DNA from: Parvibaculum sp.
Lineage (GTDB): Bacteria > Pseudomonadota > Alphaproteobacteria > Parvibaculales > Parvibaculaceae
Length of the DNA stretch: 64,000 nt
Direction of reading: 5' to 3'
Assembly (NCBI GenBank): GCA_017642695.1
Contig: JAEPQD010000002.1
Location: forward strand, 939,425 to 1,003,424
The notes beneath the pieces were generated by a model. That model made no database searches. It saw only the letters and a list, made by a program, of their open reading frames with translations, and was not told the origin of the DNA. Positions 1 to 64,000 of this stretch are shown piece after piece; within the stretch, counting starts at the first letter, position 1; the number at the start of each line of letters is the position of its first letter. Both the position numbers and the translations under genes were made by a program.

Positions 1-71
1 CCTGCTTCCGTTACGGCGTGTATTTCGGGACCCGTGAGAAGTCCGGACAAAACGACAACAATGCTCCACAT
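1..71 (-). CDS. Possible start of a secreted protein, cut by the window edge
   Basis: An ATG at 71 on the minus strand opens a frame that runs off the window. Its first residues (MWSIVVVLSGLLTGPEIHA) resemble a short signal peptide. It starts seven bases after the stop of the lipoprotein gene, with an AAAGG about 12 bases upstream, so it could be the next gene of that transcript. Only 23 codons are visible, so neither function nor reality can be settled here. Confidence 0.3.
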   Translation of the reverse strand, partial: MWSIVVVLSGLLTGPEIHAVTEA

Positions 72-77
72 GGGCAA

Positions 78-1697
78 TCAACCTTTCTTCAAGCGATAGA
101 TACGGGCGTCGATATCCGACGAGAAATAGATGTCGCCGTTTGCGGCGATGGCGACGCCGGTTGGAATGAACAGGGCGGGTGCACCGTCAGGTCCTTCGAA
201 CCCGATCGGGAGATCGCTCGCAATGATCTTCTTTTCTCCGGTTTCGGGGTTGATGGAGATAATTCTCTTTTCGCCGACTTCAGCGATAACGAGCTGACCG
301 TCGGGCGCGATATCAAGACCTTCGGGTGCGGAGAGTCCGTCAGCAACGAGCGACCGTTCTCCGCTCGCGAGGTCGACGTGTGAAACCCCGCCGCCGTCAC
401 GCTCCGTGATGTACAGGCCGCCTTTGCCGTCGAGCATCATCATCGACGGACCCTCGAGACCGGTCGCCAGATCACTTCGATCGTCCAGGTCATTGCCGGC
501 GGCCCGGACGATAGCTCCCCGGGCATATTCGGAGACGACGATGCTTCCATCGTCCAGCACGATTGCATCGGCAGGTGTTGTGAAACCATGATGGAGGGCG
601 AGGGGTTTTTCCTCGTCATCGAAGGATTGAACGGCGCCGGCCGTCAAGGCCGCCACGGTGATTCTTCCGCCCGTTGCGGAAATGCTCATCGGGTAGTCGA
701 TATTTGACGACCAGACGCGGGCTACTTCGGAAACAGACATGTCCGCCAGATCAATCTTCCTGACTGAGAAGAGATCGGCGACATAGAGCGTTTCCGTGCC
801 TGCCGCTTCCGATATGGCGATGTCGCCGGCGACCGCGAGAGGGCCGGAGACGATGGATTTCGATTCACCCGTTTTGGTGTCGACGGCGATTACAGCATTG
901 TCCGCCATGTTGGTGATGAAGAGATTGTCGTCGTCGTCGAAGGCCAGGTTGTCAATGGCCGGATCGACTTCGGCGAGAAGGGTCTTCTCGCCGGTTTCTG
1001 TGTTCACGCGGTAGACGTGACCGGCTTCAGTGTCCACGAGATGAAGCTCGCCCTTCGAGTTGAAGTTGGCGGCCGCCGGCGTTGCGAAGCCTTCGGCGAC
1101 CACTTCCAGCGTGCCGGCATCCACATCGACACGCGCAACCTGTTTCTTGAACCAGAGGGGACCGTAGAGCTTGCCGTCTGGACCGAAATCGAATCCGTTG
1201 AGGCCGCCCATTCCCTCCATGATCTTGCGGGGCGGGTTTTCTCCGGACGGATCGAGTTCGTAGAGCGCATCGCCAAGGAAGACCTGTGTCGCAAAGAGGC
1301 GACCGTTGTCGGTCCATGCGAGCGAGTTCATGCCGGGAAGCCCATCGGCGAGCGTCAGCAGCGTTCCGTCGGGCTTGCGGGCATAGACCTTGCCGTCGAG
1401 GAAGGCAGTCCATGCGAGTGTGCCGTCGGGGCCTTCTTCGAGATCGTCGGCCATGCCTTCCGGCGCCGGTTCAAAGATACTTGTTTCTCCGGATTCGCGG
1501 TCGATCTCGTAGATCGCGCTGCCGACGACGCTGCCCGCCAGTATCTTCCCGTCTTTCGTAACGGTAATACCGTGAATGCCGTGGAAGGGCGAAGGTGCTG
1601 TCACGGCTTCAAGCGTGTAGCTTCCTTCAGCCGAATCCGAGCAAGCGGCAAGGATGGTGAGTGCGGCAAAAAGGGTCGCATTTCTCAGAACGCGCAT
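78..1697 (-). CDS. Beta-propeller (NHL/SMP-30-like) lipoprotein
   Basis: The protein has 539 residues and begins with a lipoprotein signal whose lipobox ends LAAC, so it is probably lipid-anchored in the envelope. The rest is a run of beta-propeller blades with repeated phrases such as GPDGKLYGP, DGQLVIAEV and NGDIYFSSD, as in SMP-30/gluconolactonase and NHL-repeat proteins. The ATG at 1697 was chosen over one 12 codons upstream because GGGGAGGAAATC stands immediately before it and the lipobox follows at the right distance. No substrate can be deduced; a lactonase or binding role would be a guess. Confidence 0.8.
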   Translation of the reverse strand: MRVLRNATLFAALTILAACSDSAEGSYTLEAVTAPSPFHGIHGITVTKDGKILAGSVVGSAIYEIDRESGETSIFEPAPEGMADDLEEGPDGTLAWTAFLDGKVYARKPDGTLLTLADGLPGMNSLAWTDNGRLFATQVFLGDALYELDPSGENPPRKIMEGMGGLNGFDFGPDGKLYGPLWFKKQVARVDVDAGTLEVVAEGFATPAAANFNSKGELHLVDTEAGHVYRVNTETGEKTLLAEVDPAIDNLAFDDDDNLFITNMADNAVIAVDTKTGESKSIVSGPLAVAGDIAISEAAGTETLYVADLFSVRKIDLADMSVSEVARVWSSNIDYPMSISATGGRITVAALTAGAVQSFDDEEKPLALHHGFTTPADAIVLDDGSIVVSEYARGAIVRAAGNDLDDRSDLATGLEGPSMMMLDGKGGLYITERDGGGVSHVDLASGERSLVADGLSAPEGLDIAPDGQLVIAEVGEKRIISINPETGEKKIIASDLPIGFEGPDGAPALFIPTGVAIAANGDIYFSSDIDARIYRLKKG

Positions 1698-1767
1698 GAT
1701 TTCCTCCCCGTGGTAGCGGTTGCCGCGCTTCAATCCCCCTCGCGCGGGCCGTAATTATTCTGTCGTC

Positions 1768-2187
1768 CTATCCTAGGGCCTTTTTTATTCTTTCGGCGTG
1801 TTGTTTCAGTTCGTCGAAATCGGCCAGCTCCCGCGCATGCAGCTTGAGATCGATGCCCTCCGAGCGCGGAATGATGTGGGTGTGGATATGAAAGACCGTT
1901 TGCCCGGCAGCGGCGCCGTTCAGCTGCGCGATAAGGATGCCTGGCGTGTCGAAAGCCTTTTTGACCGCAGGGGCGAGTTTTTTCACCGTCTTAGCCATGG
2001 CTGCCGCGTATTCCGGATCGAGATCGAAAATGTTCTCGGCAGGAAACTTCGGGATGACGAGGGTGTGTCCTTCGGTTTGGGGCATAACGTCCATGAAGGC
2101 GAGCGTCATGTCGTCCTCGTAGACGGCGAAGCAGGGCGCTTCCTTGCGGAGAATCTTGGCGAAGATGTTGTTCTCGTCATAGGCCAC
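1768..2187 (-). CDS. HIT family nucleotide-binding hydrolase
   Basis: This 139-residue protein carries the histidine triad His100-x-His102-x-His104 in FHIHTHIIP, the catalytic loop of the HIT (Hint/YcfF-like) nucleoside phosphoramidase family. The length is normal for bacterial HIT proteins. I take the start as GTG at 2187, two bases past the TAA of the FemAB-like gene, with AGGAGGA inside that gene's last codons as ribosome binding site. A longer frame opens upstream but would overlap the neighbour out of frame. The tight spacing suggests coupled translation. The physiological substrate of bacterial HIT proteins is generally uncertain. Confidence 0.88.
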   Translation of the reverse strand: MAYDENNIFAKILRKEAPCFAVYEDDMTLAFMDVMPQTEGHTLVIPKFPAENIFDLDPEYAAAMAKTVKKLAPAVKKAFDTPGILIAQLNGAAAGQTVFHIHTHIIPRSEGIDLKLHARELADFDELKQHAERIKKALG

Positions 2188-2188
2188 G

Positions 2189-3388
2189 TTAGAAATCGTC
2201 CTCCTGCTGTTCTCTGGTGCCGCTATCGTGCCGGAACGGCGCATATTCGCCAAGCACCTGAATATCGCGGTCGATGTGCTGGCGCTCCCTTTCTAGGTAG
2301 TCCGAAACGGCTTCCCTGAAGGACGCGTTGGCGATCCAGTGGGCGCTGTAGGTACGTGTGGGCATGTAGCCGCGCGCGAGTTTGTGCTCCCCTTGGGCGC
2401 CCGCCTCGACGCGCGCAAGGCCGCGTTCGATAGCGAACTCGATCGCCTGATAGTAGCAACATTCGAAATGAAGGAAGGGATGGTGCTCGATGGCACCCCA
2501 GTTCCGGCCATAAAGCGCATCGCCGCCGATGAAGTTCAGAGCACCGGCGATCAGGCGACCGCCGCGCCGCGCCATGACAAGCAGAATATGGTCGGCCAGT
2601 CTTTCGCCCACGAGGCTGAAGAATTCGCGAGTGAGGTAGGGTGATCCCCACTTCCGCGCGCCGGTGTCCATGTAGAAGGTGAAGAAGGCGTCCCAGTGAT
2701 CTTCGGTGAGATCGCTTCCTGTGACCCATTCCACATGGACATTGTTGTCATGTGCGCGTTCCCGCTCCTTGCGGATCATCTTGCGTTTGCGCGACGAGAG
2801 ATCGGACAAGAAGTCGTCGAAAGTACTGTACCCATGGTTGATCCAGTGAAACTGCTGGTCGGTTCTCTGCAATAGACCCATTTCTCCGAGCCTCCTCCAT
2901 TGGTGCTCGGGGAGAAATGTGATGTGCAACGATGATGCCGCATGGCGTTTGCAGATCTCGACCGCGCCTGCGACAAGTGTATCTTCGGCAGCCTCCCGTC
3001 CGCGTCCGGGTGGCGTCAGAAGCCGAGGGCCTGTTGCAGGTGTGAACGGTACTGAGGATTGCAGCTTAGGGTAGTAGTGCCCGCCTGCGTTCTCGAAGGC
3101 ATTCGCCCAGCCATAGTCAAAGACGTATTCGCCCCGGCTGTGATTCTTGAGATACATCGGCATGCAGCCGGCGATGTTTCCGTCGCCATCCTCAAGCAGT
3201 ACATGCTGAGCGAGCCAGCCTGTCCTCCGCGTTGCGGAGCCGCTTTCCTCAAGAGCGTTCAGGAAAGCGTGCGAAACGAAAGGGTTATAAGGATCGCCAG
3301 CGGGATTGGCGCAGGTGTCCCACAGCCTGGCATCCACGGACGACAGGCTGTCAATGACTTTGATGATGGCTGCTTCGCGATCTCCCAT
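2189..3388 (-). CDS. FemAB-like GNAT-fold acyltransferase (DUF482 family)
   Basis: The 399-residue protein matches the FemAB_like/DUF482 family (labelled peptidoglycan biosynthesis/recognition in databases). Supporting segments are NPFVSHAFLNALEESGSA near the N terminus, the GEYVFDYGWANAFE block and the SRKRKMIRKERERA segment in the middle. No signal peptide or membrane segment is seen, so it is probably cytoplasmic. It lies 27 bases after ridA and one base before the HIT gene, all on the minus strand, suggesting a three-gene transcript. The actual acceptor substrate is not known; the cell-wall assignment comes from distant homology only. Confidence 0.82.
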   Translation of the reverse strand: MGDREAAIIKVIDSLSSVDARLWDTCANPAGDPYNPFVSHAFLNALEESGSATRRTGWLAQHVLLEDGDGNIAGCMPMYLKNHSRGEYVFDYGWANAFENAGGHYYPKLQSSVPFTPATGPRLLTPPGRGREAAEDTLVAGAVEICKRHAASSLHITFLPEHQWRRLGEMGLLQRTDQQFHWINHGYSTFDDFLSDLSSRKRKMIRKERERAHDNNVHVEWVTGSDLTEDHWDAFFTFYMDTGARKWGSPYLTREFFSLVGERLADHILLVMARRGGRLIAGALNFIGGDALYGRNWGAIEHHPFLHFECCYYQAIEFAIERGLARVEAGAQGEHKLARGYMPTRTYSAHWIANASFREAVSDYLERERQHIDRDIQVLGEYAPFRHDSGTREQQEDDF

Positions 3389-3415
3389 GACAAAATCCTA
3401 GAGGACGGAAACTGT

Positions 3416-3883
3416 CTATGCGATCTCGAAAATGGCCTCGATTTCGACTGTGATCTGGAAGGGGAGGGACGGCGCGGCGACGGCCGACCGGGCGTGGCGC
3501 CCGGCCTCGCCAAAGATTTCGACCAGAAGATCGGAAGCGCCGTTGATCACCGCAGGCTGCTGATCGAAATCCGGCGTGGCGTTGACGAAGCCGAGCAGTT
3601 TCACGCAGCGAGTCACCCTGTCGAGGTCGCCGCCGCAGGCTGCCTTCAACTGCGCCAGGATGTTGATCATCGTCAGGCGGGCCGCTGCTTTCCCCGCTTC
3701 GGCATCGTGATCCTTGCCAACCTTGCCCTGATACTCGATGCCTTTCGAGCCCATAGGCCCCTGACCGGAAATGAAGACAAGGTTGCCCGTCACGACATAG
3801 GGCACGTAGGTCCCCGCCGGGCTTGCCGGGGCGGGTAGCTCGATCCCCAGGTCCTTCAAACGTGCATCGATTTTTCCTGTCAT
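3416..3883 (-). CDS. RidA family protein (YjgF/YER057c/UK114)
   Basis: This 155-residue protein has the RidA core: VTGNLVFISGQGP near the N terminus, a central LAQLKAACGGDLDRVTRCVKLLGFV, and the final FQITVEIEAIFEIA. RidA proteins hydrolyse reactive enamine/imine intermediates, but this is the longer XynB-like subgroup, where activity is less certain. I chose the ATG at 3883, preceded by GAGGGAGAAACAG, over a frame opening 53 codons upstream that would run into the divergent aguA. The position divergent from agmatine deiminase hints at amine or amino-acid metabolism, but that is inference. Confidence 0.85.
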   Translation of the reverse strand: MTGKIDARLKDLGIELPAPASPAGTYVPYVVTGNLVFISGQGPMGSKGIEYQGKVGKDHDAEAGKAAARLTMINILAQLKAACGGDLDRVTRCVKLLGFVNATPDFDQQPAVINGASDLLVEIFGEAGRHARSAVAAPSLPFQITVEIEAIFEIA

Positions 3884-3979
3884 GAACCTGTTTCTCCCTC
3901 TGCGACGGTTGCTGCCTCGTCCTTGCCCGTTATACCTATCTTCTATCCATTGACGGCGAAAGCCCGGAGACACCTGACA

Positions 3980-5020
3980 ATGACAGAAGTGCGGATACCG
4001 GCGGATGACGGGTTTTTCATGCCGGCGGAATGGGAGCCGCACGAGCGTTGCTGGATGCAGTGGCCAAGTCGTGGCGATATCTGGGGAGAGCGTCTACCTC
4101 AGGCCTACGCGGCCTATGCACAGGTAGCACGGGCGATTTCGGAATTCGAGCCTGTCAGCATGGTGTGCCGTCCCGACGACGAACCGCAAGTCAGACTGGC
4201 CTGCGGACGCGGAATTGAAATCGTTCCCATCCCCATCGACGACAGCTGGGCGCGAGACTCGGGACCGATATTCCTCATCGATGGAGATGGAAGCGTGTGC
4301 GGTACTCATTGGGGGTTCAACGCCTGGGGAAATGCCTACAACAACTATGAAAATGACGCTGCGCTGGGTGGGCATATTCTCCAGCGGCTTGGCATGCGTA
4401 CCTACAAAGGGAGAATGGTGCTTGAGGGTGGATCCATTTCTGTGGATGGGTACGGCACGTTGCTGACAACGGAAGAATGCCTCCTCAACGACAACCGCAA
4501 TCCGGAATTGACACGCCAGCAGATCGAGGAACGGCTGGCGCTGACGCTTGGTATTGCCCGCATCGTCTGGCTTGATTGCGGTTTGCAGGATGATGAAACG
4601 GGCGGGCATGTCGACATGATTGCTTCGTTCGCGGGGCGCGGTCGCATTTTACTTCACATGCCAGACGACACGAGCGATCCGAATTACCGGCGTATGAAGG
4701 AAAATAGAGAAAGAATCGAAGCGGCGCGTGACGCGCGAGGGCAGAAGTTCGAGATCCTTGAAATGCCGCAACCACAGCGGCAACTTCTTCGCCCGGACGG
4801 ACGACGGCTATGCACGTCCTATGTGAATGCGTATATCGCGAATGATGCGGTGATCATGCCGACATATGAAGATCCCAACGACGAACGGGCCGCTTCCATC
4901 ATGGCGGACGCATTTCCGGGACGAAAGATCGTGCCGGTGCCGGCGCTGGAGATTGCGGCCGGCGGTGGGTCAATCCACTGCATTACCCAGCAGCAGCCCA
5001 AAGGCAAAGCCGTCACCTGA
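3980..5020 (+). CDS. aguA: Agmatine deiminase
   Basis: Agmatine deiminase converts agmatine to N-carbamoylputrescine and ammonia in putrescine synthesis or arginine breakdown. The 346-residue protein shows the guanidino-modifying-enzyme hallmarks: WPSRGDIWG near the N terminus, DDSWARDSGPIF, the histidine in DDETGGHVDM, and the nucleophilic cysteine in GGGSIHCITQQQP near the C terminus. The start at 3980 follows CGGAGACACCTGACA; a start 19 codons upstream has no homologous sequence. No carbamoylputrescine amidase gene is adjacent. The short gap to the convergent GGDEF gene holds no obvious terminator. Confidence 0.93.
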   Translation: MTEVRIPADDGFFMPAEWEPHERCWMQWPSRGDIWGERLPQAYAAYAQVARAISEFEPVSMVCRPDDEPQVRLACGRGIEIVPIPIDDSWARDSGPIFLIDGDGSVCGTHWGFNAWGNAYNNYENDAALGGHILQRLGMRTYKGRMVLEGGSISVDGYGTLLTTEECLLNDNRNPELTRQQIEERLALTLGIARIVWLDCGLQDDETGGHVDMIASFAGRGRILLHMPDDTSDPNYRRMKENRERIEAARDARGQKFEILEMPQPQRQLLRPDGRRLCTSYVNAYIANDAVIMPTYEDPNDERAASIMADAFPGRKIVPVPALEIAAGGGSIHCITQQQPKGKAVT

Positions 5021-5023
5021 CGA

Positions 5024-5752
5024 TCAGCCGAGGGTTGTCAACCGCGCTTCCCGGCCGCCGTTCCTCTTGTCGGCGTACATGGCGCGGTCCGCGCGATCAA
5101 AGAGATCTCGGGATCGTGTATCTGCATTATACCCGGCGAGACCGAGGCTTGCGCGTACTCTGATCTTGTGTGATCTGCATGCGATTTCGAGTTCGTCGAT
5201 GGCGCGCAACATTTCCCGCGCGCGCTCTCGGGCGCGACGGTGGTCGGCCCGGACGAAGAGGATGGCGAATTCGTCGCCACCTAGACGGGCCGCGTAGTCC
5301 GTGGCCCGGATGTTCCTTTGCAGGAACGTTCCGACCGTGCGAAGGACCTCGTCTCCGACGGCATGACCGCAGCGGTCGTTGATTGCCTTGAAGTCGTCGA
5401 GGTCGATATAGGCGAGCAGACCCGTCTCGTCGTACCGGGCTGCGCTCGACAGGTTCCTGCTGATGATTTCGTCGAAGCCGCGCCGGTTCAGCAGTCCGGT
5501 CAGTTCGTCTGTCTGAGTGAGCGCTTCCAGCTGCCGGATGCGTGCATTCAGTTCGCCGATGCGTGTCTCGGTTTCGTTTGCGAAAGCGAGTGCACGCAAG
5601 ACGAGATGCCGATGCGTCGGATTGCGGCCAACGGGGCCGAGACTGCGCCGGAAGCGCTCCGTTTGCGGATCGTTTTCTAGTGTGCCGTCGCCGAGCGGCG
5701 CCGGAGTCCCGTGTTCGTCCGTCAGTCCGGCCGTGCGTTTCAAATAGGCCAT
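5024..5752 (-). CDS. Diguanylate cyclase with GGDEF domain
   Basis: This 242-residue protein has a short N-terminal part (about residues 1-85) ending in a predicted helix and a C-terminal GGDEF domain. The active-site RLGGDEFAIL is intact and DELTGLLNRRGFDEI marks the domain start. RATD lies five residues before GGDEF, the classic RxxD inhibitory site, so product inhibition by cyclic di-GMP is likely. No membrane segment is visible, so the enzyme is probably soluble and takes its signal through the N-terminal part, which I do not recognise. It converges on aguA with a three-base gap. Confidence 0.9.
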   Translation of the reverse strand: MAYLKRTAGLTDEHGTPAPLGDGTLENDPQTERFRRSLGPVGRNPTHRHLVLRALAFANETETRIGELNARIRQLEALTQTDELTGLLNRRGFDEIISRNLSSAARYDETGLLAYIDLDDFKAINDRCGHAVGDEVLRTVGTFLQRNIRATDYAARLGGDEFAILFVRADHRRARERAREMLRAIDELEIACRSHKIRVRASLGLAGYNADTRSRDLFDRADRAMYADKRNGGREARLTTLG

Positions 5753-5920
5753 CGTCTGTCTCGTGCCGTTGCATCGCCTTCAGGGCGCGTGTGTGTCGGC
5801 TTATGGAATGCAAAGAGGCGGCCACCGGAGCCTGCCTTTAATATCAATGCCTTAGGGGAGAGGGGATATCTTTCGGCCCGGCACTTTTTTCCCGGTCGGC
5901 TGTGCTGCCGGGCAGGCTTG

Positions 5921-6886
5921 TCATCCTTCGACGAGGTCGCGCGGGCTCTGTCCTCTGAAGAAGGCGTCCAGATTGTCGAGCGCGCGGAAGCCCATGGCGT
6001 TGCGCGTTTCGAGCGTCGCGCTGCCAAGATGCGGGAGCAGGAAAGCGTTGGAAAGATTGAGATATCCAGGATGAATGTTCGGTTCGTTGTTGAAGACGTC
6101 GAGGCCGGCGGCGGCGAGCCGCCCGGCAGCGAGAGCCTCGATCAGTGCCTCGTCGTCGACGATGTCGCCGCGGGCGGTGTTGACGATGATGGCGCCTTCG
6201 GGGAGGTGGGCGATGGTGTCGCGGTTGATGAGGCCACGGGTCTCGGGCGTGGAGGCGCAGTGGATGGAAAGGATGTCCGAGACGCCGAAAAGGCCTGCAA
6301 TATCATCATGATAGATTGCCCCTCTCTCACGTTCAGCGTCGAGGCGGCTGCGATTGTGATAATGAATCTCCATGCCGAAGGCGCGGGCACGTTGTGCCGT
6401 GGCGCGGCCGATGCGGCCGAGGCCGAGAATGCCGAGGCGCTTCCCGGTGAGCTCCGTGCCGAGCATGCCGGTGGGCGCCCAGTTCCGCCAGTTTCCCGAG
6501 CGAAGGGTAGCGATGGAGGCCGTTGCGTTGCGGGCTGCGCCGAGCATGAGAAGGAGGGCGATTTCGGCGGTTGCGTCGGTGAGCACGTCGGGGGTGTTGG
6601 TGACGGCGATCCCGCGGGCGCGCGCTGCCGCGACGTCGATATGGTCGTAACCCACGGAGAAGGTTGAAATTATCCGGATGCTTTCCGGCAGGGCACGGAT
6701 CAGATCCGCGTCGATCCGGTCGGTCACGGTGACGAGGAGACCGTCCTTTTCCTGTGCGCCGGCGACGATGCTTTCGCGCGTGGGAAGATTGTCACCGGTG
6801 TTGAAAACGGCGTCGTAGTCCCGTGCGGCGCGGGTTTCGACGTCGGGCGGGAGCTTGCGGGTCACGAACAGGCGGGGACGGGACAT
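5921..6886 (-). CDS. D-isomer-specific 2-hydroxyacid dehydrogenase (GhrB/GyaR-like)
   Basis: The 321-residue protein has the NAD(P)-binding loop GILGLGRIGRATAQRA and the catalytic triad of the family: arginine in NTARGDIVDDEAL, glutamate in GLDVFNNEP and histidine in LLPHLGSAT. It resembles glyoxylate/hydroxypyruvate reductases, which reduce glyoxylate or hydroxypyruvate, but substrate cannot be fixed from sequence. The start at 6886 gives the usual MSRPRLFVTRKLP opening; a longer frame to 7030 would overlap the divergent eipB-like gene. The two genes are divergent with a gap of about 95 bases, so they share a promoter region. Confidence 0.88.
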   Translation of the reverse strand: MSRPRLFVTRKLPPDVETRAARDYDAVFNTGDNLPTRESIVAGAQEKDGLLVTVTDRIDADLIRALPESIRIISTFSVGYDHIDVAAARARGIAVTNTPDVLTDATAEIALLLMLGAARNATASIATLRSGNWRNWAPTGMLGTELTGKRLGILGLGRIGRATAQRARAFGMEIHYHNRSRLDAERERGAIYHDDIAGLFGVSDILSIHCASTPETRGLINRDTIAHLPEGAIIVNTARGDIVDDEALIEALAAGRLAAAGLDVFNNEPNIHPGYLNLSNAFLLPHLGSATLETRNAMGFRALDNLDAFFRGQSPRDLVEG

Positions 6887-6980
6887 CGGATACCCAGATA
6901 TTGAGATGGATGTCCGGTTTAGCCGATGGTGTAGAGTTTCAAAAGCCCCGGTTTGGGCAGGCGGCGCGCGTGACGGAGAG

Positions 6981-7799
6981 ATGATGAAAAGCTGCAAGTA
7001 TCTGACGGTCCTGCTCTTTCTGGCGGTCATGGGGGGAACCGCGAACGCCGCGCCTGCACTGCAGATGCATCGCGCGGTCTACGACTTGTCGCTCGGACGG
7101 CTGGAGCCGGTGAGCGACGTTTCGGGCATCGATGGACGGATGGTGGTCGAGTGGCGCGGCGGCCCAACATGTGGAGGCTATACCTCGACACAGCGGGTCG
7201 TGACGCGCGTGACGGGCGTCGAAGGCAGCTTTGTCAGCAACGATATCCGGCTCAGTTACTTCGAAGCGGCGGATGGCAGCGAGTTCACGTTCACGCGGAC
7301 GGAATACACGAACGGCGAGCTGACCGACCAGGATGACGGTACCGCGAGGCGCGAAAAGAACAATGAAATCAAGATCCTGAGAGAGGGTTCGCCGGCGCGG
7401 TCCATGCCCGGCGAGGTGCTTTTTCCGATGGAATACAACCTCGCGATGATCGAGAAAGCGCAAAAGGGAGAGCGCGTCTTCACCCAGGCGCTGTTCGACG
7501 GGACCGAGGAAAGGGAAAATCCGACCACGATATTCATCGGAAAAAGCGTGCCGGATCAGGCGGATAAGGCTGCCGTTGCGGCGCAGGGGGAGGGCGCGGA
7601 GCGGCTGAAGGGCGAGCCGCACTGGCCGGTCCGGATCAGCTATTTCGAGCCGGAGGACCGTGAGGGCGTGCCGAGCTTCGAGATGGGATTTGCCTTGTTT
7701 TCCAACGGGATATCGACCGAATTGCGGCTCGACTACCCCGATCTCGAGATCAAGGGCGCGCTCCGCGAGATCGACTATTTTCCGGCGGGCGAGTGCTGA
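6981..7799 (+). CDS. EipB-like cell-envelope integrity protein (DUF1849)
   Basis: This 272-residue protein starts with a signal peptide cleaved near TANA and matches DUF1849, the family of Brucella EipB, a periplasmic beta-spiral protein needed for envelope integrity. Two cysteines stand out: Cys64 in GPTCGGYT and Cys272, the last residue. They correspond to the conserved EipB disulfide. FALFSNGISTELRLDY near the end is also typical. The start at 6981 follows GGAGAG; a second ATG directly after it is equally possible. In Brucella EipB is linked to TPR and lipoprotein systems, but no such partner is adjacent here. Confidence 0.87.
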   Translation: MMKSCKYLTVLLFLAVMGGTANAAPALQMHRAVYDLSLGRLEPVSDVSGIDGRMVVEWRGGPTCGGYTSTQRVVTRVTGVEGSFVSNDIRLSYFEAADGSEFTFTRTEYTNGELTDQDDGTARREKNNEIKILREGSPARSMPGEVLFPMEYNLAMIEKAQKGERVFTQALFDGTEERENPTTIFIGKSVPDQADKAAVAAQGEGAERLKGEPHWPVRISYFEPEDREGVPSFEMGFALFSNGISTELRLDYPDLEIKGALREIDYFPAGEC

Positions 7800-7925
7800 G
7801 CGTCACGCTCCCCTGACACAAATCGGGGCGGCGGATTTCCGCCATTCCTCCGCTCACGCGGCGGACTGTCATTGAACTGTCACGAGAACGTCACAATACT
7901 CCGTAGGCAGACTTATCCCCGGTTT

Positions 7926-9191
7926 TCATTTTCGCAAGCCGCGTCCCTTGCCGATCGACTTATCCCCGAACTTGTCGCGCAGGCGATCCATCGCGCGTTC
8001 GGCGGCGGCGCGACGCGCGGCACCGGGATCGAGAAAGTCCGGCGGGTCGGAGAGGTCGCCGTCGGTGAGACCGGATATCCCCACCCCGAGAAGACGAAAA
8101 CTTGTCCCCGTCGCCTCGCGCGCGAGCAGCGGCGCGGCGGTTCGATAGATCACCTCGGCGAGCTGCGTCGGATCGTGCAGGGTCTGATTCCGTGTACGGA
8201 TCTTGAAGTCGTCGGTCTTGAGCTTCAGGACGACGGTCGAGCCGGCAAGACCCGCGGCCTTGGCCCGGCGGGAGACTTTCTCGCAGAGCGGCCAGAGGAT
8301 GCGGTCGAGTTCGGCGGCGTTCGAGATGTCGCGCATGAAGGTCGTCTCGGAGGAGATGCTCTTCGCCTCGTGAACGGGCTCGACATGGCGGCTGTCGAGA
8401 CCACGCGACAGGCGGTAGAGGCGGCGGCCCATGGAGCCGTAGCGCGCCATGAGGTCGTTCTCCTCCATCTTCTGGAGTTGCGAAATACGCGTGACGCCCT
8501 CGCGGGCGAGTTTCGCTTCCAGCGCCTTGCCGACGCCCCAGATCATGGAGACGGGTTTCGAGGCGAGGAAGGAAAGCGTCTCCTCGCGCCCGATGACGGC
8601 GAAGCCGCGCGGCTTGTCGAGATCGGAAGCGATCTTGGCGAGGAACTTGTTGTGGGAGAGGCCGACGGACACGGTGATGCCGATCTCGTCTTCTATGCGC
8701 TTTGCGAGCCGGGCCATGCTCGCCGCCGCGCTGCCGTGATGCAGGCGCTCGGTGCCGGTGAGATCGAGGAAGGCCTCGTCGATGGAGACGGGTTCGACGA
8801 GCGGCGTGAGGTCGCGCATCAGCGCGCGGACGTCGCGGGCGACGGCGGCGTATTTCGACATGTCGGGCTTGAGGACCGTCGCTTCCGGGCAGGCGGCGAG
8901 CGCCTTGAACATGGGCATGGCGGAGCGCACGCCTCTTATGCGCGCGATGTAGCAGCAGGTGGAGACGACACCGCGTGTGCCTCCGCCGATGATGAGCGGC
9001 TTGTCGCGCAACTCCGGATTGTCGCGTTTCTCGACGGCGGCGTAGAAGGCATCGCAGTCGAGATGGGCAATGGTGAGGCCGTGGAGTTCCGGGTGGAACA
9101 GGAGCCGCGGGCGCTTGCAGACAGGGCAACGCTCCGCGCCTTCCGGCACGGACGAGAAGCAGTCGCGGCAAAGGCCTTCGGTGGCGGTCAT
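7926..9191 (-). CDS. dinB: DNA polymerase IV with N-terminal zinc ribbon
   Basis: A Y-family translesion polymerase of 421 residues. The catalytic carboxylates are in [18 protein letters not shown] and [11 protein letters not shown]; the helix-hairpin-helix and little-finger regions follow. The first 30 residues carry two CxxC pairs (CRDC and CPVC), a zinc ribbon that many alphaproteobacterial DinB proteins have and the E. coli enzyme lacks. The ATG at 9191 keeps that ribbon and discards a frame extension into the intergenic region. I see no clear SOS box, but did not search exhaustively. The C terminus is short, and no beta-clamp motif could be named with confidence. Confidence 0.93.
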
Positions 9192-9389
9192 TCCGGGAGC
9201 CGGCGTGGCATTTGTTTTGGAGAAGTGTAACACGCAGGAGACACCGGACGTAACGGACCTTGCAGGGCTATGCAGAGTACCTGCCGCAACCGGCGCGATC
9301 GCGACAGGAGGCAACGTTCACCGGTTCAGGTCAGCCGGACGTTCAGACATCCAGGAAGGTTCCGGCTCTCTGTGAACCGGACGAAACGG

Positions 9390-9554
9390 TCAGGACGCAG
9401 CGCGAGCTTTTGTCCGCTTCGCCTGGGAGACGGCGTCGTCGAGGTTTGTGTAGCGAAACCCGTCGATATGGAAATAGTCGACGGGAACATGCGCAATCCC
9501 GTACTCCCGGAGCGTGTCTTCCGTTGTTCCTGCCGTTGACGATTGCTCGGTCAT
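9390..9554 (-). CDS. Small conserved-looking protein, 54 residues
   Basis: A complete 54-codon frame encodes a protein containing TLREYGIAHVPVDYFHIDGF and then RYTNLDDAVSQAKR. It reads like a genuine compact protein, not a chance frame, and I recall similar short proteins (YGI.RVPVDYFH, RYTNLDDA) as hypothetical genes of alphaproteobacteria. That recollection is unverified. The C-terminal stretch is helical and basic. It stands alone between dinB and the repeat protein, on the same strand as both. No function is known to me. Confidence 0.6.
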   Translation of the reverse strand: MTEQSSTAGTTEDTLREYGIAHVPVDYFHIDGFRYTNLDDAVSQAKRTKARAAS

Positions 9555-9701
9555 TTTTTCATTCCTTCAAAGCCAAAAGATGGTTGTTTCCGACCGTCGA
9601 TTCGATCGGGATGAGGCTGGTTTCGAACACGCAGATCGCGCGTGCTGCCTCGAAGGCAGGTCTTCGCCCGGATGTCGCACGGGTCTCCGGCGTCCGCCCG
9701 G

Positions 9702-10607
9702 CTATCTGGATACGCAGGCGTCCTGCTTGCGCCGGTAGGGGGGCGTGCATTCCCAATTGTTGCCCGAGTAGTCGATCTGCGCGTGGTCAGGGAGAACGAG
9801 CGCCGTGCAGCTCCGTCCATCCGTGTCACGAAATCCGCGCTCGCATGCCCAGCCGGAACCATAGGGCGTCCCGGTCAGATAAGCGTGTTTCGGCAGGGCA
9901 ATTTTCCTGCAGGCACCATCTACCGTGCGGAAGTTGCGATGGCACTCCCAACCGCTGCCGGTCGTCGAGTCCGACAGGAAGGCATTGTCGGGCAGAACGA
10001 CAGCGGCGCAGGCGCCGTCAACGGTCCGGTAACCGCGCTCGCATTCCCAGCCGCTGCCATGACTGGTGTTCGTTGCGAAGGCATGTTCGGGAATGGCGAT
10101 CGCGACACAGTCATGTCTGTCGGAACGATACCCCCGGTTGCACTTCCAGCTGTTGCCGTAAGTGGATTCCACGAGGTAGCCGTTCACAGGCACTTTTATC
10201 CCGGCGCAGGATTGTTCATCTGTCTTTTCGAAACCGCGCTCGCAGCTCCACTGATCTCCGGCGGAGGTCAGGTATGCATTGGCGGGGACGAGGATCTGGA
10301 CGCATGCGTTTTCGGTGCGGCGAAACCCGCGGTCGCAGTCCCAGGCTCTTCCGTAGTTCGAACTCGTCGCGTAGGCATTCGGGGGGATCGATATCTCGAC
10401 GCAGGCGCCGTCGCTCATGCGGTATCCATGATCGCATGCCCATCCGTCGCTGTAGCGCATCATGTGCGCGTTTTCGGGCATTTCGGCGGCTGCCGGAGCG
10501 GCGACCGTCTGCGCGTGGGCTGTCTGGAATCCGACAAGGAAAGACAGGGCTGGAAGCAGTCCCGCGACCATGACAGGACGCAGCGCTCTCAAAAGCCGGT
10601 ATTTCAT
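9702..10607 (-). CDS. Secreted protein with eight cysteine-paired repeats
   Basis: The 301-residue protein has a signal peptide ending AHA at about residue 32, and the rest is eight tandem repeats of about 32 residues. The repeat reads P-x-N/H-A-Y/F followed by G-x-x-W-x-C-x-R-G-F/Y-R and then a second Cys and I/V-x-V/L. Each unit has exactly two cysteines, suggesting one disulfide per repeat in an exported protein. Repeats 5 and 6 share SGWEC and RTVDGAC, so duplication may be fairly recent. I have seen such repeats in other proteobacterial exported proteins but know no function. Confidence 0.82.
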   Translation of the reverse strand: MKYRLLRALRPVMVAGLLPALSFLVGFQTAHAQTVAAPAAAEMPENAHMMRYSDGWACDHGYRMSDGACVEISIPPNAYATSSNYGRAWDCDRGFRRTENACVQILVPANAYLTSAGDQWSCERGFEKTDEQSCAGIKVPVNGYLVESTYGNSWKCNRGYRSDRHDCVAIAIPEHAFATNTSHGSGWECERGYRTVDGACAAVVLPDNAFLSDSTTGSGWECHRNFRTVDGACRKIALPKHAYLTGTPYGSGWACERGFRDTDGRSCTALVLPDHAQIDYSGNNWECTPPYRRKQDACVSR

Positions 10608-10679
10608 TCAAATCCCGTTTCACGTTTCTGGAAGGGCGCGGGGTAGATGCGGAGAGGAAACCTACCCCTCCGCAGGCGT

Positions 10680-10826
10680 TCAGGAGGTCTTCGCGTCGTT
10701 CGCCGGCGCAACCTTCGGTTCGGTCTCAGGGACCGGTACGACCGTGACAACCGGTTCCTTGACGGCGCTGTCCGCTGACTCCGGCTTCGAGGCCTGTTTT
10801 TCCGGCACTTTTTCTGTTTTGATCAT
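10680..10826 (-). CDS. Possible small Pro/Glu/Lys-rich protein, 48 residues
   Basis: A 48-codon frame encodes a low-complexity peptide rich in proline, glutamate, lysine and valine (for example EPVVTVVPVPETEPKVAP). It lies 72 bases upstream of the eight-repeat secreted gene on the same strand, so it could be the first gene of that transcript. Codon use is GC-rich like the neighbours, while the upstream DNA is AT-rich, as expected for a promoter. The ribosome binding site is poor and the composition could arise by chance, so confidence is low. Confidence 0.35.
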   Translation of the reverse strand: MIKTEKVPEKQASKPESADSAVKEPVVTVVPVPETEPKVAPANDAKTS

Positions 10827-11094
10827 TGTTTTGTACTTTCTTTTTCACAAGAAATATTTGCTTGTGACTTACTAATATGGGGTTTTTATAAATATATTCA
10901 ATGAAATCAAAATGTAACAACTTTAGAGTTTTCAATGGATATTCTGTATTTTCGCGAGAACGAATGTGCGTACACGGGGCTCCGGAACGCGTCCCCGGTA
11001 TTATCCTGACGGGGCCGCTACCCGCCGTCCCGATTGGGCTTTTTCGCCCGCGAAGCGTTTTTACCTCAGTTGAACCCCCACCCGAGGCCCTGTC
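10827..11094. other. AT-rich divergent intergenic region
   Basis: About 270 bases between the small minus-strand gene and the plus-strand metallopeptidase. The part from about 10830 to 10945 is much richer in A and T than the rest of the window and probably holds divergent promoters. I see no RNA gene or repeat in it. Confidence 0.5.
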
Positions 11095-12174
11095 ATGAAG
11101 CTCTTCGAATGCCAGCGTTGCGGGCAGATGCTCTATTTCGAGAATACGGAATGCGAGCGCTGCGGCAGTTCTCTCGGGTTCCTGTCCGACGAGATGCAAT
11201 TGAGCGCCCTCTCACCGGAGCAGGGGTGTTTCCATCCTATGATCGATCCCGGACGCGAGATGCGGTACTGCGCGAATGCCGCGTATGACGCCTGCAACTG
11301 GATGGTGCCGGCGGACGCGGCGAACCCCTACTGCATGGCTTGCCGGCTCAACAGGACGGTGCCGGATCTCGGCAATGCGGCGAGCGTTCTTCTCTGGCGG
11401 CAGATCGAGACGGCAAAGCATCGCCTTGTCTACGGCCTGCTGCGGATGGGCTTGCCGGTGATCAGCCGTTTCGACGACCGCGCGCGGGGTATTGCCTTCG
11501 ACTTTCTCTCGGGCCCGAGCGCACCGGGACGGGCGGAGAGTCCCGTCACCACCGGCCATAACAGCGGCCTCATCACGATCGACGTGGCGGAAGCGGACGA
11601 TGCCGTGCGGGCGCGCAACCGCCGCGACATGGGAGAGCCCTATCGGACGCTTCTCGGCCATTTTCGTCACGAGATCGGGCATTACTACTGGGACCGCCTT
11701 GTCCGCGACACCGTCTGGCATGCGTCCTTCCGGGAGATGTTCGGCGACGAGAGGGCGAACTACGGCGAGGCTCTTTCGGCCTATTACGCCAACGGCGCCC
11801 CGGCGGGCTGGCAGGACTCCCATGTCAGCGCCTATGCCACGGCCCATGCGTGGGAAGACTTTGCGGAGACCTGGGCGCATTACCTGCATATCGCCGATAC
11901 GCTGGAAACGGCGGGCGCGCTGGGACTGAGGACCCGTCCGCAAGTGAGCGAAGGGCAGGAAACGGATTTCCGTTCCGGCGATCCCGACGATTTCGATGCG
12001 CTGATGGCGGCCTGGATACCGCTTACCGTCGCCGTCAACAATCTCAACCAGAGCATGGGGCAGGACGATCTCTATCCCTTTGTGCTGTCGCCGACGGTCA
12101 TGGGAAAAATTCGGTTCATCCACGGGCTTGTCCAGGGCGCAAGAAGGGCCGCTGCTCCCGCGGCCCCGCAATGA
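11095..12174 (+). CDS. Zinc-ribbon zinc-binding metallopeptidase
   Basis: This 359-residue protein begins with a zinc ribbon (CQRC and CERC within the first 24 residues) and carries the metallopeptidase motif HEIGH in RHEIGHYYWDRL. A later conserved block, WEDFAETWAHYLHI, supplies the probable third ligand. It fits the putative zinc-binding metallopeptidase family (Peptidase_Mx). There is no signal peptide, so it acts in the cytoplasm or is released by an unknown route. The gene is single, followed 13 bases later by the convergent ROK kinase. Substrate unknown. Confidence 0.83.
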   Translation: MKLFECQRCGQMLYFENTECERCGSSLGFLSDEMQLSALSPEQGCFHPMIDPGREMRYCANAAYDACNWMVPADAANPYCMACRLNRTVPDLGNAASVLLWRQIETAKHRLVYGLLRMGLPVISRFDDRARGIAFDFLSGPSAPGRAESPVTTGHNSGLITIDVAEADDAVRARNRRDMGEPYRTLLGHFRHEIGHYYWDRLVRDTVWHASFREMFGDERANYGEALSAYYANGAPAGWQDSHVSAYATAHAWEDFAETWAHYLHIADTLETAGALGLRTRPQVSEGQETDFRSGDPDDFDALMAAWIPLTVAVNNLNQSMGQDDLYPFVLSPTVMGKIRFIHGLVQGARRAAAPAAPQ

Positions 12175-12187
12175 AGCGAAGGCTGAT

Positions 12188-13090
12188 TCAGTTTGCCTCC
12201 GGCCAGAGCCAGGCGGCGCCGCGGACGCCGCTGGCATCGCCGTGGACATGGCGGGCGAGGCGGGTTTCGACCGTGTCGGAGAAGACATAGGCGCCCCAGC
12301 GGGCGGGAATTTCGTCGTAGAGGGCGGCGATGTTCGACATGCCGCCGCCGAGCACGATCACGTGCGGGTCGAGAATGTTGACGACATGCGCGAGCGCGCG
12401 GGCGAGGCGGTCGGCGTAGCGGCGGAGTGCGAGCCGGGCGGGACGGTTGCCCGCCTCCGCGGCGGCGACGATGGCTTCGGGCGAGAGGGCTTCGCGCGTG
12501 TCAGCCAAGTAGTCCGCCGCGAAGCCCGGACCCGACAACCAGCTTTCGATGCAGCCCTTCTTGCCGCAATAGCAGTCCGGTCCCGGCATCTCGTCGGGCA
12601 GGACGAAGGGAAGCGAGTTGTGGCCCCATTCGCCTGCGATGGCGTTCGGGCCCGTGACGAGCGCGCCGTTGACGACGATGCCGCCGCCGACGCCGGTGCC
12701 GAGGATGACGCCGAAGACGGAGGGGGCGCCCGCGCCCGCGCCGTCTGTCGCTTCCGAAAGGGCGAAGCAGTCGGCGTCGTTCGCGAGGCGGATTTCGCGG
12801 GAGAGGGCGGCTTCGAGGTCCTGCGCGAAGGGGTGGCCGATCAGCCAGGTGCTGTTCGCGTTCTTGACGAGGCCGGTCGCGGGGGAGACGGCGCCGGGAA
12901 TGCCAATGCCGACGGTGCCGGTTTCGCCGGTTTCGGATTCGAGGGCGGCGACGAGATCGCGGATCGCGGCGACGGTGGCCTCACAGGAGCCGCGCGGGGC
13001 GGGGATGCGTTTACGGGCGCGTTCGCTGCCCGAAGGATCGAGGGCGATGCCTTCGATCTTGGTGCCGCCGAGGTCGATGCCGATGCGCAT
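12188..13090 (-). CDS. ROK family sugar kinase
   Basis: The 300-residue protein has the ROK phosphate-binding start MRIGIDLGGTKIEGIAL, the sugar-binding NANDADC-like segment LANDADCFAL, and the ROK zinc site (His in GEWGHNSLP, cysteines in CYCGKKGCIE). It lacks a helix-turn-helix domain, so it is a kinase and not an NagC/XylR-type repressor. Fructokinase or N-acetylglucosamine kinase are the usual activities; sequence alone does not choose. No transport or sugar-catabolism gene is beside it. The start ATG at 13090 is the natural family start. Confidence 0.88.
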   Translation of the reverse strand: MRIGIDLGGTKIEGIALDPSGSERARKRIPAPRGSCEATVAAIRDLVAALESETGETGTVGIGIPGAVSPATGLVKNANSTWLIGHPFAQDLEAALSREIRLANDADCFALSEATDGAGAGAPSVFGVILGTGVGGGIVVNGALVTGPNAIAGEWGHNSLPFVLPDEMPGPDCYCGKKGCIESWLSGPGFAADYLADTREALSPEAIVAAAEAGNRPARLALRRYADRLARALAHVVNILDPHVIVLGGGMSNIAALYDEIPARWGAYVFSDTVETRLARHVHGDASGVRGAAWLWPEAN

Positions 13091-13199
13091 GGAGAGACTC
13101 CTTTTTTGCGCGGAGGATAGCAGGTTTAGGGAGGAGTGATGGCACGCGGAGGCGCGGAGACGCGAAGGGATTCACGCAGAGACGCAGAGAGATGAGCGG

Positions 13200-13370
13200 T
13201 TTCTCTCTCATTCCAACAGAATGTCATGCCCGGACCCACCTTTGAATTTTAAGGTGGCCGGGCATCCAGGGTTACAGCGTGAGGTGCTAGCGAGATTTTT
13301 GTGAAGAGGGACGCCGCCAATCGGCGGCTTCTGGATTGCCGGGTCAAGCCCGGCAATGACATTGTGGGGG
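13200..13370. repeat. Intergenic inverted repeats in a gene-free gap
   Basis: The 306-base gap 13091-13396 between the ROK and CapA-like genes holds no gene. It contains an inverted repeat pairing GCCCGGacCCACCTT with AAGGTGGcCGGGC around 13229-13268, and a second one, TTGCCGGGtcaaGCCCGGCAA, around 13335-13355. Upstream, near 13145-13193, are short reiterations of CGCAGAGA/CGCGGAGA. A similar CGCAGAG motif recurs at about 21124-21138. These look like dispersed small palindromic elements common between genes of alphaproteobacteria. Confidence 0.6.
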
Positions 13371-13396
13371 TGGTTGAGTAGTTCGTTGGGGGGTGA

Positions 13397-14587
13397 ATGA
13401 AGGCGGGGCGGATCATCGCGGCGGCGTTTTGCGCGCTGCTGCTCGCAGGGCAAGCGCCCGCGGAAGAGCGGCTGACGGTGGTGCTTGTGGGGGATACGGG
13501 CTTCAACGGGCCGCGGGCGCAGGTGAGCGCGGCGGGCGGGTTCAAGCGGGGAGAACTCGTGACCGTGGACGCGGCGATGGCGGGGATTGCGCCGTGGCTC
13601 AAGGGCGATGTCGTCGTGGCCAATCTCGAAACGGTGGTGACGGACCGGAACGACATTGCGGCGCGCGACAAGATGTTCGTCTTCCGCACGCATCCGGCGC
13701 ATGTCCGCAGGCTTGTCGCGCACGGCATCAACGTCTTCTCGGCGGCGAACAATCACGCGATGGATTTCGGCGGTGCGGGCGCGGGCGAGACGCTGACGCA
13801 TTTGCGGGAGATGGAGGGGCTTCGCGCCTGGCCGGGGCTCGGGCGCGACGATGACGAGGCGATGCAGCCGCATCTCTTAGAGGTAAAGGGAGCGAGGATT
13901 GCGGCGTCCTCCATTGGCAATGGCGGCGTCGGGCTGCCCGCGCGCGAGGCGCAAGCCGGGATGCTGCATGAGGCGCGCGACTTCGAGCGGGTCTCGGCGC
14001 GGCTGGCGGCGGAGGCGGCGGACCTGCGGATATTGTCGGTGCATTACGGGCCGGAGTTCGAGCCGAAGGCGGGCGCCGACGACAGGGCGCGGTTCCGCGC
14101 GGCGCTACGGCACGGCGCGGCGATCATTGCGGGGCATCACCATCATGTGGCGCGGGGCGTGGAGCTGATCGACGGCAAGCTGATAGCCTATGGGCTCGGC
14201 AATTTTCTGCATCTCGGCACGCAGGACATGCGCCGCTTCGACATCTGCCGCGATTTTGGGCTGCTTGCGCGGGTGGGCCTCGTGAAGCGGGAGGAGGGTT
14301 ACGAAGTGGAGACGGTGGAGGCGGTGCCGATCACAAGCACGCATATCGCGCCGGAGCCGCTCACCGGCGAGGCGGGGAGGCTCCGCGTCGAGGTGCTGAA
14401 TCATCTCGGCGCGAAGCTCGGGGAAGACGGCTTGCGGTTCGCTCCGCAGGCGGACGGTTCCGGGCTCTGGTGCGCGGCGGGCGCGACGGACAAGCGCTGC
14501 GCCGGATGGCAGGCGCCGGGGGCTTCGGCACGGGAGGCGGAGATCGCGGCGGCCTGCGGGAAGCGGGTGACGCGGGGGAGTTTTTAG
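13397..14587 (+). CDS. CapA/PGA_cap family exported metallophosphatase-like protein
   Basis: A 396-residue protein with a cleavable signal peptide (MKAGRIIAAAFCALLLAGQA) followed by a CapA-type domain: LVGDTGFNGP, VVANLETVVTD, GINVFSAANNHAMDFG and GHHHHVARGVE, the metal-ligand blocks of this calcineurin-like fold. In Bacillus CapA takes part in poly-gamma-glutamate export, but most proteobacterial members have no known role and no pgs/cap genes are nearby here. GGGGGGTG lies just before the ATG at 13397. The C-terminal tail contains three cysteines in a short span, possibly disulfide-forming. Confidence 0.83.
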   Translation: MKAGRIIAAAFCALLLAGQAPAEERLTVVLVGDTGFNGPRAQVSAAGGFKRGELVTVDAAMAGIAPWLKGDVVVANLETVVTDRNDIAARDKMFVFRTHPAHVRRLVAHGINVFSAANNHAMDFGGAGAGETLTHLREMEGLRAWPGLGRDDDEAMQPHLLEVKGARIAASSIGNGGVGLPAREAQAGMLHEARDFERVSARLAAEAADLRILSVHYGPEFEPKAGADDRARFRAALRHGAAIIAGHHHHVARGVELIDGKLIAYGLGNFLHLGTQDMRRFDICRDFGLLARVGLVKREEGYEVETVEAVPITSTHIAPEPLTGEAGRLRVEVLNHLGAKLGEDGLRFAPQADGSGLWCAAGATDKRCAGWQAPGASAREAEIAAACGKRVTRGSF

Positions 14588-14618
14588 ACTGTCGTGGAGA
14601 GGTGGCGTTCCGGTTCCA

Positions 14619-14768
14619 CTATCTCCGGCATGCTTCATCAATCCATGCGCCGCCGGAGTCCAGACAGTTGTCGATTTCCATGAAGGTCGAGAACCGGATG
14701 AAGACAAGAAGAGAGACGAGAGCGAGGAGAAGGATAAACATCCCCACATAAAGCTTCTTGCGCTTCAT
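14619..14768 (-). CDS. Small single-pass membrane protein, 49 residues, CLDSGGAW motif
   Basis: A 49-codon frame encodes a basic start (MKRKK), one hydrophobic membrane segment (about residues 6-24) and a short tail with CLDSGGAWIDEAC. The pattern Cys-Leu-Asp-x-Gly-Gly-x-Trp followed by a second Cys occurs in many short bacterial membrane or lipoprotein-like proteins of unknown role, as I recall. It starts six bases after the HAD gene stop on the same strand with GGAAGGG upstream, so it is probably co-translated with it. The cysteines would face the periplasm. Confidence 0.65.
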   Translation of the reverse strand: MKRKKLYVGMFILLLALVSLLVFIRFSTFMEIDNCLDSGGAWIDEACRR

Positions 14769-14774
14769 GGTTTT

Positions 14775-15515
14775 CTAAAACCCTTCCGCGTCCAGCGTGT
14801 TCTCGATGAAGGCGCGGGCCTTGCTCCATTCGGTGGTGTGGAAGTGGCTGTCCTTGGCGGGGCCCAAGAGCTTCGAGAGGCGGGGGTCGGCGATGAAGTG
14901 GATGAGGCGGGTGGGGGCGTGGGCCCTTGCGACCGACGACAGGTTGTGCGGGATGTCGTCGAGGAAGATGACGGGCGCTTCCACGAGGCCGGCGAGGCGG
15001 CGGACGGCACCGCCCTTGAGGCCCTTGTTGGCGATGACCGGGTAAGCGATGCCGTGGGCCGAGAGGCAGGCCTCGCGCTTTGCCTTCTGCTCAAGGGGGA
15101 CGTTGCTGAGGATGACGACCTGGGCGCGCTCCGAGAGGGCGGCGAGCGCCTCGGCGGCGCCGGGAACGACGTCGAGCTCATGCGTCGAGTTGACGAAGAA
15201 GCCGTCCATGAGGGCGGGCATCTCCGACGGGGGCACAGGCTCGTTGGTGTCGCGGCGCTTGATGTTGCCGGTGAGGGCGAAGCTCGTGAGGTCGAGCCAG
15301 AGGCCCTGCGTTTCGAGATAGCGCTCGAGGCCGACAAGGAACTGGAGCAGGACCTCGTCCGCGTCCGAGACGATGAGAGGACGGCCGCGTGTGAGCGTCA
15401 GGGCGTCGATCTGGGGGATCACCGATTCGTCGATCGCGAGCGGGTCGACGGGCGGCTTCGGGCGGGAACCGGCGACTTCGCCGGAGGTTGCGCCCGGATC
15501 ACGCGTGCCGCTCAT
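14775..15515 (-). CDS. HAD-superfamily hydrolase
   Basis: The 246-residue protein has HAD motif I in VSDADEVLL (DxDE), a serine motif II in VVILSNVP, lysine motif III near ANKGLKGGAV, and motif IV in IFLDDIPHN. That is a complete HAD active site, so phosphatase-type activity is likely; the substrate is unknown. I chose the ATG at 15515, which overlaps the DUF3572 stop as ATGA; an ATG two codons upstream is also possible. It forms a unit with DUF3572 upstream and the small membrane protein downstream. Confidence 0.83.
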   Translation of the reverse strand: MSGTRDPGATSGEVAGSRPKPPVDPLAIDESVIPQIDALTLTRGRPLIVSDADEVLLQFLVGLERYLETQGLWLDLTSFALTGNIKRRDTNEPVPPSEMPALMDGFFVNSTHELDVVPGAAEALAALSERAQVVILSNVPLEQKAKREACLSAHGIAYPVIANKGLKGGAVRRLAGLVEAPVIFLDDIPHNLSSVARAHAPTRLIHFIADPRLSKLLGPAKDSHFHTTEWSKARAFIENTLDAEGF

Positions 15516-15790
15516 GACCATTCCACCACTTCGCCACCGGGGAGCGCGCGGCGCGCGCGGGCGGGAAGCTCCGGCTGGAGCTCTTCGGCGCCGCAGAAGG
15601 CGAGAAGGCGCGCTTCGTCCGCCAGCAGGAAATCGAGAATGCCGCCCAGCATCTCGGGTTCGGCGGCGCGCTCGCGCAGTTCGTCGGGGGAAAGGCCGGA
15701 CAAGGCCATGAAGTCGCCCAGCAGGTCCTCATCCGCCGCTATGTGACCCAGCGCGCGGATCGCCAGGAACTCGGCCTCGTCTCTTGTCAT
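15512..15790 (-). CDS. DUF3572 family protein
   Basis: This 92-residue protein matches DUF3572, a small alphaproteobacterial family: MTRDEAEFLAIRALGHIAAD at the start, then DFMALSGLSPDELRERAAEP and LDFLLADEARLLAFC. It is acidic, all-helical in appearance and probably cytoplasmic. In-frame ATGs upstream at 15832 and 15844 would add residues that do not look like the family. It sits upstream of divK-pleD on the opposite strand, a common arrangement. Function unknown. Confidence 0.85.
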   Translation of the reverse strand: MTRDEAEFLAIRALGHIAADEDLLGDFMALSGLSPDELRERAAEPEMLGGILDFLLADEARLLAFCGAEELQPELPARARRALPGGEVVEWS

Positions 15791-16038
15791 GCGAAAATTT
15801 CCATATTCCGGGTCTGCGCCCGTGTTTTGCATGTGGCTACACACACAAACTTAATCATAGGCGGGTTTTAATCAAAAACCCCGGAAATGCAGGGCTTCGA
15901 GGCCGGGGGGTTAAAGACTTAGTTAAGGATATTCGGGTCATATGGCCTGAGTAAGAGAGTCGGCCCCCAGAAGCCGGGGATCGCGGTTTCAAATACCGGT
16001 AGGCCCGGCACAGGTGGAGTTCTGGAGCTATGGACGCA

Positions 16039-16404
16039 ATGTCGAAGAAGGTCCTGATCGTCGAGGACAATGAGCTCAACATGAAGCTCTTTCACGATCT
16101 GCTGGACGCGCATGGGTACGAGACGCTGCAGACGCGGGATGGCATCGAGGCGCTGGAGATCGCGCGCACGAACCGGCCCGACCTCATTCTCATGGATATT
16201 CAGCTGCCGGAAGTCTCGGGGCTCGAAGTCACGAAGTGGATCAAGGAAGACGACAATCTTCGCGCGATCCCGGTCGTGGCCGTGACGGCCTTCGCGATGA
16301 AGGGCGACGAGGAAAAGATCCGCGAGGGCGGCTGCGAGGCCTATATCTCGAAGCCGATCTCCGTCACCCAGTTCCTGGAAACCGTCCAGCGTTTCCTTCG
16401 CTAG
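16039..16404 (+). CDS. divK: Single-domain response regulator DivK
   Basis: DivK is the phosphorylatable receiver that controls the DivJ/PleC kinases and DivL-CckA, setting CtrA activity and cell polarity. The 121-residue protein is one REC domain: [18 protein letters not shown], the acceptor Asp53 in [27 protein letters not shown] and the lysine in YISKPISV. Starting at the ATG at 16039 puts the aspartate at position 53, as in Caulobacter, and gives a GGAG spacing of 11 bases. The ATG at 16030 would leave only two bases. It is 33 bases upstream of pleD, so the two are an operon. Confidence 0.95.
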
Positions 16405-16437
16405 AGGGTTCCCCGACCGGCGGCAGGAGAGGGCAGA

Positions 16438-17811
16438 GTGACTGCGCGCGTACTTATTGTCGATGACGTTCCCGCCAACCTGAAGCTGCTCGACGCAAAA
16501 CTCACCGCCGAGTATTTCGACGTGCTCAAGGCGAGCTCCGGCCCCGAGGCGCTCGAAATCGCGAAAGAGCAGCAGCCGGACATCATCCTGCTCGATGTGA
16601 TGATGCCGGGGATGGACGGGTTCGAAGTGTGCCGCCGGCTGAAGGACATGCCGGAGACGGAACACATTCCCGTGGTCATGGTGACCGCGCTCGACCAGCC
16701 GAAGGATCGCGTGCAGGGCCTTGAATCCGGCGCCGACGATTTTCTCACCAAACCCCTGAACGATCTCGCGCTCTTCGCGCGCGTGCGCAGTCTTGTGCGG
16801 TTGAAGATGGTGACGGACGAGCTTCGCATGCGCGAGGCGACGGGGCAGCGCATCGGCGCGCTGAGCGCCAAGGGCGGCGACAACTTCCTGATGTCCGAGC
16901 CCGGACGCATTCTTGCGATCGACGACCGGCCGACATCGCTGAAGCGGATCACGGAGACGCTGGCGGGCGAGCACATGGTGACCGTCGCCGAGACACAGGA
17001 CGAGCTGATGCAGCTCGCACAGAGCGGCAATTTCGATCTTCATATCGTGAGCCTGACGCTGCAGGAATATGACGGGCTCAGGCTCTGTTCGCAGCTTCGA
17101 TCGCTGGAAGCGACACGGCAGACGCCGATCCTGGTGATCGTGGAAGACGGCGACACGGGCCGCCTGGTGCGCGCGCTCGATATGGGCGTGAACGATTATC
17201 TGGTGCGGCCGGTGGAGCGGAACGAACTCGTGGCGCGGGCGCGCAGCCAGTTGCGCCGCAAACGCTACCAGGACTATCTGCGCGACAAGTTCCAGCAGGG
17301 GCTCGAACTCGCGATCACCGACGGGCTGACGGGGTTGCACAACCGGCGCTACATGGAAGGCCATCTCGCAACGCTGGTGACGGACGCCGCGAATACCGGC
17401 AAGCCCGTGTCGCTGCTCATCTTCGACATCGATCACTTCAAGCCGGTGAACGACACCTATGGGCACGCCGCGGGCGACGCGGTGCTGAAGCAGTTCGCCG
17501 ACCGGATCGCCAACAATGTGCGCGGCGTCGATCTCGCCTGCCGGCTCGGCGGCGAGGAGTTCGTTGTGGTGATGCCGGACACGGATATCGAGTATGCGAC
17601 GTCGGTCGCCGAGCGGCTCCGGCAATGCATCGCGGCCAAGCCCTTCCTTCTCGACGATGGCGGGCGGGAGCTCGACGTGACGGTCAGCATCGGCATCGCG
17701 GTGACGAGCGGGCCGAACGACACCGTGGCGAAGCTCATGGAGCGCGCCGACCAGGGCCTCTACCGCGCGAAGCGGGACGGGCGGAACCGGGTCGCGGCCG
17801 AGGCGGCCTGA
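16438..17811 (+). CDS. pleD: PleD-type diguanylate cyclase (REC-REC-GGDEF)
   Basis: PleD makes cyclic di-GMP when phosphorylated and drives the motile-to-sessile transition. The 457 residues comprise REC1 (acceptor Asp53 in ILLDVMMPGMDG), a degenerate REC2 (about residues 155-275, with Ser where the aspartate would be, in HIVSLTLQEYDG), and a GGDEF domain with active site RLGGEEFVVVMP. RGVD lies five residues before GGEEF and forms the RxxD inhibitory site. REC2 as an adaptor for dimerisation agrees with the known Caulobacter protein. The start codon is GTG at 16438, following divK directly. Confidence 0.95.
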   Translation: MTARVLIVDDVPANLKLLDAKLTAEYFDVLKASSGPEALEIAKEQQPDIILLDVMMPGMDGFEVCRRLKDMPETEHIPVVMVTALDQPKDRVQGLESGADDFLTKPLNDLALFARVRSLVRLKMVTDELRMREATGQRIGALSAKGGDNFLMSEPGRILAIDDRPTSLKRITETLAGEHMVTVAETQDELMQLAQSGNFDLHIVSLTLQEYDGLRLCSQLRSLEATRQTPILVIVEDGDTGRLVRALDMGVNDYLVRPVERNELVARARSQLRRKRYQDYLRDKFQQGLELAITDGLTGLHNRRYMEGHLATLVTDAANTGKPVSLLIFDIDHFKPVNDTYGHAAGDAVLKQFADRIANNVRGVDLACRLGGEEFVVVMPDTDIEYATSVAERLRQCIAAKPFLLDDGGRELDVTVSIGIAVTSGPNDTVAKLMERADQGLYRAKRDGRNRVAAEAA

Positions 17812-17959
17812 GATTTTCCAAGTCTTCCGAGAATTGCGGCCAGTCAATCGGCCAGTCTTCGCACGTGTTCGACTTCACGACGGCGCGTTAACCTTGAATC
17901 TTCATGGTTAACGAAATCGAAAACATGATTTTCGTCTGGCGACGACGGTGAGTCCTTTA

Positions 17960-17987
17960 TTGGCACAGCGGAGCGTGCTAGTTTAAT
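17960..17987 (+). promoter_or_regulatory. Putative promoter of the structured RNA
   Basis: TTGGCA at 17960-17965 and TTTAAT at 17982-17987 are spaced 16 bases apart and resemble a housekeeping -35/-10 pair. They predict a transcript start near 17993, exactly where the first RNA helix begins. Confidence 0.5.
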
Positions 17988-17992
17988 GGACT

Positions 17993-18229
17993 GCATCGTT
18001 TCGCTGCCGATGTCGGTTCCGCTTCTTGCTGGGGGGTGAGGCCGGAGCCGTTACGGGCAGCGATGCGTGTCCTCGTGGGGCGCTCAGGTCCGCCGCATCT
18101 CCTGGGTCCGCGAGGCACGGCCGGCCGGGGCGTGGTTCATGGAGTGGCCTCCTCTGATAAGCCGCGATTGCCCGGCCGGCCACTTATTCAAACGGAAAGA
18201 GCCGGTCCTTATGGGACCGGCTCTTTTTC
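17993..18229 (+). ncRNA. Unidentified highly structured RNA
   Basis: About 237 bases fold into consecutive stable helices. (1) GCAT 17993 and CGCTGCC 18002-18008 pair with GGCAGCG 18056-18062 and ATGC to 18066, enclosing CGGTTCCG 18014 with CGGAGCCG 18043-18050. (2) CCTCGTGG 18071 pairs with CCGCGAGG 18108-18115, enclosing CTCAGG with CCTGGG. (3) An 11-bp helix GGCCGGCCGGG 18119-18129 pairs with 18171-18181, enclosing CGTGGTT with AAGCCGCG and GGAG with CTCC. (4) A terminator ends it. A promoter-like element precedes it. I do not see signatures of tmRNA, SRP RNA or RNase P and cannot name it. It lies between pleD and convergent rpmG, so a pleD 3' UTR-derived RNA is another possibility. Confidence 0.6.
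18196..18228 (+). terminator. Rho-independent terminator
   Basis: A perfect 13-bp stem (AAAGAGCCGGTCC at 18196-18208 with its complement at 18214-18226) closes a five-base loop and is followed by T's on the plus strand. It ends the structured RNA and, read on the other strand with a weaker T-run, could also stop rpmG transcription. Confidence 0.85.
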
Positions 18230-18260
18230 GTTTTGACAGCGGGTAGAGACCCGCCGCAAA

Positions 18261-18428
18261 TCACTTGATCTTGGTTTCCTTGAACTCGACATGCTTGCGG
18301 GCGATGGGGTCGTACTTCTTGATGACCATCTTCTCGGTCATGGTGCGGCTGTTCTTCTTGGTGACGTAGAAGTAGCCCGTGCCCGCGGTGCTCTCGAGCT
18401 TGATCTTGATCGATGCCGGCTTCGCCAT
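18261..18428 (-). CDS. rpmG: 50S ribosomal protein L33
   Basis: A 55-residue basic protein of the large ribosomal subunit: [20 protein letters not shown], then [20 protein letters not shown] and a tail rich in lysine. It lacks the CxxC pairs of zinc-type L33, so it is the zinc-free form. AAGGA lies seven bases before the ATG. The gene faces the structured RNA and shares the bidirectional terminator with it. Upstream on the same strand is an MFS transporter whose stop is about 95 bases away. Confidence 0.95.
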
Positions 18429-18523
18429 GTCGCGAAATCCTTGAGTTCAGGCAAGCCCCTGGCAGGGCTCGCAAATTCGGGTTCGCGCAGGGTACCGCCC
18501 CGGCGATTTGGTGCGGAGAGTAC

Positions 18524-19684
18524 TCACGGGGCCGGGTAAGTCAAGCCCGGCCGGGGTGCGTAATAGCGCTGCAGCAGGACGACCATGGCGGCGACCCCGA
18601 AGAGCGACATGAGGATGCCGGTCCAGAGGGGCAGGCCCAGATGGATCGCGAGGGCGGCGCAAAAGAGACCGCCGGCGCCGCCGATGTCCCAGCCGCCCTC
18701 GGTCACGACATGGAAGCGGAGCGTGCAGGGCGCGCGCTTCGCCTGGGTGTAGACGGCGGTCATCAGCGTCGGGACATAGAGGCAGGCGCCAAGCGCGCCC
18801 AGCGCGTTCGCCAGGACGGCGACGGTGGCGTCGCCCGTGGCGACGGCACGCAGGACGATGATGAGCGAGAAGGTGCCGAAGGCGTAGACGACGGCGCGGC
18901 TGCCATGGCCCGCGTCGATGTGGCGGCCGAGCGTGAGACTGCCGATGCCGCCGATGACCGCGGCCAGCGCGAGCGCGCCGCCATAGGCGAGGAAGTCTTC
19001 GTTCAAGGAGGTGAAGAGCGCGATCTGCCAGACGAAGACGTAACCCGCCATGATCCAGCCGTCGGCGATGAAGAGCAGCATGCCGGGGATGGACGCCCGG
19101 AAGGCGCCGGAGACGGTGCGCGCGACGCGGACCTCGGGCGTGCGCAGGAGCGGCAGGGCGGAGGCGATGCAGAAGATCGTGGCGAGGCTGAAGGCGGCGC
19201 GGGGGCCGTAAGTGACGAGGAGGAGGCCGGTCATGAGCGGGCTCACGACGCCGACAAGGGCGGTGACGGCCTCGCGGACGCCGATCTGGTGACCGCGATG
19301 CTCATCGTCGCCGAGCGTCGCGAAATAGGCGTGGTAGGTCGACCAGTAGACCGTGTCGCCGACGGAGGCGACGACGATGAGGAGGGCGAGCATGGTGCCG
19401 ACGCCGTCGACCTCGGCGAGGAGGGGAAACTGGAAGGCCGTCAGCAGCGTGCCGACGATCACCATGGTGCGCATGCCCCAGCGCACGGTGAGGGGAACGA
19501 TCAGCGGACGGATGAGAAAGCGGCCGAGCAGGATCAGCGCGAAGGAGGAGAGCGCCGTCGGCGCGGGTACGCCCGCCTTCAGCAGATAGGTGACGAAGAA
19601 GGCGCTGCCGCCGGTGACGGCGACGGCGTGAATCCAGTAGTGAAGATTGAGAAGGTTGACGGTGCGATTGCGGAAATACGCCAT
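18524..19684 (-). CDS. MFS transporter
   Basis: This 386-residue protein is almost entirely hydrophobic with about 12 predicted membrane segments and belongs to the major facilitator superfamily. No drug- or sugar-specific signature can be recognised. The ATG at 19684 begins MAYFRNRTVNLLNLHYWIHA, close to the first membrane segment; a longer frame adds 28 unlikely residues. A second, distinct MFS gene lies upstream on the same strand at 19867-21066, separated by about 180 bases. Substrate unknown. Confidence 0.85.
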   Translation of the reverse strand: MAYFRNRTVNLLNLHYWIHAVAVTGGSAFFVTYLLKAGVPAPTALSSFALILLGRFLIRPLIVPLTVRWGMRTMVIVGTLLTAFQFPLLAEVDGVGTMLALLIVVASVGDTVYWSTYHAYFATLGDDEHRGHQIGVREAVTALVGVVSPLMTGLLLVTYGPRAAFSLATIFCIASALPLLRTPEVRVARTVSGAFRASIPGMLLFIADGWIMAGYVFVWQIALFTSLNEDFLAYGGALALAAVIGGIGSLTLGRHIDAGHGSRAVVYAFGTFSLIIVLRAVATGDATVAVLANALGALGACLYVPTLMTAVYTQAKRAPCTLRFHVVTEGGWDIGGAGGLFCAALAIHLGLPLWTGILMSLFGVAAMVVLLQRYYAPRPGLTYPAP

Positions 19685-19866
19685 CGGGTGAGCCCCCGCG
19701 AAGGATGTATCGGAAGAATCGACTGTCCCGCGGCGCATCCCTTTCGGGACGGCACGCTTTCCTGACAAGGCCGGACGGGCCTCATTTCAGTCGATATATC
19801 CGGGCATCACGCGAAATCCTCCGCTGGAGACGGCGCAAATCTAGCCGGTTCCCGATTGCCGTTCAA

Positions 19867-21066
19867 TCAGGCCGGAGAGGGGCGAGGGGCGGTGAAGTAG
19901 CGCCAGCCCGCGACGAGCACGTAGAGGCCGAGAAGTCCGGCCATGGCGACGATGAGGCCGTGGGGGTCCCAGAGGTCCATCGCCGCGCCGGAGAGGGGCG
20001 GGCCGACAAGTGCGCCCAGCGAATACATCATCACGAAGGCGCCGTTGGCGGCGGCAAGGTCGGCGCCCCTGAAGCGTGCGCCGAGGAGCGTCAGACCGAC
20101 GGTGTAGAGGCCTGCGACGACGCCGCCGAAGATGAAAAGTGTGGGCGCGAAGGTCCAGAGCGATCCTGCGGTGAAGGGGATCGCGAGCGTGCCGACAAGA
20201 CCGGTGAGGGCGCAGACGAGGAGGACGAAGCGGCGGTCGGTGCGGTCGGCCCAGAGACCGATGGGCAACTGGCAGAGAATGTTGCCGGCCGCGAAGATCG
20301 ACAGGAAGAGCGCTGCCGTCTGCTCGGTCATGCCGATGCGGACGCCGTAGATCGGCAGCAGGTTGAAGATGTCGGTTTCGGTGGCGCCGTAGACGAGGCC
20401 CGCCAGGGTGGCCGCGGGCGCCGCCATGAGAAAACTCACCATGGTTCGGCTCGGGCGTTCGGTGATGCGCGGGGCAAGGCCGCGTCCGAAGACGAGGAGC
20501 GGGATCGCGGCGAGCGCTATCAGGATCGCGATGGTGGCGAAGGGCAACAGGCCCTCCGTACCGACGAAGAGCAGCAGCAGGGGCCCAGAGGCGAAACCGG
20601 CGGACAGCACCGTGCCGTAGATGCCGATGAGGCGGCCGCGATTCTTCTCGTCGGCCAGCGTGTTGATCCAGAATTCGCTGACGACGAAGAGGCCGGTGAG
20701 CGCGAGGCCATTCGCAAAGCGGATCGGAAACCAGACCCAGACATTCGGGAAGAGGTAATAGGCAGGCATCGCAAGCGCCGAGACGAGGATGCAGGCGAGC
20801 AGGAAGGAGATCGCGGAGAAGCGGCGCAGCAGGCCCGGTATGAACGGCGTGAGCGCGAAGGTCGCGAGCGCCGGCATGGCGGTGTTGAGGCCGATGATGG
20901 AGGCGGGGACGCCGTTCCGCTCCATCAGGAGCGCGAGCAGGGGAATGGAGACGCCGAGGCCCATGCCAACGACGGTGATGCAGGCGATGACCGCGATGAG
21001 GCTGCTGCGGCGCTCGGCGGCCGAGAGCGGCGCGTCGGCGAGCATGGTGAGGTTTTTGTCGTTCAT
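19867..21066 (-). CDS. MFS transporter
   Basis: The 399-residue protein has a short polar N terminus followed by about 12 membrane segments. GLWADRTDRRFV in the middle resembles the MFS signature loop GxxxDRxGRR, and the layout with ARFRGADLAAANGAF resembles YcaD/UMF-like exporters. It is clearly different from the neighbouring MFS protein, so the pair did not arise by recent duplication. There is no regulator beside it. The substrate is not predictable. Confidence 0.85.
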   Translation of the reverse strand: MNDKNLTMLADAPLSAAERRSSLIAVIACITVVGMGLGVSIPLLALLMERNGVPASIIGLNTAMPALATFALTPFIPGLLRRFSAISFLLACILVSALAMPAYYLFPNVWVWFPIRFANGLALTGLFVVSEFWINTLADEKNRGRLIGIYGTVLSAGFASGPLLLLFVGTEGLLPFATIAILIALAAIPLLVFGRGLAPRITERPSRTMVSFLMAAPAATLAGLVYGATETDIFNLLPIYGVRIGMTEQTAALFLSIFAAGNILCQLPIGLWADRTDRRFVLLVCALTGLVGTLAIPFTAGSLWTFAPTLFIFGGVVAGLYTVGLTLLGARFRGADLAAANGAFVMMYSLGALVGPPLSGAAMDLWDPHGLIVAMAGLLGLYVLVAGWRYFTAPRPSPA

Positions 21067-21150
21067 TGCCAGAAGGCGATAGCCTGTTTTGGCGGATTTG
21101 TCATTGGCGGGCGGACAATGGCACGCAGAGCCGCAGAGCGTGAGCGGGCC

Positions 21151-21822
21151 TTACGCCCGGACGACGGGGCGGTCGTTCCGGTAGCTGTAGAGGGGCACGC
21201 GGGAGCGGGTGTGGCCCTTGTGGCGGCGGGCGATTTCCTCGAGCACGAATTCGGTGACGTCGATCACGGGAAGCTTCAGGGCTTCCGAGATCGGGTACCA
21301 GCCGAGATCCTCGAGCTCGCCGCTGCCCTTCACGTCGCCGGTCGCGACGCCGGCGGAGGCCGAGAAGAAGCGCGCGTGAAAACGGATCGGGCTGGAAGCA
21401 GGCGTGATGGCGCGGGCGACGAAATCGAGCACGTCGAGACGGGGCGCGATGCCGCGTTCCCGGAACGGCTCCCAGCCTTCGCCCGCCGCGACGCCGACAT
21501 CGCCTTTCGCACCGACGATGAGACCGGTTTCCTCGAAGGTCTCGCGGATGGCGGCCATGGCGAGCGCCTGCGACTTCTGCCGCGAGGCGCCGGCGCTCGC
21601 CATCAACTGTTCGGTGCGGTTGCCGAAGCCGGCGGCGGGCCGCACGGACATGTCGCCCTGATCGAGCTTGCCGCCCGGAAAGACGAAGGCGTCGGGCACG
21701 AATTTCATGCGGGCATGACGGCGGCCCATCAGGATGCGCGGTTCGCCCGCGCTGTCGTCGATCAGCACGAGGCTTGCGGCATCGCGCGGGCGGATGCCAC
21801 GTTTCACTTGCGCGTCGCTCAT
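21151..21822 (-). CDS. NUDIX hydrolase, second of a tandem pair
   Basis: This 223-residue protein has a NUDIX fold with the motif core ALAMAAIRETFEETGLIVG, and an FPGGKLD block some 45 residues earlier, so an insert interrupts the usual Nudix box. NUDIX enzymes cleave nucleoside diphosphate-linked compounds; long forms like this may act on CoA or NADH-type substrates, but that is a guess. It starts two bases after the stop of the neighbouring NUDIX gene, so translation is coupled. The ATG at 21822 was chosen because the upstream frame overlaps that gene. Confidence 0.85.
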   Translation of the reverse strand: MSDAQVKRGIRPRDAASLVLIDDSAGEPRILMGRRHARMKFVPDAFVFPGGKLDQGDMSVRPAAGFGNRTEQLMASAGASRQKSQALAMAAIRETFEETGLIVGAKGDVGVAAGEGWEPFRERGIAPRLDVLDFVARAITPASSPIRFHARFFSASAGVATGDVKGSGELEDLGWYPISEALKLPVIDVTEFVLEEIARRHKGHTRSRVPLYSYRNDRPVVRA

Positions 21823-21823
21823 G

Positions 21824-22591
21824 TCAGTTGCCGATCGTGTCGCGGATGGCATTGCCGTTCCGGAAGTAGACGAAGGGAACGGCGCGGCGGGACTGTGCGG
21901 CTCTTGCCAGCGCGAGACGCTCGTCGAGTTCATCCAGCACGACGCGGGTGATGTTCGGCAGGTCGAGGCCGCGGGCATCGTCCAGCGTCAGCCAGTGGAG
22001 GCCCTGAAGTTCGCCGGAGCCCGCGACCTTCGCAGGATCACCCTGGATCGTTTCCGCGTCGGCGATGAAGAAGCGCGTGTCGAAGCGGCGTGTGCGGTAG
22101 GGCGGCGTGATGGCGCGGGCGACGAAATCGAGATGGCCGAGCGCGGGGGCGACGCCTTGCGCGAAATAGTCCGCCCAGTCCGGATGCTTGCTCGTCTGCG
22201 GCGCGGCGATGCGCTTGCCGAGGACGAGGCCGGTTTCCTCGAAGGTTTCGCGGATGGCGGCCATGGCGAGCGCGCGGGCACGGAGTTCGGACGGCTTGCC
22301 CGACATGCGCACCATGAGGCGGCGGGCGACGGGATCGCGCAAATCCTGCGCGGGCTTCACGCGGCTGTCCGCGCGGTCGACGCGGCCGCCGGGGAAGACG
22401 AACTTGTTGGGCATGAACTTGTGGTTCGCGTGGCGCTGGCCCATGAGGACCTGCGGATGCGCGCCGTCGCGACGAACGATAATGAGCGTTGCGGCGTCGC
22501 GCGGACGGACGGCCTTGCCCTGGGTCGCCTCGCGATATTCCTGATTGCGCGCCGTCTTCGGGTCGAACGCCCCCCTTGCCTCTCCGCTCAT
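21824..22591 (-). CDS. NUDIX hydrolase, first of a tandem pair
   Basis: A 255-residue paralogue of the next gene: both share RPRDAA at the start, MGQRHA/MGRRHA, FVFPGG, and an identical ALAMAAIRETFEETGL core. The paired genes are one base apart, so they derive from tandem duplication and are expressed together. The N-terminal 30 residues, polar and charged, are extra compared with its partner. They sit upstream of the MFS gene and downstream of DUF983, rnr and topA, all in one direction. Confidence 0.86.
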   Translation of the reverse strand: MSGEARGAFDPKTARNQEYREATQGKAVRPRDAATLIIVRRDGAHPQVLMGQRHANHKFMPNKFVFPGGRVDRADSRVKPAQDLRDPVARRLMVRMSGKPSELRARALAMAAIRETFEETGLVLGKRIAAPQTSKHPDWADYFAQGVAPALGHLDFVARAITPPYRTRRFDTRFFIADAETIQGDPAKVAGSGELQGLHWLTLDDARGLDLPNITRVVLDELDERLALARAAQSRRAVPFVYFRNGNAIRDTIGN

Positions 22592-22689
22592 GCTTCCGTC
22601 CCTGATCTCGTGAATGCTTGTTCAGGACAGGATGCCCGCTCAGGCCGTGGAAAGCCAGCGGCAGGGAAGAAGGCGGGCATGACGCGGGG

Positions 22690-23130
22690 TCAGACGCCGT
22701 GCATTTTTTCTTCGGCATCGCTGCCGAAGCCGTGCATGCGCAGCGCCCATTGCCAGCCGACGATGGCGCCCTTGAGGCGCGGCAGGAACCAGAGCGAGAG
22801 GACCAGCGTCAAGGCGGGCCAGAGCGTTGCATGGACCCAGAGCGGGGGCAGATAGGCGAGTTCCAGCCAGAGCATCATCGGCACCACGATGTGGCCCACG
22901 ATCATGATGGTGAAATAGGGAGGTGCGTCATCCGCCTGGTGGTGATGCAGCGCCTCGCCGCAATCCGGGCAGTTGTCCGAGACCTTGAGAAACTTGTGGA
23001 ACAGGCGGCCGCGGCCGCAGGCCGGGCAGGCGCCCCCGAAGCCGCGCAGGATCGACTGGAACGCAGGGCGGGGGGACGCCTCGGCGGTTTCGTAGATGCG
23101 GGCGTCGCTCATATCCATCGGCATACTCAT
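22690..23130 (-). CDS. DUF983 zinc-ribbon membrane protein
   Basis: The 146-residue protein has two CxxC pairs (CPAC and CPDC, about residues 35-57) forming a zinc ribbon, a histidine-rich ALHHHQADD after it, and two membrane segments in the second half. This is the DUF983 family, common in alphaproteobacteria next to rnr. It may be linked to envelope or cytochrome assembly but no function is proven. The first residues contain three in-frame ATGs (MSMPMDM), so the exact start is uncertain by up to six codons. Confidence 0.87.
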   Translation of the reverse strand: MSMPMDMSDARIYETAEASPRPAFQSILRGFGGACPACGRGRLFHKFLKVSDNCPDCGEALHHHQADDAPPYFTIMIVGHIVVPMMLWLELAYLPPLWVHATLWPALTLVLSLWFLPRLKGAIVGWQWALRMHGFGSDAEEKMHGV

Positions 23131-23248
23131 GACGTACTCAAGGCTCGCGGGAGCGCAGGGCGCCGCTGCGGCACCATGCCCGACTAAAATGGTCGGAAAG
23201 CGCGATCGAGAATATGTGGCAGGTTGCCGCGCGGCGGATTGTACGCGC

Positions 23249-25630
23249 TCAGCGGTGGGACGAGCGTTTCGGCCCCTTTTGAGGGCCTTTGCGGGGGCCG
23301 CCCCGGCCGGATTTGCCGCCGTATTTTCCGCGCTTCACGCCGCCGCGTCCTGCAGGCGCGCGGGAGCGGGCGCCGGCGCCCTTCGGCGCTTCGCTGCCGC
23401 CTTCGAGCAGCTCGAAGCGGAGGCCGCCGGTGACGGGGACCGCTTCCTCGAGGCGGACGCGGACCAGATCGCCCAGGCGATAAGCGATGCGGGTGCGCTC
23501 GCCGATGAGCGCATGGATGATCTCGTCGTGATGGAAATAGTCGCCGCCGAGCGTCGAGATGGGGATGAAACCGTCGGCACCGGTGTCATCGAGCTTCACG
23601 AAGAGGCCGAAGCGCGTCACCCCCGCGATGCGTCCGGTGAACTCCGCGCCAATGCGTGCTTCGAGGAAGGCGGCGATGAAGCGGTCCTTCGAGTCGCGCT
23701 CGGCGATCATGGAGCGGCGTTCAGTCGTCGAGATGTGTTCGGCGATCTCGGCAAGTTCCGATATCTCGTCGTCGGTCTGGCCGTCCTTTCCGAAGCCGAG
23801 CCCGGCGACCAGCGCGCGGTGGACCGTGAGGTCGGCATAACGGCGGATGGGCGAGGTGAAATGGGCGTAGCGACGGAGATTGAGGCCGAAATGGCCGATA
23901 TTGTCCGGCGAGTAGACGGCCTGCGCCTGGGAGCGGAGCACGACGTCGGAGACGATCCGGTCGTGCTCGGTGCCGTCGACTTCCCTGAGGATGCGATTGA
24001 AATTCGCGGGACGGATGTTCTCCCCCCTGGCGAAACTCAGGTTCAGCGTGGCGAGGAATTCGGCGAGCGCCACGAGCTTCTCGCGCGAGGGCGCATCGTG
24101 GATGCGGTAGATGACCTTGCGGTGTTGCGCCTCGGCCGTTTCGGCGGCGCAGACATTCGCCTGGATCATGAACTCCTCGATGAGCTTCATCGATTCGAAC
24201 TTGTCGCCGATACGGATGCCGGCGATGCGGCCGTCCTTGCCGATGTCGATCTTGTATTCCGGGAGATCGAGATCGAGAGGGCCGCGTGCCTCGCGGGCCT
24301 TCGTGATCACCTTGTAGGCGGCCCATAGCGGTTTCAGGACGGGATCGAGCAGGGGGGCGGTGGCATCGTCGGGTTTGCCGTCGATCGCCTGCTGGACCTG
24401 CTTGTAGGAGAGACTTGCCGCCGACTTCATCAGTCCACGAATGAATTCGTGAGAACGCTTGTTGCCGTTGCGGTCGAAGACCATGCGGACCGCGAAACAG
24501 GCGCGGTCCTCGCCCTCGACAAGAGAGCAGAGGTCGTTCGAGATGCGTTCGGGCAGCATCGGCACGACACGGTCCGGGAAGTAGGTCGAGTTGCCGCGCT
24601 TGCGGGCTTCGCGGTCCATCGGTGAGTTGGGCTTCACATAGGCCGCGACATCGGCGATGGCGACGATGGCGACGACGCCGCCCTCGTTTTTCGGATCGTC
24701 GTCGGGCGCGGCCCAGACGGCGTCGTCGTGGTCGCGGGCATCCACCGGGTCGATGGTGATGAGGGGGATGTCGCGCAGATCCGTGCGACCCTTGAGACCC
24801 TGGTGCTTCGCGGCATCCGCTTCCTTCAGTACGTCTTCGGGGAAGGCGTCCGGAATGCCGTGGGTATGGATCGCGATGAGGCTGATCGAGCGCGGGTCGC
24901 CGCTGTCGCCGAAGACCTCGCGGATGCGCGCGCGGGACAGGCCGTAGCGCTTGCCGGGGATGGTTTCGGCGAGGACAAGATTGCCGTCTTCGGCACCGTT
25001 CACGTCTTCGGCGGCGATCTCGAACTCGTTGCGGGCCTTCTTGTCGACGGGAACGAGGCGGCCGCCCTTTCCTTTCTCGTTCTTCCGGTAGAGCCCAAGA
25101 ATGCGCTCCGCGCCCTTGCCGATGCGGCGGATGACGCGGGCTTCATACGGGTACGCCTCGCTCTCGTCTTCGACCTTTTCGAGGCGGGCGAGAACGCGGT
25201 CCCCGACACCGGCGGGCGGCTCGTCGTAGTCACGCTTCCTGCGCGAGGTGTCGGGCGCGATGACGATCACGGGTGCGGGCTCCTCGCCCGGCCAGGAGAC
25301 GGGACGGGCGATCAGCTCGCCGTCGGTGTCGGTATGGGTGATCTCGATAACGGTGACGGGCGGCAGTTCGTCGGTGCGGCGGAGGTTCTTCGCCTCGTCA
25401 CGGGCGATGAGTCCGTCCTCGGTCATCGCCTTGAGGAGTTGCTTCAGGGGGATGCGATCATCGCCCTTCACGCCGAAGGCGCGGCCGATCTCCCGTTTCG
25501 AGGTCTTGCCGGGGTTGTCGGCGAGGAAGGCGAGGATTTCCTCGCGCGAGGGCACGCCGCCGGACTTCTTCTTTCCGGCAGCGGTTTTTTTCGGCGCCCC
25601 CCGTCTGGGCTTGCGCTCGGCCAAGGTCAA
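23249..25630 (-). CDS. rnr: Ribonuclease R
   Basis: RNase R degrades structured RNA from the 3' end processively. The 793-residue protein has an N-terminal winged-helix region, cold-shock-like domains, an RNB catalytic domain with the metal-binding aspartates in TIDPVDARDHDDAV, an S1 domain (EFTGRIAGVTRFGLFVKLDD), and a basic glycine/lysine/arginine tail. The start is a TTG at 25630 that overlaps the topA stop as TTGA; a TTG two codons later with GGCGGA better spaced is an alternative. Overlap with topA implies coupled translation. The basic tail fits RNA or ribosome contact. Confidence 0.93.
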   Translation of the reverse strand: MTLAERKPRRGAPKKTAAGKKKSGGVPSREEILAFLADNPGKTSKREIGRAFGVKGDDRIPLKQLLKAMTEDGLIARDEAKNLRRTDELPPVTVIEITHTDTDGELIARPVSWPGEEPAPVIVIAPDTSRRKRDYDEPPAGVGDRVLARLEKVEDESEAYPYEARVIRRIGKGAERILGLYRKNEKGKGGRLVPVDKKARNEFEIAAEDVNGAEDGNLVLAETIPGKRYGLSRARIREVFGDSGDPRSISLIAIHTHGIPDAFPEDVLKEADAAKHQGLKGRTDLRDIPLITIDPVDARDHDDAVWAAPDDDPKNEGGVVAIVAIADVAAYVKPNSPMDREARKRGNSTYFPDRVVPMLPERISNDLCSLVEGEDRACFAVRMVFDRNGNKRSHEFIRGLMKSAASLSYKQVQQAIDGKPDDATAPLLDPVLKPLWAAYKVITKAREARGPLDLDLPEYKIDIGKDGRIAGIRIGDKFESMKLIEEFMIQANVCAAETAEAQHRKVIYRIHDAPSREKLVALAEFLATLNLSFARGENIRPANFNRILREVDGTEHDRIVSDVVLRSQAQAVYSPDNIGHFGLNLRRYAHFTSPIRRYADLTVHRALVAGLGFGKDGQTDDEISELAEIAEHISTTERRSMIAERDSKDRFIAAFLEARIGAEFTGRIAGVTRFGLFVKLDDTGADGFIPISTLGGDYFHHDEIIHALIGERTRIAYRLGDLVRVRLEEAVPVTGGLRFELLEGGSEAPKGAGARSRAPAGRGGVKRGKYGGKSGRGGPRKGPQKGPKRSSHR

Positions 25631-28320
25631 TCCGCCATTTCGGTGGCTTTGCCAGTCTTGCCTGATGGTGTCTTCTTCGCCGCAGCCTTCCCGGGTGCGG
25701 CCTTCTTCGCGGTCGATTTCTTCGCGGCAGGTTTCTTTTTCGCAGGTGCCTTCTTCTTTGCAGCCGGTTTCTTTTCCGCCGCTTCCTTCTTTTTCGCCGG
25801 CGCCTTCTTCTTGCCCTTGCCGCTCTTCGCTTCCTTTTCGGCGACGAGAGCGAGCGCTTCCTCGAAGGTCACGTCTTCGGGTTTCGCCGATTTCGGCAGC
25901 GTGGCGTTTGTGGAGCCGTGCTTGATGTAGGGACCGTACTTGCCCTCGCGGAGCTGCACGGGTTTGCCGCTGTCGGGATGCTCGCCCAGTTCCTTCAGGA
26001 TCTTGCCGGCGCGCTCCTCGGCACGGGCGATCTTTTCGGCGAGAACGGTGATCGCGCGGTTGAGGCCGATGTCGAAAAGTTCCTCCGGGTCCTTCAGGTT
26101 CGCATAGGTGCCGTCATGCAGGATGAAGGGACCGAAGCGGCCAAGACCGGCGGTGATCTTCTTGCCGGTTTCCGGATGGATGCCGACCTCGCGCGGGAGC
26201 GTGAGAAGGCGGAGCGCCATGTCGAGATCGACATCGGAGGCTGACGTCTTCGCGGGCAGACCGCTGCGCTTTGGTTTCTCATCGTCGTCAAGCGGCGCGC
26301 GCTCGACATAGGGACCGAAGCGGCCGGACTTGAGCGACACCTCCGCGCCGGTCTCGGGGTCGGTGCCGAGAACGCGGTCGCCTTGCGCCTCTTCGCCCTC
26401 CGCGCCGACGGTGAGCTGGCGCGTGAATTTGCAATCCGGATAATTCGAGCAGCCGACGAAGGCGCCGAAGCGGCCCACCTTGAGCGACAGACGGCCGTCG
26501 TCGCAGGAGGGGCACTTGCGCGGATCGGAGCCATCGCCCTTGTCCGGGAAAACGTGAGGGCCGAGAACCTCGTTCAGACGGTCAAGGACTTCGGTGATGC
26601 GAAGCTCGGTCGCTTCCGCGACGTTGCCGGTGAAGTCCTTCCAGAATTCACGCAGCAGGTCCTTCCAGTCGAGCTCGCCGGCGGAAACCTTGTCGAGCTT
26701 TTCTTCGAGCGCTGCCGTGAAATCATATTCGACGTAGCGGGAGAAGAAGTTCTCGAGGAAGGCGGTGACGAGGCGGCCCTTGTCCTGCGGCACGAGGCGC
26801 TTCTGGTCCATGCGGACATAGTCGCGGTCGCGCAATGTCTGGAGCGTCGAGGCATAGGTCGAGGGGCGGCCGATGCCGAGTTCTTCCATGCGCTTGACGA
26901 GGCTCGCCTCGGTGAAGCGGGGCGGCGGCTCCGTGAAATGCTGCTCGGGACGGACCTTCTCGGTGCCCAGCCTGTCGCCGCCGGCGACCTTGGGCAGACG
27001 GTTGCCCTCGTCGGCATCGTCAGGTTCGTCACGGCCCTCCTGATAGAGGCGGAGGAAACCGTCGAAGACGATGACCGAGCCGGTGGCGCGGAGGCCGATC
27101 GGCGCGTCGTCGGCCTCGATCTCGATGGTGGTGCGCTCGAGCTGCACGCTTTCCATCTGGCTCGCGACGGTGCGGTTCCAGACAAGTTCGTAGAGGCGGC
27201 GCTGATCGTCGTCGAGACGAGAGGCGACAGATTTCGGCAGGCGCGCGATGTCGGTCGGGCGGATCGCCTCGTGAGCCTCCTGCGCGTTCTTCGCCTTGGT
27301 GTTGTAGACGCGGGGACTGTCCGGGAGGTAGGCCTCACCGAATTCGTTGTTGATGACGGTGCGGGCCTGCGCGACGGCTTCCGGGGCGATCTGGACGCCA
27401 TCGGTTCTCATATAGGTGATGAGGCCGGTCGTTTCTCCGTCGATCTCGACACCTTCGTAGAGGCGCTGTGCGACCTGCATGGCGCGACTGGCAGAGAAGC
27501 CGAGTTTACGGGAGGCTTCCTGCTGCAGCGTCGAGGTGGTGAAGGGCGGATTCGGGTTGCGCCGCGCGGGCTTGCTTTCGACCGAGGTAACGGAAAAGCG
27601 CGAGGCCTTGATGCGCGCAACGACGTCCGTCGCCGTCTTCTCGTCCGGAATGTCGAACTTGCCGAGCTTCTTGCCGTCGAGTGCGACGAGGCGGGCGACA
27701 AAGGGAGCGCCGCCGCCGGTCTTCATGTCGGTTTCGACCGTCCAGTATTCCTGGCTGCGGAAAGCCTCGATTTCCAGCTCGCGGTCGCAGATGAGGCGGA
27801 GCGCGACAGACTGCACGCGGCCGGCCGAGCGCGAGCCGGGCAATTTCCGCCAGAGGACGGGCGAGAGGGTGAAACCGACAAGATAGTCGAGGGCGCGGCG
27901 GGCGAGATAGGCGTCGATCAGCTCCTTGTCGAGCCCGCGCGGATGCTCCATCGCCTCGGTAACGGATTTCTTGGTGATGGCGTTAAAGACGACGCGCTGG
28001 ACCTCGACGTCCTTCAGGGCCTTCTTCTTGTTGAGGACTTCGAGCACATGCCAGGAAATGGCCTCGCCCTCGCGATCCGGGTCGGTTGCGAGGATGAGCC
28101 GGTTCGCGCCCTTCACGGCGGCGGCGATCTCGTTCAGGCGCTTCTGGGACTTGGCGTCCACATCCCAGGCCATGGAGAAGTCGTCATCCGGCTTGACCGA
28201 GCCGTCCTTGGAGGGCAGGTCGCGGACATGGCCGTAGGAGGCCAGGACCTTGTAGTCCTTGCCCAGATACTTGTTGATGGTTTTCGCCTTCGCAGGCGAC
28301 TCAACAATGACGACGTCCAT
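25627..28320 (-). CDS. topA: DNA topoisomerase I with lysine/alanine-rich tail
   Basis: Type IA topoisomerase relaxing negative supercoils. The 897-residue protein starts MDVVIVESPAKAKTINKYLG (TOPRIM), with TDPDREGEAI, and the catalytic Tyr303 in GLITYMRTDG. One four-cysteine zinc finger (CPSC and later GCSNYPDC) follows, then repeated zinc-free topoisomerase C-terminal domains (GRFGPF/GKYGPY blocks). The last 65 residues are a KKKAPAKKK/KPAAKK tail. Similar basic tails aid DNA binding in mycobacterial TopA. The ATG at 28320 is the family start; an upstream extension is spurious. Confidence 0.96.
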   Translation of the reverse strand: MDVVIVESPAKAKTINKYLGKDYKVLASYGHVRDLPSKDGSVKPDDDFSMAWDVDAKSQKRLNEIAAAVKGANRLILATDPDREGEAISWHVLEVLNKKKALKDVEVQRVVFNAITKKSVTEAMEHPRGLDKELIDAYLARRALDYLVGFTLSPVLWRKLPGSRSAGRVQSVALRLICDRELEIEAFRSQEYWTVETDMKTGGGAPFVARLVALDGKKLGKFDIPDEKTATDVVARIKASRFSVTSVESKPARRNPNPPFTTSTLQQEASRKLGFSASRAMQVAQRLYEGVEIDGETTGLITYMRTDGVQIAPEAVAQARTVINNEFGEAYLPDSPRVYNTKAKNAQEAHEAIRPTDIARLPKSVASRLDDDQRRLYELVWNRTVASQMESVQLERTTIEIEADDAPIGLRATGSVIVFDGFLRLYQEGRDEPDDADEGNRLPKVAGGDRLGTEKVRPEQHFTEPPPRFTEASLVKRMEELGIGRPSTYASTLQTLRDRDYVRMDQKRLVPQDKGRLVTAFLENFFSRYVEYDFTAALEEKLDKVSAGELDWKDLLREFWKDFTGNVAEATELRITEVLDRLNEVLGPHVFPDKGDGSDPRKCPSCDDGRLSLKVGRFGAFVGCSNYPDCKFTRQLTVGAEGEEAQGDRVLGTDPETGAEVSLKSGRFGPYVERAPLDDDEKPKRSGLPAKTSASDVDLDMALRLLTLPREVGIHPETGKKITAGLGRFGPFILHDGTYANLKDPEELFDIGLNRAITVLAEKIARAEERAGKILKELGEHPDSGKPVQLREGKYGPYIKHGSTNATLPKSAKPEDVTFEEALALVAEKEAKSGKGKKKAPAKKKEAAEKKPAAKKKAPAKKKPAAKKSTAKKAAPGKAAAKKTPSGKTGKATEMAD

Positions 28321-28714
28321 TGGACCGTTGCACTCTCTTATAATTAAGGGCGCGCCGCGAGGCCGAAGCCCGGCGCACCCAATGCCTCCGGCCCGGGGTG
28401 TCCGGGCGCGTTTCCACGCCGGTAAACCGTGAAAAACATCGGGCCGGTGCCACACCTGCCGCCGCGAGCCGCCGGGTGAAAATGGTGAAAAGGGCGGGAC
28501 CTGTCAAATCTCGCGGAATTCCTCATGAAAACAGAGGGTCCGGAAGACCGGCAAAGACCTGCGCAAACCGAGCAAGGGCCTGCTTAGTTATCAGGTTTTA
28601 TTTCCCGAAGCTTTTATAACTAACGATCTAGTTCTTAACGTCTGATATCGCGAAGGCCGGTAAGACCCGCTCCGCTTCACTGGCAGAACGGAGATCGGAC
28701 GAGAAGGAATGACA
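28321..28714. other. Gene-free region upstream of topA with an inverted repeat
   Basis: About 390 bases between dprA and topA. No gene fits. TTAGTTAT at 28584-28591 and ATAACTAA at 28616-28623 form a perfect 8-base inverted repeat with a 24-base spacer in an AT-rich patch around 28580-28650. It could be an operator, or a weak terminator of dprA. The topA promoter must lie here, but I cannot place it confidently. Confidence 0.45.
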
Positions 28715-29830
28715 TCAACTGCCCGGCAGGAGGCTGACGCGGTCGCCCGGATCGCGGTGCAGGCGGCCTGCGAGTTCAAGCTCCAGCAGGACCGCGCGCA
28801 CTTCCGGCACGGCGGCGCCGGACTGGCGGACAATGTCGTCCACGGGCGTCGGCGTCGGCCCGAGTGCAGCGAGAATTCGTTTCCTGACAGTCGCACCCGT
28901 TTCGGGCGCGACGGCGGAGCGGGGCGCGTAGGACGGCGGTTCGGGTTCGTGGAAGCGGTGGCCGAACGGTTCCGACAAGGCCGCGATTACATCGGCGGCA
29001 TTCTCGACGAGCGGGGCGCCATCCTTGATGAGCTTGTTCGCGCCCTGCGCGCGCGGATCGAGCGGGGAGCCGGGTACGGCGAAAACGTCGCGTCCCTGTT
29101 CGAGCGCGAAGCGGGCAGTGATGAGCGATCCGGAACGGAGTGCCGCTTCCACAACCACCACGGCGAGCGAGAGACCGGAGATGAGACGGTTGCGGCGCGG
29201 GAAGTGGCGCGCCTGCGGACTGGTGCCGGGCGGCATTTCGGTAACGAGCGCACCCTCCGCGGCGATGGCGTTCTGAAGCTCGCGGTTTTCTTCAGGATAG
29301 ACGATGTCGAGACCGCCCGCGAGGATGGCGACGGTGCCGGTGCGCAGCGAGGCGCGATGCGCCGCCGTGTCGATGCCACGGGCGAGGCCGGAAACGACGG
29401 TGATCCCTTCGGCGCCGAGGGCCTCCGCCATCTCGCCTGCGATCCGCCGTCCCGCCGCCGAAGCGTTGCGCGATCCGACGATGGCAACGAGCTTGCCACT
29501 CGCCAGAGCGATGTCGCCAGCAACGGAAATGACGGGCGGCGGCGGATCGAGCGTGGCGAGGCGGGCGGGGAAAGCGTCGTCGCCGAGGACGAGAAGCTCG
29601 CCGCCGATCTTCCGCGTGGTTGCGATTTCAGCTTCGGCGTCCGCCGCAGGTGCGACTTTCATCCTGCGCTTCGCACCGCCGCGCGCGGCAAGATCCGGCA
29701 GGGCATCGAGCGCGGCGACGGCATTGCCGAAATGATCGAGAAGGTCGCGAAAGGTGACGGGCCCGACATTCTCGCTTCTGGCAAGGCAGAGGCGCGCCAA
29801 CCGCTCTGCCGGGGCGAGCGGCGAAGACAT
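28715..29830 (-). CDS. dprA: DNA-processing protein DprA
   Basis: DprA binds incoming single-stranded DNA and loads RecA in natural transformation; it is also widespread in species not known to be competent. The 371 residues show an N-terminal SAM-like part, a Rossmann-like core (VAIVGSRNASAAGRRIA, VVSGLARGIDTAAHRASL, GGLDIVYPEENR, FPRRNRLISGLS, SGSLITARFALEQGRDVFAVPG) and a C-terminal winged helix from about residue 310. It is six bases downstream of plsY. No com genes occur in the window. Confidence 0.94.
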   Translation of the reverse strand: MSSPLAPAERLARLCLARSENVGPVTFRDLLDHFGNAVAALDALPDLAARGGAKRRMKVAPAADAEAEIATTRKIGGELLVLGDDAFPARLATLDPPPPVISVAGDIALASGKLVAIVGSRNASAAGRRIAGEMAEALGAEGITVVSGLARGIDTAAHRASLRTGTVAILAGGLDIVYPEENRELQNAIAAEGALVTEMPPGTSPQARHFPRRNRLISGLSLAVVVVEAALRSGSLITARFALEQGRDVFAVPGSPLDPRAQGANKLIKDGAPLVENAADVIAALSEPFGHRFHEPEPPSYAPRSAVAPETGATVRKRILAALGPTPTPVDDIVRQSGAAVPEVRAVLLELELAGRLHRDPGDRVSLLPGS

Positions 29831-29836
29831 CGGCCC

Positions 29837-30481
29837 TCAGGCCTCCGCCTTCTTCTGACCGATGCGCGACTCCGTGCCGGAGATGAGGCGCGAAATGTTT
29901 TCGCGATGCGCGAAGTAGATGAGAAGGACGAGGAGAACGCCGAGGCCGACGAACTGCCACTGGTCGAGCCACGCAAGATAGACCGGCGTCAACAGTGCGG
30001 CGACAAGCGCGGACAGCGAGGAATAGCGGGAGACGAGCGCGACAACGAGCCATGTCGCGCAGAACAGAAGACCGACCGGCCAGTGAAGCGCGAGCAGGAT
30101 GCCGATGAAGGTGGAGACGCCCTTGCCGCCCTTGAAGCCGAGCCAGACGGGAAAGACGTGTCCGAGGAAGGCGCCGAGCGCGGCGAGCCCCGCCATCCAG
30201 CCGGCGTTCGCACCCGCTTCGGAAGCAAGAACTCCCATCAGCAGTACGGCGACGGCGCCCTTGCCCGCATCGCCGACGAGCGTTCCGAGCGCGACCCAGC
30301 GATTGCCGGTGCGAAGCGCGTTGGTTGCGCCGATATTGCCGGAGCCGACGGAGCGGATGTCGCCGAGACCGGCCAGGCGCGTGAGCAGAAGGCCGAACGG
30401 AATGGAGCCGAGCAGGTAGCCAAGCGCGAGCGCAACGAGCAGCAGCGGTGCGGCGGCGATGAAATCGATTTCGGCTGGCAT
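29837..30481 (-). CDS. plsY: Glycerol-3-phosphate acyltransferase PlsY
   Basis: PlsY transfers an acyl group from acyl-phosphate to glycerol-3-phosphate, the first step of phospholipid synthesis, in the inner membrane. The 214-residue protein has about five membrane segments and all three motifs: [15 protein letters not shown] and the [18 protein letters not shown] block. The plsY-dprA pair is a usual alphaproteobacterial arrangement. About 100 bases separate it from pyrC' upstream on the same strand. Confidence 0.95.
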
Positions 30482-30582
30482 TGCTTTCGTATCCTCCCCT
30501 TACCCCTACCCGAACCGCTTTCAGCCGTTTGACCCTCCCACAGGAGGAGGGTGTGGCGACGGCGGCGCGTCCTCAGCGCAGA

Positions 30583-31884
30583 TTATCGGCCTGCGTCTTC
30601 CCCGTGAACATAGACCGTGCGGCCGCCAACCATGGTGCGCAGTGCGCGGCCCTGGAACAGCCGGTCCTCGAAGGGCGTGTTCTTCGAGATGGACTTCAGA
30701 TTAGCGGGATCGAGCCGCCATGGCACCTCCGTATCGATCAGCACGAGATCGGCGGGGAGGCCGGTGACGAGGCGGCCGCGGCCAAGGCCGAGAAGGTCGG
30801 AGGGAATGCAGGTGAGGGCGGACAGGAGGCGGCCGAGCGGCAGATCGCCGTTGTGGACAAGCGCCAGGCTTGCCGGCAGCAGCGTTTCGAGGCCGATGGC
30901 GCCAAAATTCGCTTCCGCAAAGGGGCGGCGCTTCACTTCCGGGTCCTGCGGGTCGTGACCCGACACGACGACGTCGATGGTGCCGTCGGCGAGGCCCGCG
31001 ACGAGGGCGAGACGATCCTGTTCGGCGCGGAGCGGCGGCGAGAGCTTGAAGAAGGTGCGGTAGGACTGGACGTCGTTCTCGTTCAACTGGAGATGTGCCG
31101 CGGAGACGCCGCAGGTGACGGGAAGGCCGCGCGTCTTGGCGCGGCGGATGATGTCGACCGAGGCTTCGCAGGAAATCTGCGAGACGTGGTAGCGCCCGCC
31201 GGTGAGTTCGAGCAGGCGGAGATCGCGCTCGATCATGATCGTTTCGGAAATGGCGGGCGTGCCGGCGAGGCCAAGACGGCCGGCGAGCTCACTTTCGTTC
31301 ATGACGCCGGTCGCGAGCGCCGGTTCCTCGGCATGCTGGACGACAAGGGCACCGACATGGGCGGCATAGCTCAGGGCGCGGCGCATGAGCTGCGCGTTGG
31401 CGACCGCTTTCACGCCGTCGGTGAAGCCGACGGCGCCGGCGTCGCGCAGGAGGCCGATCTCCGTCATCTGGTCGCCGTGGAGGCCCTTGGTGAGGGCGGC
31501 CATGGTGTGGACGTTGACGACAGCGGTGTCCCGGGCGCGGCGTTCGATGAAATCGACCAGCGCCACGTCGTCGATCACCGGATCGGTATTCGGCATGACG
31601 ATCATCGTGGTGACGCCGCCCGCCGCCGCCGCCTTGCTCGAAAGCGCGAGAGTTTCGCGATGCTCGGCGCCGGGCTCGCCGGTGAAGACGCGGCAATCGA
31701 TGAGCCCGGGGGCAAGCACCTTGCCGCCGCAATCGACGACTTCCACGCCTTCGGGCAAGCCGTCGCTGAACAACTGCGAACCGAGATCGGCGATCATGCC
31801 GTCTTCGACCAGCAGGTTGCCCTTTTCGTCGTAACCGCTGGCCGGGTCGATCAGGCGCGCGTTGACGAAGGCGGTGCGGCTCAT
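30583..31884 (-). CDS. pyrC: Dihydroorotase-like protein, metal-binding site degenerate (PyrC')
   Basis: A 433-residue amidohydrolase-fold protein of the dihydroorotase family, overlapping pyrB as ATGA. The signature that supplies two metal-binding histidines (normally DxHxH in PGLIDxHxHxREPG) reads [14 protein letters not shown] here, so both histidines are missing. Other conserved blocks remain ([40 protein letters not shown]). In Pseudomonas a similar inactive PyrC' is a structural partner of aspartate transcarbamoylase, and the operon with pyrB suggests the same role. A separate active dihydroorotase should exist elsewhere in the genome. Confidence 0.85.
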
Positions 31885-32864
31885 GAGCGGCCTCCCGAGA
31901 GAGGTAACTCGTTCGGCAGGTTGCGCGACAGGGCATCGAGGACGGCCATGCGCACGGCAACACCCATTTCGACCTGTTCGCGGATCAGGCTGCGGTCGAT
32001 ATCGTCGGCAACGGCGCTGTCGATCTCGACGCCGCGATTCATCGGCCCGGGATGCATGACGAGCGCATCCGGTTTCGCATGTGCGAGTTTCGAATAATCG
32101 AGGCCGTAGAAGTGGAAATATTCGCGCTGACTCGGGACATAGGAACCGGCCATGCGCTCTAGCTGCAGGCGGAGCATCATCACGATGTCGACGCCTTCCA
32201 GGCCCTTTTTCATGTCGTGGAACACCTCGACACCGAGACGCTCGATGCCGAGAGGCATCAGGGTCGGCGGGCCGACGACGCGGACGCGTGCGCCCATCGC
32301 ATTGAGCAGCAGGATGTTGGAGCGCGCGACACGGCTGTGGAGGATGTCGCCGCAGATGGCGACGAGGAGGCCTTCGAGTTTGCCCTTGCGGCGGCGGATC
32401 GTCAGCGCGTCGAGGAGCGCCTGTGTGGGGTGTTCATGCGCGCCATCGCCCGCGTTGATGACCGCGCAGGAGACTTTCTGCGAGAGGAGCTCGACCGCGC
32501 CCGAGTTCTGGTGACGAATGATGATGAGATCGGGATGCATCGCGTTCAGCGTCACCGCCGTGTCGATGAGGGTTTCGCCCTTCTTCACGGAGGACGAACT
32601 GACCGACATGTTCATCACGTCGGCACCGAGGCGCTTGCCAGCAAGCTCGAAGGAGCTTTGCGTGCGCGTGGACGCCTCGAAGAAGAGATTGATCTGGGTG
32701 CGGCCGCGAAGAACATTGCCCTTCTTGTCGACCTGACGGTTCTGCTCGACATAGGTGTCGGCGAGGTCGAGAAGGCTCGTTATGTCGGCGGGGGAAAGCC
32801 CTTCGATGCCCAGCAAATGCCGGTGCGGGAAGAGCGGTGTGGGCTGTTTGTCAGCGCTGGTCAT
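31881..32864 (-). CDS. pyrB: Aspartate carbamoyltransferase catalytic subunit
   Basis: Catalyses carbamoyl phosphate plus aspartate to N-carbamoylaspartate, the committed step of pyrimidine synthesis. The 327-residue protein has the carbamoyl-phosphate loop [20 protein letters not shown], the RHQNSGA segment, [18 protein letters not shown] and [14 protein letters not shown]. No regulatory pyrI gene follows; instead the ATGA overlap places pyrC' directly after it, as in class A enzymes that form dodecamers with a dihydroorotase-like partner. A promoter should lie between 32865 and the divergent aidB. Confidence 0.95.
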
Positions 32865-32974
32865 TAAAGCCGCATTGTATAGGGCCGATTCCGGAGGGCG
32901 GCAAGGTTGAATTGGCCGGGCGAGGGGGCGGGTGTTAACCTCAAGGCCAAGTTCCCGGAAAAGAGGTTCCCATC

Positions 32975-34666
32975 ATGGCCGCCGAAGTGGAAACGCCGAC
33001 CGATTTCGCGACGCATGAGGTGTTCAACCAGCCGCCGCCGCTGGAAGAGGTGAACCTGTTCACGGGCGACAGGGCGCTGACCGAGACGATCGAGCGGGAA
33101 GGCGGGGGCGATGCGACGGCCTCGCTGACGGCGTTCGGGAAGATCGTGGGGAGCGCGGAGGTGCTGGACCTCGGGCGGCAGGCGAACGCCTATCTGCCGG
33201 TGCTGAAGAGTTTCGACCGGTTCGGCCACCGCGAAGACCGGGTGGAGTTTCATCCGTCCTATCACGCGCTGATGGCGATTTCGGTTCGCCAGGGGCTGCA
33301 TGGTTCGCCCTGGGATCACCTGAAGGACGGGCTCGACGCAAAGCCGACGCCGGGTGCGGTCGTGGCGCGGCTCGCGGGCACCTACATGATGACGCAGGCG
33401 GAAGCGGGGCATGGTTGTCCGATCACGATGACCAATGCGGCGGTGCCCGCGCTTCTCTTCCAGCCGTCGCTGGCGAAGGAGTGGGTGCCGCGGATTCTCT
33501 CGCGCGAGTATGACCCTCGTTTCATTCCGGCGCGCGAGAAGACGGGCGTCACGCTCGGCATGGGCATGACGGAGAAGCAGGGCGGGACCGACGTGCGCGC
33601 GAACACGACGGTGGCACATCCCGCCGGCGCAGGCGGGCCGGGCGAGGAATATCGCATCACCGGGCACAAATGGTTCTTTTCCGCGCCGATGTGCGACGCA
33701 TTCCTTGTGCTGGCGCAGGCGCCGAACGGCATCTCGTGCTTCCTGATGCCGCGCTTCACGCCTGATGGCGAGCCGAACGCGATCCGCATTCAGCGATTGA
33801 AGGAGAAGGTCGGGAACAAGTCGAATGCCTCTTCCGAGGTCGAGTTCCAGGCGGCGAGCGGCTGGCTGATCGGCGAGGAGGGGCGGGGCGTCAGGAACAT
33901 CATCGAGATGGCGACCTATACGCGGCTCGACTGCGCGGTGGCGACGGCGGGGATGATGCGGCAGGCGGTGTCACAGGCCGTGCATCACTGTTCCTACCGG
34001 ACCGTGTTCCAGAAGAAGCTCGTCGACCAGCCGCTGATGGCGAATGTGCTCGCCGATCTCGCGGTGGAGACGGAAGCGGCGACGGCGCTTTCCTTCCGCG
34101 TGGCGCGCTCGTTCGACCGGGCGCATGAGGACGAGGCGGAGGCGGCGTTCCGGCGCATCATGACGCCGGTCGCGAAATACTGGGTCTGCAAACGCGCGCC
34201 GAACCTCGCCTATGAGGCGATGGAGTGCCTCGGCGGCAATGGCTATGTCGAGGAAGGAATAGCGGGGCGCATCTATCGCGAGATGCCGGTGAACGCGATC
34301 TGGGAAGGCTCGGGTAACGTCATGTGCCTCGACGTGCTGCGCGCGCTGGCGCGGGAGCCGCAGGCGCTTGAGGTTGTGTTCACCGAGTTCGAGACAGCGA
34401 AGGGGGCGAGCACGGCCTATGACGGCGCGCTGGACGCGCTGAAGGATGCCTTCACCGACATGGGATCGCTGGAAGCGCGGTCGCGGCAGGTGGTGGAGCA
34501 GATGGCGAAGGTGGCGGCGGGGTCGATCCTCCTGCAGCACGCACCGAGTGCGGTGTCGGATGCGTATTGCCAGACGCGGCTTGGACGTGACTGGGGCGAC
34601 GTCTACGGCACGCTGCCCGCGGGCGCGGATATCCGTACGATCATCGAGCGGGCGCGCGTCGCGTAG
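32975..34666 (+). CDS. aidB: AidB-type acyl-CoA dehydrogenase
   Basis: The 563-residue flavoprotein matches E. coli AidB from its first residues (THEVFNQPPPLEEVNLF versus the HTVFNQP start there) through CPITMTNAAVPALL, TEKQGGTDVRANTT, HKWFFSAPMCDAF and MECLGGNGYVEE, the last with the catalytic-base region. AidB is induced in the adaptive response to alkylation and binds DNA, though its repair activity is unclear; isovaleryl-CoA dehydrogenase activity is weak. No ada or alkB gene is adjacent, so alkylation control is not demonstrated here. Confidence 0.9.
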   Translation: MAAEVETPTDFATHEVFNQPPPLEEVNLFTGDRALTETIEREGGGDATASLTAFGKIVGSAEVLDLGRQANAYLPVLKSFDRFGHREDRVEFHPSYHALMAISVRQGLHGSPWDHLKDGLDAKPTPGAVVARLAGTYMMTQAEAGHGCPITMTNAAVPALLFQPSLAKEWVPRILSREYDPRFIPAREKTGVTLGMGMTEKQGGTDVRANTTVAHPAGAGGPGEEYRITGHKWFFSAPMCDAFLVLAQAPNGISCFLMPRFTPDGEPNAIRIQRLKEKVGNKSNASSEVEFQAASGWLIGEEGRGVRNIIEMATYTRLDCAVATAGMMRQAVSQAVHHCSYRTVFQKKLVDQPLMANVLADLAVETEAATALSFRVARSFDRAHEDEAEAAFRRIMTPVAKYWVCKRAPNLAYEAMECLGGNGYVEEGIAGRIYREMPVNAIWEGSGNVMCLDVLRALAREPQALEVVFTEFETAKGASTAYDGALDALKDAFTDMGSLEARSRQVVEQMAKVAAGSILLQHAPSAVSDAYCQTRLGRDWGDVYGTLPAGADIRTIIERARVA

Positions 34667-35581
34667 TCATGTCAGCAGCCAGAGCATCAGCGGCATGGTG
34701 ATCGCGGCGAGGATGGTGGAGCCGGTGATGAGGCTTGCCATCAGCGTCGCGTCGCCGCCGAGCTGGCGGGCGAGGATGTAGGACGAAGTTGCGCCTGGCA
34801 CCGCGCCGCAGAGAAGGACGACGGCGGCGGGAAGGCCCGTCACGCCGAAAACGATGCACCAGCCCGCCATGAGCGCGGGCATCACCAGAAGTTTCAATCC
34901 GCTCGTCAGTGCGACGATCCAGCCGGTTTCGAGGGCGTGGGCGGGCTGCAGGCCCGCGCCGATGGCGATGAGGCCGATGGTGAGGGCGGCGGCGCCGAGA
35001 ATGTCGAAGGTGGGCGCGAGCGGGCCCGGCAGATCGATGCCGGTGACGTTCAGCACAATACCCGCGGCGCAGGCGAGGATGAGCGGGTTCTTCGACAGGA
35101 GGCGGAGGACGGCGCCCATGCCGGCCGGTTCGTCGCCCGCATAGCGCGTCAGGATCAATACCGAGAGCACGTTCACCGTCGGTACGAGGACGGCGAACGA
35201 AACGGCGGCGAGCGTCACGCCTTCGGGGCCGAAGAGCGAGCCGATGGCGGCGAGCGCGACGAAGCCGTTCCAGCGCGCGGCGCCCTGGAAGACGGAAGAG
35301 AATTGCGGCCCGGTGAGCGGCAGCACTGCCTTCAGCAGCATCAGAATCGCGACCATGGAGAAGAGGCCCGCGCCGAGCGCGGAGGCCATCGGCCAGATGT
35401 CGTAGTCGGCGAGGTTCGCGGTCGCGAGGGTGTGGAGGAGGAGCGCCGGGAAGAAGATGTAGTAGGTGAGGCGGTCCAGAGGTACCCAGAGCCCTTCGCC
35501 CGGGAAATCCATGCGCTTGATGACGAAACCGAGCGCGATGACGAGGAAGACCGGGACGAGGGAATTCAGGATGGGGAGCAT
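34667..35581 (-). CDS. AEC family transporter
   Basis: A 304-residue protein with about ten membrane segments and the auxin-efflux-carrier (AEC) pattern: LVPVFLVIALGFVIKRM at the start, a central pair of five-helix repeats, and GAVPGATSSYILARQLGGD near the end. Bacterial AEC proteins export or import small organic anions such as malate. Its stop immediately follows that of convergent aidB at 34666/34667. Substrate unknown. Confidence 0.88.
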   Translation of the reverse strand: MLPILNSLVPVFLVIALGFVIKRMDFPGEGLWVPLDRLTYYIFFPALLLHTLATANLADYDIWPMASALGAGLFSMVAILMLLKAVLPLTGPQFSSVFQGAARWNGFVALAAIGSLFGPEGVTLAAVSFAVLVPTVNVLSVLILTRYAGDEPAGMGAVLRLLSKNPLILACAAGIVLNVTGIDLPGPLAPTFDILGAAALTIGLIAIGAGLQPAHALETGWIVALTSGLKLLVMPALMAGWCIVFGVTGLPAAVVLLCGAVPGATSSYILARQLGGDATLMASLITGSTILAAITMPLMLWLLT

Positions 35582-35602
35582 GGGATTTTCTTCTTGTTTT
35601 GC

Positions 35603-36073
35603 TCAGAGCTTCCGCAGGCGGTCGAGCGCGCCTTGCAGGATGTAGGAGGCGGCCATCTTGTCCACGAGTTCGGCGCGGCGGGCGCGACTGGCATCGGCGT
35701 CGAGGAGGGTCCGGGTCACGGCCATCGTCGACATGCGCTCGTCCCAGAAGGCGACGGGCAGATCGGTCAGCTTTTCCAGATTGCGGACGAAGGCGCGGGT
35801 CGACTGGCAGCGCGGGCCCTCGGTGCCGTCCATGTTGAGGGGCAGGCCGAAGATCAGGGCGACGACGCCGTGGTTCTTCGCGAGCGCGATCATGCGCTCG
35901 GCATCCGCCGTGAACTTCGTCCGCCTGATGGTTTCAAGAGGACTCGCGATGCTGCGCGAGACATCCGAGAGCGCGAGGCCGATGGTCTTGGTGCCGAGAT
36001 CGACGCCCATCAGGCGGTCGTGCCGCCCGAGGCCGTGTTCAAGTTCCTCAAGAGGCTTCACATTGACGCTCAA
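35603..36073 (-). CDS. ruvX: Pre-16S rRNA nuclease / RuvX (YqgF)
   Basis: YqgF/RuvX matures the 5' end of 16S rRNA and was earlier proposed as a Holliday junction resolvase. The protein has the RNase H-fold motifs [47 protein letters not shown] and [15 protein letters not shown] place the start at the TTG at 36073, with AAAGG nine bases upstream (156 residues); GTG at 36061 is the alternative. A very long open frame continues upstream antisense to gatA but is not real. It is 21 bases downstream of the AEC gene's start in the minus-strand order. Confidence 0.9.
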
Positions 36074-36292
36074 GTGCTTGTTACCTTTGTGAAATATTGC
36101 GCCGCGCGGACCATAGAAGGGGGCGTGGCGAAGGGCAATCCGGCGCTCATATATATTGTGCCCGTGCCGTTGCAGCAGAGGGCTCCGGCTTGTTATGTTC
36201 CCTCGCGATTCAAGGAGCAAGGGCCGTGCAGCCGGGATCTTCGGGTTCCAGGCGGATGCGGCCCCTTTCCGAACACCAACAAAGGCGGACCC

Positions 36293-36580
36293 ATGTCGGT
36301 CGATCAGAAAACGGTCCGGCACATCGCCCGGCTTGCGCGGATTGCCGTGCGGGACGATGAGCTGGAGGCGCTGGCCCGGGAACTCAACGGCATTCTCGAC
36401 TGGGTGGAACAGCTTGGCGAGGTGGATGCCACGGATGTGGAACCGATGACGAGCGCGGTGGCGATGGCGATGAAGATGCGCGAAGACGTCGTGACGGGGA
36501 CAAACCTCCAGAAGGAGGTGACGCGAAATGCGCCGGGCGCGGAAGATGGCTTCTATGTGGTGCCGAAGGTGGTGGAGTAG
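36293..36580 (+). CDS. gatC: Asp-tRNA(Asn)/Glu-tRNA(Gln) amidotransferase subunit C
   Basis: The small 95-residue subunit that stabilises the GatCAB complex. It shows the family pattern [20 protein letters not shown], then [15 protein letters not shown] and VEPMTSAV. It is three bases upstream of gatA. A promoter-like pair (TTGCAG 36170, TTATGT 36193, 17-base spacing) lies upstream. The protein is normal in length and composition. Confidence 0.95.
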
Positions 36581-36583
36581 GCG

Positions 36584-38062
36584 ATGAGCGACCTGACCAA
36601 GCTGACGCTCGCCGCTGCCCGCGACGCGCTGAAGAAGAAGGAAATCACATCGAGCGAGCTGACCGGCGCCTATCTCAAGGAGATGGCCGATGCCGGAGCG
36701 CTCAATGCCTATGTGACGACGACGGCGGACAAGGCGCAGGAGATGGCGAAGATCTCCGACGCGAAGCTTCAGAAGGGCGAGGGCGGGGCGCTCGAAGGCA
36801 TTCCGCTCGGCATCAAGGACCTCTTCTGCACGAAAGACGTGCCGACGAGTGCGGGCAGCCACATTCTCGAAGGGTTCGTGCCGCCCTACGAGTCGACCGT
36901 GACTGCGAACCTGTGGCGCGACGGCGCGGTGATGCTCGGCAAACTCAACAACGATGAATTCGCCATGGGCTCGTCGAACGAGACGAGTTTCTACGGCCCG
37001 GTGGTGAACCCGTGGCGGCGGAAGGGGTCGGATGCGAGGCTCGTTCCCGGCGGCTCTTCCGGCGGTTCGTCCGCGGCGGTGGCGGCGAAGCTCTGCCTCG
37101 GCGCGACGGCGACGGATACGGGCGGGTCGATCCGCCAGCCGGCGGCGTTCACGGGCACGGTCGGTCTGAAGCCGACCTACGGGCGCTGCTCGCGCTGGGG
37201 TATCGTCGCCTTCGCGTCGTCGCTCGACCAGGCGGGCCCGATTGCGCGTGACGTGCGCGATGCGGCGATCCTGCTCGGGTCGATGGCGGGGCATGACGAG
37301 AAGGACACGACGAGCGTCGACAGGCCGGTGCCGGACTATGAGGCGGCGCTCGGACAGGGCATCAAGGGCCTCAGCGTCGGCATTCCGAAGGAGTACCGCG
37401 TCGAGGGCATGCCGAAGGAGATCGACGATCTCTGGACGCGCGGCATCGAGTGGCTGAAGGCGGCGGGCGCGACGGTGAAGGAAGTGAGCCTTCCCCATAC
37501 GAAGTACGCGCTGCCCACCTATTACATCGTCGCTCCGGCGGAATGCTCCTCCAATCTCGCGCGCTATGACGGCGTACGCTACGGGTTGCGCGTCGAGGGG
37601 CGGGACATCACCGACATGTACGAGAAGACGCGCGCGGAAGGCTTCGGTGCGGAAGTGCGCCGCCGCGTGCTGATGGGCACCTATGTGCTCTCGGCGGGCT
37701 ACTACGACGCCTATTACCTGAAAGCGCAGAAAGTGCGGACCCTGATCGCGCGCGACTTCGCGGAAGCCTATTCGGAGGTGGACGTGCTGCTGACCCCCAC
37801 GGCGCCTTCGGCGGCGTTCGCGATCGGTGAAAAGAGCAACGATCCGCTCTCCATGTACCTGAACGACGTGTTCACCGTGACGGTGAACCTGGCCGGGCTG
37901 CCGGGCATCTCCGTGCCCGCGGGTCTTTCGGCAGAGGGGTTGCCGCTCGGGCTGCAGCTTATCGGGCGGACATTCGACGAAGAGACGCTGCTCAGGGCTG
38001 CCTATGCCATCGAGCAGGCGGCCGGGTTTACGGCCGAACCGGAAGTGTGGTGGCGCGCATGA
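36584..38062 (+). CDS. gatA: Asp-tRNA(Asn)/Glu-tRNA(Gln) amidotransferase subunit A
   Basis: The amidase subunit releases ammonia from glutamine for transamidation. The 492-residue protein has the Ser-cisSer-Lys catalytic triad context: lysine in [11 protein letters not shown], the amidase signature [13 protein letters not shown], and [13 protein letters not shown]. The end overlaps gatB by ATGA, so translation is coupled. Full GatCAB implies that the organism makes Gln-tRNA(Gln) and/or Asn-tRNA(Asn) indirectly, as most alphaproteobacteria do. Confidence 0.97.
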
Positions 38063-39576
38063 CAACGATGGTAAGCGATTTCGAAGCCTCGATGCGCAAG
38101 CGCGAGCCGCGCGAGGAAGACCTGATCCAGGGCCAGACAGGCGACTGGGAGGTCATTCTCGGGCTCGAGGTTCACGCGCAGGTGACGTCGAAGGCGAAAC
38201 TCTTTTCGGGTTCCTCTACAAAATTCGGCGCCGAACAGAACAGTCAGGTCAGCTTCGTCGACGCCGCGATGCCCGGTATGCTGCCGGTCATCAACCGGTT
38301 CTGCGTCGAGCAGGCGATCCGCACGGGCCTCGGCCTCAAGGCGAAGATCAACCTGCGTTCCGTGTTCGACCGGAAGAACTATTTCTATCCGGACCTGCCG
38401 CAGGGCTATCAGATTTCGCAGTACAAGCACCCGATCGTGGGCGAGGGCGAGATCGTTCTCGACATGAAAGATGACCGCACCGTCATTGTCGGTGTCGAAC
38501 GGCTGCATCTCGAACAGGACGCGGGCAAGAGCCTGCACGACCAGCACCCCGCGATGAGCTTCGTCGACCTCAACCGGTCGGGCGTTGCGCTGATGGAAAT
38601 CGTTTCAAAGCCGGATATGCGTTCCGCCGACGAGGCGAAGGCCTATGTGAACAAGCTGCGGACGATCCTGCGTTATCTCGGTACGTGCGACGGCAACATG
38701 GAAGAAGGGTCGTTGCGCGCTGACGTTAACGTTTCGGTGCGCAAGGTCGGTGCGCCGCTCGGCACACGCTGCGAGATAAAGAACGTGAACTCGATCCGGT
38801 TTATCGGTCTTGCGATCGAGCATGAGGCGCGCCGCCAGATCGAAATCCTGGAAGAGGGCGGCAAGATCGACCAGGAAACGCGGCTTTTCGACCCGAAGAC
38901 GGGCGAAACACGTTCCATGCGCTCCAAGGAAGAGGCGCATGACTACCGCTATTTCCCCGATCCCGACCTTCTGCCGCTCGAATTCACGCAGGACTGGGTG
39001 GACGAGATCGCCGCGTCCCTGCCGGAACTTCCCGACGACAAGAAGGCGCGACTGATCTCCGAATACGGTCTCACGCCCTACGATGCGACGGTACTGATCG
39101 GTGAGGGCGCGCGCGCGGACTACTTCGAGGCGGTTGCCAAGGGGCGTGACGCGAAGCTCGCAGCGAACTGGGTGACGGGTGAATTGTTCGGTGCACTCAA
39201 CCGCGAAGGACACTCGATCGAAGAGACTCCGGTCACTTCAAAGCAGCTCGGAGAGCTCATCGATCTCATCTCCGACGGGACAATTTCAGGACGAATCGCG
39301 AAGCAGGTTTTTGATTCGATGTACAAAACGGGCCACGACCCGGCCAAAATCGTCGAGGAAGAAGGTCTGCAGCAGGTAACGGATTTTGGGGAAATCGAGG
39401 CCGCGATCGACGCCGTCATCGCGGCCAACCCCGATAAAGTCGAGCAAACGAAAGTCAAGCCCCAACTTGCGGGCTGGTTTGTCGGCCAAGTCATGAAATC
39501 CACGTCTGGCAAGGCTAATCCGCGAGTCGTCAACGAAATCCTCGCGCGGAAACTCGGTCTATCGTCCGACGGCTGA
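38059..39576 (+). CDS. gatB: Asp-tRNA(Asn)/Glu-tRNA(Gln) amidotransferase subunit B
   Basis: GatB activates the misacylated tRNA with ATP and directs ammonia from GatA to it. The 505-residue protein has [39 protein letters not shown] and [15 protein letters not shown] in the kinase part, and a YqeY-like tail with [13 protein letters not shown] and [18 protein letters not shown] use the ATG at 38059, which overlaps the gatA stop; a GTG four codons earlier is less likely. The final 60 codons use less GC-extreme DNA than gatA. Confidence 0.96.
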
Positions 39577-39797
39577 CGAAATTTTCCGGCTTCACCGTGA
39601 ACCGTTTGGTAACCACTTTCCCGGAAGAGTGGCGCGGCCGCTTGTGCACAAATCTGTTGCATTGAGTTGCCGAGCGCATTTTGCGCGCTCATAGTATTGC
39701 GGTGTGCGCCTGAGGGGTACGAGGGCGCTAGCAATGTGTGCGTTGCGAGTAAACGGATTGTCGCCAAACGAAACGGCACATCAGGAGCTAGAGAAAC

Positions 39798-40328
39798 ATG
39801 GCTACCACGAAGACCAAAGCTAAGCCGAAGGCCGCTGCGGCCAAAAAGCCTGCGGCGAAGAAGAAGCCGGCTGCCAAGAAGAAGCCAGCTGCCAAGAAGA
39901 CGGTGAAGAAGCTCGCCGCCAAGAAGACCGTCGCCAAGAAGGCGCCGGCCAAGCGGAAGCCGGCTGCGAAGAAGAAGCCTGCTGCGAAGAAGAAGCCTGC
40001 GGCGAAGAAGGCAACAGCCAAGAAGACCGTCGCCAAGAAGGCGCCCGCCAAGCGGAAGCCTGCTGCGAAGAAGAAGCCTGCGGCCAAGAAGACCACGGCC
40101 CGCAAGCCTGCCGCTCGCAAGACGGCAGCCAAGAAGGCGCCTGCCAAGCGCAAGCCCGCAGCCAAGAAGAAGCCCGCCGCTCGCAAGACGGCAGCCAAGA
40201 AGACCACAGCCCGCAAGCCTGCCGCTCGCAAGACGGCAGCCAAGAAGGCGCCCGCCAAGCGGAAGCCTGCGGCGAAGAAGAAGCCTGCTGCGCGGCGTAA
40301 GCCTGCAGCGCGCAAGAAGGCGGCGTAA
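39798..40328 (+). CDS. Histone H1-like lysine/alanine-rich repeat protein
   Basis: The 176-residue protein consists almost wholly of Lys, Ala, Pro, Arg and Thr. A unit KKAPAKRKPAAKKKPAA recurs at residues 47, 80, 112 and 149, separated by TTARKPAARKT or KKTV spacers. No globular domain is present. Such proteins resemble the C-terminal domain of histone H1 and bacterial H1-like proteins (AlgP, HctB), which bind and compact DNA; that role is inferred. The DNA itself is a tandem repeat, so copy number may vary between strains. CAGGAGC lies upstream of the ATG. The next gene, a GST, carries a similar tail. Confidence 0.85.
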   Translation: MATTKTKAKPKAAAAKKPAAKKKPAAKKKPAAKKTVKKLAAKKTVAKKAPAKRKPAAKKKPAAKKKPAAKKATAKKTVAKKAPAKRKPAAKKKPAAKKTTARKPAARKTAAKKAPAKRKPAAKKKPAARKTAAKKTTARKPAARKTAAKKAPAKRKPAAKKKPAARRKPAARKKAA

Positions 40329-40337
40329 GCAGCCGAC

Positions 40338-41129
40338 ATGAACGATAAACGCCGGCCAAAACCCGCGAAGGCGGCGGCGAAACGTTCTTCAGCTAGGCGG
40401 CGTCCCGCGGCTTCGCGGGACAAAGCCAACCCGATCGAGCTTTACTACTGGCCGACACCAAATGGCTGGAAGATTTCGATCATGCTGGAGGAATGTCAGC
40501 TGCCTTACGCGGTGAAGCCGGTGAATATCGGGATTGGCGACCAGTTCAAGCGATCCTTTCTCAAGATCGCGCCGAACAACCGGATGCCAGCCATCGTGGA
40601 TCCGAAAGGTCCAGGGGGGAAACCGATTTCGATCTTCGAGTCGGGGGCTATCCTTCAATATCTCGGGCGCAAAACCGGGAAGTTCTATCCCGCGAGCGAA
40701 CGCGCGAGAGTTGAGGTCGACCAATGGCTGTTCTGGCAGATGGCTGGGCTTGGCCCCATGGCGGGCCAAGCCCATCACTTTCGTCAGTACGCCAAGGAGA
40801 AACTACCCTATGCGATCAAGCGGTATACCGATGAGGTGAACCGGCTCTATGGCGTGATGAACAAGCGCCTCAAGGACCGGGACTATCTCGCCGGACGCTA
40901 CTCGATCGCCGATATGGCCTGCTGGGGCTGGATCGTACCCTACAAGAACCAGGGTCAGCGGCTTGACGATTTCCCATTCCTGAAAGACTGGTTCGAGCGG
41001 GTGGGAGCCCGCCCGGCCGTCCAGAAGGGATTTGCCCTCGGTCGCGAATGGCGACGGGGCACCATCGGTGACAAGACAAAAGAGGCTGAAAAGGCTCGCA
41101 AGATCCTTTTCGGACAACGCGCGCAATAG
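40338..41129 (+). CDS. Glutathione S-transferase with basic N-terminal tail
   Basis: A 263-residue GST of the Nu/YfcG-YghU type: LYYWPTPNGWKISIMLEE, FLKIAPNNRMPAIVDP, ISIFESGAILQYLG in the thioredoxin-like domain, and DYLAGRYSIADMACWGW in the helical domain. These enzymes use glutathione as thiol donor or in disulfide reduction. The first 30 residues (KRRPKPAKAAAKRSSARRRP) form a basic extension not normally seen in GSTs and resembling the H1-like protein ten bases upstream. Either a true start lies about 30 codons later, or the tail is real. No internal ATG precedes the domain, favouring the tail. Confidence 0.85.
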   Translation: MNDKRRPKPAKAAAKRSSARRRPAASRDKANPIELYYWPTPNGWKISIMLEECQLPYAVKPVNIGIGDQFKRSFLKIAPNNRMPAIVDPKGPGGKPISIFESGAILQYLGRKTGKFYPASERARVEVDQWLFWQMAGLGPMAGQAHHFRQYAKEKLPYAIKRYTDEVNRLYGVMNKRLKDRDYLAGRYSIADMACWGWIVPYKNQGQRLDDFPFLKDWFERVGARPAVQKGFALGREWRRGTIGDKTKEAEKARKILFGQRAQ

Positions 41130-41169
41130 GAGCGCAGGGCTTAACGGCTCGCTCTCTTATGATAAGCTC

Positions 41170-41202
41170 ACAGCGCTCCCGGGAAACCGGGGGCGCTGTT
41201 TG
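41170..41202 (+). terminator. Rho-independent terminator after the GST gene
   Basis: A 13-bp stem (ACAGCGCTCCCGG at 41170-41182 pairing, with one wobble, with CCGGGGGCGCTGT at 41187-41199) has a GAAA loop and is followed by a short T-run. It separates the H1-like/GST pair from the next gene. Confidence 0.75.
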
Positions 41203-41225
41203 CTTTCGATGCCCGGGGAAATGTC

Positions 41226-41579
41226 ATGCGCCTGTTACCGACGACGATTGCCGCTGTAGCCCTTCTGTGTGCCGCGGCAGCCCTTCCGGTCACCGCCGAA
41301 ACGGTGACGGCGACGGGTAGCCTCATCATGAAAGACAGGTACGGCACGCAGACGCAGTGGGGCCGCTCGCTCAAGCTGCCGGAAGGCGGCAAGGTGGTGC
41401 GCGTGATGGACGGCACTTACGGCTTCTCGATCGTCGACGCAGCGGGCGAGACCGTCGGGGACTTCCTGCTGCCGCAGCAGGCGGTGGGTACCGAACTTGC
41501 TCCGGGTGAATACAGCCTGATGCCGTATGTCTGCGCACAGCACCGGCACCATCACGTCGAAGTGACCGTCGAATACTGA
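41226..41579 (+). CDS. Small exported protein of unknown function
   Basis: The 117-residue protein has a clear signal peptide (MRLLPTTIAAVALLCAAAA, cleaved near VTA) and a mature part of about 93 residues that looks all-beta (GSLIMKDRYGTQTQWGRSLK, GEYSLMPYVCAQHRHHHVEV). It ends with a histidine-rich QHRHHHVEVTVEY. One cysteine remains in the mature part. The final histidine cluster and lone cysteine could bind metal, which is inference. It stands between two GST genes on the same strand. I do not recognise the family. Confidence 0.72.
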   Translation: MRLLPTTIAAVALLCAAAALPVTAETVTATGSLIMKDRYGTQTQWGRSLKLPEGGKVVRVMDGTYGFSIVDAAGETVGDFLLPQQAVGTELAPGEYSLMPYVCAQHRHHHVEVTVEY

Positions 41580-41707
41580 CTTGAGGTCATGTGCCGCAAC
41601 TGCGGACTGGCCGGACGTTCCTTCTCTTCCTATATGCCCTCGAGCGGAAACACGCGGGGCGGCGGTGTCAGTCATTCGCTTCTCGCACATGCGAAAGGCG
41701 AATTGCG

Positions 41708-42340
41708 ATGATCGACCTCTACACCTGGACGACGCCGAATGGCCGCAAGGTCTCGATCATGCTGGAAGAAGCGGGGCTCGCTTATGAAGTGCACCCCGTC
41801 GACATCGGCAAGGAAGAACAGTTCGCACCTTCCTTCCTGAAGATCAGTCCCAACAATCGCATTCCCGCGATCATTGATCGCGACACGGATGGCGGCCCGG
41901 TATCCATTTTCGAGTCCGGTGCAATCCTGATCTATCTTGCGGAGAAGACCGGGAAGTTCCTTGCGCCCAAGGGCGAGCAACGCGCGAAGACGCTTGAGTG
42001 GCTGATGTGGCAGATGGGCGGGGTGGGGCCAATGCTTGGACAGGCGAACCACTTCATCAATACGGCGCCGGAGAAGATTCCCTATGCCATCGATCGCTAC
42101 ATCACGGAAGCCGCGCGGCTGATCAAGGTGCTCGATACGCGGCTCGGCAAAGCGGACTATATGGGCGGCGACTATTCGATCGCCGATATGGCGACCTATC
42201 CGTGGCTTGCGGTCGCCTTCGATCTGATCCTGCAGGCGAAACCGGATGTCATTGGCGAGGGGACGAACGTGAAACGGTGGCTCGCGGCCGTCGGGAAACG
42301 GCCTGCGGTTGAGCGCGGCATGGCGGTGCCGAAAGTCTGA
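41708..42340 (+). CDS. Glutathione S-transferase (YfcG/YghU-like)
   Basis: A 210-residue GST closely related to the one at 40338: shared phrases include TPNGxKxSIMLEE, FLKI-PNNR-PAI, ISIFESGAIL/VSIFESGAIL, TGKF and YSIADMA. It has no basic tail, with the ATG at 41708 lying directly before the thioredoxin-like domain (MIDLYTWTTPNGRKVSIML). Nu-class GSTs often show disulfide-bond reductase activity with two bound glutathiones. The pair probably arose by local duplication. Confidence 0.92.
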   Translation: MIDLYTWTTPNGRKVSIMLEEAGLAYEVHPVDIGKEEQFAPSFLKISPNNRIPAIIDRDTDGGPVSIFESGAILIYLAEKTGKFLAPKGEQRAKTLEWLMWQMGGVGPMLGQANHFINTAPEKIPYAIDRYITEAARLIKVLDTRLGKADYMGGDYSIADMATYPWLAVAFDLILQAKPDVIGEGTNVKRWLAAVGKRPAVERGMAVPKV

Positions 42341-42512
42341 AAGGCAACACTCGGGGGCTTTTTTTCAACGGTGGTTCACCATGAGCGGCATGGCGATGCT
42401 CCCGTTAACCATTTTTTCAGGGGGGTCATAGAAATTTGCATGCGGGGACGGAGGGAAATGCTCCGTCGATACGGCAACAAGGGGCGGAAGCCGCTATCCG
42501 AGGAGAGAGCAC

Positions 42513-42782
42513 ATGGCACGCATGCAGCTCGATACTTTCGAAAAGAGCGAACTGGCAGCCGAGGGCGGCAAGTGTGACGCCCTCTATAACCTGGGCCTCA
42601 TGTATTCGACGGGCCGGGGGGTCGATGTCGATCTCGTGACCGCGCACAAGTGGTTCAATCTGGCGGCGATGAAGGGCAGCAACGCGGCGAGGAGCTGCCG
42701 GGCGGAACTCGCGGCGGAAATGTCGCCGGCCGAGATCGCAGAGGCACAGCGTCAGGCGCGCGAGTGGCTGGCTCACCAGTAA
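42513..42782 (+). CDS. Single Sel1-repeat protein
   Basis: An 89-residue protein with one Sel1-like repeat: CDALYNLGLMYSTGRGVDVD followed by LVTAHKWFNLAAMKGSNAA and an amphipathic helical tail. Single-Sel1 proteins of this size are common in alphaproteobacteria and probably mediate protein contacts; no signal peptide is present, so it is cytoplasmic. GAGGAGAGAGC lies upstream of the ATG. It seems to be a one-gene transcript. Confidence 0.83.
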   Translation: MARMQLDTFEKSELAAEGGKCDALYNLGLMYSTGRGVDVDLVTAHKWFNLAAMKGSNAARSCRAELAAEMSPAEIAEAQRQAREWLAHQ

Positions 42783-43039
42783 ACTCCGGCATTCAAAGGA
42801 ATTTCTGCGCTCTCCTGGCGCAACACAGCGAGTGCCGCTGACGGACTGTCGGCGGCGCTTCGCTTTTACGGTCCTCTTTCAGGCTCTTCCAGTGCCCGCA
42901 CATAGAGAGTGTGCCGTGGCGTCGACTCGGCCATAAAATGCTCTATGGTCCCGCCACCCGCGAGGACCCCGGTTTTCCGCCTCTTCCCCGACGGAAAATC
43001 GCCGATATCGTGCCCAGAGTTTCCCTGCCAGGAGAGGCC

Positions 43040-43933
43040 ATGACCGAACCGTCGCCCCAAGCCGACAAGAAGTCCGTCGAAGACCTGATCGATCTGCTCG
43101 ACCTCGAGCGGATCGAGGAAAACCTGTTTCGTGGGCACAGTCCCGATGTGAGCTGGCAGCGCGTGTTCGGCGGACAGGTGATCGGACAGGCGCTTGTCGC
43201 GGCTTACCGGACGGTGGAGGAGCGGGTCTGCCATTCGCTTCATGCCTATTTCATCCGGCCGGGCGACCCCAAAGTGCCGATCGTCTATGAGGTGGACCGC
43301 TCGCGCGACGGCAAGAGCTTCACGACCCGGCGTGTCGTAGCGATCCAGCACGGCAAGCAGATATTCAACCTCGCGGCGTCGTTCCAGGTCCCTGAGACAG
43401 GCTTCGAGCATCAGGCGGACATGCCGAAGGTGCCGATGCCAGAGGAACTCGCGAGCGAGCGCGAGCAGCGCAAGGCCATCGCCGATAAGCTGCCGCCGGA
43501 AATCGCGAAGCACTTCTCGCGACCGCGGCCGATCGAAATCCGTCCAGTCAATCCGCAGGATTATATCGATCCGGCGCCGATGGAACCGCTGCAGCATGTC
43601 TGGTTCAGGGCGCGCAAGAGTGTGAGCGACGAGATTGCTCTGCATCAGTGCATCCTTGCCTATGCCTCCGACATGACGCTGCTTGATACCTGCATCCGTC
43701 CACATGGCGTAAGCTGGGTATCGGGGAAGCTTCAGTCGGCGAGCCTCGACCACGCGATGTGGTTTCACGCGCCTTTCCGCTCCGATGAATGGCTGCTCTA
43801 CACGCAGGATAGTCCGAGCGCCTCTGGTGCGCGGGGCCTGAACCGGGGGAGCATCTATACGCGGGAGGGGAAACTGGTGGCCTCGGTGGCGCAGGAGGGG
43901 CTTATCCGCTACCGCGGGGCCCCAAAAAGCTGA
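43040..43933 (+). CDS. tesB: Acyl-CoA thioesterase II
   Basis: TesB hydrolyses medium- and long-chain acyl-CoA to free acid and CoA. The 297-residue double-hotdog protein has VFGGQVIGQALVAAYRTV, HSLHAYFIRPGD, DRSRDGKSFTTRRVVAIQ, the aspartate in YASDMTLLDT, and the glutamine in SVAQEGLIR, consistent with the Asp-Thr-Gln triad of E. coli TesB. The ATG at 43040 is directly preceded by AGGAGAGGCC; upstream extension is not homologous. Confidence 0.94.
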   Translation: MTEPSPQADKKSVEDLIDLLDLERIEENLFRGHSPDVSWQRVFGGQVIGQALVAAYRTVEERVCHSLHAYFIRPGDPKVPIVYEVDRSRDGKSFTTRRVVAIQHGKQIFNLAASFQVPETGFEHQADMPKVPMPEELASEREQRKAIADKLPPEIAKHFSRPRPIEIRPVNPQDYIDPAPMEPLQHVWFRARKSVSDEIALHQCILAYASDMTLLDTCIRPHGVSWVSGKLQSASLDHAMWFHAPFRSDEWLLYTQDSPSASGARGLNRGSIYTREGKLVASVAQEGLIRYRGAPKS

Positions 43934-44022
43934 GGAGGCGGGATATCGCCCCTGACTTGAGGAGAACCCGGCGGATATTGGCCTTGATGCGCCCTTCAAT
44001 CTTGGGCATACACGGGAAAGCC

Positions 44023-44115
44023 GGAGAGGTGGCCGAGTGGCTGAAGGCGGCGGTTTGCTAAACCGTTGTACAGTGTAAAGCTGTACCGTGGGTTCGAATC
44101 CCATCCTCTCCGCCA
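44023..44115 (+). tRNA. tRNA-Ser (anticodon GCT)
   Basis: The acceptor stem pairs GGAGAGG (44023-44029) with CCTCTCC (44105-44111), followed by G and an encoded CCA. The anticodon loop TTGCTAA within GGTTTGCTAAACC gives GCT, reading AGC/AGU serine codons. A long variable arm (TGTACAGTGTAAAGCTGTACC) and the T-loop GGTTCGAATCC confirm a class II serine tRNA. Nothing like an integrase or att duplication lies beside it. Confidence 0.97.
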
Positions 44116-44187
44116 TTTCCCTGGCCAGAGAACCTGGCGCCACCACCTCGCTGGTCTTGCGATCGCCGGAGGGATAGCGTTCCGGTC

Positions 44188-44817
44188 ATGGATACGCTCG
44201 GCTTTCTCATCGCACTTCAGCTCGTTGGCATCGCCGCCTTCGCGGTCTCGGGCGCGCTTGTCGCCGGCGAGCGGCAGATGGACTGGTTTGGCGTCATGGT
44301 CCTCGGCATCATCGTGGCTGTTGGCGGCGGGACAGTACGCGATGTGCTTCTCGACCTACCCGTCTTCTGGATAGCGGCACCCTGGTACGTCGTCATGGCG
44401 GGGGCCTGTGCGCTCGCGGCGATCCCTCTTGCCGGATGGGCGCACCGGGGACGCCGGCCGGTTGCCATTGCTGACGCTATCGGGCTCGCCGTTTTCGTTG
44501 CGCTCGGAACGCGCAAGGCGCTGGAAATGGGAACTTCGGGGTTCGTCGCCGTCGTCATGGGTGTCGTAACGGGCATCGTGGGCGGTATCATTCGCGATGT
44601 GCTTGCGAACCGGACGCCGATTATTCTGAGGAAGGAAGTCTATGCGCTGGCAGCTCTTTGCGGTGCCACACTGTTTGTTCTCGCCGAGGGGCTCGGCGCG
44701 GCGGCGGGTGTCGGCCTCTGGCTTTCAATAGCTGCGGTGTTGACGATCCGGTTGCTTGCGATCTTCTACAACTGGTCGATTCCGACATTCAAGGTCGAGC
44801 CGGGCGATCAGGAATAG
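44188..44817 (+). CDS. TRIC-type cation channel family protein (UPF0126)
   Basis: The 209-residue integral membrane protein has about seven membrane segments and two copies of the UPF0126/TRIC-like repeat with the signature glycine-rich motifs GGGTVRDVLLDLPVFW and GGIIRDVLANRTPIIL. Bacterial TRIC homologues form trimeric cation channels. The start at 44188 begins at the first membrane helix. The gene follows tRNA-Ser by about 70 bases and is single. Confidence 0.9.
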   Translation: MDTLGFLIALQLVGIAAFAVSGALVAGERQMDWFGVMVLGIIVAVGGGTVRDVLLDLPVFWIAAPWYVVMAGACALAAIPLAGWAHRGRRPVAIADAIGLAVFVALGTRKALEMGTSGFVAVVMGVVTGIVGGIIRDVLANRTPIILRKEVYALAALCGATLFVLAEGLGAAAGVGLWLSIAAVLTIRLLAIFYNWSIPTFKVEPGDQE

Positions 44818-44961
44818 ACCGGGCAGGCCAAAGGACATCAAGCGGCAAAGAGGACCAAGGCGACACCGCAACGGTAGCGTAACGAAATTCGTTTCGTTTC
44901 TATTCGTCATATTGTCGGGTTAAACTCGCATGGAGCGAGATCAATCGGGCGTGGGGGCCTC

Positions 44962-45723
44962 ATGAAATCGTCGATATGGCTGCAGGCTGCTTTTGCTGCC
45001 TGTCTGCTTGCCGCAGCTTCGATCGGAGCGAACGGCGTTCGCGCCGAGAGCGAAGAATCTCACATGTGGGATTATGGTCTCGAACTGGGGCCGGAGCACT
45101 GGGCGGGTATCAAATCCGAATTCGCGACATGCGGCACAGGGCGGGAGCAATCGCCCGTCGACATCTCAGGCGAGATGGGTGCTGCAGCGGCGCCGATTTC
45201 CTTCGAATATGCGGAGGGCGAGGCGAGTGTCGTCAACAACGGGCATACGGTGCAGGTGAATGTGGCACCGGGAAGCAAGCTTTCGTTCGGCGACGGCGAG
45301 TATGATCTTCTCCAGTTCCACTTCCATACGCCGAGCGAAACGACCTTTGAAGGATTGCATTATCCGCTGGAGGCGCATTTTGTTCACCGCAACGCCGAAG
45401 GGAAACTGGCTGTAGTTGCCGTGATGATCCGCGCCGGTGCTGCGGGATCCATCGACACACTGCCCGTGCCGGAACTTGCAGGTGAAACCACGAAGATTCA
45501 GGGCGCGATCAATCCCGAGCACTTTCTGCCCCCGGAAACCGGCTACATCACCTTTAACGGTTCGCTGACAACGCCGCCGTGCAGTGAAGGCGTGCGCTGG
45601 ATCGTCCTAAAGTCGCCGGTGACAACCGAACCCGAGGTGCTTTCCCGGTTCGCCGCCGTCATTGGACGTAACAACAGGCCTACACATCCGCTGAATGGCC
45701 GAATGCTGCAGGCGAGCGAGTAG
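44962..45723 (+). CDS. Periplasmic alpha-carbonic anhydrase
   Basis: A 253-residue protein with a signal peptide cleaved near VRAES. The mature part is an alpha-class carbonic anhydrase: REQSPVDI, the two zinc histidines in LQFHFHTPSE, the third in EAHFVHRNAEGKL, and SLTTPPCSEGVRW. Cysteines Cys60-like in FATCGTG and that in TPPCSEG probably form the usual disulfide. The enzyme interconverts CO2 and bicarbonate in the periplasm. An mscS-like gene follows after about 80 bases on the same strand. Confidence 0.93.
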   Translation: MKSSIWLQAAFAACLLAAASIGANGVRAESEESHMWDYGLELGPEHWAGIKSEFATCGTGREQSPVDISGEMGAAAAPISFEYAEGEASVVNNGHTVQVNVAPGSKLSFGDGEYDLLQFHFHTPSETTFEGLHYPLEAHFVHRNAEGKLAVVAVMIRAGAAGSIDTLPVPELAGETTKIQGAINPEHFLPPETGYITFNGSLTTPPCSEGVRWIVLKSPVTTEPEVLSRFAAVIGRNNRPTHPLNGRMLQASE

Positions 45724-45802
45724 AATCCGACAGGCTTGCCGCGAGGGAGAGTGGACCTAGACTATCTGTATTGCTGCAGCGTACGGATAAGAGGTCCCTG
45801 TC

Positions 45803-46915
45803 TTGTCGGACGAACAAATTATCCCTTTCCATGAGCTCCTGGGCTGGATGCCGGCATGGGCGGCAACCGCGCTGTTGCTTGTCGTGGCGTCTGTTGTTGC
45901 CATTATCGCGCACGGTATAGCGATCAGATTGCTGACAGCGGCATTCTCGCGCCGGGCAATATACGTCCAGACGTTACTGCAGCGAACCCGGGTGCTGACC
46001 CGAGTTATCATCATCTTCATTGTCTGTGTCGTCGTCACACAGGCGGCGCCGCTTGGTGGCGATGCGCGGTCTCTCCTCAGCTCCGTCCTGGGCGCATGCG
46101 TTTTCGCGATTGCAGGCTGGACAGCGATTGTCGCTGTGCATATTGCGAGCGATCTCTATCTCAGCCGCTTCCGCATCGACGTCGAAGACAATCTGAATGC
46201 CCGAAAGCAGATAACTCAGGTCAGAATATTGCGGCGTGTCGCCGACACGATGATCGTGCTGCTGGCGCTTGGCGCCGGCCTGATGACGTTCGAGTCGGTA
46301 CGCCAATATGGCGTCAGCATATTCGCGTCGGCGGGTGCGGCGGGTCTCGTGCTCGGATTGGCTGCACGTCCGGTGCTCGAGAATCTGATCGCAGGTATCC
46401 AGATCGCGGTTACACAACCGATTCGTATCGACGACGCGGTCGTTATCGAAGGGGAGTGGGGCTGGATCGAGGAGATAACGGGGACCTATGTCGTGATCCG
46501 CATCTGGGATTGGCGACGTCTCATCGTGCCGTTGTCCTACTTCATCCAGAGGCCATTCACGAACTGGACGAGGGAAACCGCATCGATCATCGGTACGGTA
46601 TTCCTGCACGCCGACTACACGCTGCCTGTGGATGCGTTGCGCAATCATCTGCAGGAGATCGTTGGGGAAATGCCATTGTGGGACGGGAAAGTGGCTGTGA
46701 TCCAGGTGACGGATGCGACGGATCGCACAATCGAGGTTCGCGCACTTGTAAGCGCACGCACGTCACCCGAAGCGTGGGATCTGAGATGCGATGTGCGCGA
46801 AAGACTCATTTCGTGGATTCGCGACAATTATCCCGACTCACTGCCGCAAGTGCGCAGCGCTGCCGTGCCTCAAGATCGTGGAACTGTGGGAGGAATTGTG
46901 AGTCAACAAGAGTAA
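45803..46915 (+). CDS. MscS-family mechanosensitive ion channel
   Basis: The 370-residue protein has three to four N-terminal membrane segments and the MscS core: the pore helix ASAGAAGLVLGLAARPVLEN, then IAGIQIAVTQPIRIDDAVVI and the beta-domain phrase WGWIEEITGTYVVIRIWDWR. MscS channels release solutes on hypo-osmotic shock. The start is TTG at 45803 with AGAGG eight bases upstream. The channel precedes the glycine-betaine synthesis genes on the same strand. Confidence 0.9.
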   Translation: MSDEQIIPFHELLGWMPAWAATALLLVVASVVAIIAHGIAIRLLTAAFSRRAIYVQTLLQRTRVLTRVIIIFIVCVVVTQAAPLGGDARSLLSSVLGACVFAIAGWTAIVAVHIASDLYLSRFRIDVEDNLNARKQITQVRILRRVADTMIVLLALGAGLMTFESVRQYGVSIFASAGAAGLVLGLAARPVLENLIAGIQIAVTQPIRIDDAVVIEGEWGWIEEITGTYVVIRIWDWRRLIVPLSYFIQRPFTNWTRETASIIGTVFLHADYTLPVDALRNHLQEIVGEMPLWDGKVAVIQVTDATDRTIEVRALVSARTSPEAWDLRCDVRERLISWIRDNYPDSLPQVRSAAVPQDRGTVGGIVSQQE

Positions 46916-47302
46916 ACGCACCAATTCTGATCAAGTTCCAATTATTGCCCGATAAGTAGAAAAAATTCTTTTGTTACAAGGGTTTTCGTGAAATTCACGT
47001 GTCACGGTTGCCCGCAACGGAATGCTTTGTTAGCTTGCCTGCGCTGTGAGGGCATCAACGCGCCGTATCGAAAAGCATTCGGCGCTGTCCACAGTCGTAT
47101 CCTGCAGCCTTGCTGCCTTGTCGCGCGATCTGCCGGCACATTGGATGCGGCCCGTTTTCGCGCGAATGCGCGGCTTGCCTTTAGCGGGCTTTCGAAACCG
47201 ATTTCATAGGTTGCCGGCGGCGATTTGTCCGGTGCCGTTTGTGCTTTTGGCGGCGAGGTACGCACTTGCGAAGCCGTCGTCATTTCCTGAAGGAACGCGA
47301 TC
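46916..47302. promoter_or_regulatory. Non-coding region upstream of the betaine genes, with palindrome
   Basis: 387 bases with no convincing gene. It contains a perfect inverted repeat CGTGAAATTCACG at 46987-46999 (CGTGAA, one central base, TTCACG) in an AT-rich patch just after the mscS gene, a possible operator. The remainder to 47302 holds an open frame that runs into gsmT out of frame and is not credible as protein. A long untranslated leader or promoter of the betaine genes is the likely content. Confidence 0.45.
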
Positions 47303-48115
47303 ATGGAACAACTCAAGAAAAAAGAACAAGAATTCGGCGACGATCCGCTCGCGGTGCGCGAAACGGATCACTATCAGCACGAATACACCGAATCCTTCGT
47401 GGACAAGTGGGATGACCTAATCGACTGGGATAGTCGTGCGGAGAGTGAAGGACAGTTCTTCATCGACATCCTGAAGGAGCGGGGAAAGCACAAGATTCTC
47501 GACGTTGCGACGGGCACGGGTTTCAATTCCGTGCAGCTGCTGAAGGCGGGTTTCGACGTTACAAGCGTCGATGGCAGCGCGGAAATGCTGTCCAAGGCGT
47601 TTGCGAATGCACGCGATCATGGATTTGTCATGCAGACGGTTCACGCAGACTGGCGCTGGCTCAACAAGGACGTGCACGGCAAATTCGACGCGATCATCTG
47701 TCTCGGGAATTCGTTCACGCATCTTTTCGACGAGCGCGATCGTCGACGTGCGCTGGCGGAGTTCTATGCCGCTCTGAAGCATGACGGTATTCTGATCCTG
47801 GACCAGCGCAACTACGATGCGATTCTGGATCGCGGCTTCAGCTCCAAGCACAAGTACTATTATTGCGGGGACCAGGTGACGGCGGAGCCGGAGCACGTGG
47901 ACGACTCGCTGGCGCGGTTCCGCTACACGTTTCCCGACAACAGCGTCTATCACCTGAACATGTTCCCGCTGCGCAAGAACTACACGCGCCGGCTGATGCA
48001 TGAGATCGGGTTCCAGAAGGTCGTCACCTACGGCGATTTCGAGGAAACCTACAAAGAAGAAGAAGCCGATTTCTTTGTTCACGTTGCGGAGAAGACCTAT
48101 CATGGCGACGAGTAA
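47303..48115 (+). CDS. Glycine/sarcosine N-methyltransferase
   Basis: This 270-residue SAM-dependent enzyme methylates glycine to sarcosine and sarcosine to dimethylglycine, the first steps of betaine synthesis in halophiles such as Ectothiorhodospira and Actinopolyspora. It has the SAM loop ILDVATGTGFNSVQLLKAGF, followed by VTSVDGSAEML and ICLGNSFTHLFDERDRR, typical of GSMT. GAAGGA lies before the ATG at 47303. It overlaps the next gene by 14 bases, giving one translational unit. Source of transfer is unknown; base composition matches the neighbours. Confidence 0.92.
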   Translation: MEQLKKKEQEFGDDPLAVRETDHYQHEYTESFVDKWDDLIDWDSRAESEGQFFIDILKERGKHKILDVATGTGFNSVQLLKAGFDVTSVDGSAEMLSKAFANARDHGFVMQTVHADWRWLNKDVHGKFDAIICLGNSFTHLFDERDRRRALAEFYAALKHDGILILDQRNYDAILDRGFSSKHKYYYCGDQVTAEPEHVDDSLARFRYTFPDNSVYHLNMFPLRKNYTRRLMHEIGFQKVVTYGDFEETYKEEEADFFVHVAEKTYHGDE

Positions 48116-48941
48116 ATCGAACGCGGTCGCGCAGGCCGAAGCCTATTACGACAGCCCGGATGCGGATTCGTTCTACTTCACCATCTGGGGCGGCGAAGAC
48201 ATCCATATCGGGATGTACAAGGATGATAATGAGCCGATCGTGCCGGCGAGCCACCGGAATGACGAAACGCTCGCTTCGATGCTGAAGGGCGTGGACGAAA
48301 ACACGACGGTACTCGACATCGGCGCGGGTTATGGCGGCGCGGCGCGGCACCTCGCGAAGAGCTATGGCTGCAAGGTCATCTGCGTGAACATCAGCGAGAC
48401 GCAGAACAAGCTTAACCGCGAACTCAACAAGAAGGCCGGCCTCGACGACAAGGTCGAAGTGCTGCATGGCGACTTCGAAGCCATTCCGGCGGACGATAAC
48501 AGCATCGACATCGTGTGGTCGCAGGATGCGATCCTGCACAGTGGCAACCGGCCGCGCGTGCTGGATGAAGTAAAGCGCGTGCTGAAGCCGGGCGGGCAGT
48601 TTATCTTCACCGATCCAATGCAGTCGGACGATTGCCCGGAAGGCGTGCTCCAGCCTATCCTCGATCGCATTCATCTTGAGACGCTCGGCAGCTTCGGCTT
48701 CTACGACAAGGAGCTGACAGCGCGCGGCTTCGAGAAGCTCGACGTCAAGGAGATGACGCATCAGTTGCGCCGCCATTACTGGCGCGTGGGCGAGGAGCTC
48801 AAGGCGAACTACGAGCGCCTGACCAAGGGTTCCAGCACTACCTATCTCGATAACATGATCAAGGGGCTTGGTCGCTGGGTCGACGGCGCCGACAAGGGGT
48901 ATCTCGCCTGGGGCGTGATGCATTACCGCTTGGCAAAGTGA
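48102..48941 (+). CDS. Sarcosine/dimethylglycine N-methyltransferase
   Basis: A 279-residue SAM-dependent enzyme completing betaine synthesis: sarcosine to dimethylglycine to glycine betaine. Hallmarks are EAYYDSPDADSFYFTIWGGE near the start, VLDIGAGYGGAARHLAKSYG, and IVWSQDAILHSGNR, typical of SDMT. The ATG at 48102 lies inside the end of the preceding gene. The last 12 bases carry the -35 element of the following leader transcript. Together the two genes allow de novo betaine production from glycine. Confidence 0.93.
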   Translation: MATSKSNAVAQAEAYYDSPDADSFYFTIWGGEDIHIGMYKDDNEPIVPASHRNDETLASMLKGVDENTTVLDIGAGYGGAARHLAKSYGCKVICVNISETQNKLNRELNKKAGLDDKVEVLHGDFEAIPADDNSIDIVWSQDAILHSGNRPRVLDEVKRVLKPGGQFIFTDPMQSDDCPEGVLQPILDRIHLETLGSFGFYDKELTARGFEKLDVKEMTHQLRRHYWRVGEELKANYERLTKGSSTTYLDNMIKGLGRWVDGADKGYLAWGVMHYRLAK

Positions 48942-48958
48942 TCGCCCGGGACTAGTTT
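48930..48958 (+). promoter_or_regulatory. Putative promoter of the Trp-rich leader
   Basis: TTGGCA at 48930-48935 and TAGTTT at 48953-48958, separated by exactly 17 bases, form a plausible housekeeping promoter whose -35 lies within the last codons of the dimethylglycine methyltransferase gene. The predicted start is near 48965, followed by a 7-bp palindrome (CCGGAACGGTTCCGG at 48966-48980). Confidence 0.5.
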
Positions 48959-48996
48959 TCTCCAGCCGGAACGGTTCCGGCGACGAGGATCGGAAG

Positions 48997-49044
48997 ATGA
49001 TGAACGCAGCACACACTGCAAACGGGAACTGGTGGACCACCTGA
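48997..49044 (+). CDS. Leader peptide with tandem tryptophans (trp-leader type)
   Basis: A 15-codon frame encodes MMNAAHTANGNWWTT, with GAGG eight bases before the first ATG. Two adjacent tryptophan codons lie just before the stop at 49042-49044, the hallmark of a trp-attenuator leader. Immediately downstream are the alternative helices of an attenuator. The tandem Trp codons would slow the ribosome when charged tRNA-Trp is scarce. The gene behind it is not a trp biosynthesis gene. Confidence 0.7.
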   Translation: MMNAAHTANGNWWTT

Positions 49045-49111
49045 AGGGTGGCCCGTTCCGTCGTCTGACGATCAAACCGGACAAGGCCGCCCCGCAAGGA
49101 GGCGGCCTTTT
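49024..49111 (+). promoter_or_regulatory. Transcription attenuator with mutually exclusive helices
   Basis: Segments 1 and 2 pair: GGAAC 49025-49029 with GTTCC 49055-49059, and CCACC 49037-49041 with GGTGG 49047-49051. Segments 2 and 3 pair as antiterminator: GGGTGGCC 49046-49053 with GGCCGCCC 49085-49092. Segments 3 and 4 form the terminator AAGGCCGCC 49083-49091 with GGCGGCCTT 49101-49109, followed by T's. Helices 2:3 and 3:4 exclude each other. Stalling at the Trp codons would free segment 2 and favour read-through. This is classic trp-type architecture. Confidence 0.7.
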
Positions 49112-49114
49112 CGT
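49083..49114 (+). terminator. Attenuator terminator hairpin
   Basis: The 9-bp stem AAGGCCGCC with GGCGGCCTT, a nine-base loop and four T's is a good intrinsic terminator. It is the 3:4 helix of the attenuator; it would also stop transcripts reading through from the betaine genes. Confidence 0.8.
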
Positions 49115-49183
49115 TTGCGGATTTCTTCATCGAAAAGCGTTTCCGGCGGGTGCGGCTTTCAGGCCGCTCGCAAGGAGGAGCGA

Positions 49184-49897
49184 ATGATGATGACGTCCGA
49201 TTTCAAGCACGAGAGAGAATTCGATCTCGGCGGCGTCGTACCCTGGGGACGACGTTTGCAGGAATATGCCGCCTTTTTTGCGCTCGACGATCTGGCCGGT
49301 TTCGCGCCCGTGCTCGATGCAGGGGGCGGGCCTTCTTCCTTCGCGGCGGAGGCAACGAAAATGGGGATCGCGGTCACCGCGTCCGATCCGATCTACCGGT
49401 TCGGTGAGGGCGATATCAGGCGGCGCTTCGAACAGACCGCGGAGGCCATGCGGGTCGGCATGCGCCGGGCGCACTATCGTTTCAACTGGTCCTACTACGG
49501 CTCGGAAGATGCGGTGCACCGGTTGCGGCGGGAGGCGCTGGAGCTGTTTCTCGGCGATCTGGAGACGGGAAAGAGGGAGGGGCGCTATGTCCCGGCTTCG
49601 CTGCCCGCGCTCCCTTTTGCTGATGGTGCGTTCAGGCTCGCTCTGTCATCGCATCTGCTGTTTCTGTATGGCGACGACCTCGATTTCGACTTTCATCTGG
49701 CGGCGCTTCGCGAGCTCATGCGGGTGGCGGAAGAGGTGCGCATCTTTCCGCTGGTCAATCTCGACGGGTTGCCATCCAGTCATTTGCCGGGTGCGATGAG
49801 CGTTCTGCGCGGTGAGGGCGTGAGGACGGAACTCGTAAGCGTTCCATTCGAATTCCAGAAAGGAGCGACGCGGATGCTGAAGCTCAGGAAGTACTAA
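49184..49897 (+). CDS. SAM-dependent methyltransferase-like protein
   Basis: The 237-residue protein has a Rossmann-like start VLDAGGGPSSFAAEATKMGI followed by VTASDPIYRF, suggesting a class I SAM-binding fold; the second half (LPALPFADGAFRLALSSHLL, LRELMRVAEEVRIFPLVNLD) also fits a methyltransferase. FDLGGVVPWGRRLQEYAAFF near the N terminus is characteristic of a hypothetical family I have seen but cannot name. AAGGAGGAG lies before three consecutive ATGs, so the start is uncertain by two codons. It lies behind the Trp attenuator. Substrate unknown. Confidence 0.75.
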   Translation: MMMTSDFKHEREFDLGGVVPWGRRLQEYAAFFALDDLAGFAPVLDAGGGPSSFAAEATKMGIAVTASDPIYRFGEGDIRRRFEQTAEAMRVGMRRAHYRFNWSYYGSEDAVHRLRREALELFLGDLETGKREGRYVPASLPALPFADGAFRLALSSHLLFLYGDDLDFDFHLAALRELMRVAEEVRIFPLVNLDGLPSSHLPGAMSVLRGEGVRTELVSVPFEFQKGATRMLKLRKY

Positions 49898-50766
49898 AGT
49901 CCCTCGGCGGTGATGAATTCGTCGATCGCTGCAAGCACTTCCGGCTCGTCGAGAAAAGGGGCGTGACCGCGATCCTTCGCGGTCACGGATCTGACCGAGG
50001 GGTGGCCCGCCTGCATGCGTTCGACGATGTCGGCGCTGAGGAGGTCTGAGTTCTCGCCCCGAACAACGAGAAGCGGCATTTGCGCGAGCGCGCCGAACTG
50101 CGGCCACATGGTGGGTATTTCCCCCTTTGAGGCCTCGAGGCCCTTACGCATGGCCGTGCCGATCTTCGGATCGTAGTCGAGCTTCGGAGCACCGTGTTCC
50201 TCGGCAAAAGTGCGGTGCGCAAAGGTCCGCCATTGCTCGCCCGAAAGGTTCGGAAACTCCCGTTCGTTCATGACCCGCAGCTTGACGGCGGCTTCGTCCC
50301 ACGTCGCGGGTACTTCCATCACGCCGACATAACCGGCGATCCGCTCGATGCCCTTCTTGTCGACCTCGGGACCGACATCGTTCAAGACGGCGGCCTTGAT
50401 GACGTTGGGACGGAAAGCCGCGAGCGCCATCGTGACGAGGCCACCGCGCGATGTCCCGACGAAGATGGCGTGGCCGACACCGGCCGCCCCCATCAGGTCA
50501 AGCGTGTCCATCATTTCGTGGACGGGTGTGTAGTCCGTCCAGTTGTCGCAATAGTCCGAACGGCCGCGGCCCCGGAAGTCGGGACAGAGCACGCGGTGGC
50601 GGGCGGAGAGATGCCCGGCCAGCGGTTCGAAATCCTTCGAGTTGCGGGTGAGGCCGGGCAGGCAGATAACAGGTGTGCCGGGAGCGGTGCGTTCGCCGTA
50701 GTCGCGGGCGTAGAGCTTCAGTCCATCCTGACTGGTGTAGAAGAGTTCACGATGAGCCGCGGCCAT
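49894..50766 (-). CDS. Alpha/beta hydrolase
   Basis: A 290-residue alpha/beta hydrolase with the nucleophile elbow VGTSRGGLV (Ser), the oxyanion region VICLPGLTRNSKDFEPL, DFRGRGRSDYC and the C-terminal histidine in DRGHAPFLDEPEV. No signal peptide is seen. Its stop overlaps the stop of the convergent methyltransferase-like gene. Family members include esterases and C-C hydrolases; substrate cannot be assigned. The next gene upstream on this strand is the adjacent-strand lytic transglycosylase at the other side of a 77-base gap. Confidence 0.88.
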   Translation of the reverse strand: MAAAHRELFYTSQDGLKLYARDYGERTAPGTPVICLPGLTRNSKDFEPLAGHLSARHRVLCPDFRGRGRSDYCDNWTDYTPVHEMMDTLDLMGAAGVGHAIFVGTSRGGLVTMALAAFRPNVIKAAVLNDVGPEVDKKGIERIAGYVGVMEVPATWDEAAVKLRVMNEREFPNLSGEQWRTFAHRTFAEEHGAPKLDYDPKIGTAMRKGLEASKGEIPTMWPQFGALAQMPLLVVRGENSDLLSADIVERMQAGHPSVRSVTAKDRGHAPFLDEPEVLAAIDEFITAEGL

Positions 50767-50843
50767 GAGAAAGCTCCGGAGTTTTCGGGAGGGCGATCAT
50801 GAGCGAGCCTCGGGCAAGCGGCAAGGCCAATGCGACTTGCGTC

Positions 50844-53090
50844 TCAGCGGTCCTCGGCCTCCACAACCGGCGCCATGACGCCCTCGCCAGGAGGTGACAG
50901 GGGGGAGGGCGTCGCTGAGGCTGGTGTGATGGCCGGTGCTGCGGTGGCGGATGGCGGCGCGAGCGGTACGTTGCCGGGCATGGGCGTTGGAGGGGGTGTC
51001 GTGATTGGTGCCGCCCCCTCGTAGCGGCGCAAGTCCTCGTCGATCCGGACTTCTTCTGCCTTGCCGCTCAAGCGTCCGCGATAGACTTCCATGTTCTCCA
51101 TCACGCGCTGCACATAGTTTCGTGTTTCGGAGAAGGGGATGTTTTCGATCCAGTCGATGGGATCGACCGCCGTCGAGCGCGGATCGCCGTATTTCGTCAC
51201 CCACTGACGGACGCGCGAGGAGCCTGCATTGTAGGCGGCGATGCTCATGATGTAGGAGCCGCTGAATTCGTTCTCCACGAGGTCGCCGAGATGGGCGGCG
51301 CCGAGCGTCGCGTTGTAATCGGGATCGGTGAGGCGGCCAGGCGAATAGGGAACGCCGATCTGCCGGGCGACGATGCGTGCCGTGCCGGGCATGAGCTGCA
51401 TGAGGCCGCGCGCGCCAGCGGGGCTCAATGCGTTGGGATCGAACTCACTCTCCTGCCGAGAGAGACCATAGACGAGTGCCTTTTCGACGGGCGGCCCCTT
51501 ATGCGTCCAGTTCGGCATGGCGGCCGTCGGATAGGCGTGCTCGGCGAGCACGATGTTGCGGAGCGATGCCGCCTTGGCGATGCGAAGCGACAGCTTGCGG
51601 TCGCCGAAGTTCAGTGCGAGGTCGGAAAGAGCCGCAAGTTCCGCGCGATCGTCGGTAATGTCCGCGAGATGAAGCATGATCGTCCAGAGTTCGCGCTCGC
51701 GCTCAATGTCCTTGAGAATGCGCGCCGCGCGCACGAGCTCCTTGTTCGAGAAGCGCTTCTGTCCGTCGGCGGTTTTCGCAGGCTCACCGGGAAGCTGAAG
51801 CTTGCCGCCGCTCGCCAGAGCTGCTGTTGCAAGCTGGCCGTAGAAGGTCGTGGGATAGGATGCGGCCGCCGAGTAGTATTGCGCGGCCTCTTCCTTCTCG
51901 CCTTTGGCCGAGGCGGCACGGCCGGACCAGTATTCCGCGCGCGACTTGCTGATGGGGGTGGATACACCCGCGCTCAGTTTCCGGAAATGACCGATCGCGA
52001 GGTCCGGCTTGTTCAGGTACTGGAGCGCCACCCAGCCCGCCATGAACTCGGCCTCGGCAAAATCGACGCCCTCGCTCAGTCCGTTGCCGGCGGCGATCTG
52101 GTAGGCCTGCATATACATGCCTTCGCCCAGAGCCTTGCGGGCGAGAATCTTGCGTTCGACCCACCACGTTTCGGGGCGAACCATTGCGGTCGGCTCGGTC
52201 GGTGCGGTCAGAAGAAGAGGGAGGGCCGTGTGTTCGTTGCCGCGCCGCCGTTCGTAGCGAACCTGGTCGTAGAGCAGGCCGGGATCCGCGCGCAGCGGGG
52301 CGGGTACCTGTGACAGGGCTGTGGATGCCTTGCTCGATCCCGCCATGAGCTGGATGCGAGCGTCGGCAAGCGCTCGCTCTGCCTGGCCCACGAGAGCAGC
52401 CGTCGTTCGTGCGTCGCTGGTGCGCTGCTCCCAGAGCAGGCGCGCAAGGCGGGCCTGTTGCGCTTCAGTGGTCAGATACTGGCCATAGGCACCGAGGATT
52501 TCTCTCTGCCGCGTGGAAGTAAAATCGTTCTCTATCCAGGCGCGGCGAATCCATTCGGCGCCTTCATCCGCCCGGCCAAGCTCGATCAGCGACTTGCCGT
52601 AGCGGATACGGCCTTCGCCGGTCGCCGGGGGATTGGCGGCGAACCACTCGACAATGTCTTCGTCGGCCATCGGGTAGGAGAGAAGAGCCTTTTCGGCCCG
52701 AACCGCCAGAATGGCCATGCGCGGCCAGTCCGGATTCTGCTCCATGAAAGCGACGATCTCGGCAAAGGTCGCCGTGCTCTCGTCGGAGATGAGCCGGGAC
52801 CATGTAACGAGTTTCACGGCAACGGGGTCGGATACGGTCGAGAGGAAGGCGCTGGCATTCTGCCATTTGCCGCGATCAGATTCGGCAAAAGCGTTGCGCA
52901 ACGCGGCAATATCCGTCGCGCTCAAGCCGGAAAACGCGCCGGGCGCCGCGGGCTGGGCGGGGGTGGCGGTCAATGCGCTTGCCGTCTGCAAACCTCCCGG
53001 TCGAGGCAGTGGCAGTGTCGAGGCCTCGACAGCCGCACAGGCGGCTATGGATGCAGCCGCCGCAACGGCTGCAAGACGCGAATACTTCAT
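50844..53090 (-). CDS. Soluble-type lytic murein transglycosylase
   Basis: Cleaves peptidoglycan to 1,6-anhydromuropeptides in the envelope. The 748-residue protein starts with a signal peptide (MKYSRLAAVAAAASIAACAA) whose IAAC could be a lipobox. A long superhelical region of TPR-like repeats follows, and the catalytic SLT domain lies near the C terminus with the glutamate in RQESEFDPNALS, GLMQLMPGTA and AAYNAG. A proline-rich tail (PPPTPMPGNVPLAPPS) follows. The start at 53090 was preferred over 53099 because of spacing; an upstream extension is not convincing. Confidence 0.9.
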   Translation of the reverse strand: MKYSRLAAVAAAASIAACAAVEASTLPLPRPGGLQTASALTATPAQPAAPGAFSGLSATDIAALRNAFAESDRGKWQNASAFLSTVSDPVAVKLVTWSRLISDESTATFAEIVAFMEQNPDWPRMAILAVRAEKALLSYPMADEDIVEWFAANPPATGEGRIRYGKSLIELGRADEGAEWIRRAWIENDFTSTRQREILGAYGQYLTTEAQQARLARLLWEQRTSDARTTAALVGQAERALADARIQLMAGSSKASTALSQVPAPLRADPGLLYDQVRYERRRGNEHTALPLLLTAPTEPTAMVRPETWWVERKILARKALGEGMYMQAYQIAAGNGLSEGVDFAEAEFMAGWVALQYLNKPDLAIGHFRKLSAGVSTPISKSRAEYWSGRAASAKGEKEEAAQYYSAAASYPTTFYGQLATAALASGGKLQLPGEPAKTADGQKRFSNKELVRAARILKDIERERELWTIMLHLADITDDRAELAALSDLALNFGDRKLSLRIAKAASLRNIVLAEHAYPTAAMPNWTHKGPPVEKALVYGLSRQESEFDPNALSPAGARGLMQLMPGTARIVARQIGVPYSPGRLTDPDYNATLGAAHLGDLVENEFSGSYIMSIAAYNAGSSRVRQWVTKYGDPRSTAVDPIDWIENIPFSETRNYVQRVMENMEVYRGRLSGKAEEVRIDEDLRRYEGAAPITTPPPTPMPGNVPLAPPSATAAPAITPASATPSPLSPPGEGVMAPVVEAEDR

Positions 53091-53397
53091 CAAGGACATA
53101 GCCTTCACGGCGCAAACCCGAACAACAGAGGTTTCCGGATCCATTCAAGCCATTCCCGGCGGGAGGCCTTCGGTCCGGCTTTCGCCCAACAGGACCTTAT
53201 GGCGGCAAGGGCCTCCAGCCAGTCATATGATCCACAAGATTGAGACTACCCACGCGCCTATGTGCACCGCAATAGGGCAAGCATGAGAGACGGGGCTGTT
53301 TTCTTGCCGGGTATGGCACTTGCGGTTATGTTGCGCGCCTTCGGGACCTCCCGGAAAGACCCCGTCAACGTTAACCGGGGCAACGGAGCCAAAAACC
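53091..53397. promoter_or_regulatory. Divergent region between transglycosylase and dapA, with dapA promoter
   Basis: 307 bases without a gene. TTGCCG at 53304-53309 and TATGTT at 53327-53332 are spaced by 17 bases and form a plausible promoter for dapA, about 65 bases upstream of its start. The half nearer 53091 probably contains the divergent promoter of the transglycosylase; I cannot place it. Confidence 0.45.
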
Positions 53398-54273
53398 ATG
53401 TTCAAGGGATCGTTCGTCGCACTCATAACGCCGTTCAAGAACGGCAAGGTGGATGAGGCCGCGTTCGTGAAACTGGTCGAGTGGCAAATCGAGCAGGGCA
53501 CTCATGGTCTGGTTCCCTGTGGAACCACGGGCGAGTCGCCGACGCTTTCGCACGACGAGCACAAGCGGGTCGTGGAACTCTGCATCGAAACCGCGCGGGG
53601 CCGTGTACCTGTGATCGCGGGCGCGGGTTCCAACAACACCGTCGAGGCCATTGAACTGACCGCCTTTGCCAAGGAAGCCGGGGCGGACGCGGTGCTGAGC
53701 GTGACCGGGTACTATAACAAGCCGTCGCAGGAAGGCATCTACCGGCACTTCAAGGCAGTGAACGATGCCGTCGACATTCCGATCATCCTCTACAACATTC
53801 CCGGCCGATGCATCGTCGACATCACGCTCGAGACCATGACCCGGCTCTTCGAGTTGAAGAATGTCGTTGGCGTGAAGGATGCGACAGCGAACCTCGCCCG
53901 GGTTAGTCTGCAGCGGCGGGAAATGGGCCCCGAGTTCTGTCAGCTTTCAGGCGAGGATGCGACGGCGCTCGGTTTCAATGCGCATGGCGGCGTTGGCTGC
54001 ATTTCGGTAACCGCGAACATCGCCCCCGCGCTATGTGCCGAGTTCCAGGAGGCGACGCTTGCAGGCAACTACTCAAAAGCCCTGGAAATCCAGGACCGGC
54101 TGATGCCGCTTCACAACGCATTGTTTCTCGATCCCAATCCGGCGCCGGCGAAGTATGCCGCGAGCCTGCTCGGCTTCTGCGAGAACGAGCTTCGGCTCCC
54201 GCTCGTGCCGGCGACCGGCGCGACGGAGGAAAAGGTTCGCGGGGCGATGCGGAGCGCAGGGCTCCTCAACTGA
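53398..54273 (+). CDS. dapA: 4-hydroxy-tetrahydrodipicolinate synthase
   Basis: Condenses pyruvate with aspartate semialdehyde in the lysine/diaminopimelate pathway. The 291-residue protein has [10 protein letters not shown] at the start, [15 protein letters not shown] (pyruvate-binding Thr-Thr), [12 protein letters not shown] (catalytic Tyr), YNIPGRC and the Schiff-base lysine in GVKDATANL. The ATG at 53398 begins at the usual family start. smpB follows 25 bases later with its own GAGGAG. Confidence 0.97.
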
Positions 54274-54298
54274 GGAGCGGGAAGGAATTCGAGGAGCC

Positions 54299-54796
54299 AT
54301 GTCCTCCAAGAGCGGCGGCGCCAAGAAGAAGGCCGGAGACGGCCGGAAGATCATCGCGGATAATCGCAAGGCGCGCTTCAACTACAGCATTACAGAGACT
54401 TTCGAGGCCGGGATTGAACTGAAGGGTAGCGAGGTCAAGTCGCTGCGCGGGGGACAAGGCAGCCTCAACGAAGCCTACGCGCAGGCGACGAAGGCGGGCG
54501 AGATCATGCTCGTGAACGCCTATATCCCGGTTTATCTCCAGGCCAACCAGTTCAACCATGAGACCCGGCGGCCGAGGAAGCTCCTGCTTCACCGTCGCGA
54601 GATCGACAAGCTCGCCGCCGCCGTGCAGCGTGAGGGCATGACGATCGTGCCGCTGCGCATGTATTTCACGGATACGGGCCTCGTGAAGATCGAGATCGGG
54701 CTCGCGCAGGGCAAGAAACTCGCCGACAAGCGCGAGACGCTGAAGGAACGGAGCTGGGAACGCGACAAAGCTCGGCTAATGCGCGAAAAAGGGTAG
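54299..54796 (+). CDS. smpB: SsrA-binding protein SmpB
   Basis: Binds tmRNA and delivers it to stalled ribosomes. The 165-residue protein has the core [39 protein letters not shown] and the basic tail [20 protein letters not shown]. The ATG at 54299 has GAGGAGCC immediately upstream. dapA-smpB is common in alphaproteobacteria. No ssrA gene was found in the window. Confidence 0.97.
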
Positions 54797-54800
54797 ACCC

Positions 54801-55478
54801 ATGAACGAGGGTGGCGGCGAGAGCCAGGGGTTGTTCGGGCGGATCAAGGAGAAGCTGATCCGCTCCAAGCGGCAGACAGCTGCGGAAGGCCGCCATATCA
54901 CGGGCAAGACCGACCTCGCTCATGTGCGCCGGTTACCTCCGGGGCAGAACCTCGTCACGAAATGGCCTGTGCTCGATCTCGGTGTCCAGCCCGACGTGCC
55001 GAAGGCGGAATGGAGACTTCACGTCACCGGGCTTGTTGCCAACCCCGTGACCTGGAGCTTCGATGATTTCATGGCGCTGCCACAGTCGCATTTCAAAAGC
55101 GACATACATTGCGTAACGACATGGAGCCTCTACGACAATCGCTGGGACGGCGTTTCCGCGCGAACCATCCTCGATCTCGTGCAGCCGCCAGTGGAAGCCC
55201 GGCACGTGATCTTCCATTCTTACGATGGCTACACCACAAATATCCGCCGTGAGGTCTTCGAGGAAGAAGACGTCATCATTGTCCATAGCTGGGAAGGCAA
55301 ACCGCTGACGCGAGAGCATGGCGGACCGGTGCGCGCCGTGGTGCCGAAGTGGTACTTCTGGAAGAGTGCAAAGTGGCTCTCGAAGATCGAATTCAGCGAT
55401 GTGGACAAGCCTGGATTCTGGGAGCAGAACGGCTATCACAACGAAGCCGATCCCTGGAAGGAGGAGCGCTACAGCTAG
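54801..55478 (+). CDS. Sulfite-oxidase-like molybdopterin oxidoreductase
   Basis: The 225-residue protein is a sulfite oxidase/YedY-type molybdopterin domain: a cysteine ligand for Mo in DIHCVTTWSLYDNRWDGV, then YDGYTTNI, HGGPVRAVVPKWYFWKSAKW and a C-terminal EEERYS. It has no twin-arginine signal, so it is probably cytoplasmic, unlike the periplasmic MsrP. Reductase or oxidase activity is not known. It begins five bases after smpB and ends ten bases before the convergent uracil-DNA glycosylase. Confidence 0.9.
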   Translation: MNEGGGESQGLFGRIKEKLIRSKRQTAAEGRHITGKTDLAHVRRLPPGQNLVTKWPVLDLGVQPDVPKAEWRLHVTGLVANPVTWSFDDFMALPQSHFKSDIHCVTTWSLYDNRWDGVSARTILDLVQPPVEARHVIFHSYDGYTTNIRREVFEEEDVIIVHSWEGKPLTREHGGPVRAVVPKWYFWKSAKWLSKIEFSDVDKPGFWEQNGYHNEADPWKEERYS

Positions 55479-55487
55479 CGCTCCAGT

Positions 55488-56129
55488 TCACTGGTCCAGA
55501 TATGTCCGAATGTCAGCGAAAACCGATTGAAACATTTCGGGTGTGAGGCGGCGCGTGTTCGTGTTGTAGCGCGAGCAGTGGTAGCTGTCGAAGAGGTGCA
55601 GGCCGCTGCTAATTTCGTGTGTTGCTCCATGGCCGAAGAGGGCTGAGGATTTTTTCATGCGATGCGCGGAAAGTACGGCATCATGAGCGATACGGCCAAG
55701 CGCGAGGATTGCCTTGAGATTGGTCAAGGCAGCGATGCGCGCTTCCAGAAAGCCGAGGCAGGTCTTCGCTTCTGCCGGGGTTGGCTTGTTTTGCGGAGGT
55801 ACGCAGCGCACTGCATTCGTGATCATCGCATCGACGAGTTGAAGCCCGTCGTCGGAACGGGCGCCGTACGTTCCCTTCGCAAAGCCGAATTCCATCAGCG
55901 TGCCGTAAAGGAGGTCGCCTGCAAAGTCGCCGGTAAAGGGACGCCCCGTCCTGTTAGCACCTTGAACGCCGGGGGCGAGGCCGACAATCAGGAGGCGCGC
56001 ACGTTCATCTCCAAAGGACGGGACGGGTGCGTTAAACCAATCTGGATGGGCTGCGTCATTGTCTCGCCGATATGCGACGAGACGCGGGCAGAGCGGGCAG
56101 TCGAGTGGTGCTTCAGCGGGGAAGGACAT
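55488..56129 (-). CDS. Family 5 uracil-DNA glycosylase (UdgB type)
   Basis: Removes uracil, and in this family also other deaminated bases, from DNA. The 213-residue protein has the family 5 motif GLAPGVQGANRTGRPFTGD, with alanine in place of the catalytic acid typical of UdgB, and HCSRYNTNTRRLT. Four cysteines (two in LDCPLCPRL, one in VRCVPP, one in YHCSRY) would bind a 4Fe-4S cluster. The start at 56129 precedes the first cysteine pair. UDG and the neighbouring NYN gene are both on the minus strand. Confidence 0.88.
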   Translation of the reverse strand: MSFPAEAPLDCPLCPRLVAYRRDNDAAHPDWFNAPVPSFGDERARLLIVGLAPGVQGANRTGRPFTGDFAGDLLYGTLMEFGFAKGTYGARSDDGLQLVDAMITNAVRCVPPQNKPTPAEAKTCLGFLEARIAALTNLKAILALGRIAHDAVLSAHRMKKSSALFGHGATHEISSGLHLFDSYHCSRYNTNTRRLTPEMFQSVFADIRTYLDQ

Positions 56130-56148
56130 GGACACTTGCGGCCGCAGT

Positions 56149-56769
56149 TCAAACGCGGGCCGGGCGGTCGAACTCATCCTCGTCTTCGTCGTCATAATCG
56201 TAATCATCGTCGTTGCGCACGGCAGGTGCGGGGCGATCGGAATGACTGCGGCCTATCGTATCGCGCATGGTTTCGAGGTCGATGTACTGGTCGGCTTGGC
56301 GGCGCAGCTCATCCGCGATCATGGGTGGCTGGCTGCGCATGGTGGAGACAACGGTAACCCGCTTGCCTCGGCGTTGGACCGCATCGACCAGACGGCGGAA
56401 ATCGCCGTCGCCTGAGAACAGGATCATGTGGTCGAGCTTGTCCGCGATTTCGAGCGCGTCGATGGCGAGTTCGATGTCCATGTTGCCCTTGATACGACGG
56501 CGGCCGTTTGCGTCGGTGAATTCCTTCGCAGGCTTGGTGACGACGGCGTAGCCGTTGTAATCCAGCCAGTCGATCAGGGGACGGAGCGGAGAATACTCCT
56601 GATCCTCTAGCAGGGCGGTGTAGTAGAAGGCGCGGATCAGCGTACCCTTGCCGCGAAAATGATCGAGGAGACGCTTGTAGTCGATATCGAAACCAAGACC
56701 GCGGGCGGCCGAGTAAAGATTTGCACCGTCAATGAAAAGAGCAATTCGTTCATTGGGATAAAAGATCAT
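56149..56769 (-). CDS. NYN domain protein (LabA/DUF88-like)
   Basis: A 206-residue protein with a PIN-like NYN domain, a putative RNase: metal-binding aspartates are in RIALFIDGANLYSAARG, KGNMDIELAIDAL and LFSGDGDFRRLVDAV. The last 45 residues form a highly acidic tail of Asp/Glu/Tyr ending DEFDRPARV. LabA-like proteins occur in many bacteria and may act on RNA. The gene is upstream of udgB on the same strand, 19 bases away. Confidence 0.88.
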   Translation of the reverse strand: MIFYPNERIALFIDGANLYSAARGLGFDIDYKRLLDHFRGKGTLIRAFYYTALLEDQEYSPLRPLIDWLDYNGYAVVTKPAKEFTDANGRRRIKGNMDIELAIDALEIADKLDHMILFSGDGDFRRLVDAVQRRGKRVTVVSTMRSQPPMIADELRRQADQYIDLETMRDTIGRSHSDRPAPAVRNDDDYDYDDEDEDEFDRPARV

Positions 56770-56934
56770 TTAGAGAACTCCGACAGACAATATCGATTAT
56801 GAAGAAATTCAGCCGTAATTACATAGAGCACTGCGACGCCGATTCAGAGAGTTACGACTGGAAACAACGATTCCGCAAGGTTTCATGTCCGGCGTTGTTG
56901 CGGCGCTGTACAAGGAGCACACACAGAGCGCGGC

Positions 56935-57489
56935 GTGGAGGCGCAGGTATTGTCCGGACAGATTGAGATTTTCGTGGCGCTCGGCGCCAACCTGCCATCC
57001 GTATATGGCGGACCGGCGGATACACTCAGGTCAGCGTTGCGGGCGATGCCTTCGTTCGGCCTGCGAGTCGTGCGCTGTGCGCCATTCTATGAGACTCCGG
57101 CGCTGGCAAGCTATACACAGCCAGATTACGTGAATTCTGTCGCTGTGATCGAGTCGGCCCTGCCGCCTGAAAGTCTTCTCAATATCCTCCACAGGATCGA
57201 AGCCCTCTTTGGCAGGGTCCGGCGCGAACGATGGGCGCCACGGTCTCTGGATATCGACCTGCTGGATTTCCGGGGAGTGGTGCTTCCAGGCTTGGGGGGA
57301 GAAAGCGGGCAAGCGGGTGCGCCAATTGCCCTTCCGCATCCGGGGATTAGCGGGCGCGGCTTCGTCCTGTTGCCGCTTCGGGATGTGGCGCCGTGGTGGC
57401 GCCATCCGGTGACCGGAAAATGTGTCAAACAGCTGATCACCGCCCTGCCACCCGGAGAGTGTGCTGCAATTCGCCGGATCGCTGGCTAA
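56935..57489 (+). CDS. folK: 2-amino-4-hydroxy-6-hydroxymethyldihydropteridine pyrophosphokinase
   Basis: HPPK adds pyrophosphate to the pterin in folate synthesis. The 184 residues contain the FVALGANLP start, PFYETPALASYTQPDYVNSV, the signature RRERWAPRSLDIDLLDF and ALPHPGISGRGFVLLPL. The start is a GTG at 56935; a TTG five codons later would also fit. folB/folP are not adjacent. It is about 105 bases upstream of rpoZ. Confidence 0.93.
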   Translation: MEAQVLSGQIEIFVALGANLPSVYGGPADTLRSALRAMPSFGLRVVRCAPFYETPALASYTQPDYVNSVAVIESALPPESLLNILHRIEALFGRVRRERWAPRSLDIDLLDFRGVVLPGLGGESGQAGAPIALPHPGISGRGFVLLPLRDVAPWWRHPVTGKCVKQLITALPPGECAAIRRIAG

Positions 57490-57596
57490 AATCGTCGCAG
57501 ATTTCGACGTAAGAGACTGTTCTTGCTTGCTTTCTGCGGTTCGAACCCCTACATACAGGGCCAAATCAGGATTCTGCAATACCGGAGTTTTAAACA

Positions 57597-58022
57597 ATGG
57601 CCCGCGTGACCGTTGAAGATTGCGTCGACAAGGTGCCCAATCGATTTGAGCTGGTTCTGCTCTCGGCGCATCGGGCGCGTGCCATGTCGGCGGGTGCCGA
57701 ACTGACGGTCGAGCGCGATAATGACAAGAATCCTGTCGTTGCGTTGCGCGAGATCGCCGAAAAGACAGTGACGCCGGACGATCTGCGGGAAGACTTGATC
57801 GGCAGCCTGCAGAGCCGGGTGGAGACGGAGGAGCCGGAAGTCGAGAACATGCAGCTCCTCATGTCCGGTGAAGCGACTGGCGAAGTCCAGGACACGTTCG
57901 GCGCGACGGAAGAAGGTGGCGAACGGATGAGCGAGGAAGATCTCCTTCGCGCCATTCAGAGCCAGATCGACTCGCCGCAGCAGAAGTCCGCAGATGCGGA
58001 CGAGATGGACGGGGAAGACTGA
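57597..58022 (+). CDS. rpoZ: RNA polymerase omega subunit
   Basis: The omega subunit assists beta' folding and assembly. The 141-residue protein starts [20 protein letters not shown] with [14 protein letters not shown] and [14 protein letters not shown], then a long acidic tail rich in Glu and Asp typical of alphaproteobacterial omega. A strong terminator follows at 58078. rpoZ directly upstream of the (p)ppGpp enzyme gene is the usual order. Confidence 0.96.
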
Positions 58023-58077
58023 AGACGGCGGCAGGGGCCGGCTCAACGGCTCAGGCCCAGACGTTAATCGGTTCAAG

Positions 58078-58113
58078 CGCCGCCCGGCCGGAAGGTGAGG
58101 GGCGGCGTTTTTT
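58078..58113 (+). terminator. Rho-independent terminator after rpoZ
   Basis: CGCCGCCC at 58078-58085 pairs with GGGCGGCG at 58100-58107 and is followed by six T's, a strong intrinsic terminator separating rpoZ from the downstream gene. Confidence 0.85.
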
Positions 58114-58184
58114 GTTTTGGGCGAAGGTTTTCGGGGAAAATCGCGTTAGGACGTTAGCAAGAGAGGATATGGAGAATCTCAGGC

Positions 58185-60332
58185 ATGTTGCGTCAGTATG
58201 AGCTCGTCGATCGCGTGCTCGGCTACGATCCGAAAGCGGACGAAGCCCTGATCAACCGCGCCTATGTCTATGCCATGAAGCAGCACGGCTCCCAAAAGCG
58301 TGCCAGCGGCGATCCCTATTTCTCCCATCCGATCGAAGTGGCCGGTATTCTGACCGATCTGAAGCTCGATACCGCGACGATTGTAACAGCGCTGCTTCAC
58401 GATACGATCGAGGATACCGGTTCGACGATGGACGAGCTGACCAAGCTCTTCGGGCCGCAGGTCGCCGGGCTGGTGGACGGTGTCACGAAGCTCACGCGGA
58501 TTGAACTTACCTCCGAACGTTCCAAGCAGGCCGAGAATTTCCGCAAGTTCCTGCTGGCCATGTCGAACGACATTCGCGTGCTGCTGGTCAAGCTTGCGGA
58601 CCGGCTGCACAACATGCGGACACTTCATTTCATTGCATCTGCGGAGAAGCGGCAGCGCATCGCGCTCGAGACGATGGAAATCTATGCGCCTCTTGCCGGC
58701 CGCATGGGTATCCAGGAAATTCGCGAGGAACTGGAAGACCTCGCCTTCAAGGAATTGAATCCCGAAGCGCGCGAAGCCCTGATTAAGCGGCTCAACGAAT
58801 TTCGCGAAGCGAGTGGCGATTCTGTGAAGAAGATTGCCGACGAGATCAAGGCAAAGCTCGAAGAGGGTGGCCTTTCGTGTGAAGTGATCGGACGCGAAAA
58901 GCGGCCCTATTCGATGTGGCGGAAGATGGAGCGCCGCGCGATTTCGCTGGAACAGCTTTCCGACATCTTCGGTTTTCGCGTGATCGTGGACGACGTACCG
59001 GACTGCTACCGCGCGCTTGGTGCACTGCACACGACATGGCCAATGGTGCCGGGACGTTTCAAGGACTACATCTCGACGCCAAAAGCGAACGGATATCGTT
59101 CGCTGCACACGACAATGATCGGGCCGCAGAAAAAGCGCGCTGAAGTACAGATCAGAACGCTCAAGATGCACGAGGTCGCGGAATACGGTATCGCGGCGCA
59201 CTGGCTCTACAAGGAGGGGAACGAAGAGGATGCGTCTGGTGAGTTCGCCGGTACGTTTCGCTGGCTGCGTCAGCTCATCGAAATGCTGGAACACGGCGCG
59301 TCGCCGGAAGAGTTTCTGGAGCATACGAAGCTGCAGATGTTCTCCGACCAGGTTTTCTGCTTCACGCCGAACGGACTTCTCATCACATTGCCGCGCGGCG
59401 CGACGCCTATCGATTTCGCCTATGCGGTGCATACCGAGATAGGAGATACCTGTGTCGGCTGCAAGATCAACGGCCGGCATATGCCCCTGCGGACGCGGCT
59501 CGAGAATGGCGACGAAGTGGAGATTATCCGTTCGCAGGCGCAGAGACCCTCACCCGCATGGGAAGCATTTGTCGCGACAGGCAAGGCGCGCTCGGCGATC
59601 CGCCGATCCATCCGGGCTACGAAGCAGGCGGAGTTCGGACGTCTTGGGCGGCAGATCGTGAAAAGTGCGTTCGACGCTGCGGGACGGGAAGTCAGCGACA
59701 CGATACTGGAACGCGCGCTCGGACCGCTTCGCAAGAGCGATGTCAACGACCTGCTTGCGTCCGTCGGTGACGGGACCGTGAGTCCTCAGCACGTCCTGCA
59801 GACGGTCTATCCGGAGGACCCAGCGCCAAAGAACGGGCGCAAGCGCAATATCAAATCGAATGGCAAGGACGAACGTGACGGTTCCGTGCGCGTGACGGGG
59901 AGGGCCTCCGGTCTCGCGATCCGTTTTGCGCCTGATATGTATCCGCTGCCTGGCGAGCGCATTGTCGGCATCATGATGCCGGGCGAAGGCATTACGATTT
60001 ACCCGATCGACGCGCCGGCGCTTGAAGAGTTCGATGGCGATACGTTGCGCTGGATCGATGCGACATGGGACATCGACCCGGACCATCCGCAGACTTTTCC
60101 GACAAGACTGCGCGTAACAGCGAAGAACGAGGTCGGCTCGCTCGGCCATATCGCAACGCTTATCGCCGACTATGGGAGCAATATTTCCAATCTGTCGCTT
60201 GCCCAGCGCGATATGGATTTCTACGACATCCAGATCGACATCGAAGTCAGGGATCTGAAGCATCTGACGCGCATCATGTCGGCACTGAACGGACTTTCCT
60301 GCGTCAACACAGTCGTCCGCCCGCGGCGATGA
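58185..60332 (+). CDS. rsh: Bifunctional (p)ppGpp synthetase/hydrolase
   Basis: The single long RelA/SpoT homologue typical of alphaproteobacteria, controlling the stringent response. The 715-residue protein has an HD hydrolase domain (YFSHPIEVAGILTDLKLD, LLHDTIEDTGSTMDE), a synthetase domain (DYISTPKANGYRSLHTTMIG), a TGS domain (FCFTPNGLLITLPRGATPIDF) and a C-terminal ACT domain. Both catalytic halves look intact, so it both makes and breaks (p)ppGpp. The ATG at 58185 is the natural start. Confidence 0.95.
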   Translation: MLRQYELVDRVLGYDPKADEALINRAYVYAMKQHGSQKRASGDPYFSHPIEVAGILTDLKLDTATIVTALLHDTIEDTGSTMDELTKLFGPQVAGLVDGVTKLTRIELTSERSKQAENFRKFLLAMSNDIRVLLVKLADRLHNMRTLHFIASAEKRQRIALETMEIYAPLAGRMGIQEIREELEDLAFKELNPEAREALIKRLNEFREASGDSVKKIADEIKAKLEEGGLSCEVIGREKRPYSMWRKMERRAISLEQLSDIFGFRVIVDDVPDCYRALGALHTTWPMVPGRFKDYISTPKANGYRSLHTTMIGPQKKRAEVQIRTLKMHEVAEYGIAAHWLYKEGNEEDASGEFAGTFRWLRQLIEMLEHGASPEEFLEHTKLQMFSDQVFCFTPNGLLITLPRGATPIDFAYAVHTEIGDTCVGCKINGRHMPLRTRLENGDEVEIIRSQAQRPSPAWEAFVATGKARSAIRRSIRATKQAEFGRLGRQIVKSAFDAAGREVSDTILERALGPLRKSDVNDLLASVGDGTVSPQHVLQTVYPEDPAPKNGRKRNIKSNGKDERDGSVRVTGRASGLAIRFAPDMYPLPGERIVGIMMPGEGITIYPIDAPALEEFDGDTLRWIDATWDIDPDHPQTFPTRLRVTAKNEVGSLGHIATLIADYGSNISNLSLAQRDMDFYDIQIDIEVRDLKHLTRIMSALNGLSCVNTVVRPRR

Positions 60333-60368
60333 CCTGAATCCCACCCCAAGCTGCTTACCGGTGAACAA

Positions 60369-60953
60369 ATGGATCAAGAAAAGGTTCTCAAGGAATTCGA
60401 GAAGGCCGGAGCGCTTCTGAAGGGGCACTTCATCCTGTCGTCAGGATTGCACAGCCCCATATTTCTTCAAAAAGCGCTTGTGTTCATGAATCCCGCGCGA
60501 ACGGCGAAACTTTGCAAGGCGCTTGCTGAAAAAATCACCGCGGAGGTCAAAGGGCCTATCGATGCCATCGTTTCGCCTGCTGTTGGTGGCATCATCCCGG
60601 GATACGAGACGGCTCGGCACATGAAGGTGCCGGCCATGTATGTGGAGCGAGAGAATGGAGAGTTCGTGCTTCGCCGCGGATTTCATCTCGATAAGGGGAT
60701 GCGCGTGGTGATGGTGGAGGACATCGTGACCACGGGCCTGTCCTCGCGGGAATGCATTGAAGCGATTCGTCAAACCGGCGCGAAGGTGGTTGCCGCTGCC
60801 TGCCTGATCGACAGGTCGGGCGGCAAGGCGAAGGTGGGAACAAAACTCATTTCGCTTGCGCGCATTTCGATTCCTGCCTACCCGGCCGACAAGCTGCCGA
60901 AGGAACTTGCGGCAACGCCAGCCGTAAAGCCGGGCAGCCGACATCTAGCGTAA
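60369..60953 (+). CDS. pyrE: Orotate phosphoribosyltransferase
   Basis: Adds ribose-5-phosphate from PRPP to orotate to make OMP in pyrimidine synthesis. The 194-residue protein has the PRPP-binding motif [20 protein letters not shown], the flexible-loop lysine in [12 protein letters not shown], and [11 protein letters not shown] near the start. It starts 36 bases after the rsh stop. pyrB and pyrC' are elsewhere in the window (30.6-32.9 kb). Confidence 0.95.
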
Positions 60954-60965
60954 GGGAGTTCCCTG

Positions 60966-61586
60966 TTGTTTCGCCGCCGCGTCGATCTGCATCCGATTGA
61001 GAAGCTGAAGGAGATCTTCTGGCCGCGTTCCGGCTGGAAGAGGGCGTTTCAGTACGGATGGCGGCGAGTGTGGCGTCTTTCAGGTACGCCGCACGCAATC
61101 GCACTCGGTGTGGCAGCAGGTGCGTTTTCGTCCTGCACACCCTTTCTCGGATTTCACATTCTTGTCGCCATGCTGATCGCGTGGGTGATCCGGGGTAATC
61201 TCATTGCAAGTGCGCTCGGCACGTTTATCGGAAACCCGATTACCTTTCCCGTCATATGGCTGGCGGTATTCGAGGTGGGCCGGTACATCGTCGGGGCGCC
61301 TGCGGGCAGCGATCCCAACATAGCCCACGCCATGCAGCAGGCCGGTGCGTTTGACCGGATTCTGCCGAGTCTTGTGCCGCTGGCTGTCGGCTCCGTTCCT
61401 GTGGGAATCGTGCTTGGCTGCGTCTTTTATGTCCTTACGCGGAGTGGCGTCGAGGCATATCAATCACAGAGGCGGAAACTGCTAGCGGAGCGTGCGAAGG
61501 CGCGGCTCCAGACCACAGGTCCTCAAAGAGCATCCGACGTGAACCATGCTGCAGGCATGGAACTGGAGAAGGGAGATGTGACATGA
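60966..61586 (+). CDS. DUF2062 membrane protein
   Basis: The 206-residue protein has an N-terminal basic amphipathic part followed by three or four membrane segments and the DUF2062 motif [21 protein letters not shown], then [10 protein letters not shown]. The start is a TTG at 60966 with GGGAG upstream, slightly unusual. It lies 12 bases after pyrE and overlaps pdxJ by ATGA. Function unknown; it is common upstream of pdxJ in this group. Confidence 0.9.
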
Positions 61587-62389
61587 GCAATACCGGAAAC
61601 AAGAGTGCACCCGGATATCTGCGGCTCGGTGTCAATATCGACCACGTTGCCACGATAAGGAACGCGCGCGGCAACGATCATCCCGATCCAACCCGTGCGG
61701 CGAAGCTTGCTGAAGAAGCAGGTGCCGACGGCATCACGGCGCATTTGCGCGAAGACCGTCGTCACATTCGCGATGCCGACATCGCGCGCTTGAAAGATGA
61801 GATCGGTTTGCCGCTTAACCTCGAAATGGCGGCGACCCCCGAGATGCTTGCAATTGCGCTCCGGCACAAGCCGCACGCATGCTGCATCGTGCCGGAACGC
61901 CGCGAGGAAGTAACCACGGAAGGCGGTCTCGACGCGGCGGGGCTTCACAATCACCTGAAGCCGATCGTCGACCGGCTTGGCGACGCGGGGATTCGCGTTT
62001 CCCTCTTCATCAATGCGGAGAAGCGTCAGCTGGAGGCCGCGAGATCTCTCGGCGCGCCCGTCGTCGAACTGCATACCGGGGCCTATTGCGATGCTGCAAT
62101 GGAACGGCAGAGCGCCAAGCGCGATGCAGAGCTGGCCCGCCTTGCCGCCGCCGCCCGCGAAGGAACGGCGCTCGGTCTTGAAGTTCACGCCGGGCACGGA
62201 CTTACCTTCGATACGGTCGGGCCCGTCGCCTCCTTGCCGGAACTCGCCGAACTCAATATCGGCCATTTCCTTGTGGGGGAGGCGATTTTCGTCGGCCTTG
62301 GCGAAAGCATACGGTTGATGCGTGCGGCAATGGATGCGGCGCGGCGGGCTTCGGAAGCTCCGGCTGCGAGCGACAAGGCTTCGCGATGA
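61583..62389 (+). CDS. pdxJ: Pyridoxine 5'-phosphate synthase
   Basis: Joins 1-deoxyxylulose-5-phosphate and 3-amino-2-oxopropyl phosphate to make pyridoxine 5'-phosphate. The 268-residue TIM-barrel protein has [34 protein letters not shown] and [11 protein letters not shown]. It is translationally coupled (ATGA) to the DUF2062 gene before it and acpS after it. Confidence 0.96.
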
Positions 62390-62787
62390 TCATCGGTATC
62401 GGCAGCGATCTCATCGATATCAGGCGGGTGGAGCAGACGCTGGAGCGCTTCGGCGACCGTTTCGTCGAACGGATATTCACCGAGGTCGAGCAGCGGAAGT
62501 CCGAGAGCCGGCGCATGCGGGCCGCGTCCTATGCCAAACGGTTCGCGGCGAAGGAGGCCTGTTCCAAGGCCCTCGGAACGGGCATTCGGCGCGGCGTATT
62601 CTGGAAGGATATGGGTGTTGTCAACATTCGGGGCGGGCAGCCGACCATGGCGCTGACAGGGGGCGCGCTGGTTCGGCTCGGGGAGATTACCCCACCGGGA
62701 ATGGAACCCGTCATTCACCTCACAATTACCGACGATCACCCGCTGGCGCAGGCTTTCGTCATCATTTCCGTCGTGCCGAAAACCTAG
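62386..62787 (+). CDS. acpS: Holo-[acyl-carrier-protein] synthase
   Basis: Transfers the 4'-phosphopantetheine arm from CoA to apo-ACP. The 133-residue protein has the metal-binding [20 protein letters not shown] and [18 protein letters not shown]. The start ATG overlaps the pdxJ stop, so it is coupled. Size is normal for the AcpS type. lepB follows after about 65 bases. Confidence 0.96.
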
Positions 62788-62853
62788 GGTTTAGGGCAGA
62801 CGGGCTGTCCCTTTATGGTATGGTCCGCCGGATTTCAAAGGGAGCGCCGCGGA

Positions 62854-63630
62854 ATGGCGAGAAGCTGGAAGATGGCCATGAGCGAAAATGCCAGGAAACT
62901 GCGTGGCAGTTCGCTGGCTGAGAATGTCAGGACGATCGGCTATGCGCTGCTGATCGCGCTGTTCATCAGGGCGCTCCTGTTCCAGCCGTTCTTCATTCCC
63001 TCAAGCTCCATGGAATCGACGCTGCTGATCGGCGACTACCTCTTTGTCGCGAAGTACAGCTACGGCTATTCGCGGCATTCGCTGCCGTTCTCGCCGCCGA
63101 TTTTCAGCGGGCGCATAGCGGGTGTTCAGCCGGAGCGCGGAGACATTGCGGTTTTCAAGCAACCGATCGACAACCGCACCGATTTCATCAAGCGCGTGAT
63201 TGGTCTCCCCGGCGACACGGTGCAGATGAAGGGCGGCGTTCTTTATCTGAACGACAAGGCCGTGCCGCGCGTGCGTGTGGACGACTTCATCCAGCGCGAC
63301 GCAGCGGGCAACGTGCATCGCATTCCGCAATACAGGGAAACGCTGCCCAACGGCGTGTCCTACATCACGCTGGACCGCATGCGCGACAGTGTCTGGGACA
63401 ATACGGGACTCTATATCGTGCCGGCGGGTCATTATTTCATGATGGGCGATAATCGCGACAATTCGAGCGACAGCCGCGTGCCGGATGCGGTTGGTTACGT
63501 GCCTTTCGAAAACCTGATCGGCAAGGCGGAGATCATCTTCTTCTCTGCGGATGGCAGCGCCGCGTTCTGGCAGTTCTGGAGATGGCCGTCCGCGATACGC
63601 TGGGACCGCATCGGCAAATGGGTCGATTGA
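62854..63630 (+). CDS. lepB: Signal peptidase I
   Basis: Inner-membrane enzyme that removes signal peptides in the periplasm. The 258-residue protein has one membrane segment (about residues 25-45), the catalytic serine in IPSSSMESTLLIGD (Ser52), the general-base lysine in DFIKRVIGLPGD (Lys113), and MMGDNRDNSSDSR. The start at 62854 has GGGAG about ten bases upstream; an internal ATG at 62878 is possible. Its stop overlaps the rnc start as TTGA. Confidence 0.96.
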   Translation: MARSWKMAMSENARKLRGSSLAENVRTIGYALLIALFIRALLFQPFFIPSSSMESTLLIGDYLFVAKYSYGYSRHSLPFSPPIFSGRIAGVQPERGDIAVFKQPIDNRTDFIKRVIGLPGDTVQMKGGVLYLNDKAVPRVRVDDFIQRDAAGNVHRIPQYRETLPNGVSYITLDRMRDSVWDNTGLYIVPAGHYFMMGDNRDNSSDSRVPDAVGYVPFENLIGKAEIIFFSADGSAAFWQFWRWPSAIRWDRIGKWVD

Positions 63631-64000
63631 ACGCCAGGCTCGAAGCGCGATTGGCCCATGAATTCAAGGACATGGGCCTGATCAAGCGGGCGCTTACGCA
63701 TCCGAGCGCAGAAGGGGCGGACTATCAGCGCTTCGAATTTCTCGGCGACCGGGTGCTGGGCCTCGTGATCGCGGGGCGGCTCCTGAGAGACTTTCCGCAG
63801 GCGGACGAAGGCGAATTGGCCATTCGCTACAATGCCCTGGTGCGCAAGGAAGCGTGCGCGGAAGTGGCGGAACGGATCGGTCTCGGCGACCACATCGTGA
63901 TGGGCGCAGGCGAGGCGAAGGCCGGCGGACGGCGGAAATCCGCCATTCTTGCGGATGCCTGCGAGGCGGTGATCGCGGCACTCTATCTCGATGGCGGGCT
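63627..64000 (+). CDS. rnc: Ribonuclease III, cut by the window end
   Basis: The visible 124 codons form the start of RNase III: RALTHPSAEG, the signature QRFEFLGDRVLGLVIA, an IRYNALVRKEACAEVAE segment and the second catalytic acidic block ILADACEAVIAALYLDGG. The start is a TTG at 63627 overlapping the lepB stop as TTGA, unusual but consistent with coupling. The dsRNA-binding domain must lie beyond 64000. lepB-rnc is the usual order in alphaproteobacteria. Confidence 0.93.
   Translation, partial: MNARLEARLAHEFKDMGLIKRALTHPSAEGADYQRFEFLGDRVLGLVIAGRLLRDFPQADEGELAIRYNALVRKEACAEVAERIGLGDHIVMGAGEAKAGGRRKSAILADACEAVIAALYLDGG

Follow-up and report, generated by a model that had tools for sequence, protein, structure and literature searches.

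Attenuators that sense tryptophan usually control genes for the synthesis or charging of tryptophan, which is a matter of custom and not of mechanism. The closest described systems are found in rhizobia. According to excerpts of the published accounts, the trpE(G) genes of Sinorhizobium, Agrobacterium and Bradyrhizobium carry a short trpL leader whose second half contains consecutive Trp codons and which forms an antiterminator or a terminator depending on tryptophan supply (PMC7298713, in excerpt), and the small RNA RcsR1 is transcribed from the rnTrpL position (PMC7143759, in excerpt). Attenuators that consist of a Trp-codon leader, an antiterminator and a terminator have also been predicted upstream of trpS in some Streptomyces (PMC1262725, in excerpt).

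Here, we describe a leader of this type in a stretch of 64,000 nucleotides (“the window”; G000:C2:939425-1003424) from the 3.62 Mb genome of a Parvibaculum species. As far as the excerpts go, the leader shares the anatomy of rhizobial trpL, and its length and the position of its Trp codons are similar to those of Bradyrhizobium trpL. It differs in preceding a methyltransferase gene instead of trpE(G), and in its Shine-Dalgarno sequence and predicted 5' UTR; the RNA of Sinorhizobium begins at the trpL ATG. Moreover, the attenuators of trpS and of trp operons serve genes that make or charge tryptophan, whereas the target in Parvibaculum has no known tryptophan link. Very probably, we are dealing with a known mechanism at an unexpected target, in that an attenuator of the Trp type is conserved upstream of an orphan methyltransferase gene. 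The open-access matches listed, a body of literature without most subscription papers, described neither a Trp attenuator upstream of a methyltransferase nor a leader of this type in Parvibaculum.

Anatomy of the leader

The features of the leader and its gene are given below; the promoter-like pair, the Shine-Dalgarno sequences and the leader frame are as read from the sequence.

48930-48935 and 48953-48958, forward strand: promoter-like pair, TTGGCA and TAGTTT, separated by a 17-nt spacer
48965-48981, forward strand: stem-loop GCCGGAACGGTTCCGGC (GCCGGAA/UUCCGGC), where the transcript is predicted to begin
48985-48989, forward strand: Shine-Dalgarno sequence GAGGA of the leader open reading frame
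48997-49044, forward strand: leader open reading frame MMNAAHTANGNWWTT, 15 codons and stop codon TGA
49030-49035, forward strand: tandem Trp codons TGG TGG (codons 12-13), the putative sensor codons
49037-49041, forward strand: segment 1, CCACC, which can pair with GGUGG at 49047-49051 (1:2)
49046-49053, forward strand: segment 2, GGGUGGCC, partner of segment 1 or segment 3
49083-49092, forward strand: segment 3, AAGGCCGCCC, common to the antiterminator (2:3) and the terminator (3:4)
49101-49111, forward strand: segment 4, GGCGGCCUU, with the U tract, where the terminated leader is predicted to end
49172-49179, forward strand: Shine-Dalgarno sequence AAGGAGGA of the methyltransferase gene
49184-49897, forward strand: orphan class I SAM-methyltransferase, 237 aa, the putative controlled gene

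In the 2:3 pairing, GGGUGGCC (49046-49053) joins GGCCGCCC (49085-49092); in the 3:4 pairing, AAGGCCGCC (49083-49091) joins GGCGGCCUU (49101-49109), with a T run at 49108-49111 and a segment 4 core, GGCGGCC (49101-49107), followed by TTTT. Sequence and folds agree on an intrinsic terminator with a U tract before the methyltransferase gene, and the terminated leader RNA would measure about 147 nt. The fold of the 151-nt leader beats 200 of 200 dinucleotide shuffles (z -5.35).

The sequence-only reading had already noted much of this layout. The GAGG upstream of the leader is there, as are the promoter-like pair and the segments that can fold as 1:2, 2:3 or 3:4 with a T-tailed hairpin. Its 15-codon length and its tandem Trp codons also stand, but the pair is not quite at the end of the frame as had been claimed, since two Thr codons follow it. 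A generic scan of 48880-49260 listed neither a promoter nor a terminator. The promoter-like pair matches 8 of 12 consensus bases, below the limit of 9 in that scan, and the terminator loop of 9 (or a bulge) is taken to lie outside its loop limit of 3-8. Between terminator and gene (49112-49183), a motif like CATCGAAAGGCGC appears to be common to several relatives.

Predicted folding and ribosome position

The layout suggests an attenuator that would sense charged tRNA-Trp and control the single gene at 49184 in cis. RNA polymerase would start near 48965, with a ribosome trailing on the leader frame. When Trp-tRNA is ample, the ribosome would reach the stop codon and cover segment 2 (49046-49053), leaving segments 3 and 4 to pair, and transcription would end near 49111. 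Under a shortage of Trp-tRNA, it would stall on TGG TGG and cover segment 1, so that segments 2 and 3 would pair before segment 4 is made and transcription would read through into the methyltransferase gene. Tryptophan shortage would thus switch the methyltransferase on.

The pairing of segment 3 with segment 2 was calculated for 27 leaders in the RNA as it would stand just before segment 4 is made. The ribosome was represented by a mask of 14 nt whose first base is that of the A-site codon. The pairing score is the sum of the pair probabilities divided by 8, and can exceed 1; an antiterminator was called at scores above 0.5. On this basis, the antiterminator is predicted in 27 of 27 leaders when the ribosome occupies the first Trp codon, likewise in 27 of 27 when it occupies the second, and in 0 of 27 when it stands at the stop codon. 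In silico, antiterminator and terminator are predicted to be mutually exclusive, with the position of the ribosome on a presumably translated frame with tandem Trp codons setting the choice between them. Shuffles of the spacer reach the observed pairing in 0-7 of 100 cases per genome. In five leaders, the frame runs on through segment 2 and ends after a further 15 nt. The same rule applies to them, so that the predicted mechanism would be kept despite the later stop.

An identical test, passed by scores above 0.5 on both Trp codons and below 0.3 at the stop codon, was applied to the leaders and to control terminator loci, which were read as if Trp codons stood at the position given by a covariance model of the leader (see below). 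It was passed by 27 of 27 leaders, as against 7 of 25 controls; the controls had been chosen by the leader model and are therefore harder than random terminators, and the 27 leaders, being related, are not independent of one another. The 25 controls were drawn from 28 loci, leaving out two on short contigs (L141, L147) and one that turned out to be a true leader (L138). Of the possible end states, the complete terminator has the highest stability, which is what a classical attenuator should show, and the choice between the two structures would therefore depend on timing. Without a ribosome, the antiterminator is predicted to be favored in 9 of 27 leaders, which is not ideal and counts against a classical attenuator.

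Conservation in Parvibaculaceae

The methyltransferase is present in 27 of 40 genomes of the order, and in each of these we read the 420 nt upstream of the gene (less at contig ends). The leader precedes the gene in 27 of 27 genomes, which confirms that the layout is more than chance and bears out the expectation that the same leader would be found before homologues of the 49184 gene. A lack of conservation of the tandem Trp codons and of the pairing, which would have spoken against an attenuator, was not observed: the pairing segments stay, and the Trp pair is intact in 26 of 27 leaders, the exception being TGG CGG (Trp-Arg) in G002. The segment words are nearly invariant across the genus, and 27 of 27 leaders have GGCGGC, then C or T, then TTTT. 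An ATG exactly 30 nt 5' of the Trp pair is found in 22 of 24 Parvibaculum leaders and in 0 of 3 others.

TGG TGG might alternatively be kept as a pairing word (GGUGG with CCACC) and not as codons, which would make the element a structural switch or a plain terminator without sensing by the ribosome. The sequence GGTGGACCACC is indeed self-complementary and nearly invariant in the genus. However, 27 of 27 relatives keep the leader frame and a start codon for it, whereas the remaining codons drift, the peptide before the Trp pair ranging widely (for example MTYSAVMTGN, MIEAIRINGA and MTRMFLCNKA). Moreover, CCACC is altered to CCGCC or CCGUC in G029, G033 and G030, and TGG TGG stays; in G029 and G033, a G-C pair stands in place of A-U at the center of the five-pair 1:2 helix. 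We regard a role as a mere pairing word as very unlikely, also in view of a leader from outside the family that is described below. Among the points against an attenuator, covariation is absent within Parvibaculum, where the helices are nearly invariant: 0 of 14 pairs changed on both sides, and shuffles did equally well on every measure.

Putative signals for expression are conserved as well. The AGGA of the leader Shine-Dalgarno sequence is invariant in 20 alignment rows (20 of 24 Parvibaculum leaders). In 24 of 24 Parvibaculum leaders, the best promoter-like pair has TTGGCA or TTGGCG and a spacer of 17 nt, at a distance from the leader that varies among them. Shuffles of single genomes reach the score of this pair in 0-28% of cases (21-28% for G020 and G015). 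Where the upstream gene is one for a sarcosine/dimethylglycine N-methyltransferase-like (SDMT-like) protein, conservation of TTGGCA is not independent evidence, because the hexamer encodes the last residues of that protein; the pair is, however, also kept in 6 Parvibaculum leaders without the SDMT-like gene upstream. For the 5' stem-loop, 20 of the 24 Parvibaculum leaders could be aligned, leaving out G007, G015 and G020, which have a short stretch after the promoter and no such stem-loop, and G021, for which this alignment gave no promoter match. In this alignment, 3 of 7 pairs changed on both sides, which 170 of 500 shuffles reach, and the percentage paired is reached by 16 of 500 shuffles. 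The covariation signal is weak and suggestive only.

A covariance model built from the 24 Parvibaculum leaders gives 67-106 bits for these same leaders, as it must by construction. Nothing exceeds 32.1 bits in the 13 genomes of the order that lack the methyltransferase; the matches in the Parvibaculum genomes among them (G010, which is 74% complete, G013 and G019) are noise, and four loci in the noise range (L217-L220) have no small open reading frame with tandem Trp codons. The leaders of G029 (24.5 bits) and G033 (29.7 bits), which were found by reading upstream of the methyltransferase, fall inside this noise, and the model consequently says little about distant leaders.

Leaders outside the family and before other genes

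Among 17 homologous methyltransferase loci examined outside the family, a comparable leader occurs at one, L103 (JAKOWB010000206.1, 2795-3000), in a metagenome-assembled genome (MAG) titled Pseudomonadota. Its methyltransferase is 55% identical to ours, and the leader, MTSVQRLSREFYWFA, and a terminator are at the same place. Instead of the Trp pair it has TTC TAC TGG TTC (FYWF), four consecutive aromatic codons, which suggests that what is selected is the aromatic character of the codons rather than the word TGGTGG in the DNA. The predicted antiterminator score is 0.99 with the ribosome on the first Phe codon, 0.99 on Tyr, 0.61 on Trp, 0.04 on the last Phe and 0.01 at the stop. Judging by these folds, the leader may sense aromatic amino acids in general; coming from a single MAG, it is a lead only. 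The other 16 loci have no small open reading frame with tandem Trp codons upstream (L108 offers 164 nt for reading). L113 and L114, with Lachnospiraceae/Clostridiaceae titles like L110-L112, were left out of this reading, and L124 and L125 are one split gene.

A search of 385 class genomes with the leader model gave matches in 72 of them at E 0.01. Among the matches for which loci are listed (30), 2 are from Parvibaculum; of the 28 others, 27 lack a small open reading frame with tandem Trp codons and one, L138 (G217:C3:280185-280262, from another alphaproteobacterium), has a leader that ends in FIWWRSF and is followed by a terminator. It passes the folding test, and the gene downstream is trpS (TIGR00233, 230 bits, over the cut-off).

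trpE loci

As the sequence-only reading had proposed, we located trpE and looked for a leader of its own. Matches of trpE type occur in 40 of 40 genomes of the order. In the genome of the window, trpE (566 bits, over the cut-off) sits elsewhere, with its start at the end of a long gene that precedes it; a fused trpE(G) over the cut-off is absent (best 219 bits vs 739), and the 8 kb around trpE hold no small open reading frame with tandem Trp codons on its strand. Such a frame (6-45 aa) is absent within 500 nt upstream of trpE in 29 of 30 loci read, 22 of them from Parvibaculum. The remaining one (L212), from G417, another genus of the same family, has two. One of these, MNVRERLMMYWWRN, lies between the upstream gene and trpE, directly before trpE and with a terminator after it. 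By sequence this is a candidate attenuator of trpE outside Parvibaculum; it fails the folding test as set up.

The position of trpE might be taken to mean that the gene once stood behind our leader and was lost, leaving a functionless relic before an unrelated gene. It would fit that rhizobial trpE(G) bears such a leader (PMC7298713, in excerpt) and that the trpE of the window's genome is found elsewhere without one. However, the start codon, the Trp pair and the three alternative pairings are kept across 27 genomes, down to 56% protein identity, and the leader stays with the methyltransferase when the neighbors change: the SDMT-like gene lies upstream in 15 of 24 named Parvibaculaceae loci, which correspond to 24 of the 27 genomes, and is absent in 9 of 24, with the leader present in all. 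A relic of this kind is, in our judgment, very improbable.

Relation to RcsR1 and rnTrpL

The sequence-only reading had offered, next to control of the methyltransferase by tryptophan supply, a free small RNA in the manner of rnTrpL. In its full form, this alternative holds that the leader mainly gives rise to a trans-acting small RNA (about 147 nt), perhaps together with a leader peptide, like rnTrpL/peTrpL, which derive from trpL in Sinorhizobium, and that the downstream gene is incidental or a secondary target. The strong predicted terminator and the stable predicted 5' stem-loop agree with it, and the genome's own trpE, being leaderless, could be a target. The best-scoring Rfam model on the leader is also that of RcsR1/rnTrpL (RF02552, 32.2 bits), which matched 3 of 8 loci at E 0.05, with 38.5 bits for the P. 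indicum leader (L072) as the best. However, these scores are far below the gathering cut-off of 60, and five matches over the 385 class genomes (27.6-31.9 bits, under stricter filters that did not list the window's own match) are all without a Trp-pair leader. Because the window scores barely above these five, we do not accept the score as evidence of homology to RcsR1/rnTrpL, although a remote relation is conceivable, since the P. indicum score exceeds all five. The leader also lacks the position upstream of trpE(G) that goes with RF02552. It resembles trpL in its predicted way of working, and we do not file it as RcsR1.

Further points speak against a mainly trans-acting product. Leader and methyltransferase go together in 27 of 27 genomes, no clear copy is detected by the leader model in the 13 genomes of the order that lack the gene, and the leader peptide before the Trp pair is not conserved. 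Comparison and folding argue strongly for the part of the earlier proposal that concerned control in cis, while little that is specific speaks for the small RNA, which we consider unlikely as the main function. The two readings are compatible and do not exclude each other. Elsewhere in the window (18068-18186), there is a match to another small RNA, Rfam RF02500 Atu_C6 (EcpR1), at 87.3 bits against a cut-off of 60.

The methyltransferase and its neighborhood

The 49184 gene had been called methyltransferase-like and not trpE, and this holds: its product has a predicted class I SAM-dependent methyltransferase fold with a glycine-rich SAM motif. It is not a trp gene, and lies outside the usual targets of Trp attenuators in synthesis and charging. 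The nearest records are from an uncultured Rhodobiaceae MAG (90%) and from Parvibaculum. At E 1e-10, the methyltransferase is found in 8 of 385 genomes of the class and 5 of 398 of the phylum, the window's own genome being part of both samples. Plasmid homologues occur in 22 records, from cyanobacteria, Rhodococcus, Peribacillus, Acinetobacter and others; the 20 that are listed show 32-43% identity and carry no annotation beyond methyltransferase or hypothetical protein. A substrate was named neither by PDB sequence searches, PADLOC and fold searches nor by the plasmid homologues. PADLOC gave a match to mad2, with 5 of 26 members and a best E of 1.1e-4, which we take as generic and do not accept as an identification.

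Upstream of the leader lie genes for a glycine/sarcosine N-methyltransferase (497 bits, above the cut-off) and the SDMT-like protein (370 bits, below the cut-off of 550). Together with genes for a carbonic anhydrase and an MscS-type channel they form a row (44962-48941) that looks like an osmoadaptation (betaine) block. Downstream of the methyltransferase gene, an alpha/beta hydrolase gene lies on the opposite strand.

Implications

Taken together, comparison and folding suggest that the leader is very probably a ribosome-mediated attenuator, which would control the 49184 methyltransferase by tryptophan-dependent termination of transcription. A methyltransferase is not the target that one would expect, and we have counted this against the attenuator. 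If the assignment is true, a trp-type attenuator would serve a gene outside the usual classes of synthesis and charging.

It is conceivable, if rather unlikely, that the Trp attenuator of Parvibaculaceae has been detached from tryptophan synthesis and now serves as sensor for a distinct response to tryptophan shortage (or, in the lineage of L103, perhaps to shortage of aromatic amino acids). The methyltransferase would then be an unrecognised effector that acts in aromatic metabolism or on the translation machinery, and the terminated leader would in addition act in trans on the leaderless trp genes. More generally, an attenuator names the amino acid that controls its gene, and for a methyltransferase family that is widespread in a patchy manner this would be a clue to function, directing attention to conditions of tryptophan limitation.
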